Assembly (NCBI RefSeq): GCF_000963695.1
Contig: NZ_LAJX01000049.1
Span: forward strand, 1-37,454
DNA length: 37,454 nt
Reading direction: 5' to 3'
Source: Methylocucumis oryzae
GTDB taxonomy: Bacteria > Pseudomonadota > Gammaproteobacteria > Methylococcales > Methylomonadaceae
The notes under the pieces were generated by a model that was not told the origin of the DNA, made no database searches, and was given only the letters and a program-made list of their open reading frames with translations. Position numbers and translations under genes: made by a program. Below are positions 1-37,454 of this stretch, piece by piece (positions within the stretch are counted from its first letter, which is position 1; every line of letters begins with the position of its first letter).

Positions 1-550
1 TATATTGTAAAGACAAACCTTGTTGATAGGTTGGCAATCTAGTTTTTTTTGCATACAAGAATGAAGCAAAACCAGTAATGATGTAGATTGGATAGCTTAA
101 ATAGAATTCGATGATATGGCTTGGAGTAAAGTCAGTATCACGAACAATAGTTTGATGCCAAGTACCATCTTGTTCAGTGAAATAGCTTGCACCGAAGTAG
201 ATAGCGATACCGTACATAACCAACCATGTCCAGTGTGTCATATGTCTTCTTAACTCTTCTCTTGGAGTAATTGACATTACTTTACGATCACGAGTTTTCC
301 AAATATAACCCCATAAGATACCAGCTGTAGTTACTTCCAATACGAATTCGATGTATAAGAAGTTCATCCAGTATGTTTCAAACTCTGGCGCGAAAGAATC
401 TAAGCCAGCTGACCAGCCGTAAACGCCTTCATACCAGCGTACCCAAGCGTAGAATACACAGTAAAGTGCAGCGCCTAGGAACATATTTTTCTTATTTAAT
501 AGCGGTGCTTCCGCAGCATCAGCTTTCACTGATTCAGTTGTAGCTGCCAT
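1..550 (-). CDS. pmoC: Particulate methane monooxygenase subunit C (partial, 3' end off window)
   Basis: Membrane subunit of the copper enzyme that oxidises methane to methanol in intracytoplasmic membranes. The frame from ATG at 550 stays open for 183 codons to the window edge; the family is about 260 residues, so roughly 75 C-terminal residues are missing. The product starts MAATTESVKADAAEAP. It carries the family pattern D-x3-H-x12-H: D128 and H132 in QDGTWH and H145 in TPSHIIEFY, the ligands of the CuC site by family knowledge. An AGGAGA ribosome site lies 5 bases before the ATG, and a promoter and a leader hairpin lie upstream. pmoA and pmoB are expected downstream, beyond base 1. AmoC is a relative, but the gammaproteobacterial gene context favours PmoC. 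Confidence 0.95.
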   Translation of the reverse strand, partial: MAATTESVKADAAEAPLLNKKNMFLGAALYCVFYAWVRWYEGVYGWSAGLDSFAPEFETYWMNFLYIEFVLEVTTAGILWGYIWKTRDRKVMSITPREELRRHMTHWTWLVMYGIAIYFGASYFTEQDGTWHQTIVRDTDFTPSHIIEFYLSYPIYIITGFASFLYAKKTRLPTYQQGLSLQY

Positions 551-574
551 TTCTATCTCCTAAAATTTATTAAC

Positions 575-590
575 CTTAGATTTCTCTAAG
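575..590 (-). promoter_or_regulatory. GNRA-type hairpin in the pmoC leader
   Basis: On the pmoC strand CTTAGA-GAAA-TCTAAG forms a perfect 6-bp stem with a GAAA tetraloop. It ends about 25 bases before the pmoC start codon, just upstream of the AGGAGA ribosome site. Such a hairpin could protect the mRNA or tune translation; no function is shown by the sequence. Confidence 0.5.
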
Positions 591-671
591 AAAAGATATA
601 TTAATTCCTTTATGCCGCATTCTTACCCGTTTAGGGCTAAGAAAGACACCAAGTCTATTTGGTGAGCCGAC

Positions 672-699
672 AGTCTACCAGTTCACACAGCCCTGTCAA
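672..699 (-). promoter_or_regulatory. Putative sigma70 promoter of pmoC
   Basis: On the minus strand a perfect -35 TTGACA (699-694) is followed after 16 bases by TAGACT (677-672), which matches the -10 consensus at 4 of 6 positions. It would give an untranslated leader of about 115 bases before pmoC. Sigma70-like promoters ahead of pmoC are known from studied methanotrophs; the assignment here is from pattern only. Confidence 0.6.
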
Positions 700-816
700 G
701 TCAAAAAAAATTTATACACAGCATTTGTTTTTTTTAGGCCAATCACTCACAATATCCAAATGTCGTTTTCCGCTCTAACTTTTTTGTTTCTCAATCACCT
801 GTTAACAACAACTAAA

Positions 817-1257
817 ATGAAAGACTTTTTTAAAAAACATCGAATACTCGCTATTTTGCTCGCATTGTCTGCATTGTTGCTTACACAATATAAAGCCGTC
901 ATGCCGTTTGTTTACTATGTCGTTTCCTCAGATTTATTTTTGGTTGATAGCAATGACAAAGCTAGTCAATTACCTATTTCTAATGACATGACTAACCTTG
1001 CATTTACTATTTGCAATGACAACATTCGAGCTAAAACCGGTAATAATCAAATTACTTTCCCCCAAAAACCAAGCAATTCCTGGAGCTTTGGTAACTACCA
1101 ATATTTAATTAGCTCTGAGTACACTATTACTGACCAGTCAACTAATCAACTCACTACCAAAAAATATACTTGCCGCATAACATACAAAAATGGAGATGAC
1201 TTAAGCGGAAGCAACAACCCTGACAACTGGTCATTAGATGGAATTGACGGCATATAA
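817..1257 (+). CDS. Hypothetical membrane-anchored or secreted protein
   Basis: Family not recognised. From ATG 817 the product is 146 residues and starts MKDFFKKHRILAILLALSALLL, a basic start followed by a hydrophobic stretch that looks like a signal anchor or signal peptide. The remaining ~110 residues are polar, rich in Asn, Thr and Ser, with two cysteines (in FTICNDN and KYTCRIT) that could form an exported disulfide. The frame also opens at ATG 760, but the extra 19 residues lack signal character and 817 gives a canonical signal start. No good ribosome site precedes either ATG. It sits alone between divergent pmoC and convergent glmS. Confidence 0.6.
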   Translation: MKDFFKKHRILAILLALSALLLTQYKAVMPFVYYVVSSDLFLVDSNDKASQLPISNDMTNLAFTICNDNIRAKTGNNQITFPQKPSNSWSFGNYQYLISSEYTITDQSTNQLTTKKYTCRITYKNGDDLSGSNNPDNWSLDGIDGI

Positions 1258-1266
1258 CTAAAAATA

Positions 1267-1309
1267 CTCGTTATCATTTCATTACGAGCAGGATGTAGCA
1301 GCATCCTGC
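1267..1309. terminator. Hairpins between the small membrane protein gene and glmS
   Basis: A perfect 8-bp stem, GCAGGATG (1288-1295) with CATCCTGC (1302-1309), has a 6-base loop. A second, weaker pair is CTCGT (1267-1271) with ACGAG (1284-1288). The site lies between two convergent genes, where a bidirectional terminator is expected. There is no strong T-run on either side, so the call rests on position and stem. Confidence 0.45.
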
Positions 1310-1330
1310 ATTGAATCAAATCTTTTACTT

Positions 1331-3161
1331 CTATTCTACAGTCACTGATTTAGCTAAAATTTCTAGGCTGATCAACATCAGTACCCTTTAAGACTGCCAC
1401 ATAGTATGCTAGGAGCTGTAAAGGTACGGCATAAATAATCGCAGACACCTCATCTTCAACGCTAGGAACCTTAATTATCTTTAGATTAACATCATCATTT
1501 GGCACTAACTGCTCATCCATAAATACGATTAACTGACCACCTCTAGCACTTACCTCTTGTATATTCGATTTCAGTTTCTCCAATAAGCTGTTGTTAGGCG
1601 CAACGGTTACTACAGGCATATCACTATCCACTAATGCCAAAGGCCCATGTTTCAACTCACCTGCTGGATAGGCTTCTGCATGAATGTAAGATATTTCTTT
1701 TAATTTTAATGCACCCTCCATTGCAATAGGATAATGCGCTCCCCGCCCAAGAAATAATGCATGATGTTTTTCGGAAAATTGCTCTGCCATTATTTTAATT
1801 TCCCCATCCAATGCTAAGACATTTCTCACCATGGCAGGCAAATTAGCTAACTCACTAGATAACTTTGCTTCTAAATTTTTAGGCAGCTTAAATCTTCGCC
1901 CAATAACAATCACTAGCAACAAAAGCACTGTTAACTGAGTTACAAAAGCTTTTGTTGACGCAACTCCAATTTCTGGCCCCGCATTAGTTTGAATTACTAA
2001 ATCAGACGCTCGTCCCAAAGAACTTTCTAATACATTACAGATAGTTATGGCGTACTTAGCGCCTAAACGCCTTGCTTCACCTAATGCAGCGATTGTGTCA
2101 GCCGTTTCTCCCGACTGCGATATTGTAATAATTAACGTATCTTTGCTTAGCACAGGACTACGGTATCGATATTCACTAGCAATTTCAACATTACACGGAA
2201 CACCTGCAAATCCTTCAAACCAATACCTGGCGACTAACCCAGCATGAAAGCTTGTGCCACAAGCTATAATTTGTATAGATTTAATATAGTCAAATATTTC
2301 AGATGCACTATGGCCTAAAGCCTGCTCACTAACTCGCCCATTTATAATTTTTCCTTCTATAGTTCTAGCAATCGCATCAGGCTGCTCGTGGATTTCTTTC
2401 AACATATAATGTCGATAATTTCCTTTATCTACCGCATCTAAGCTCAAGCTAGTTTGCTTAATCTCGCGTGTAACACAATTTCCTTTAGCATCAATAATTT
2501 TGACAGCATCTAGTTTAATTTCCGCAATATCACCATCCTCTAAAAATATAAAACGTTGCGTCACCGGTAGTATTGCAGCAACATCAGAGGCAACAAAGTA
2601 TTCACCTATACCTACACCAATAACCAACGGACTACCTTTTCTACATACCACTAACGTATCACAATGCTGTTGGCAGATTATAGCAAGCGCATAAGCACCT
2701 TCTAGCTTATTCGTGGCTTTTAATACAGCGCTTATGAAAGAATTTTCGGTTTTTAACTCTTCATAAATTCCATGTACAATCACTTCTGTATCCGTCTGCG
2801 ACGTAAACTCATAGCCTCTTTCTAACTGCAACTCCTTTAATTGTGCGTAATTTTCTATAATTCCATTATGCACAACAGCAACTTTTAAGCCGCTCATGTG
2901 CGGATGGGCGTTAGCTGTGCTCGGCTTACCATGCGTCGCCCATCGGGTATGGGCAATGCCAATATTTCCGCTTATAGGCTCTTCTTTTATCAATGCCTCT
3001 AAACTACTCACTTTACCAACTTCTCTCTTTCGCTTTATAACACTGCTTTCAATTACAGCCAATCCTGCGGAATCGTATCCACGATATTCAAGCCTTCTTA
3101 ATCCCTCAAGTAAAATGGGAACTACATTTCTTTGTGCAATTCCAGCAACAATGCCACACAT
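1331..3161 (-). CDS. glmS: Glutamine-fructose-6-phosphate aminotransferase (isomerizing); 3' end frameshifted
   Basis: Makes glucosamine-6-phosphate from fructose-6-phosphate and glutamine, the first step to UDP-GlcNAc. The N-terminal glutaminase domain begins MCGIVAG, with Cys2 as the nucleophile after Met removal. Two SIS sugar-isomerase domains follow, with ACGTSFHAG, SQSGETADT and a GPEIGVASTKAF segment. The open frame stops at 1350 with PRNFS after 603 residues. Dropping one base from the A-run at 1356-1359 restores the family C-terminus PRNLAKSVTVE and a stop at 1331, giving 609 residues as in E. coli. That tail carries a lysine known to be catalytic (K603 in E. coli), so the frame as written would be inactive. 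The start lies 1 base after the glmU stop, so the two are cotranscribed. Confidence 0.95.
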
Positions 3162-3162
3162 G

Positions 3163-4531
3163 CTATTTTTCCTTTTTCGGTCTTTGCCAATTTGATATAG
3201 AAACTTGCTTGGCTCTGCTTAAGGTTAATTGATTTTCGGGGCTATTTTTAGTGATTGTTGACCCCGCGCCAATCGTTGCGTTACTACCAACCACAACCGG
3301 CGCAACTAATTGCGTATCTGAGCCAATAAATGCACCATCGCCTATAATAGTGTGATGTTTATTAACACCGTCATAATTACAGGTAATCGTTCCCGCACCA
3401 ATATTGACTTGGCACCCAACAGTGGCATCTCCCACGTAACTTAAATGATTTATTTTAGACTCATTTGCAACAGATGCTTTTTTAAGTTCAACAAAATTTC
3501 CAATATGCACATTGCTACCTAGAATCGTATCTGGCCTTAACCTTGCGTAAGGACCAATACGACAACCATCCCCTACTACTGCATTTTCAACTACGCAATT
3601 AGCTTGAATTTGGACATTATTATGAATAATAGAATTTTTTATAACTGTATTTGGGCCAATATAAACATTGTCTCCAATTGAAGCACTACCTTTCAATGAT
3701 TACATTTACATCTATTTCGACATCTTGCCCGATATGCGTTAACTCCCCTCTTAAATCAAATCTCGTCGCATCTCTAATTGTAACACCTTGACTCATCAAG
3801 GTTTCTGCTTGTTTATTTTGATAAATCCGCTCAAGCTGATGTAACTGAACTTTTGTATTAACCCCTAATACTTCATAATCAAACTCGGGCTGAACCGATG
3901 CCACATCAACCCCATCAGTAACCGCTAATTGAATAATGTCAGTTAAATAATATTCCCCTTGTGCATTGAGATTATTGAGGCAAGCTAGCCAAGACTTAAG
4001 CTTATTACCAGGAACCGCCATAATCCCTGTGTTAACCTCCTTAATTGACCTCTCTTCTGAAGTTGCATCTTTTTCTTCAATAATTTTAATTATCTGATTA
4101 TTAGTATTTCTAACAATGCGGCCGTACCCATAAGGATTTTCGACATTCATAGTGATTAATGCGATTGACTGAACAGAAACTTTAGCAATCAATTTCTCTA
4201 ATGTCGCCTTAGCAATTAACGGCACATCACCAAATAAAACCAATACAATTGAATCATCTTCTAACACATCTTGAGCCTGCATAACTGCATGTCCCGTTCC
4301 AAGCTGCTCGACCTGTAAAATCCATTTAGCAGCAATTTCTGAGTGTGCATTTATTATTTGCTCTCCACCAAAGCCATAAATTATATAAATATCATTTCCC
4401 TGAAGCGCTGTTGCCGTACTCCATACATGCATAAGCATTGACTTTCCTGCAATCGAATGCATAACCTTTGGCAACTTAGAATACATTCGCGTTCCTTTTC
4501 CAGCAGCTAATATTAATGTTTGCAATTTCAT
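3163..4531 (-). CDS. glmU: Bifunctional UDP-GlcNAc pyrophosphorylase / GlcN-1-P acetyltransferase, internal frameshift
   Basis: Catalyses the last two steps to UDP-GlcNAc: acetylation of glucosamine-1-phosphate and uridylyl transfer. The N-terminal uridylyltransferase domain shows [18 protein letters not shown]. The C-terminal half is a left-handed beta-helix of hexapeptide repeats with the acetyltransferase signature [13 protein letters not shown]. The frame is broken after [11 protein letters not shown]. Removing one base from the T-run at 3691-3693 joins it to [12 protein letters not shown] and gives one protein of 455 residues (E. coli 456). Start ATG 4531 is preceded by a GGGGA-type ribosome site directly against the T-tract of the atp terminator, so expression may rely partly on readthrough from the atp operon. 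Confidence 0.93.
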
Positions 4532-4543
4532 TATTTTTTCCCC

Positions 4544-4575
4544 AAAAAAAACCCGATAGCGAAAACGTTATCGGG
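4544..4575 (-). terminator. Intrinsic terminator of the atp operon
   Basis: On the minus strand CCCGATAACG (4575-4566), a TTTT loop and CGCTATCGGG form a 10-bp stem with one G-T pair, followed directly by eight Ts (4551-4544). It sits between atpC and glmU and is the best intrinsic terminator in the window. Confidence 0.9.
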
Positions 4576-4606
4576 CTTTAACTATAATCAAAAAAATCAA
4601 AACTAA

Positions 4607-5029
4607 TTAATCACCGCGTTTACGCAACCTCTCAAGCGTTCTTAATTGCATCACGGCCTGAATTAACTGAGCATGAGCAGCCTCATAATCAATTGCACCT
4701 GATTTATCCGCCAAAGACTCTTCAGCCCTAGCTTTAGCCTCAAGAGCCGCCGCTTCATCAATATCTTTAGCTCTTATTGCGGTATCCGCAAGAATTGTTA
4801 CTAAATGAGGCTGTACTTCAAGAATCCCACCAGAGATAAAAAAAGGAAAACTTTCTTTATCACTGACTTTAACGCGCACTTCGCCTGGCTTTAATTTAGA
4901 TAAAAAAGGCGCATGTCTAGGCGCTATACCAACTTCACCAAGCTCAGCAGGAGCGAAGACCATCTCCGCTAAACCAGAAAAAACTTCTTGCTCAGCGCTT
5001 ACGATGTCCACATGTACTGTCATTGTCAT
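4607..5029 (-). CDS. atpC: ATP synthase F1 epsilon subunit
   Basis: Epsilon subunit of the F1 central stalk; it couples rotation and inhibits ATP hydrolysis. The product has 140 residues: an N-terminal beta-sandwich domain with the family segment FAPAELGEVGIAPRHAPFLS near residues 26-45, then a C-terminal helical hairpin rich in Ala, Glu and Arg. It is the last gene of the atp operon, 26 bases after atpD and just before the intrinsic terminator. Length and order match E. coli. Confidence 0.96.
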   Translation of the reverse strand: MTMTVHVDIVSAEQEVFSGLAEMVFAPAELGEVGIAPRHAPFLSKLKPGEVRVKVSDKESFPFFISGGILEVQPHLVTILADTAIRAKDIDEAAALEAKARAEESLADKSGAIDYEAAHAQLIQAVMQLRTLERLRKRGD

Positions 5030-5055
5030 AAGAATTACCCGGCCTTGTATTATGA

Positions 5056-6453
<1,398 letters not shown>

Positions 6454-6480
6454 TTATTAACATATCTATATGCCTAGAGC

Positions 6481-7350
6481 TTAAACGGCAGCAGCACCGG
6501 CAACAATTTCTGAAATTTCCTGCGTGATAGCCGCTTGCCTAGCCTTGTTATAGACTAACTGCAATTCTTTAATCAATTTTCCAGCATTATCGGATGCGCT
6601 TTTCATTGCAACCATTCTTGCCGCTTGTTCACAAGCATTGTTTTCCACTAAACCCTGATAAACAATAGACTCAACATAACGTAACAACAAATGCTCTAAC
6701 ATTTCTTTCGCATCAGGCTCGTATATATAGTCCCAATGCCCACCACTTAAACCGTTTTCTATTTCACTAGCAACAACCGGCAACAATTTATCAACAACAG
6801 GCCTTTGAGTCATCGTATTAACAAACTCATTACTAACAACATAAAGTTCGTCAATCTTCCCTTGTCGATAAGCATCTAGCATGATATTGATAACCCCAAC
6901 GACATCGCTCAAATGAGGTGTGTCACCAATTTTGCTAACATGACCTACAACTTTAAGACTCTTGATATTGCCAAAAAACGCAAATGCCTTCGCTCCTACC
7001 GTACAAATATCAACCTCGACAGATTGAGACTCCCACTGTATGAGTTGAGATAAAGTCTTCCTGAATAGATTTGCGTTTAAACCGCCGCATAAGCCACGAT
7101 CCGAACTAATAATAATTAAGCCTACCCGCTTGACTTCTCTCTGTTGCAAAAAAGAATGCTTATATTCAGGATTAGCATGGGCCAAATGCTTGATAATCTG
7201 CCCAATTCTTTTCGCATAAGGCCTGCTGGCCTGCATCTTATCTTTAGTTTTTCTCATCTTACTCGCAGCAACCATCTCCATTGCGCGAGTAATTTTCTGG
7301 GTGTTTTTAATGCTGACTATTTTCGTGCGTATCTCTTTACCAACAGCCAT
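6481..7350 (-). CDS. atpG: ATP synthase F1 gamma subunit
   Basis: Rotor shaft inside the alpha3beta3 head. The product has 289 residues. The N-terminal helix shows [29 protein letters not shown] and the central strand shows [14 protein letters not shown], both family hallmarks. The C-terminal helix ends [22 protein letters not shown], the conserved coiled-coil partner. The frame is intact and it follows atpA by 13 bases. Confidence 0.97.
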
Positions 7351-7363
7351 CGCCTAACCCTTC

Positions 7364-8906
7364 TTACCAACTATGAGTATTCACGAAAGTCGTGATAGCT
7401 GTTTGCAAGCCATTTTTGATTTCGTCGTTATAATCACCTGTCGCATTAATCTTATCCATTAGCTCAGACTGCTCAGTCTTCATGTATAAATGTAATGCTG
7501 ATTCAAATGCTAAAACCTTGCTTACTTCTATGGAATCTAAGAAGCCTTCGTTTGCTGCGAATAATGAAACAGCCATTTGCGCAACTGACATTGGCGAATA
7601 TTGTGTTTGCTTCATTAATTCAGTAACTCGGCGTCCACGCTCGATTTGTTTACGTGTACTTTCATCTAAGTCCGAAGCAAAACTGAGCAAACGCTGCTAA
7701 TTCACGATATTGAGCTAAGTCTAAACGGATACCGCCGCCTAATTTCTTAATAATCTTAGTTTGAGCAGCACCGCCAACCCGTGAAACAGATAAGCCAGCA
7801 TTAACCGCAGGACGAATGCCTGAGTTGAATAAACCCGTTTCTAAAAATATTTGACCATCGGTAATTGAGATAACGTTGGTTGGAACGAATGCAGACACGT
7901 CCCCACCTTGAGTCTCAATAATAGGTAATGCCGTTAAAGACCCTGTTTTACCTTTGACTTTACCACCTGTTAGCTTCTCTACTTCGTCAGCATTAATTCT
8001 TGCAGCCCGCTCTAGCAATCTTGAGTGCAAATAGAAAACATCCCCTGGATATGCTTCACGCCCTGGTGGTCTTCTTAATAATAATGAGACCTGACGGTAA
8101 GCCCAGGCTTGCTTAGTTAAATCATCATAAATGATTAACGCATCTTCACCTATATCCCTAAAATACTCACCCATTGCACAGCCTGTATACGGTGCAATAA
8201 ATTGCATAGCCGCAGACTCAGAGGCCGATGCCGCTACAACGATGGTATGTTCCATAGCACCGTGCTCTTCTAATTTCCTCACCACGTTTGCAATAGACGA
8301 ACGTTTTTGGCCAATCGCAACATAGATACACTTAATCCCTGTACCTTTTTGGTTGATAATCGCATCAACTGCAATCGCTGTTTTACCAGTTTGTCTGTCG
8401 CCAATAATCAATTCGCGCTGACCACGCCCAATCGGAATCATAGAATCTATTGACTTTAAGCCAATTTGCACTGGCTGATCAACTGATTGTCTTGCAATTA
8501 CCCCTGGAGCAATTTTCTCAATGGGCGAGGATTCTGTTGCATCTAACGAGCCTTTTCCATCGATTGGATTACCTAAGGCGTCAACCACTCGACCCAACAA
8601 GGACTCGCCAACAGGTACTTCTAAAATCCGTCCAGTACATTTGACAGTATCGCCTTCTGAGATATGTTGGTAAGCACCAAGCACAACAACACCGACAGAA
8701 TCTCTTTCTAAGTTTAGCGCCATACCGAAGGTATTATCAGAAAATTCAAGCATCTCACCTTGCATTGCTGCAGACAGACCATGAACTCTTACAATGCCAT
8801 CGGACACGCTGACTACAGTGCCTTCAGAATGAGCCTCAGAACTCAGATCGAAGTTTTCGATCTTCTTTTTAATCAGATCACTTATTTCAGATGGGTTTAA
8901 TTGCAT
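7364..8906 (-). CDS. atpA: ATP synthase F1 alpha subunit, one frameshift
   Basis: Non-catalytic nucleotide-binding alpha subunit of F1. It starts [19 protein letters not shown] and carries Walker A GDRQTGKT. The frame breaks after [11 protein letters not shown]. Removing one base from the A-run at 7679-7682 joins it to [15 protein letters not shown] and gives 513 residues, the same as E. coli. As written the main frame ends at 414 residues (stop at 7662) and the last ~100 residues lie in another frame. The C-terminus [23 protein letters not shown] matches the family, so no lasting decay is visible. This subunit is essential to F1, which makes a sequence error more likely than a real mutation. 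Confidence 0.96.
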
Positions 8907-8921
8907 GTTAATTTCTCACTC

Positions 8922-9455
8922 TCACTGAAGAGTTTTTTGCATGTGTTGAAGCCGACCTTTAATTGAACCGTCAATTACTTTATCGCCCGCTCTTACTAAA
9001 ATTCCGCCAATTAACGAATGATCGATGCGAACATTCATATTAATCGCTTTGCCAAATGCTTTTTCCAAGGTTATTTTTAAGTTTGCTCTAACATCATCTG
9101 AAAACTCAAAAGCTGTTGCAACATCCACATCAACATAGCCTTGTGCATTAGCTTTATAATCTTCAAATAATTCGACAATTTTCGGCATTAATAACAACCG
9201 TCCATTTTGAACTAAGAGACTTAAAAAATTAATCGTTTCAATACTCACCCGGCCTTCGCAACATTCACGTAACGCTACTATTAATTCCGGCTTACCAACT
9301 TTAGGATTATCCAGAAATAACTTAAGGTCTTTATCAGACAATACAGCTAACAACCCGTTAAGATCATTAGACCATTGTTCGATTTGCTGAGTCTCAACAG
9401 CTCTTTTGAACGCTGCCAATGCATACGGTCTTGCTAATGTGGCTAACTCGCTCAT
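8922..9455 (-). CDS. atpH: ATP synthase delta subunit (OSCP-like)
   Basis: Peripheral-stalk subunit that ties subunit b to the top of F1. The product has 177 residues, equal to E. coli. It begins MSELATLARPYALAAFKRA, the family N-terminal helix, and ends DHSLIGGILVRAGDKVIDGSIKGRLQ, the conserved C-terminal signature. It lies between atpF and atpA with short gaps and is intact. Confidence 0.97.
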   Translation of the reverse strand: MSELATLARPYALAAFKRAVETQQIEQWSNDLNGLLAVLSDKDLKLFLDNPKVGKPELIVALRECCEGRVSIETINFLSLLVQNGRLLLMPKIVELFEDYKANAQGYVDVDVATAFEFSDDVRANLKITLEKAFGKAINMNVRIDHSLIGGILVRAGDKVIDGSIKGRLQHMQKTLQ

Positions 9456-9460
9456 TACGC

Positions 9461-9935
9461 TTAACCTAATTGACTAGAAACTTTATTGATAATGTCTTGA
9501 TGCTTGGTTTGATCAATTTCAGCACCTAGAATTTGTTCTGCAGCACTTAACGCTAAAACAGCGACTTCACTTCGCAAAGCTTCTTTAGTTTGTTGCAATT
9601 CTTGCTCAATCTGCGCTTTTGCCGCATGAATCAATCGCTCGCTTTCTTTTTTAGCGGTTTCTTTTGATTCTTCAACGATTTCATTTGCCCGTTTTTGCGC
9701 GAGATTAATGATTTCAGATGACTGCTCTTTCGCTTCTTTTATTACAGATTTCGCTTTTTTTTTCGGCCAGATGCATAGCTTCTTGGCCTTTCTCAGCGGC
9801 AGCTAGCCCTTCCGCAATTTTCTTTCTGCGCTCTTCTAGCGAAGCAAATAATGGCGGCCAGATGAACTTCATGGTAAACCACACCAGAAGCGCAAATGTA
9901 ATCATTTGCCCAATCAGAGTTGCATTGATACTCAC
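9461..9935 (-). CDS. atpF: ATP synthase Fo subunit b, frameshifted at an A9 run
   Basis: Membrane-anchored peripheral stalk subunit b. It starts [20 protein letters not shown], one membrane helix, and continues [23 protein letters not shown] as in the family. The frame breaks in a run of nine T (plus strand, 9755-9763) and stops after 73 residues. Removing one base restores [16 protein letters not shown] and a long charged helix ending [10 protein letters not shown] at the stop 9461-9463, giving 157 residues (E. coli 156). A run of nine is long enough for polymerase slippage to be possible, but a miscalled run is the simpler reading. Confidence 0.94.
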
Positions 9936-9976
9936 GATGCCATCCTCTTGTTGCTGTTAATTAAAATCAATCGGAA

Positions 9977-11089
<1,113 letters not shown>

Positions 11090-11102
11090 CTAGTTCAATA
11101 AA

Positions 11103-11450
11103 TTAACGCTGCAATAACGCAAACCAAAATACAGATAACACTGTCACATAACTTATGAACAGTGGCATAAATTCTAAATTAGACATTTGGAAGATAACAA
11201 CAAACATCCCTGCTGTTATAAGTAATTTGCCAAATTCAGCCAGATAAAATGTGTTTAATATTTTCCTCGGCTCGCATGTATTAGATTTGCTAATACGAAA
11301 GGCAAAATATAAATTGGGTACAAAAGCAGATAAACCACCTAATATCGAGGAAACTGCCTTAGATTGACTCCCTGCAACGGCAAATCCTAGCGTCATAACC
11401 AATGTTATCAGTAATTGATAGACTAAAACCTTCCCCACTACAGAAGACAT
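11103..11450 (-). CDS. atpI: ATP synthase protein I (AtpI)
   Basis: Small membrane protein at the head of atp operons, thought to help assemble the c-ring or to handle Mg2+. Four hydrophobic stretches are visible: VYQLLITLVMTLGFAVAG, SILGGLSAFVPNLYFAF, LLITAGMFVVIF and LFISYVTVLSVFWFALL. I place the start at ATG 11450 (MSSVVGKVLV, 115 residues). An in-frame TTG at 11468 would add six residues, and neither start has a clear ribosome site. Position and topology support the call; sequence conservation of this family is low. Confidence 0.85.
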   Translation of the reverse strand: MSSVVGKVLVYQLLITLVMTLGFAVAGSQSKAVSSILGGLSAFVPNLYFAFRISKSNTCEPRKILNTFYLAEFGKLLITAGMFVVIFQMSNLEFMPLFISYVTVLSVFWFALLQR

Positions 11451-11491
11451 CCTATTGTCCCGCTCCAATTTCCAAACACAACATCTTGTTG

Positions 11492-11520
11492 ATTATAGCC
11501 AGCTAGCTTAATTAAAGCAA
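11492..11520 (-). promoter_or_regulatory. Putative downstream promoter of the atp operon (P2)
   Basis: A second perfect TATAAT (11497-11492) lies 17 bases after TTGCTT (11520-11515), a weaker -35. With P1 it suggests tandem transcription starts for the atp genes. Confidence 0.45.
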
Positions 11521-11550
11521 GCACAAATAACCTTATGGGTCAAAGGGTTT

Positions 11551-11579
11551 ATTATATCGAATTATCGCATTGACTTCAA
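11551..11579 (-). promoter_or_regulatory. Putative upstream promoter of the atp operon (P1)
   Basis: On the minus strand TTGAAG (11579-11574) and a perfect TATAAT (11556-11551) are separated by 17 bases. It lies about 100 bases upstream of atpI and matches the sigma70 form well. Confidence 0.6.
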
Positions 11580-11678
11580 TTCCTAGTATGACTGTAGGAT
11601 TTTTATATCAAGCGTTAACATTATCACTCGCTTTATGCCATGATAAAGTCACTTTAAATTTTTAAATAGACAATCATC

Positions 11679-12491
11679 ATGCGCGGACACTTAAAAAAAA
11701 TGCACAGTCTCTTAGACTCGCCTGTTCAATATCGTTTAATTTTAGGCGATGAAACCGTTGAATTAAATACTTTAATAAACACTCCGCTAAAGCTTATTCA
11801 CACTAAACAAATACAATGCATTCATTGCAAGCGCAGCATTAAGAAAACATATAATCAAGGCTACTGCTACCCTTGTTTTATCTCTCTGGCTGAATGCGAT
11901 ATGTGCATAGTAAAACCCCATTTATGCCATTATGCTGCCGGCACATGCAGGAACGCCACATGGGGCGATGAATTTTGCAACCAACATCATATCGTTTATC
12001 TGGCTAATTCAAGCCATTTAAAAGTGGGCATTACGAGGCATTCACAGATTCCTACGCGATGGATAGATCAAGGCGCTAATCAAGCTTTACCCATCTTTAA
12101 ATCTCGCTCTCGACATATCGCGGGATTAATTGAAATAGCCATTAGCCAACATATTAGCGATAAAACCCATTGGCAAAAAATGCTAAAAAGCGACGCCGAA
12201 ACAATCGATTTAATTGCCTACCGCGAACAACTTGTTACGCTATGCCAACAAGAACTTTGCCATATCAACGAAACGCATGGCAACGATGCGTTTGAATTAT
12301 TAAGCAATGACACAATAGTTGAAATTCGCTACCCGATTGAACAATATCCCACCAAAATCAAAGCCCTTGATTTTGATAAAAGCCCTGAAATAACAGGTAC
12401 TTTACTTGGAATTAAAGGCCAATACTTATTACTAGATTCCGGCGTATTAAATATTCGCAAGTACACGGGTTACGAAATCGAGCTTAGCTAA
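11679..12491 (+). CDS. DUF2797 family protein, Cys/His-rich
   Basis: The pattern fits the uncharacterised DUF2797 family; no function is established. The 270-residue product has a cysteine-rich block around residues 46-106: CIHC, CYPC, CDMC, then CHYAAGTC and CNQHH, probably binding one or two zinc ions. Next comes HIVYLANSSHLKVGITR and, some ten residues on, RWIDQGA. That spacing resembles the start of GIY-YIG nuclease domains (vY...kvGiT...R). The C-terminal ~60 residues look like a small beta domain (PEITGTLLGIKGQYLLLDSG). It stands alone, divergent from the atp operon, and its promoter must share the 210-base gap with the atp promoters. Frame and base use look normal. Confidence 0.8.
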   Translation: MRGHLKKMHSLLDSPVQYRLILGDETVELNTLINTPLKLIHTKQIQCIHCKRSIKKTYNQGYCYPCFISLAECDMCIVKPHLCHYAAGTCRNATWGDEFCNQHHIVYLANSSHLKVGITRHSQIPTRWIDQGANQALPIFKSRSRHIAGLIEIAISQHISDKTHWQKMLKSDAETIDLIAYREQLVTLCQQELCHINETHGNDAFELLSNDTIVEIRYPIEQYPTKIKALDFDKSPEITGTLLGIKGQYLLLDSGVLNIRKYTGYEIELS

Positions 12492-12550
12492 GGCTAATCT
12501 CCAGCACAAGATAAATCCATCTCACGCAGCATTCATTCTTAAAGTCGCCT

Positions 12551-12577
12551 AAAAAATAGGGCGGAGAACCGCCCTAT
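12551..12577 (-). terminator. Intrinsic terminator after cysN
   Basis: ATAGGGCGG (12556-12564) and CCGCCCTAT (12569-12577) form a perfect 9-bp stem with a 4-base loop. On the minus strand the stem runs straight into a T-tract (12556-12551), right after the cysN stop. Confidence 0.9.
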
Positions 12578-12583
12578 CATCAC

Positions 12584-14215
12584 TCAAAAAATAATTTTTT
12601 GCTGCTTAAGCGCACTGTAAATATCGTCTATCGATTGCTGCGCAAGGTCAAAACGCAAATCTACACAGCCAGACTGACTATTGATGGCTATCACTAATAA
12701 ACCAGCCGTTTTTAACGCTTTCAATGCCGATTCTTCACCACCGCCAGCTATCACAACCACGGCATGACCATTATCAAATAACTTTCTTTCTAACTGATAA
12801 GCGACAGTATCACTATCGGCGCCTGATAGCGAAATCACTGCAGGCTTCTGACTAAATCTTGCCAAGCGGTCTTCTGCAGTAACTGGCTTTTGTAAATCAT
12901 CAACTTCAGACACACCGACAATCATGCCAGCACCGACTGTAACATTAGTCAGTCTATCAATAATAACAAACGATCCCGTGCCTTTGCTAAGTTTATAGGA
13001 ATCAAATACAGCAGGCGCACCCAAACTTAATGTGCAACTACCAATTTCATTGAGCTTTAACTCATCGGCATCATGATGCTCTAAGGTATTAACATCAATA
13101 CGATAATGAATAAATGCAACCGTACCTGACACGCTACGGGTCGCTAACTTAATGATATATTGCTTGCCTATAGTGAGAGCTTTTTCAGCCATCCAAACAA
13201 TATCAGCCTTAAAACGATCAGCAACAATCGCCGACGTTTGTTCAACACCGACAATCATATCGCCGCGACTAATATCGATTTCATCAGCCATTGTTAACGT
13301 AACCGCCATAGGTGCAAATGCCTGATCCAATTCGCCCTCATAGGTGACAATTGACTTAATCGTACTGGTTTTGCCCGATGGTAATACAGTAATGCTGTCG
13401 CCTTTTTTAAACACACCTGATGCAATCGTGCCACAGAAACCACGGAAATCTAGGTTAGGACGATTCACATATTGCACTGGAAAACGCGCATTGCTGAAAT
13501 CCCTATCGTTAACAATTGGCGTCGTATTTAATGCCTCCATTAATGGCACACCAGTAAACCAAGGCATATTAGCACTTGGATTTACGACGTTATCACCATC
13601 TAACGCGGACATAGGCAAGAAATAAACATCATGTAAATCTAACGCGTTAATAAACGCTAAGTAGTCGCTTTTAATACGATTAAAAACCTCTTCGCTGTAG
13701 CCAACCAAATCCATTTTATTGATGGCTACGATAACATGCTTAATGCCTAGCAACGAAGCGATAAAGCTATGCCGTTTAGTTTGGGTTTGTACACCGTAGC
13801 GAGCATCAATCAAAATAATCGCCAAATCACAGGTTGACGCCCCAGTCGCCATATTGCGTGTATACTGCTCATGCCCTGGTGTATCAGCAATAATAAATTT
13901 ACGCGTTGATGTGGAGAAATAACGATACGCGACATCAATGGTAATTCCTTGTTCGCGCTCAGCCTGCAAGCCATCGACTAATAATGCTAAATCAATTTTA
14001 CCCGCGCCTGTCGTGCCTGACTTGGCACTATCAACTTGTACAGCGGCTAATTGATCTTCATATATCATTTTTGAGTCATGCAATAAGCGCCCAATTAAAG
14101 TGCTTTTGCCGTCATCAACATTACCACAGGTTAAAAACCGCAGTAATTCTTTACGCTCATGTTGCGCTAAATATTCATTAATATCGGTACTGATTAATTC
14201 AGATTGATGTGACAT
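12584..14215 (-). CDS. cysN: Sulfate adenylyltransferase subunit 1 (GTPase) with vestigial APS-kinase-like tail
   Basis: GTPase subunit of ATP sulfurylase; with CysD it turns sulfate and ATP into APS in assimilation. GTPase motifs are clear: GNVDDGKST (G1), [12 protein letters not shown] (G3), NKMDLVGY (G4). The product has 543 residues against about 475 for E. coli CysN. The extra ~95 residues start at [20 protein letters not shown] and line up with the start of CysC (usually KPAVvWfTGLSGAGKST). Here the Walker A glycine/lysine residues are gone and the domain is half length, so no APS kinase activity is expected from it. No cysC or cysH lies in the window. It is downstream of cysD (35-base gap) and ends at a strong terminator. 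Confidence 0.95.
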
Positions 14216-14250
14216 AGTGGTGTGTGCTTCCGTAAACTGTAAAGTAAGGA

Positions 14251-15159
14251 TTAAAAATAACCTTCGCGTTTTTTCTGTTCCATAGAACCGGCTTGATCAT
14301 GGTCAATCAATCGGCCTTGACGCTCAGACGTCGTCGTCAATAACATTTCCTGGATAATTTCAGGCAATGTTGTCGCTGTTGACTCGACAGCACCGGTTAA
14401 TGGGTAACACCCTAAAGTACGGAAACGCACCATTTTCATCTCGATTTTATCGTCTGGCCCAATAGGCATACGGTCATCATCGACCATAATCAACATACCA
14501 TCTTTTTCGACGACAGGCCGCTCTTTAGCAAAATACAAAGGCACAATTGGAATTTTCTCTAAATGGATATATTGCCAAATATCTAATTCAGTCCAATTGG
14601 ATAACGGAAACACCCGTATACTCTCACCTTTATCAATTTTTCCGTTATAAATATTCCATAATTCTGGACGTTGATTTTTAGGATCCCAGCGATGATTTTT
14701 ATCTCTAAACGAGTAAACGCGCTCTTTTGCGCGTGATTTTTCTTCATCTCTACGTGCGCCACCAAAAGCCGCATCAAATTGATATTTGTTCAAGGCTTGC
14801 TTAAGTGAATCAGTCTTCATCACATCGGTATGTTTTTTGCTGCCATGCGTAAAAGGACCAATTCCTTGCTCAACACCTTCTTGATTAATATGAACTAATA
14901 ATTCTAAGCCTAATTCATTTGCCATACGGTCGCGAAATTCAATCATTTCACGAAATTTCCAAGTGGTATCGACGTGTAGCAAAGGAAATGGCGGACGCCC
15001 TGGATAAAACGCCTTCATGGTTAAATGCAGCATAACGGCAGAATCTTTACCTATCGAATACAACATCACCGGCTTTTCAAACTCAGCCGCGACTTCTCGA
15101 ATAATATGTATACTTTCAGCTTCCAGCTGTTTTAAGTGTGTTAATTTATAGTCGGTCAT
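14251..15159 (-). CDS. cysD: Sulfate adenylyltransferase subunit 2
   Basis: Catalytic subunit of ATP sulfurylase, N-type ATP pyrophosphatase fold. The PP-loop is [16 protein letters not shown]. Other hallmarks are [18 protein letters not shown] and the C-terminal [21 protein letters not shown] chose ATG 15159 ([16 protein letters not shown]), which gives 302 residues, the E. coli length. Longer in-frame starts at 15195 and 15171 add residues not seen in the family. It lies 91 bases after mpl and is followed by cysN. Confidence 0.96.
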
Positions 15160-15250
15160 TGATAAATCCATCAGGTTTGGAATCAGTGCGCGCAATCATT
15201 GCCGCGCTAATAAAGTTTATTCTAAATCGTAGGCAGGGTTAATGCCAGCA

Positions 15251-16610
15251 CTACTGCCCCACTACTATGGTTGGTAGTTTTTGATAAATCCCGCCAAAAC
15301 CACCATTACTCATAATGACAATGTGCGCACCTTTACGCGCTTCCACTTGTAAGCGCTGTAAAATATCAGTTAGCGTCGCATACACTTCTAAGTTTGTTGC
15401 CCGCTTTTTTAATTGCGACACATCCCAATTCAAATCCGAAGGCTGAAATAAAATGGCTAAATCGGCATACTTTAGCGAATCTGCCAACGTTTCTGTATGT
15501 ATACCTAGGCGCATAGTATTCGAGCGAGGCTCAACCACAGCAATAATTTTTTCATCACCCACTTGTTGGCGCAATCCATGTAGCGTCGTCGCAATCGCGG
15601 TAGGATGATGAGCAAAGTCATCATAGATTACAGTATTATCCGTTTTGAAAATCACTTCCATGCGTCGCTTAACATTTTGAAAAGCAGATAATGCGCTAAT
15701 CGCAGCTTCGGGATTTACCCCTACACGACAAGCGGCAGCTAATGCCGATAATGCATTGCGTACATTATGATCGCCTGTTAACGCCCAGTTTACTTGACCC
15801 ATGGAGCGGCTTTGATGATAAACCATAAATTGACTGCCATCCGGTTTTAGCTTATCCGCATACCAATCAGCGGCAGAGCTTAACCCTGTCGTTTTCCGCT
15901 CCGACCAACATCCCATTGATAGCACATCAGCAATATTATCATCATCTATAGGCGCGATAATACAGCCACTGCGCGGCACTGTTCGCACCAAATGATGAAA
16001 CTGCTTTTTTATAGCCGCCAAATCAGGAAAAATATCAGCATGGTCGTATTCCAGATTATTCAAAATCGCCGTTTTAGGTCGATAGTGTACGAATTTAGAG
16101 CGTTTATCAAAAAAACGCCGAATCATACTCATCAGCCTCTATGACAAAAAAATCAGAAGCACCTAAACGCGCCGAAATACCAAAATTAAGCGGAATACCG
16201 CCAATTAAAAAGCCCGGTTCTAACCCTTGATGCTGTAAAATCCAGCTTAACATACTAGTAGTCGTGGTTTTACCATGCGTACCGGCTACCGCTAACACCT
16301 GTTTTTTGGCAAGCACATGTTCAGCCAACCATTGTGGTCCAGAGATATAAGGTAAGCCAGCATCTAACACGGCTTCGACCTCAGGATTGCCGCGCGACAG
16401 CGCATTACCAATCACCACGCAATCAGGTTTGTGCGCTATATTCTCAGCCTTATAACCCTCCATCACACGAATACCTTGTTCTGCTAACTGCGTACTCATT
16501 GGCGGATAAACATTTTGATCCGAGCCCGTAACTTGATAGCCTAGTTGCCTAGCCAGCACGGCCAAGCCACCCATAAACGTCCCACAAATACCTAAAATAT
16601 GAACTTGCAC
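15251..16610 (-). CDS. mpl: UDP-N-acetylmuramate:tripeptide ligase (murein recycling), one frameshift
   Basis: Joins recycled L-Ala-gamma-D-Glu-mDAP tripeptide to UDP-MurNAc in the cytoplasm. It starts MQVHILGICGTFMGGLAVLA, has the Mur ligase ATP loop AGTHGKTTTTSML, and the family segments EADEYDSAFFDKRSKFVHY and LEPGFLIGG. The frame breaks at a run of seven A (plus strand, 16109-16115). Removing one base joins EYDSAFF to DKRSKFVHY, exactly as in E. coli, and gives 452 residues (E. coli 457). The C-terminus MSNGGFGGIYQKL is present. Confidence 0.95.
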
Positions 16611-16633
16611 GTTACAGTTCCCTTATCCAATTC

Positions 16634-17023
16634 TTAGCGCTGCCAAACAAACGGCTTCAGCAACAGCCATTGCGCACTAAAACGCATTAACAAAAACGAA
16701 GCTAGCACCGCACCACTTGTATCAGCTAACCAATCTAATACATCGGAACTGCGCCCAACGACAAACGATTGATGCCACTCATCGCTAATACCGTAAAGAC
16801 TACAAAATAAAATAACCATTATTGCCCGCCTACCTCGTGATAAATGTCTCCAACAGAGGGTGTTACGCCAAGCAATCAAAGCCAGTATAAAATATGCGGA
16901 AAAATGCTGAACCTTATCTTGATAGGGAAACCACATAGGCAACCCTAATGAAGGCTTATCCGATAGCCAGTACAATAACCCGCAATAAAATATTAACGCT
17001 AAAAAATCTAAGACTTTAATCAT
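16634..17023 (-). CDS. VanZ-like membrane protein
   Basis: Small VanZ-family protein of about 129 residues with four predicted membrane segments. The family core is visible: DKVQHFSAYFILALIAW, then YGISDEWHQSFVVGRSSDVLDWLADTSGA. VanZ is linked to teicoplanin resistance in some Gram-positive bacteria, but the role in Gram-negative cells is not known. I prefer ATG 17023; a GTG at 17029 would add two residues. The ATG lies inside CATG and overlaps the ATG of the divergent gene on the other strand. It probably heads a unit running into mpl. Confidence 0.85.
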   Translation of the reverse strand: MIKVLDFLALIFYCGLLYWLSDKPSLGLPMWFPYQDKVQHFSAYFILALIAWRNTLCWRHLSRGRRAIMVILFCSLYGISDEWHQSFVVGRSSDVLDWLADTSGAVLASFLLMRFSAQWLLLKPFVWQR

Positions 17024-17825
17024 GCTCACTCTTTTTGATTACGCAGAAACGTGTCTCCATCGCGGTCATCGTGATGAACTGCTCCACTTAACACATGAGG
17101 CCAAAAGCAAACTGGATTCAGGCGAATTAACTACTTCTTCAAATACAAAGCCATTGCCTATTACTCTAGTTACCTTCCCTGCCCAACCTGTATGGGTAGC
17201 ACCGCGCTTAGTCCCCAAACGAAAACTTACTGCGAAAGGCGGTAGCGCAGCATTTTTTCATGCGATAGGCCATATTGAGTTTGTTGCGATTTACTTAGCT
17301 TGGGATATTTTGTATCGCTTTCGTGGTTTACCTAATGCATTTTACCAGGATTGGCTTCGCATTGCCGACGAAGAAGCCCAGCATTTTGAATTAATTTCCA
17401 AACATTTACAAACATTAGGCATAGATTATGGCGATTTACCAGCGCATGGCGGCTTATGGGAGTTAGCCGAACAAACTGCGGATAACTTATTAGCACGCTT
17501 AGCGCTTGTACCGCGCTGCATGGAAGCACACGGCTTAGATGTCACGCCTGGACTGATAGAAAAATTTAAACAACTAGACGATAACACCAGTATTAGTATT
17601 TTACAGAGAATATTGACTGACGAGGTAGGTCATGTTGAACGCGGCAGCTTTTGGTTTAAGTATGTATGCGAGCAGCAACAGTTAAACCCTGAAACAGAAT
17701 ACCGAAGACTTTTAAGCGACTATTATCAAGGCGGTAAGCCAAAAGGCCCTTTTAATCGAGAAATGCGTATAATTGCAGGCTTTAGCAACGCTGAACTCGA
17801 CTGGTTGGAAGCACAATCCTTATGA
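17022..17825 (+). CDS. DUF455 family ferritin-like protein
   Basis: Member of the DUF455 ferritin-like superfamily, relatives of the diiron tRNA hydroxylase MiaE; exact reaction unknown. The 267 residues form mainly helices with acidic/His metal-ligand patterns in order: HIEFVAIYLAWD (about residue 89), ADEEAQHFELISKHL, CMEAHGLDVTPG and ILTDEVGHVERG. These fit a diiron site. Its last codons overlap the next gene by 4 bases (ATGA), so it is translationally coupled to the NnrS protein. No clear ribosome site precedes ATG 17022, which suggests a leaderless or weakly initiated mRNA. Confidence 0.88.
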   Translation: MLTLFDYAETCLHRGHRDELLHLTHEAKSKLDSGELTTSSNTKPLPITLVTFPAQPVWVAPRLVPKRKLTAKGGSAAFFHAIGHIEFVAIYLAWDILYRFRGLPNAFYQDWLRIADEEAQHFELISKHLQTLGIDYGDLPAHGGLWELAEQTADNLLARLALVPRCMEAHGLDVTPGLIEKFKQLDDNTSISILQRILTDEVGHVERGSFWFKYVCEQQQLNPETEYRRLLSDYYQGGKPKGPFNREMRIIAGFSNAELDWLEAQSL

Positions 17826-18982
17826 AAGCAAACCCTATTTTTAATTACCCCTTATTCGCACTGGGCTTTCGGGCTTTTTTCACGTTAGCAGGCTTATCTG
17901 CATTATTGTTAATTATGATATGGAATGCGATGCTATCTGGAAAAATACAGCCTCATTTGTATTTTCCCAGCTATTACTGGCATGCCCATGAAATGTTGCT
18001 AGGTTATAACGCTGCTGTGATTGCAGGTTTTTTATTAACCGCTGTTAAAAATTGGACAGGAAAACCCACCTTAACGTATGACGCGTTAGCTGGTTTTTGC
18101 TTACTTTGGTTGTATGGGCGAATCTTACCGTTTTACGCCGAATTATTGCCTGATTTTTTTATCGCGTTAGTCGATTTTGCCTTCTTACCGCTCTTAACCT
18201 TCATTGTTGCTAAACCAATTATCGCGACCCGACAAAGCAGAAATTATTGGCTACTTGTTTTATTACTCGCCTTAACTTTTGCCAATGGTTTGATGCACTT
18301 GGAGTTTTTGCAAACCGGCATTAACACGGCTGCGACGGGGTTAACGTCGGCAGTGGGCTTAATCATTTTATTAATTTTAACGTTAGCCGGGCGAGTCTTC
18401 CCCTTTTTTACAGAGCGCGCTATTCCAGGCACGTTAATTATTAAACATCCAGTACTTGACGTTGTTTCAATTGCGTCAGCCAGCATAGTATTTATTTTAC
18501 AAATCTTAGAAGGTTCAGGTGCCTTATTGGCCATCACGGCTAGCCTAGCGGCGGTAAGTAATATCTTAAGACTTGTTAACTGGTATGTACCTAGAATTCG
18601 CTATGTCCCATTGTTATGGGTGTTATATCTAGGCTATTTATGGATTATCGCGGGATTTGTATTAACGGCACTGGCTGCATATCAGTTGACTACACCCGCA
18701 CTAGGTTTACACGCTTTTACCGTCGGCGGCATAGGCGTGTTGACGCTTGGCATGATGGCCAGAGTTTCGCTAGGCCATACGGGCCGAGCGTTAAAAGCCT
18801 CTAATACCATTGCCTTAGCGTTCGTACTTTTGAATATTGCCGTTGTGTTGCGCGTACTATTACCTATTGCATTCCCGGCCTGGTACAACCAGTTTTTATA
18901 CGGCTCGGTATTAGCTTGGCTAGCCGCATTTGCGCTATTCGTTTTTGTTTACATCCCCATGTTAAGCAATAAAACGCGTTGA
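17822..18982 (+). CDS. NnrS family membrane protein
   Basis: Polytopic membrane protein of 386 residues with about 12 hydrophobic segments. The family hallmark is YYWHAHEMLLGYNAAVIAGFLLTAVKNWTG near residues 52-80, with further segments PFFTERAIP and MMARVSLGHTGR. NnrS proteins are heme- and copper-containing and protect against nitrosative stress in studied bacteria; that role is inferred here. It overlaps the DUF455 gene by 4 bases and is the last gene of a two-gene unit. No nitrite or nitric oxide reductase gene is in the window. Confidence 0.9.
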   Translation: MKANPIFNYPLFALGFRAFFTLAGLSALLLIMIWNAMLSGKIQPHLYFPSYYWHAHEMLLGYNAAVIAGFLLTAVKNWTGKPTLTYDALAGFCLLWLYGRILPFYAELLPDFFIALVDFAFLPLLTFIVAKPIIATRQSRNYWLLVLLLALTFANGLMHLEFLQTGINTAATGLTSAVGLIILLILTLAGRVFPFFTERAIPGTLIIKHPVLDVVSIASASIVFILQILEGSGALLAITASLAAVSNILRLVNWYVPRIRYVPLLWVLYLGYLWIIAGFVLTALAAYQLTTPALGLHAFTVGGIGVLTLGMMARVSLGHTGRALKASNTIALAFVLLNIAVVLRVLLPIAFPAWYNQFLYGSVLAWLAAFALFVFVYIPMLSNKTR

Positions 18983-19055
18983 CAATGAGGAAGGATAACC
19001 TGTTCAACACTGAATAATTATAGCAAGCAACCAAAATAAGCCGACTAGATAAAAC

Positions 19056-19091
19056 GCTTTATAAGGCTCCCTGTTATTGGGAGCCTAAAGC
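19056..19091. terminator. Terminator between nnrS-type gene and the receiver gene
   Basis: AGGCTCCC (19064-19071) pairs perfectly with GGGAGCCT (19079-19086) around a 7-base loop, and GCTTT/AAAGC can extend the stem past a short bulge. It sits between two convergent genes and could stop both. T-runs are weak. Confidence 0.65.
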
Positions 19092-19106
19092 ATCTTGCGT
19101 TAATCG

Positions 19107-19496
19107 TTAAGCCAATTTAGCCACAACTTGCTTCAATAAATTATCAGGTTTGTAAGGTTTAATGATGTATGAGGTAATACCTGCTTGAATGGCTTCTTTT
19201 ACTTTCTCGCCCTCTGAAGAAGACGTTAGCATTATCCAGGGCGGTGCTTGTAATTTAGCGTCGCTTTTTACTTCCTTGTACAACTCCAAGCCAGTCATAC
19301 CAGGCATATTCCAATCGCAAATCACGACATTAATCTTGACTTTTCTCATTAGCGCCAATGCTTCATTGCCATCCGGGGCGTCGAATACATGAGTAAATCC
19401 AGCTTCACGCAGAATCGCTTTAGTTAGCGAACGAATTGACGAAGCGTCATCGACTATTAGGATTTTCTTCTGTAATAATTCTAGTGGTATATCCAT
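19107..19496 (-). CDS. Stand-alone CheY-like response regulator receiver
   Basis: Single receiver domain of 129 residues with no output domain. The phosphorylation site is complete: acidic pair D16/D17 in LIVDDASS, phospho-acceptor D61 in VICDWNMPGMTG, T91 in MLTSSS and K113 in IIKPY. It therefore looks able to be phosphorylated and to signal through protein contacts, as CheY does. No kinase or chemotaxis gene is nearby, so its partner is unknown. AGGA lies 5 bases before ATG 19496. Confidence 0.92.
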   Translation of the reverse strand: MDIPLELLQKKILIVDDASSIRSLTKAILREAGFTHVFDAPDGNEALALMRKVKINVVICDWNMPGMTGLELYKEVKSDAKLQAPPWIMLTSSSEGEKVKEAIQAGITSYIIKPYKPDNLLKQVVAKLA

Positions 19497-19759
19497 TGTT
19501 ATCCTACTTATGCTTTACGGACTTTATACTTAACATCATACTTAGAATCAGCTAATCAGTGCAATCCATTTTTTTTTCTACTGGGAAATGCCTAACAAAG
19601 CTGCTTTAGCCTATGATATTAATGCGTATAATTCAAATGTAAAATATTTCACGCAATATTAACAATGTTATTACAAAGTCCCCAGCAAGCATACCTGAAC
19701 CATTGTTTAGAACAGCATACCTCCCCTCACCCTAAAACAACCTGACCAAGCTTACTATC
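19497..19759. other. Intergenic region between divergent receiver and carbamoyltransferase genes
   Basis: 263 bases with no convincing gene. A TATAAT at about 19630 with a poor -35 could serve the carbamoyltransferase. A 26-codon frame from about 19663 to 19746 has no ribosome site or recognisable product. Confidence 0.4.
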
Positions 19760-21536
19760 ATGAAATACTATTTAGGGATTGCAAATACATTTCACGACAG
19801 CTCACTCGCGTTAGTCAGCCCACTAGGAGAAATTTTATTTGCCGAAGCTAATGAGCGGTATTTACAGTTTAAACGCGCGGTAAATACCAGCCCCGAACCT
19901 TTTCTACGCATAGAATCGCTACTTAAACACTATTTAGAGCCTGGTGCCGAATTATGCGTGGCTTATACCTGGAGCCAGGCTTACCAAGAAACCATTAAAC
20001 CGCTATTAAACCAACCTGATTTTCAGGATTTTCACAACTATATTCAAACTACACCTAGTCAGCAAATCCCTGAACAACTTAAAGATCAATATTATTCATC
20101 GCGTTTTTTTTATCCAATCAGCGATAGCTGCCGGGCAATTATCCGGATTAAATTTAGAATTTGGCCTTAGCCAGTTAAGCCAAGCTGAACAAATTCATAT
20201 TTCTGATATAAGAACCTATGACCATCACCTAACTCATGCGGCTAGCGCTTGTTATAGTAGCGGATTGAACACTGCCGCATGTGCCATTTTAGACGGCTAC
20301 GGTGAAGGCATGGCTTACCAAAGTTATCTATTCCAAGACAACACGTTAGCGCCAATAAGTAATAGCTTGCCTAAATACTCCGCACAATCAGCCAGCCTAG
20401 GCAATTTCTACATGCAAATTTGTAAATTATGTGGCTTCGGCTTATTTCACGGTGAAGAATGGAAAGTAATGGGATTAGCCTCATACGGCAAACTCGACCA
20501 AAAAGTATACGAATTACTCAGCCCTCTAATTTGCGTTGAAGGTTTAGATTTAGTACAACCTGATATAGCCACTAGCATTGCGATTTATCAAGAATTAGCC
20601 AACTATCGTCATCAACCAGGCCAATCCTATTTAAACGTCGCTGATTTAGCGTTTACTGCTCAACAGGTTTTTAGCGAACGCGTTTATGAATACTTAAGCG
20701 CATTACACGCTGTTACAAAACTAGATTCAGTCGTATTAGGCGGCGGTTGTCTATTAAATTCTGCCACCAACGGCAAAATCACTGAGCACACACCGTTTAA
20801 ACACGCCCATGTGTTCTGTGCGCCTGGCGATGATGGTAATTCTGTCGGCGCGGCATTACTGGCGTATTATCAAGACCATCCTAACGATAATACGACACGT
20901 GCCTTGCAAAGTCCGTATTTAGGCTCATCGGTTTCGACTAAACACCGACAAACCTTACAGCAATTCTGCCCAACCGCACAAACCGTCGAACACACTACTG
21001 TCGCTAAGCTTGCCGCTAATTTTTTAGCACAAGGAAAAATCATTGGCTGGATGCAAGGCCGTGCTGAATTTGGCCCTAGAGCGCTAGGTAACCGCTCAAT
21101 ACTCGCCGACCCTCGCTCTGAATCGGTTAAAGACAGGATTAATGCCGAAATTAAATTTAGAGAAGCTTTTCGACCATTTGCCCCTTCAATCTTGTCAGAC
21201 TATGGTCAAGATTATTTTGAAGACTACCAAGACTCGCCATATATGGAACGAACCCTGCGCTTTAAGCCATCAGTCATCACAAAAATACCAGGGGTGGTAC
21301 ATGTCGACGGCACCGGACGTCTACAAACGGTTAAACGGGAATGGAACCCATTATATTACGACTTGATTGCAGAATTTTATCGCTTAACCGGCATTCCATT
21401 AGTGCTAAATACTAGCTTTAACGTCATGGGCAAACCGATTATTCATAGCATAGAAGATGCCTTAGCAGTTTTCTATACGTCAGGCTTAGATGTATTAATT
21501 ATCGAGAATATCGTTATTGAGAAAAATAAGCCATAA
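19760..21536 (+). CDS. NodU/CmcH-type carbamoyltransferase, one frameshift
   Basis: Family enzymes transfer a carbamoyl group from carbamoyl phosphate, through carbamoyl-adenylate, to a hydroxyl of a sugar or natural product. The frame breaks in a run of eight T (20104-20111); removing one base reads on through AIAAGQLSGLNLEFGLSQ and gives 591 residues. The bridging region, lost in the separate frames, holds the metal motif DHHLTHAASACY. Further hallmarks: LDGYGEGMAYQ, VLGGGCLLNSATNGK, APGDDGNSVGAALL, GRAEFGPRALGNRSILADPR, LNTSFNVMGKPI. Substrate unknown: no biosynthetic or glycosyl genes sit beside it. It ends 3 bases from the convergent SPOR gene. Confidence 0.93.
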
Positions 21537-21539
21537 GCG

Positions 21540-22314
21540 TTAGTGAGCCGGTACACACTGTCCTTGTTCATAACGCGTAGCAATGACGCTAACATTGCCT
21601 CTTGATTGACTTAATGCTGCCAACTCAAGCGCAATATCTTTGTCCGCTTGAACGAGCAAAAATTTTTGATTTTTAACTTTGTATTGCGGTGTTATTTGCG
21701 CCGAAATACCTAACGCCTGCAATTGTTTTTGCTGGGTTAAGGCTCTTGTTTCAGTGCTAAACACTCCCAATGACAACTCTTTACCGCCTTGCGCAGTTCG
21801 ATATGTATAAAAATCCGTCATACGATGAGCTTTCAACACCTGCATCGCTTGAGCTAATAACGCATCATTGCTAAACGCAGCGGCTACTGAAAAGCGAAAA
21901 GCAACACGCTCAGGTTTATCAAAACGTTTTAACTAAATAGCGGGTACTCATACGTTCAGACCAAACCTGCGAAACAGTAGCTGTTTCAAACGGACCTAGT
22001 TGATAACAATAAACAGTTGATGGTTTTTGAGGAGGGTGTTCAGCGCGTTCATGCGCTGTTTCCGAGTTTGTCTCAGACAAGGACAGCAATGGCGAAGGAG
22101 CATTCGATATTGACGTGTCTGGTTTTAAGCAAATAGTGTTGGCGTCAGGCTTTTTTGGCGTCTTAATACTGTCAGGCAATTCACTTAACAACACAATGGC
22201 TTCCAACGGTTCTGTTGGTGGTGGATGTTGTTCAGACTCTGCAACTAAGCGCCGGTATTCATAAAAAAACACCAGAACATTAGCAAAAAGTAAAAATAGA
22301 CAGAGGCTTTTCAT
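21540..22314 (-). CDS. SPOR-domain membrane protein, one frameshift
   Basis: Probable peptidoglycan-binding cell envelope protein. The N-terminus MKSLCLFLLFANVLVFFYEY is a membrane anchor. A Pro/Ser-rich linker follows (about residues 27-100), then CYQLGPFETATVSQVWSERM and, in the last third, a repeat-like SPOR pattern (LSLGVFSTETRALTQQKQLQALG). The frame breaks after YLVKTF; removing one base of the A-run at 21921-21924 joins it through DKPERVAFRFSVAAAFSND to give 257 residues. It overlaps coaX by 4 bases (ATGA). The order birA-coaX-SPOR protein recurs in gammaproteobacteria. Confidence 0.85.
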
Positions 22315-23042
22315 AATACAATGCTAACGTCAATAGCAAGCCCCTTCAAAACCAGCTCTGAATCCATAATAAATGGCATTGCCAATTCATTGGCAATTAA
22401 TTCTGCATCCCCACCTGTTAACAAACATTGCATAGGTGAGGTATGCCTAGCCAATACCTGTTTAATCATGCCGACAGCGGCCGCTAGCGTACCCGCATAT
22501 ATCGCCGCTTCGGTGTATTGCGCAGGAGCTATAGGATGTTGCACATGGCTATAAGGCAGTTGCTCGGTACCTGACATTAATGCCTGTTTCATTAAGCGCA
22601 ACCCAGGCCCAATATAACCACCTAAATGACAACCCTCATCGGTTAACAAATCAACCGTAATAGCGGTGCCACAATCAACAATACAGACATTGCCAGGATA
22701 ATAATATCTAGCCGCTACTAAGGCTAACCATCGATCAACGCCTAAGCGCTGTGGTTCAGCATAACCATTGCGTACACGATGTGCGAACGCTTGACTTTGA
22801 CTGATAAAAATCTGACACGTCGGCCATAAATCTGTCGCTACCGACCGTATTAGTTCTAACAACACTGAAGACGTCACACTCGCTATCGCCAAACACACCG
22901 GTTTATCTAAAGATTGCCAACACGCCGTTAAATACTCTCGTGTCAGCATGTTATTAGCTACCGATTGACCAACTTGGAGTTGGTTATTGTGCTCTACAGC
23001 CCACTTAAGTCGGCTATTACCTAAATCGACTAATACCTTCAT
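22311..23042 (-). CDS. coaX: Type III pantothenate kinase
   Basis: Phosphorylates pantothenate, the first step of coenzyme A synthesis. The 243 residues show the ASKHA-fold motifs: MKVLVDLGNSRLKWAV (phosphate 1), RLGVDRWLALVAA, IVDCGTAITVDLL (phosphate 2), GGYIGPGLRLM and LLTGGDAE. Length fits the family. It follows birA by 63 bases and is coupled to the SPOR gene by ATGA overlap. Confidence 0.94.
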   Translation of the reverse strand: MKVLVDLGNSRLKWAVEHNNQLQVGQSVANNMLTREYLTACWQSLDKPVCLAIASVTSSVLLELIRSVATDLWPTCQIFISQSQAFAHRVRNGYAEPQRLGVDRWLALVAARYYYPGNVCIVDCGTAITVDLLTDEGCHLGGYIGPGLRLMKQALMSGTEQLPYSHVQHPIAPAQYTEAAIYAGTLAAAVGMIKQVLARHTSPMQCLLTGGDAELIANELAMPFIMDSELVLKGLAIDVSIVL

Positions 23043-23105
23043 CGTCTAATAGTTCGTTGTGGCGTTTCGACAGCGCTAAGTCCTTATTTAGTCTCTGGCG
23101 GCTTA

Positions 23106-24101
23106 TTAACCATCCCGACCACTAAAACTTACTTCTCCAGAGGCATAGGCTTGAATGCGTCCATCATGATGCTCAAACAGTAGCAAACCATTATCATCAA
23201 TGCCGCGAATAATACCGGTATAGGCTTGCTCAGCAATCATTAACTGAGCGTGGCGATTGTGCATCACATCATAACGACGCCATTCGTCTATATAGTGACG
23301 AATACCGCATCCCTCAAACTCAGCTAAAACACTTAATAAATGCGAAATCAAACCAGCAGCTAACCTATTGCGTCCAACAAATTGGCCACCCGTAATTTTA
23401 CTTAAATCCGTCCACGGCTGCTCAATAGTTTGTGCATATGATTCAGACAAAAAACAATTTAACCCCAAACCAACAACTGACACACAAGGCCCATCAGATT
23501 CTCCGGCCATTTCTATTAAAATACCGCCTAATTTTTTACCCTGGCAATAAATATCATTAGGCCACTTTAAACCCACGCCGGTAATATTTAACGCTGACAA
23601 GGCTCGGATAACAGCCACACCAATAGCTAGGCTTAAACCCGCAGCCCCTGCATAACCAAGCTGAAAATGCCATAACAACGACAAATAAATATTGCTACCA
23701 AAAGGCGACACCCATTGCCGTCCTCGCCGTCCTCGGCCTGCGGTTTGATATTCTGCCATACAAACCGTACCTGACGGAGCTTTCGCCGAAGCGGCAGCAA
23801 GCAAGTAGCGATTGGTCGAATCGAGCTGCGAATGCAGTTCTAATGCCGCCAAATGCGCTCGCGCAAACAAACTCATATTACTCAGAATAGCTGGCTCAGA
23901 TAGCAGCTCAAGCCCTCGTTCTAAGCGATAGCCTTTGCCAGTCACGGCAGAAAAATTCAAGCCTAGCGCGATTAGCGCTTGTACATGTTTCCAAACAGCA
24001 GCACGACTTATGGTTAACCGCTTAGCTAAATCAGTGCCAGAATGGAATTGACCATCGGCTAATAACATTAAAATTTGCTGTTGTTTTTCAGCGAGCAACA
24101 A
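23106..24101 (-). CDS. birA: Bifunctional biotin ligase / biotin operon repressor
   Basis: Attaches biotin to acetyl-CoA carboxylase carrier protein and can repress biotin genes. An N-terminal winged helix (SGTDLAKRLTISRAAVWKHVQAL, residues 20-42) is followed by the ligase core with TAGRGRRGRQWVSPFGSN, KWPNDIYCQGKKLGGILIE and a C-terminal SH3-like domain ending ASGEVSFSGRDG. The 331-residue form uses a TTG at 24101 that overlaps the restored end of the Crp-type gene by 14 bases. An internal ATG twelve codons on would cut into the helix-turn-helix region, so the TTG is preferred. Confidence 0.93.
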   Translation of the reverse strand: MLLAEKQQQILMLLADGQFHSGTDLAKRLTISRAAVWKHVQALIALGLNFSAVTGKGYRLERGLELLSEPAILSNMSLFARAHLAALELHSQLDSTNRYLLAAASAKAPSGTVCMAEYQTAGRGRRGRQWVSPFGSNIYLSLLWHFQLGYAGAAGLSLAIGVAVIRALSALNITGVGLKWPNDIYCQGKKLGGILIEMAGESDGPCVSVVGLGLNCFLSESYAQTIEQPWTDLSKITGGQFVGRNRLAAGLISHLLSVLAEFEGCGIRHYIDEWRRYDVMHNRHAQLMIAEQAYTGIIRGIDDNGLLLFEHHDGRIQAYASGEVSFSGRDG

Positions 24102-24784
24102 GGCAAAAATCCTTTACCAACGATCCGGCAAGCGTCTTTTTTAATTCGATTCTATGATTCTCCACAGCAATATAACCGCCACGTTTTTAAATCATTTAAA
24201 ATTCTAGTAACCATCTCCCTGGACGCACCGACCATGGTCGATAGCTCTTGATGAGTTAATGGATCGGTGGTTTCTTTACCATCTGGCTGCAACTTAACCA
24301 TATTAGTCAATACCTTAGCAATACGGCCATACACATCTAACAACGCCAAACTGCTGACTTGCTCGGTGGTATTACGCATACGCTTTATCACCGTTTTTAA
24401 CAATTCAATAGCAATATTAGGATTACGTTGCAAACAATCAAACAAATACTGCCTAGGGAATAAGCCGATTTTGCAGTCTTCTACGGTCATCACCGTTGCA
24501 GAGCGTGGCTGCTCATCAAATAGCGACAATTCGCCAAACGCATCACCTTCTTGTAAAAAATCTAACAAGACTTCACGCCCATCCTCATTGCTCATGAACA
24601 CCTTAAGACGACCCGATAACACGATATATAACAAATTATTAGATACATCGCTTTGATTAACCAGGGTCGAGCCTTTCGGAAAATTTTGCGTATGCATACC
24701 CGCTTCCAATACAGCGCGGTCTTCAGGTGAAAGCGATTCAAATAACGGTACTTTTTCAAGCATAAGAATAATCCTACTAAGCAC
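24088..24784 (-). CDS. Crp/Fnr family transcription regulator, C-terminus frameshifted
   Basis: Cyclic-nucleotide-type sensor domain (residues ~10-120, with GDAFGELSLFDEQPRSATV, close to the Crp phosphate-binding cassette) joined to a winged helix with HQELSTMVGASREMVTRIL. There is no Fnr-type N-terminal cysteine cluster. As written it ends LKTWRLYCCGES at 210 residues. Removing one base of the T-run at 24184-24188 restores LKRGGYIAVENHRIELKKTLAGS, the normal wing of the family, and gives about 231 residues ending at 24088. The target genes are unknown. It lies just upstream of birA and is divergent from the secreted protein at 24919. Confidence 0.9.
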
Positions 24785-24918
24785 TAATAAAAGTAAATGG
24801 GTAAATAACTCACATTAAGTCAGAAAATATAGCACAGCTTTGTTTGACTTGTTGTTGTTTTAATAATGTCCAACACAAACACTACTCACAAAAATTAAAA
24901 TAACTCCAGGTAAGCACA

Positions 24919-25652
24919 ATGAAAAACAAAGCAAAATTATCTACGACAAAACTTCTCGTTGCGGCAGGACTTAGCTTAGCCACACTTAGCACATCGGTCA
25001 TAGCCGACGAACTGCCACACGTAGCTTGGCAGATGATTTAATCCAACACATCACGCCGGAAAACAATGAATATGCGAGCAATCCTAGCTACATTCATTGG
25101 GCAGGTGTTAATGGCGCAACGACTTATGATAATCGTACCCAATGCAGCACCTTTTTAACCAATTTATTAAAACAAGCGTATAACCTAACCAGTGACGACT
25201 TTAAAACCTGGCTAAACAGTACCAGCCCTAGCGCAGCTCAATACCATGACGCGATTGTCGCGCAAAATGGTTTTAGCTACACCCAAAACGTACAAAACAT
25301 TAGCGTTGGCGACGTGATTGCCATTAAATATCCTAGTGGTTCAAGCAGCACCGGACATGTCATGCTAGTGCGTCACGAACCCGAAGCCATTGCCGCGATG
25401 GAGCCTATTATTCCAGGCACTGTGCAATATACCGTGGAAGTCTATGACTCCTCTCAAAGTGGACATGGCGCACTCGACACGCGCAAGCAAACCGACGGCT
25501 CTTGGGACACAGGCGTAGGAGCTGGCAGCTTCCGCCTCTATGTCAACGAAACTAATCATGAAATTATTGGCTATACTTGGAGTACTTATAGCAATTCAAC
25601 CTATTACACACAAGGCGAACGCCATCTCGTTATCGGCACGTTAACACAGTAA
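24919..25652 (+). CDS. Secreted NlpC/P60-like or CHAP-like protein, one frameshift
   Basis: ATG 24919 opens a clear signal peptide, MKNKAKLSTTKLLVAAGLSL and on to SVIA/DE, but the frame stops after 38 codons. The rest of the protein runs in the next frame from about 25026 to 25652. Adding one base near 25026 (TT to TTT) joins them as ELPHVALADDLIQHITPEN and gives about 244 residues. The mature part has a likely catalytic Cys in DNRTQCSTFLTNLL and His in STGHVMLVRHE, with VGDVIAIKYP before it. That order matches papain-like NlpC/P60 or CHAP hydrolases; wall hydrolysis is inferred. No partner gene is evident. Confidence 0.75.
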
Positions 25653-25710
25653 CCCAACCGGTAAAGTAAAGATTTTTTAGCGTTATCATCAAGCCCCTCT
25701 CCCTGAAATC

Positions 25711-25725
25711 GGAAGCAACGCTTCC
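25711..25725 (-). terminator. Short hairpin after nuoM
   Basis: GGAAGC-AAC-GCTTCC forms a 6-bp stem directly after the nuoM stop codon, between it and the convergent secreted-protein gene. There is no T-run, so it is a weak terminator at best. Confidence 0.35.
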
Positions 25726-25726
25726 C

Positions 25727-27271
25727 TCACGGCATGGACGCCGTATTTTTTAACGTGACCCCCACGACTTCACTATTTTCCATGTTAGGTTGCTCTAAAA
25801 TACGCGCCAACCAATCTTCAGCCGTTTTCTCATTAAAACTTAATAAAACATTCGGCGCTAAGCCGAACGCTAACACAAATAATATAGGCACGCTAAGCAA
25901 GCCTAATTCAGCAGTTGATAAATCCTCAACTTTAGCCACATCTTGCCTTAGTACAGGTCCTAAAAAAGCGCGCCGACTATATAACAAGACCGCAGCAGCG
26001 CCAAGTATTGCGCCCGCAATAGTCGTCACACCTAAACTAGGATGCGCTAATAACGTACCAATGATTAATAACAGCTCCGCTGGAAAACCACTGGTCAAGG
26101 GCATACCCATACTGGCAAACGCCAAAATAAAATAACAAACCGTTAAGCGCGGCATGGTTTTAGCCAAACCACCTAAATGCACTAATTCCGTACTACCTAA
26201 GCGCTGTTGAATAAAACCGGCTAACAGCATTAGTGCACCCGCAATCATGCTGAAATTAATCAACTGCAACACTGCGCCTTGTAACCCTTGTATATTGAAT
26301 GCCGATAAACCGATTAACACCATACCAACATGGCTAATGCCGGTATAAGCCATTAACCGGCGTAAATTGGCTTGCTGTAACGCAATTAAAATACCGTAAA
26401 TCAACGCAACCGCTCCAGCCACACCCAACACCCAACTATATTCAACTGCCGCCGACGGCACTAACGGCAGAGCAAGTCGCAAAATGCCATACAGCCCTAG
26501 CTTTAACCCAACTAACAGTGCTGTTAGTTGGGTAGGCCCTTCTAAAGCTACTTGCGGCAACCAGGTATGAAAAGGCACTAGCGGCGCTTTTACCGCAAAG
26601 CCTAATAAAAATAAAAAGAATACAGAAACCTGTAGCGACTCAGGCACAAATGTCTCTAACAACACCGGCAAATCAAATGACAAATCGTGTAATTTAACAC
26701 TATGCATTTGCTCAGCATGATTAATCGCTAACAATAATATCGCCGCTAACAAAAACAAACCACCAAACAGCATAAGAAGCACGTATTTCACTGCTGCTGC
26801 ACGGCGTTTTGAACCTATGCCCCAAAGACCGATTAAAAATAGAATAGGCACTAGCGTTAATTCCCAAAATAAAAAGAACAACACCATATCTAACGCGCAA
26901 AAAATACCCATGCTCATGCTTTCCAACACCAACAACAAAGCAAAATGCAAGCGCGTTAAAGGCAGAATCGAACGTTGACACGCCAAAATTGCTAGCAACG
27001 TTAATAATGCCGTCATGGGTAAAAACAGAATTGACAAACCATCAATTCCGACAGAATACGCAATATTAAGCGTTGGAATCCAAGCATAGTGCTCTTGCAA
27101 CTGAAAACCAGCATCTGCCCGATTAAACAACACCAACGCCATAAAGCTCAACAGCAATTCTAACGCCGCTATCCAGGTAGCCAACCTCTGCACATATCGA
27201 TTATCAGGAAACCCCACGACAAACAATGCACCTAATAACGGAACCACAATAATCAAACTGAGTACAGGCAT
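25727..27271 (-). CDS. nuoM: NuoM-like proton-pumping antiporter subunit (copy 2)
   Basis: Complex I antiporter-type membrane subunit of 514 residues with about 14 helices. Canonical proton-path residues are present: Glu in FLFWELTLVPILFLIGLWG, Lys in GFAVKAPLVPFHTWLP, Lys in LVGLKLGLYGILRLALP, and Glu in TSGFPAELLLIIG. The N-terminal signature YSVGIDGLSILFLPMTALL is typical of NuoM. It is the last gene of a three-gene set (NuoL-like, NuoM-like 1, this one). No nuoN or peripheral-arm gene follows; the next gene is convergent. It may serve a variant complex I or an independent ion transporter. Confidence 0.9.
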   Translation of the reverse strand: MPVLSLIIVVPLLGALFVVGFPDNRYVQRLATWIAALELLLSFMALVLFNRADAGFQLQEHYAWIPTLNIAYSVGIDGLSILFLPMTALLTLLAILACQRSILPLTRLHFALLLVLESMSMGIFCALDMVLFFLFWELTLVPILFLIGLWGIGSKRRAAAVKYVLLMLFGGLFLLAAILLLAINHAEQMHSVKLHDLSFDLPVLLETFVPESLQVSVFFLFLLGFAVKAPLVPFHTWLPQVALEGPTQLTALLVGLKLGLYGILRLALPLVPSAAVEYSWVLGVAGAVALIYGILIALQQANLRRLMAYTGISHVGMVLIGLSAFNIQGLQGAVLQLINFSMIAGALMLLAGFIQQRLGSTELVHLGGLAKTMPRLTVCYFILAFASMGMPLTSGFPAELLLIIGTLLAHPSLGVTTIAGAILGAAAVLLYSRRAFLGPVLRQDVAKVEDLSTAELGLLSVPILFVLAFGLAPNVLLSFNEKTAEDWLARILEQPNMENSEVVGVTLKNTASMP

Positions 27272-27316
27272 GATGAAATAATAGATAAACCTAAACGAGG
27301 AGGAATTGTTTTACTG

Positions 27317-28873
27317 TTATTCTGGCAACACAGCGTCAGGCTCAACATCATTAGACTGATGCATAGGAAAATCCCGCTCAATAGCTGTCGCATCTTGGTC
27401 GATAAAATTGAGCCAAGGCGTGGTATAAAATCCGGTACCTATCAACAGCAAACAAATAACCAAAGCAATAATCCGCTCCGATTGTACCGGATGATGTGAA
27501 GCACTATCAGGCTGTTGAAAGCGCTTAGGCGAAGCAATAAAAAATTTGCTGAAACGCGCGTAACAAAAAGGCAGCAGCCAATACATTACCCAATAAAATG
27601 CCTATCGCGAGAAACCAACCATCTTCATCAATAATACCCTCAACCAATAAATGAGCGGCATCAAAGCCTGGCGTACCTGGCATAACAATAGTACTCAACG
27701 CAGAAATTAAAAATAACAACGCAATCGTGGCATTGCTATCAAATAAACCGCCTAAACGTGGAATAAACGCCGTTCGAGTACGCTCATAAATCAAGCCAAC
27801 GCTAAACAACATCCCTGCGGTAGCCAAGCCATACGCGACCGACAATAATAAACTACCTTCCAAACCAAACTCGTTAAAACAAAACACACCAATCACTAAC
27901 ATGCCAGTATGACTTAACACCGCAAATGCTAATAAACGCCGCACATTAATTTTGCATTAACGCTAACAAAGCGCCGTAGAACACGCTAATCACGCCTAAT
28001 GCAATAACAAAATCGCCCCAATCTTCCGCCGTACCAGGCAACATAGGCAATACAAAACGAATTACGGCATAAAGTCCTAACTTCAACCCGGCTAAAAAAA
28101 TAGCCGCACTCGCCACCGTGCCATGCTCGGCTAACAACGGCAGCCAACCATGAAACGGAAACAACGGCATACGAATCGAAAAACCAAACAGCAATAAAAT
28201 GAAAATTAAACGTTTCATCATGTAAATACGCGTTATTTTGTTTCAAAGTCAACCAATCGAACGTCAAATCATGGTCCGAACCGACTAAACCAAACGCCAA
28301 AAACAAAAAGCCCGCTAACGTCATCAGTAAACCGCTGCCCCAATACTGCAACAATAGCGTCACCACCCAACGCCGATTCTGCCCGGTACCGGCATGAACG
28401 GTTAGCAACACCACCGGCACTAACTCCAACACAGTCCAAAACCAAAACTGCATAATATTCAATGCGGTAAATGCGCCAATTAACACCGTTTCATAACCTA
28501 GCAAACAGGCAATAAAAAAATTTATCCCCCACATGCCGAGTAATTAACGTATACACCAAACGCTAAAAATGTGAGCACGGCAGTAAGCGGTATAAACAAA
28601 ATACTGGCACCATCAACTCCGACGCAATAACTCATACCCGCAAATTGTAAAACGTTCGACCAAATGTAGCCCCGGCTTACCGGCATCGAACACCAACAAT
28701 AAATAACCGCTTAACAGTACTGTCAAAAAGCTACCGATAAACCCAATCCGTAATGCCTTAGCGGCCGTCGAAGCAAATACGATAAACATCATCGTCAGTA
28801 ACGGCGTCAGCATTAAGCTAGACAATAAAGGGAAAGCTGTCGCGTCAGCCCAGGAATAAACCGCCATGTTCAT
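27317..28873 (-). CDS. NuoM-like subunit (copy 1), frame broken five times
   Basis: Second NuoM-type antiporter subunit. The reading frame is interrupted five times: one extra base each at 28642-28644, 28213-28215, 27950-27953 and 27539-27544, and one missing base in the C-run at 28526-28530. With these undone it reads as 517 residues without stops, including GMSYCVGVDGASILFIPLTA, FGFSIRMPLFPFHGWLP, LAGLKLGLYAVIRFVLP and MQINVRRLLAFAVLSHTG. Several residues that carry protons in NuoM are altered: the TM5 Glu lies two places later (WTVLELVP), the TM7 Lys is Arg (FSIRMP), and the TM12-type GFxxE is GFDAAH. Start ATG 28873 lies 3 bases after the NuoL-like stop. Five indels raise real decay as an option, but the clean restored protein argues for errors. 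Confidence 0.8.
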
Positions 28874-28876
28874 GAA

Positions 28877-30433
28877 TTAAAATGCCACTAAAAAAGTAAT
28901 ACAAACAAATAAAACCAAATAACGCGGACGCAATATCACTTGCTCGAACTTATTGGCTAAATGTCCTAACTGCTTACCGGCATGTATGGCATCCTTACCG
29001 ACACCACGTAACACAAAACGGTCTTCTACCCAATGCACAAATTTAGCCGCCCAGACAGTTAAGACGCCGGCAAAACCGCTGCCATGAGCAAAATCATCGA
29101 GCTCATCATTTAATCTTGCGCCAAGCCTTTCCTCTTCCAGTTGCGCTAATGATGATAAACGTCCAATGGCGGGTGCAGGCACACCAATGATGTTATCAAC
29201 CACATGGTCGTCAAAATAGCTTAAATCTTGTGACAAACCACGGATAGGGTTAATCAACGCCCAGGTCATCACCTGGTCCAACCAAAATTGCTGCAATGAA
29301 ACGATATAAAGCCAACCCGGCAAGGTCTTTCTTTCGGATGCACTCAAAACTGGCTTAAACTGCTGTAATAACGAAGGTGCGGTTAATAATTGCCAGCAAC
29401 GCACAACCGCATGTGCGCAAAGATGCCAGCTTGCGATGACCCATAATCCTAAGCTACATTCCACAAACATCAAGCCTAGATGTCCAGCAATAGAGAATGC
29501 CAATAAGCTCTTAATATCGGTTTGCGTTTGTACAACGACAAAACCATAAACCGCTGTAGCAAAACCTACTAAACCAATAACCGCTCTAGCAAATGGCGAT
29601 TGCTCTATCACCGGTGCCATTAGACATAATAAAAATACCCCTGAATGCACCATGACCGCACCATAAAATGCTGCACTCGATGGCGTAGGGCCTTCCATTG
29701 CGCGCGCCAGCCACGGCGAAAACGGCAATTGCGCCGACTTAGCCGCTGCTGCTAAAGCAAAACACAGACTAATGCCCGTCGCCTCGCCTATCGTCAACTC
29801 CTGAGCCGCCTCTTGTAAGGTTTGCCAATTCACACTATCTAACCAGGCATAGCACAAACCAATACCAACAATAAAACCCACATCGCCCACACGGTTGGTC
29901 AAATAAACACGTGTTGCATTTTCAGTCGCCACAGGTCGTTGATAAGAGTACGCAATTAATAAATACGAACACACCCCGGCAACTTCCCAACCAATAAATG
30001 TGTTCAGCACATTTGCCGACAACAGCAAAAACATCATCGCAGCGTCGAACAAACAAAACACGAAAAAAAACCGGTAAAAACCGGTTTCTCTATGTAAATA
30101 ATTAACCGCAAATCTCGCAATCACGGCCAGCAATAGCGAAAACAGCGCAGCTAGCCTAATGCCGAGACCACTGGTTAAAAAATTAAATTTAACAATGAAA
30201 TGCTCGCTACTAAACCAAACACCGGCACTAAAATAACCTTGGTTAGAACCTAAACAGTCACTGATGAGTAACGTCAACGCCATTAAGCAAGACAAACTTA
30301 GCGCGCCACACGCCAGTTCCGCCACCATAATTTCACGACGCTCGCCGATGAAAAGCCCAGCCACATGCCCTATGCCAATAACAACGGCAGCCAATAACGG
30401 CAAAAACGGAATCAATAAAACTAAAGCATCCAT
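28877..30433 (-). CDS. Short NuoL-like antiporter subunit
   Basis: NuoL/DabB-class membrane subunit, 518 residues against about 613 for E. coli NuoL. Present: FIGWEVAGVCSYLLIAY (TM5 Glu), LTNRVGDVGFIVGIGL, AAAAKSAQLPFSPWLARAMEGPTPSSA (TM7 Lys) and QTQTDIKSLLAFSIAGHLG. After HLCAHAVVRCWQLLTAPSLL the protein jumps to a C-terminal part like that of NuoL (FWLDQVMTWALINPIRGLS). A block of internal helices (about TM10-TM14) is therefore missing, with no stop or frameshift visible there. It is the first gene of the three-gene set. The pairing partner could be a variant complex I or a DabA-type protein; no DUF2309 gene is in the window. Confidence 0.88.
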   Translation of the reverse strand: MDALVLLIPFLPLLAAVVIGIGHVAGLFIGERREIMVAELACGALSLSCLMALTLLISDCLGSNQGYFSAGVWFSSEHFIVKFNFLTSGLGIRLAALFSLLLAVIARFAVNYLHRETGFYRFFFVFCLFDAAMMFLLLSANVLNTFIGWEVAGVCSYLLIAYSYQRPVATENATRVYLTNRVGDVGFIVGIGLCYAWLDSVNWQTLQEAAQELTIGEATGISLCFALAAAAKSAQLPFSPWLARAMEGPTPSSAAFYGAVMVHSGVFLLCLMAPVIEQSPFARAVIGLVGFATAVYGFVVVQTQTDIKSLLAFSIAGHLGLMFVECSLGLWVIASWHLCAHAVVRCWQLLTAPSLLQQFKPVLSASERKTLPGWLYIVSLQQFWLDQVMTWALINPIRGLSQDLSYFDDHVVDNIIGVPAPAIGRLSSLAQLEEERLGARLNDELDDFAHGSGFAGVLTVWAAKFVHWVEDRFVLRGVGKDAIHAGKQLGHLANKFEQVILRPRYLVLFVCITFLVAF

Positions 30434-30551
30434 AAATAGTCGAGGTTAATAATTGTGCTGGGTTTAATTGTAATCGATTCCAATCAACGATAACTACTGA
30501 TGATTGCATATACACCCAACAACACACCGTGTCTAAGCAACTAAATCTCTA

Positions 30552-30684
30552 GCTACACACTTATGACGGGACAGGGTGTTTAGAGCGTGGGTGTCGGCAG
30601 CAGGGATGCTACCGCCAAGCCTACAGGGACTTATTTATGGCGTCCCGCGTTCTGAATGACCTGTCCCCTCTTAAGTTGGTAACC
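30552..30684 (+). repeat. Quasi-palindromic MITE-like element, copy 1
   Basis: A ~133-base element between the NuoL-like gene and the proA stop. Its 100-base core (30568-30667) starts GGGACAGGG and ends CCTGTCCC. The outer ends are GCTACACACTT on the left and TTGGTAACC on the right. It matches the copy at 35603-35737: the core matches in inverted orientation at roughly four of five positions, while the outer ends match in direct orientation. No open frame is inside. Confidence 0.85.
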
Positions 30685-31937
30685 CTAATCTCTTAAATGC
30701 CCCTGCCCATAAGCCACCCACTTATAAGTCGTTAACTCATTAGGTCCAACGGGGCCGCGCACATGCAACTTATCAGTGCTAATACCAACCACCGACCCTA
30801 AGCCATAATCGCCACCGCCAGACAAACGCGTAGAGGCATTAATCATCACAGACGCCGAGTCCACTTCAGCCTCAAACTGCTCTGCCAAACGCAAACTTTG
30901 CGTGACAATCCCATCGGTATGACCTGAGCCATACTGATTAATATGGCTAATCGCGTGAGTTATTCCATCGACAATCTTAATCGACAAAATAGGCGCTAAA
31001 TACTCCGTATGCCAATCCTCTTCATTAGCTAACGCTATATCCGGCAATAGTTTTTGCGTCAACGCACAACCCCGTAACTCAATGCCATTAGCACTAAACG
31101 CAGCCTGTAATAACGGCAATAACGTATCGGCACACTGCCTATCGACTAATAATGTCTCTAACGCATTACACACTTGCACACTTTGACATTTAGAATTCAC
31201 TGCTAACGCGACCGCTTGCTCAGCTATCGCATCGGCAGCCAAATACAAATGACAAATACCGTCATAATGCTTAATCACCGGAATACGCGTACCTTCTGCA
31301 ATACGCTTAATCAGGCTTTTACCGCCTCGTGGAATGAGCACATCGATATAATCCTCCATCTTAAGCAGCTCGCCCACAGCTTCATGTCCGGGGATACGAA
31401 TAATTTGAATAGCGTTCTCAGGCAAACCTGCTTTGACCAAACCCTCAATCATTGCATCCGCCAATACCGTATTCGTCTGCAAAGCTTCAGAGCCGCCGCG
31501 TAAAATCACTGCATTACCGCTTTTAATACAGACTCCGGCCGAATCCGTCGTCACATTAGGTCGTGATTCATAAATAATGCCAATCACGCCTAATGGCACT
31601 GATTTCTTATACACTTTAAGCCCGACTGGATTAGTGTGTCCTGCCAAAATACGATTTAACGGGTCGGGCAATTGGGCAACTTTCTTTAGCTTGATAACAT
31701 GTATTGAAAGGTTTTTTCATCAATAGTTAACCGCTTGACCATTGCCTCAGACTGACCCTCATCCTTAGCTTTAACGACGTCTTCAGCATTAACCGCCAAC
31801 ACCTCATGCTTAACCGCTGCTAACGCTTCTGCCATATTCGCCAGCGCCAAATTACGCAACGCTTCAGGTATCACGGCGAGCTGACGCGCCGCCACACGAC
31901 TCTGTTCTGCCAAGGTTTGTACACTATTAACCGACAT
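30685..31937 (-). CDS. proA: Gamma-glutamyl phosphate reductase, one frameshift
   Basis: Second step of proline synthesis: reduces gamma-glutamyl phosphate to glutamate semialdehyde with NADPH. Aldehyde-dehydrogenase-fold features: VPLGVIGIIYESRPNVTTDSAG, the catalytic Cys in VNSKCQSVQVCNALETLLVD, and the C-terminal GPVGPNELTTYKWVAYGQGHLR. The frame breaks near 31688-31690. Adding one base there joins FQYMLSS to LKKVAQLPDPLNRIL. I chose ATG 31937 (MSVNSVQTLAEQ), which gives 417 residues, the E. coli length; a GTG or TTG a few codons upstream is possible. proB is not in the window. The stop abuts repeat copy 1. Confidence 0.94.
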
Positions 31938-32056
31938 TGCAATCACCAACTTATAAAATAAGCGCTAGCATAAAAGACTTTGGCTAGCTCATACCAGACA
32001 TTATTGAAACCAGTTTTCTACACTTAAATGCAAAAAAGTGCTCAAAATCCTGAATC

Positions 32057-32128
32057 GTAGGGTACGCTGTGCGTACCTTTTTCATTGATTTTTAATGATA
32101 TTATAAAGGTACACGCAGCGTACCCTAC
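32057..32128. repeat. 72-base inverted-end repeat, copy A
   Basis: Begins GTAGGGTACGCTGTGCGTACC and ends in GGTACACGCAGCGTACCCTAC, so the ends are an imperfect 20-base inverted repeat around an AT-rich centre. Copy B has the same length at 32532-32603 in the same orientation. Together they flank the antitoxin gene. MITE- or REP-like. Confidence 0.85.
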
Positions 32129-32153
32129 CTAAAAACCGAATGTGACCTATACC

Positions 32154-32432
32154 TTAGTCGCCCCATAAAAACTCGCGTCCCTGACTCGCAGCGCGTAACG
32201 CATTAAGCTCAGCTTCCGCCCAGGTACACTCATCATCTAATTGATTACGCCAACTTTGAATCGCTTGATAAACGCTAGTATTTTTTTGGGTGAGTTTGCG
32301 GTAATTAGTTTCTGACAGCATCACAGCCACCGGCTTGCCATGCCGCGTGAGATGAATAACATCAATCGCATCGAGCTGATGGATGAGCTGAGACAGATTG
32401 TTTTTAGCGTCGGCTATGGTACGGGTTTTCAT
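32154..32432 (-). CDS. Orphan Phd/YefM-family antitoxin
   Basis: Type II antitoxin of the Phd/YefM family: N-terminal DNA-binding fold (MKTRTIADAKNNLSQLIHQL) followed by the family HLTRHGKPVAVMLSETNYRKL and a Trp/Glu-rich C-terminal tail that would cover a toxin. I chose ATG 32432 (92 residues), with GAGGG about 5 bases upstream; ATG 32435 is equally close. No RelE/Doc-type toxin lies downstream: the next thing on this strand is repeat copy A, 25 bases on. It is therefore an orphan, probably self-regulating or acting on a distant toxin. Confidence 0.85.
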   Translation of the reverse strand: MKTRTIADAKNNLSQLIHQLDAIDVIHLTRHGKPVAVMLSETNYRKLTQKNTSVYQAIQSWRNQLDDECTWAEAELNALRAASQGREFLWGD

Positions 32433-32531
32433 CATCGCCCTCACTATGGCTATATTTCATGTATCAATAGAGGTTCACAGCTATTAAGCTATGCTTTATA
32501 ACAGTTAAATTTTCGATTTTTACAGCCCACT

Positions 32532-32603
32532 GTAGGGTATGCTACGCGTACCTTTTTATTGATTTTATTACGATTTTTTAATGGTACGCACAGCGTACCC
32601 TAC
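32532..32603. repeat. 72-base inverted-end repeat, copy B
   Basis: Same length, orientation and end structure as copy A: GTAGGGTATGCTACGCGTACC at one end and GGTACGCACAGCGTACCCTAC at the other. It lies upstream of the antitoxin gene and ~80 bases before the promoter-like site of the lectin gene. Confidence 0.85.
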
Positions 32604-32661
32604 TCAAAAAACCGATCATGAACGCCTCAAAAGCAAAGATCGGCTTATGATAGAATAAAGT

Positions 32662-32691
32662 TTGCCGAATAAATCACATCACACCTATAAT
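32662..32691 (+). promoter_or_regulatory. Putative promoter of the lectin/FG-GAP gene
   Basis: A perfect TATAAT (32686-32691) lies 18 bases after TTGCCG (32662-32667), about 70 bases before ATG 32764. The -35 match is moderate. Confidence 0.5.
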
Positions 32692-32763
32692 GAACGTTTC
32701 ATGTTATTTGCATGAATCTATAAACACGAGGGTTCTTTACTTTTAATCGTCAAGAGGTTATCT

Positions 32764-33768
32764 ATGCAACTCCAACAGAATAAGCTGGGCAACGCATTAC
32801 GCAAGCTTTTTTCACCCTCTTGTTTAACAACAAGCTTAATCGGTAGCCTGGTTTTAATCACCAGCACCGGCGCTTATGCCGACTCCAACAAAATCAAATG
32901 GGATAGCAACGGTCATTTTTATCAGCGTTTTGACCGTAATTTCACATGGAATGAATCAAAAGCATACTGTGAAAGCTTGAGCGCACATTTAGCCACAATC
33001 ACATCCGACGAAGAAAACACCTTTATTACGTCAAAGGTTCTTCCCGGTGGCTCATACGCAGATTACTACTATATTGGCGCGACCGATGAAACAACTGAGG
33101 GTGTTTGGAAATGGATTACCGGCGAGCCATTCGCCTATAATCACTGGCAGCCCGGCCAGCCAAATTGCCGAAACGGAGAGAACTACCTATTGATATATTA
33201 CACTGACAGCTTTTGGATTGATGGTTTTGATGATAACGGTGCCTCCAATGAAGGCTTAATCTGCGAATGGAGTTACAACACCTTCATAGGTTCTACTGCC
33301 ATAGGCTCAACCGCCGTCCCCGATATTAACGGCAATGGCTATGATGAAATTGCCGCGCTCTATGTCGATTACCAAACCAGTCAACATAATGTAGTCATTA
33401 AAGACAGCAAAACGGGTAAGTTATTGAGTAAATTAAGCTTTGCCACCGATGACCATCCTCCGTTAGGCGTAGTTAGTGTCGCTGACCTGAACGACAATGG
33501 CCTGCCAGAAATCGCCGTGTTATATACCGACCCTAGCACCGGCGTGCCGAAAGTCACGATTAAAGATGTCAAAAATAACAAGCAAACCTTGAAAAGCTTT
33601 AACGTGTTAGGTTTAGGTTATACCGCCAAAGACATCACCGCGATAGCTGATTTAAACGGCAACGGCACTGATGAGCTCACCGTCATCGGCGTCAATGGCG
33701 CGACCGGCAAAGCTAAATCAGAAACGCGTGATAGTTTAGGAAAAATATTGGGTAAAGCAGAATTTTAA
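32764..33768 (+). CDS. Secreted C-type lectin-like / FG-GAP repeat protein
   Basis: 334 residues with a signal peptide (hydrophobic stretch, ending near ITSTGAYA/DS). Residues ~50-175 fit a C-type lectin domain: WNESKAYCESLSAHLATITS, then GATDETTEGVWKWITGEPF, HWQPGQPNC and the closing GLICEW. The C-terminal half carries three FG-GAP/VCBS-like repeats with calcium-loop-type DINGNGYDEIAALY, DLNDNGLPEIAVLY and DLNGNGTDELTVIG. The mix suggests a calcium-stabilised surface or matrix protein that binds sugars; ligand unknown. AGAGG precedes ATG 32764. Neighbours give no functional hint. Confidence 0.85.
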   Translation: MQLQQNKLGNALRKLFSPSCLTTSLIGSLVLITSTGAYADSNKIKWDSNGHFYQRFDRNFTWNESKAYCESLSAHLATITSDEENTFITSKVLPGGSYADYYYIGATDETTEGVWKWITGEPFAYNHWQPGQPNCRNGENYLLIYYTDSFWIDGFDDNGASNEGLICEWSYNTFIGSTAIGSTAVPDINGNGYDEIAALYVDYQTSQHNVVIKDSKTGKLLSKLSFATDDHPPLGVVSVADLNDNGLPEIAVLYTDPSTGVPKVTIKDVKNNKQTLKSFNVLGLGYTAKDITAIADLNGNGTDELTVIGVNGATGKAKSETRDSLGKILGKAEF

Positions 33769-34095
33769 CTGCTGTTTTCTCTAGCTTTGATAACCATTTT
33801 CTGTCTGGTTATCAAGCTCAGAAAGCATAGTGCCGGGTTATACTTAACGTTGACCCGGCCTTAAAAACTAGCCTATCCCCATTTATTGAAACCTCATAAT
33901 TTTTACGCTGGTCTGACTAACTAGTTTTTTGGGTATAATGCTTTAGAGTCTAGTCATTCGGAATCCAAAACATGTTTTGGACTCCAACCTCTAAGCACTA
34001 CTACAACAGCCATTGTTAAATACGCCTAATGGTGATTTACCCCTCATACGTTTATCACTCATGCGGTTTTGCTTAACCATTATGGAGTCCTACTT
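33769..34095. other. Intergenic region with two hairpins and a promoter-like site
   Basis: 327 bases without a gene. TTGATAACCA and TGGTTATCAA (about 33796-33826) form a 10-bp stem that may terminate the lectin transcript. A TATAAT at 33934-33939 could serve the toxin-antitoxin pair. The palindrome at 33960-33985 is listed separately. Confidence 0.5.
33960..33985. promoter_or_regulatory. Perfect palindrome, possible toxin-antitoxin operator
   Basis: TCCAAAACATGTTTTGGA (33964-33981) is a perfect 18-base palindrome, and the flanking GGA/TCC extends it with one mismatch. It lies about 20 bases after a TATAAT and 110 bases before the antitoxin gene, a typical place for an operator used by a toxin-antitoxin complex. 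It could also be a hairpin. Confidence 0.5.
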
Positions 34096-34320
34096 ATGCC
34101 ACTATCAGCAAAAATTATTTTGCACCAAGCCCTTGAACTACCGTCCAATGACCGTGCAGTATTAGTCGATGGCCTGATTGCCAGTCTGCACAAACCAAAC
34201 TCCGCAATAGACATGGCTTGGCTCAACGAAACAGAGCAGCGTTTGTTTGCCTACCACGCTGGTGAGCTAGAGGCAATCGATGCAGAGCAGGTCTTCGCTG
34301 AGCTTGGTAAGAAAGTTTGA
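34096..34320 (+). CDS. Addiction module antitoxin (RelB/ParD-like component)
   Basis: Short acidic protein of the putative addiction-module family (about 74 residues). It begins MPLSAKIILHQALELPSNDRAVLVDGLIASL, a family N-terminus, and ends with an acidic tail (EAIDAEQVFAELGKKV). I chose ATG 34096 because GGAG lies 8 bases upstream; the frame opens further upstream without support. The toxin start TTG overlaps its stop. Confidence 0.82.
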   Translation: MPLSAKIILHQALELPSNDRAVLVDGLIASLHKPNSAIDMAWLNETEQRLFAYHAGELEAIDAEQVFAELGKKV

Positions 34321-34612
34321 AGACAAGATTTTTGCTACCCGCACGGCTAGAACTTATTGAAGCTGTGCAGTTTTACAAAGCAAAACGCACCGGATTAGGC
34401 GATGAGTTCGTGATGAAGCCTGGGAGACTATTCGACGCATCAACGATTTTCCTCTTGCATGGCACCCGCTAGTCGGCTCGATTCGCCGTTGCCAGATGCA
34501 GCGATTTCCCTATGGTCTGATTTACGAACCAACGGATACCGAGATTATCATTATTGCCGTTGCTCACCTGCACCAAAAACCAAAATATTGGCACAACCGA
34601 TTGAAAAAATAA
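34317..34612 (+). CDS. RelE/ParE-family toxin, frame broken once
   Basis: mRNA-cutting or gyrase-targeting toxin of the RelE/ParE superfamily; which one is not decided. The frame from TTG 34317 begins LKTRFLLPARLELIEAVQFYKAKRTGLGDEFV. It then shifts: adding one base near 34412 gives DEAWETIRRINDFPLAWHPL, GSIRRCQMQRFPYGLIYEP and a C-terminal AVAHLHQKPKYWHNRLKK, family hallmarks. Restored length is about 98 residues. As written the frame runs off into a different product, so the toxin may be inactive, or the base is missing from the read. The start overlaps the antitoxin stop by 3 bases. Confidence 0.8.
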
Positions 34613-34617
34613 TGGCT

Positions 34618-34659
34618 AGTGTTTCAAACGGGATATTTAAACACCCCGTTTATAACACT
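34618..34659. terminator. Hairpin between toxin and EAL gene
   Basis: AGTGTTTCAAACGGG (34618-34632) pairs with CCCGTTTATAACACT (34645-34659) along 15 positions with a 2-base internal mismatch. It lies between two convergent genes and is a likely bidirectional terminator. Confidence 0.6.
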
Positions 34660-34687
34660 ACGCCAGTAACAACGCCGCCCAACCCCA

Positions 34688-35551
34688 TCATAAGCAACGC
34701 AAATGATCGACCGCCAGCTTATCGTAATACCCACCTTGTACCCAATCAAAACCCGCTGCTGACGCAGTAAACGCTTGGTCTTGATAATTTACTTGCTGCA
34801 AAATAGACTGACCACCGATTAACGTGACTAATTGCTGCAACGAATCCAACGCATAAGGCCAAGGCATTTCTGCTTTAAGTGCATGGGGATTATGCTCGGG
34901 TACATCAATGCGGACAAAATTAGGCGCTAACTTCGTCACAAAATCGACTAAACCATTCGCCGAATACCAGCGCCCTATATTTAACGCTATTTGATAACCT
35001 TGCTTACGATAATTGTTCAAACCCGCCAACAATTGGTTATGGTGCAAAATATAAAACGGGTTAACCGCCATAGAAATCACAACATTACTGGTTGCTAAGC
35101 CGCATTTGACAATAATCTCTTCAAAATAAACACCATGATTGCTATCAACACCTAAAATATGCCTTGGATCGACATCTAAAAATAAGCGTCCGTTAACATG
35201 GGCATAGCTTAAATAATTCAACATATGAACGGTACGGCATAAGCGATCTAAGTTAATAACGGATTGAAAATCAGTAGGTTGACTAATGCTATCGGTTAAA
35301 AAATGGGTAAACTCAAACCCCGTATCATAAGGCAGACTGCCCGTATGGGGCGCAACTGCTAATTGGACTAAATGGCCGGTAATCGCTTCATAGTCAGTTA
35401 ACATGCGCACCGGAGAAAAGCGACTCCCCATCCGAATTGGCCCAAACCATCCTTGTACAGCACCGTTTTCGACAATAAAAGGCCGAAAATTGGCATGATG
35501 CTCCTGCTCAAAGCGGTCATTAAAGTGATTGACTAATTGTTGTAATGGCAT
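34688..35551 (-). CDS. Degenerate EAL-domain protein
   Basis: About 287 residues matching the EAL fold (family of c-di-GMP phosphodiesterases) from ATG 35551 with AGGA upstream. The fold can be followed through FRPFIVENGAVQGWFGPIRM, GRLFLDVDPRHIL, QIALNIGRWYSANGLVDF, PNFVRID and GFDWVQGGYY. The catalytic residues are changed: the ExL Glu is Phe (GWFGPIR), the Asn is Asp, DDFG is replaced by LNIGRW, and the KID lysine is Arg. It is probably inactive and may act as a sensor or binding partner, if functional at all. It is divergent from hemC. Confidence 0.82.
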   Translation of the reverse strand: MPLQQLVNHFNDRFEQEHHANFRPFIVENGAVQGWFGPIRMGSRFSPVRMLTDYEAITGHLVQLAVAPHTGSLPYDTGFEFTHFLTDSISQPTDFQSVINLDRLCRTVHMLNYLSYAHVNGRLFLDVDPRHILGVDSNHGVYFEEIIVKCGLATSNVVISMAVNPFYILHHNQLLAGLNNYRKQGYQIALNIGRWYSANGLVDFVTKLAPNFVRIDVPEHNPHALKAEMPWPYALDSLQQLVTLIGGQSILQQVNYQDQAFTASAAGFDWVQGGYYDKLAVDHLRCL

Positions 35552-35933
35552 AGCGTTGCGTCCTATGAAGTAGTGAAATAACAAATCAGCTTAAGCGTGT
35601 GGGCTACACACTTTTTAGTAGGGACAGGGTATTTAGGGTGCAGGACGCGGTAAATACATCCCTGTAGGCTTGGTGGCAGCATCCCTGCTGCCAACACCCA
35701 CACCCTAAAAACCCTGTCCCGCCTTACTTTGGTAGCCATCGAGTGACATCATAACAATCGCAGTGTTGTTAATAAAAACGATATGATTAGAAATCTATAT
35801 CTAATTTAAGCATATAAAAAAGTTATTGCAATCGGTAACAATGGACTAACCTTACTGATAACGAAAATCTGACAATACGTTATTGAATTAATTGGTTACA
35901 ATATGACGATTTAATAACAAACCCCGTATTCAA
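35552..35933. other. Intergenic region between the EAL gene and hemC
   Basis: 382 bases, mostly filled by repeat copy 2 (35603-35737). The hemC promoter is expected in 35738-35933, which is AT-rich with a TACAAT near 35895 but no convincing -35. Confidence 0.6.
35603..35737 (-). repeat. Quasi-palindromic MITE-like element, copy 2
   Basis: The 100-base core (35621-35720) starts GGGACAGGG and ends CCCTGTCCC. The outer ends are GCTACACACTT on the left and TTGGTAGCC on the right, the same order as in copy 1. The core is inverted relative to copy 1, with about four fifths identity. It lies ahead of hemC. Confidence 0.85.
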
Positions 35934-36860
35934 GTGAATAAACAAATTATTCGTATCGCCACTAGGCAAAGCCCATTAGCGCTTTGGCAAGCAGAACATG
36001 TCGCTGAGCGGCTACGTGCTATTAACCCAGCCCTTGAAATTGAATTAGTAAAAATGGTTACACGCGGTGATAAAATTCTGGACGCACCGTTAGCAAAAAT
36101 TGGTGGCAAAGGTTTGTTTGTTAAAGAATTAGAACAAGGCATGTTAGATGGAGAGGCCGATATTGCAGTGCATTCCATGAAAGACGTACCGATGGAATTC
36201 CCAGAAGGACTGGGTTTAAGCGCAATTTTAAGGCGAGAAGAGCCTAGTGATGCTTTTGTTGCTACCCGTTATGCGTCAATTAACGAACTCCGGGCAAATG
36301 CTAAAATTGGCACATCAAGCTTACGCAGACAATGCCAAATCAAAGAAAAATTTCCACACGCAGAGGTGTTGCCATTGCGTGGTAACGTCAATACGCGGTT
36401 AGCTAAACTGGATGCAGGCGATTATGATGCGATTATTTTGGCAGCAGCAGGGTTAATACGCTTAGATTTAACAGCGCGCATCACAGAAATGTTACCGGTA
36501 AGTTATAGCCTACCAGCCATTGGCCAAGGTGCTATCGGTATAGAAAGCCGTACCAATGATGACGAACTCAATGCGTTATTAGCTCAGCTAAATGACCACG
36601 AAACGGCTGTGTGCGTCAGTGCCGAACGAGCGCTTAATGCCCGCTTAATGGGCGGTTGCCAAGTACCTATCGCAGGCTATGCTATTATTCAACAAGGTGA
36701 ATTATTTTTGCGTGGTTTAGTCGGTGCGCCAGATGGCTCTATTCTTTACAAAAGTGAAGCGACAGGGGATTTAAACACCCCTGAACAACTAGGTCAGCAA
36801 GTCGCTGAAGATTTATTAAGTCAAGGTGCCGATAAAATCTTACAGGCGTTGCAGGCGTGA
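35934..36860 (+). CDS. hemC: Hydroxymethylbilane synthase
   Basis: Joins four porphobilinogen units in the tetrapyrrole pathway. The 308 residues start at GTG 35934 ([21 protein letters not shown]). The catalytic Asp is in [10 protein letters not shown] and the Cys that holds the dipyrromethane cofactor in [13 protein letters not shown]. Other hallmarks: [15 protein letters not shown] and [12 protein letters not shown]. It overlaps hemD by 4 bases (GTGA). Confidence 0.96.
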
Positions 36861-37454
36861 ATCCAATCGACAACCCTAAACGTGTTTTAGTGACTAGGCC
36901 TGAACATCAAGCTGCTCAGTTATGCGAGTTATTGCAGCAACAGCAGATACAAACAGTGTTATTACCCACTATAGCCATTCAGCCTATCGATGACGCCACC
37001 AGGATTAAACAGTGCTTAGCCAATCTTAACCAATATGATTGGCTTATTTTTGTCAGTAGCAATGCGGTAACTATGCTTTATTACCATTTAGATGATGGTA
37101 GAATGCCGCACACCACGCGCACACGATTGGCAGCGATAGGCGCTACTACAGCAAACGCAATGATGTCTATTGGCTTACCGGTTCATCTCATTCCTAGCCA
37201 CGGTTATTCCTCGGAAGCACTGTTGGCAACTGCAGAGATGCAGCAGGTTAACCAGCAAACCATTTTGATTGTGCGTGGCGAAGGCGGCCTGGAAGACTTA
37301 GCGGCAATTTTGCGCTCAAGAGGCGCTCATGTGGATTATTTAGCGGTCTATAAAAGGGTAACGCCTAAATCAGATACTGCAATTATTGATTCACTATTAC
37401 AACAACAGCAATTGGACGCGCTTACCATAACAAGCGTGGAAGCTTTAAATAATT
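36857..37454 (+). CDS. hemD: Uroporphyrinogen-III synthase (partial, 3' end off window)
   Basis: Closes and inverts ring D of hydroxymethylbilane. The frame from GTG 36857 gives [22 protein letters not shown] and continues open for 199 codons to the edge. [14 protein letters not shown] and [11 protein letters not shown] fit the family, which is weakly conserved. Position behind hemC supports the call. The last ~50 residues are missing. Confidence 0.92.

Follow-up and report, generated by a model that had tools for sequence, protein, structure and literature searches.

A NuoL/NuoM-like gene trio of Methylocucumis oryzae is probably part of a five-subunit complex built around DabA

Three adjacent genes for antiporter-like membrane proteins, here called L1, M2, and M3, probably encode one part of a five-subunit, DAB-type complex (M1, DabA, L1, M2, and M3) in which CO2 hydration would be coupled to an ion gradient, as judged from comparative sequence analysis. 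The genes lie in a window that is the entire contig C334 (37,454 bases) of the Methylocucumis oryzae genome G000, at the following positions.

28877..30433, minus strand: L1, DabB/NuoL-like subunit; open frame of 518 residues, PF00361 139.7 bits
27317..28873, minus strand: M2, NuoM-like subunit, broken by frameshifts; PF00361 in two fragments, traced by tblastn with an intact orthologue
25727..27271, minus strand: M3, NuoM-like subunit with canonical E-K-K-E; open frame of 514 residues, PF00361 192.1 bits, TIGR01972 429.4 bits

The trio in the window

The PF00361 scores of L1, M3, and the two M2 fragments are far over the family cut-off, and in the profile search the Mrp models gave the trio proteins scores well under those of the NuoM and NuoL models. 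The first-pass annotation had described an isolated module of three adjacent minus-strand genes, one NuoL-like and two NuoM-like, spaced 3 and 45 bases apart. The three genes are present and the coordinates bear out both spacings, but M2 is not one open frame and L1 is not a full NuoL. No nuo genes flank the trio, as that annotation had also noted, and the gene upstream of L1 is one that we take to be proA. The trio is isolated on the window contig but not in the genome, in which M1 and DabA are located on two other contigs.

The M2 coding region consists of at least four frame-shifted pieces, which lie in successive frames from 28873 down to 27317. When compared with the intact orthologue in the related genome G016 by tblastn, these pieces exhibited identities of 88, 80, 68, and 57%, the last piece being disturbed by internal frame changes; L1 and M3 of the same genome are 67% and 62% identical to the window copies, respectively. 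Several other ORF pairs in the window, presumably glmU, atpA, mpl, and proA, have summed lengths that fit single genes. Because these pairs look like single genes that were split in the same manner, we think that the breaks in M2 are assembly indel errors, which is likelier than a pseudogene but not proven.

The trio belongs to a five-gene set with M1 and DabA

In 18 gene sets from 18 relatives, the genes were found on one strand in the order M1, DabA, L1, M2, and M3 (G009, the second copy of G011, G017, G020, G022, G023, G026, G028, G030, G032, G033, G034, G039, G046, G051, G054, G057, and G060). PF10070 identifies the large partner protein as DabA (E 2e-253), and M1 is an additional PF00361 protein. 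About 1.1 kb separates DabA from L1 in G060, and M2 is in two pieces in G026.

In the window genome, M1 and the first part of DabA lie at the end of contig C367, contig C137 starts within DabA, and the two ends overlap by 144 bases at 98.6% identity. On C137, DabA is followed by an opposite-strand gene, not by L1. Since this gene follows DabA and the presumed proA lies upstream of L1, the split between M1-DabA and the trio is not an assembly gap.

In the window's genus (20 genomes, G000–G019), the five-gene operon is mostly split into M1-DabA and L1-M2-M3. In 17 of these genomes, the trio was either distant from DabA or on another contig, contig breaks having been checked for part of the 17. 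The trio lies together with DabA in G009 and G017, and both arrangements, one set of each, are present in G011. In G019, which is a single contig, M1-DabA and the trio are ~430 kb apart, and in G007, L1, M1-DabA, and M3 occupy three places on one contig, with M2 not located.

When the same trio was sought in relatives, as had been suggested from the window alone, L1 was found in 35 of 61 genomes (at least 414 bits; next match, 177 bits). M1 was present in 34 of these 35 and in none of the other 26 (at least 492 bits; next match, 305 bits). DabA of the five-gene-set type, to which shortened forms were assigned by their position beside M1, was present in all 35. DabA lies beside M1 on one contig in 33 of the 35 and across the contig break in G000; G010, an assembly of ~950 contigs, has DabA without M1. 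No genome with L1-M2-M3 but without DabA was seen among those checked.

In a 369-genome sample of the class, for which the best three or four candidates were scored per genome, L1 (E up to 1e-65) was found in 17 genomes. The 16 genomes with M1 above 460 bits all belong to these 17; in the seventeenth, G292, M1 is cut by the contig start. The next M1 match among these candidates was in G111 (393 bits), which has no L1 at the E threshold. With the best three or four candidates scored per genome likewise, L1 was found in 36 genomes of a 398-genome sample of the phylum.

We compared 30 L1 loci outside the order. With G000 and G039 set aside, the class sample supplied all of its 15 loci, and the phylum sample, without G000, supplied 15 of 35; the stretches L186 (part of G439) and L187 (from G007) fall outside this count. 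All five genes in the same order were observed at 20 loci (in L158, M3 is in two ORFs), and 5 are consistent with this order but cut by contig ends (L163, L168, L176, L177, and L178). The remaining 5 differ. In G258 and G128, which belong to one genus, DabA is followed by L1 and M2 fused in one frame, and M1 is elsewhere. The arrangement is M1-L1-M2-M3 in G134 and M1, an M3-like gene, L1, and M2 in G565, and L1 stands alone in G388. These last three genomes each carry elsewhere a DabA of ~1,090–1,130 residues, which adjoins M1 in G388. The operon has thus apparently been broken several times, with the genes retained in the genome. In the window's genus, the split pieces would be retained through shared function and not through linkage.

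L1 groups with DabB, and M1, M2, and M3 form clades of their own

In a maximum-likelihood tree of 103 antiporter-like proteins, which contains neither authentic 2M NuoM nor Mrp sequences, L1 and DabB were split from NuoL and the rest with a support of 96, and L1 grouped with the DabB type of contig C201 (support, 100). M1, M2, and M3 were each monophyletic (100), M2 grouped with M3 (100), and all three formed a group (92) that is sister to NuoM (100). Several families and, going by kinship labels, at least two classes are represented in each of the three clades. Because M1, M2, and M3 are supported clades of this breadth, we reject a recent NuoM duplication.

In a FastTree of DabA, which leaves out the nine zinc-less sequences described below, the 53 zinc-intact sequences of the five-gene type formed one clade (0.835), grouped with the C201 type (0.973). 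The best solved matches of L1 were NdhF/NuoL, and DabB2 (9rd0_B) was also matched. A structure prediction of L1 from two sequences had a mean pLDDT of 34.1.

Key residues differ among the membrane subunits

L1 is NuoL-like over residues 1–365, is gapped over NuoL TM12, and has a C-terminal region of its own that ends in a conserved RPRYLVLFV, the whole protein being shorter than full NuoL. All 64 aligned L1 sequences (overlapping loci retained) are gapped over NuoL K399/D400, and most sequences keep NuoL E144, R175, D178, K229, H334, and H338.

M1 has E-K-K-E in 51 of 58 sequences. For M3, these residues are present in all 18 sequences counted from genomes of the order whose DabA is intact; outside the order, 24 of 25 sequences have them, and the remaining one is gapped at the fourth position. 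For M2, Arg replaces the TM7 Lys and the TM8 Lys is kept in 60 of 60 sequences, none of which has Glu at either of the two other key positions (two are gapped at one of them). In the window, P0002 (L1) and P0001 (M3) carry the canonical residues.

Loss of the DabA zinc site is mostly accompanied by losses in L1 and M3

The DabA2 zinc ligands and Asp (C351, D353, H524, and C539) align with C-D-H-C in DabA of the window genome. This full set is retained by 26 of 35 DabA sequences from the order, the window genome included, and by 27 of 27 outside (53 of 62 overall, a count that omits G012 and three outside loci that are truncated at contig ends). The nine remaining sequences from the order are without part or all of the zinc site, several through loss of the C-terminal half, and the nine relatives with zinc-defective DabA still keep the membrane genes. 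At the position of Leu658 in DabA2, His was observed in 53 of 53 intact sequences and in four DabA of the C201 type (from the window genome and relatives), and Leu in four of the DabA2 type. The position of the finger Glu444 is not conserved in this DabA type, being Pro in G000 and Asp, Asn, Pro, Thr, Gly, Tyr, or another residue elsewhere, as aligned by eye in a region where the alignment is loose.

The TM5 Glu of L1 (E144) was lost in 8 of 9 zinc-defective genomes, compared to 3 of 27 intact ones (Fisher p = 4e-5, ignoring shared ancestry), and a key Glu of M3 was lost in 6 of 7 zinc-defective genomes, compared to 0 of 18 intact ones (p = 4e-5, again ignoring shared ancestry); in these counts, G012 is taken as intact although its DabA is cut. 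M1 falls outside this pattern, because its E-K-K-E is kept in 6 of 9 zinc-defective genomes and lost in 4 of the 26 zinc-intact ones. In G006, G007, G018, and G019, the genes concerned are unlinked to DabA, and G018 alone of these keeps the L1 Glu.

Complex I genes and metabolic context

NuoD (PF00346) gave no matches in the window genome, which is 88.56% complete. Seven PF00361 matches were found in this genome: four in the window (L1, M3, and the two M2 fragments), M1, and two DabB-like genes, which adjoin DabA genes and fall with DabB in the tree. PF00346 matches of any strength are present in 31 of the 61 genomes (the window genome and 60 relatives). Among the 35 L1 genomes, 6 have NuoD with E < 1e-100, 11 have only weaker matches (~1e-29 to 1e-34), and 18 have none. 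The weaker matches in G019 and G008 lie near HyfB- and HyfF-like genes, and we read the weaker matches as hydrogenase-like.

SulP or carbonic anhydrase genes are nearby at 7 of the 18 loci from the order; the same queries yielded a single weak SulP match and no carbonic anhydrase at the 30 outside loci. RuBisCO is present in six trio carriers of the family f4 and in 0 of 29 carriers of the window's family. Because these 29 carriers have no RuBisCO, a RuBisCO-based CO2-concentrating role is inapplicable in the window's family, and bicarbonate would there serve other carboxylation reactions or the balance of pH and ions.

Proposed mechanism

We infer that the five proteins form one complex that holds all the M subunits, and our suggestions about the ion and the direction of coupling are of the same kind. 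DabA, a member of a carbonic-anhydrase-like family with its zinc ligands intact, would be the site of putative CO2 hydration, and L1 would be its DabB-type membrane partner. M1 and M3 would act as NuoM-like translocation modules with canonical residues, and M2 as an altered module. Movement of H+ or Na+ in the membrane arm is most likely coupled to vectorial CO2 hydration, with inorganic carbon stored as bicarbonate; ion flow via M1, M3, and an L1-based unit would drive the hydration. M2 might complete the half-channel of L1, a guess that the L1-M2 fusions make attractive.

For DAB2, a two-subunit coupling has been proposed on the basis of structure and mutants, in which proton flow through DabB2 is coupled to CO2 hydration in DabA2; the DabA helix bearing Glu444 completes the channel, and Glu444 is needed by DAB2 (PMC13144422). 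Because Glu444 is not conserved here, this coupling would not be transferable unchanged.

A more far-reaching picture, which we put forward as a speculation with the odds against it, is that of a redox-free, complex-I-like machine in which four antiporter-like subunits serve one CO2-hydrating DabA, and in which the truncated L1 and the Glu-less M2 form a composite ion channel. Some methanotroph relatives would then have shed the zinc enzyme, leaving a different ion-translocating complex with a pseudo-DabA.

Alternative explanations

The five genes might instead encode an ion or bicarbonate exchanger (e.g., Na+/HCO3-, as proposed for MpsAB), in which DabA binds CO2 and does not hydrate it. MpsAB is described as a proposed Na+/HCO3- symporter in the DAB2 report (PMC13144422), the presence of canonical residues in two NuoM-like modules points to more than one ion, SulP genes neighbor some loci, and the membrane genes persist where the zinc site of DabA is lost. 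We nevertheless regard this exchanger as unlikely, because 53 of the 62 checked DabA sequences of the five-gene type retain every zinc ligand, and L1 and M3 erode in most genomes in which zinc ligands are lost. That linkage of residue losses across subunits also speaks against the trio acting alone as an antiporter, with only a historical link to DabA. The trio and DabA do indeed lie apart in the window genome, as they do in most members of the genus, but the trio co-occurs with DabA in 35 of 35 genomes and with M1 in 34 of 35, despite several separate breaks of the operon, and a stand-alone trio is therefore highly improbable.

The first-pass annotation had offered the trio as an extra pump arm of a 2M-type complex I, the remaining subunits being encoded elsewhere, or as a separate ion transporter. 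The L-M-M composition and the position of M1–M3 as sister to NuoM would fit the former, which we consider hardly credible and set aside. No NuoD was found in the window genome (88.6% complete; the Nuo search covered NuoD and the PF00361 proteins); all seven PF00361 matches are accounted for, strong NuoD is missing in 29 of the 35 trio genomes, L1 clusters with DabB instead of NuoL, the M proteins lie in clades of their own, and the link to DabA is constant. Nor was the opposite outcome obtained, namely a complete nuo cluster together with placement of the trio among Mrp or hydrogenase subunits; the partner that emerged is DabA, and a separate ion-translocating role of the trio is plausible. 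It is very unlikely, finally, that the copy in the window genome is decaying and non-functional, a reading that would be compatible with a five-subunit complex at the level of the family. M2 is broken into several frames, but two of its pieces are 80 and 88% identical to the intact relative, above L1 (67%) and M3 (62%), the other two being at 68 and 57%. Further ORF pairs in the window look split too, and L1, M1, M3, and DabA of this genome keep their key residues.

Significance

If the five-subunit, DabA-containing complex is correct, a widespread form with three more antiporter-like subunits would show how ion-pumping bricks are combined to set the energy spent per CO2, and it would offer a redox-free test bed for the antiporter subunits of complex I. 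In genomes that yielded no complex I, the assignment would also put right automatic annotations like 'NADH-quinone oxidoreductase subunit M'. It points to active capture of CO2 by Methylococcales relatives that have no RuBisCO, methanotrophy of these relatives being assumed, and the natural lineages without part or all of the zinc site would be ready-made mutants.

Comparison with known systems

The 2M complex I has two M-like subunits plus one L-like subunit, and in this respect it resembles the trio; here, in contrast, no other complex I subunit was found, and the M proteins lie in their own clades in a tree that 2M sequences are outside of. The cyanobacterial NDH-1 CO2-uptake complexes, which combine NdhF3/NdhD3 and Cup proteins with a redox-linked complex I core, likewise tie several antiporter-like subunits to CO2 hydration, whereas DabA is the sole soluble partner seen here.

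Another related system is DAB2 (DabA2-DabB2) of Halothiobacillus neapolitanus (PMC13144422). Both have a PF10070 DabA with a C-D-H-C zinc site, and L1, which lies in the DabB clade, is like DabB2 NuoL-similar at first and divergent from the TM12 region on. The five-gene set differs in adding three NuoM-like subunits, whereas DAB2 has one membrane subunit, and its DabA is mostly ~1,040–1,180 residues (stop to stop), compared to 870. In addition, DabA here has His in place of Leu658 and does not conserve the finger Glu444, and L1 mostly keeps NuoL Glu144, which is Ile151 in DabB2 (PMC13144422).

A literature search, which covered a minority of the subscription journals, returned no functional study of the five-gene form, and no relevant title on DabB in methanotrophs was among the matches listed. 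DabA-NuoL operons with extra NuoM, a kind that is still little characterised, were already noted in a 2017 COGNAT survey (PMC5700660). Its 'clade C' comprises operons in which ybcC (DabA, COG3002) lies upstream of nuoL, together with extra NuoM (COG1008) and SulP (COG0659) genes, and how many ions are moved may, as the survey suggests, depend on how many membrane genes there are (PMC5700660). Some members of clade C may be the same operons as the five-gene set; the accessible part of the survey gives no fixed five-gene order, operon splitting, or channel-residue analysis (PMC5700660). The present analysis adds the fixed order of the five genes and how widely it occurs, the recurrent splitting of the set while its genes are co-retained, the residue types of the subunits, and the linked loss of key residues.

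DabA loci and neighbouring genes in the window genome

Four pairs of adjacent or overlapping open reading frames in the window, each resembling one gene in two parts, point to indel errors in the contig. The identities given here for these pairs, and for a regulator gene downstream of the trio, are those that we presume.

3163-4531: split pair, glmU
7364-8906: split pair, atpA
15251-16610: split pair, mpl
30685-31949: split pair, proA
24152-24784: Crp/Fnr-like regulator

The regulator shares 92% identity with one close to the split trio of a relative, G011 (L054:2462-3043), and the location may therefore be common to the two genomes.

The window genome contains two further DabA-DabB loci, at both of which the matches to DabA are split over several pieces. 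One DabA is of the Leu type and the other is of the His type, as defined by the residue at the position of DabA2 Leu658.

L010 (G000:C155): DabA-DabB locus
L011 (G000:C201): DabA-DabB locus

Variant DabA and antiporter-like proteins in other genomes

At nine loci, each in a different genome, DabA-like proteins that lack some or all of the zinc ligands are retained next to M1, and these proteins are apparent pseudo-enzymes.

L092 (G006)
L093 (G007)
L096 (G009)
L094 (G014)
L095 (G015)
L060 (G017)
L090 (G018)
L091 (G019)
L057 (G026)

An M1-like protein (393 bits) was observed at G111:C165:5724-7175, in a genome from which L1 was absent at the threshold used, and is possibly a further variant. At locus L196 (G021:C91), open frames of 766 and 508 aa encode a pair of antiporter-like proteins that sit on long branches of the tree and fall into none of its Nuo, Dab or Hyf groups.

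Genome G044 has a second DabA locus with several antiporter genes, which is independent of the first kind.

L213:4780-13274 (G044:C22): DabA (1115 aa, Leu type), then one protein of the NuoL clade (683 aa) and two of the NuoM clade (495 and 561 aa)

At this locus, a DabA has thus apparently recruited an L-M-M set of the complex I type.
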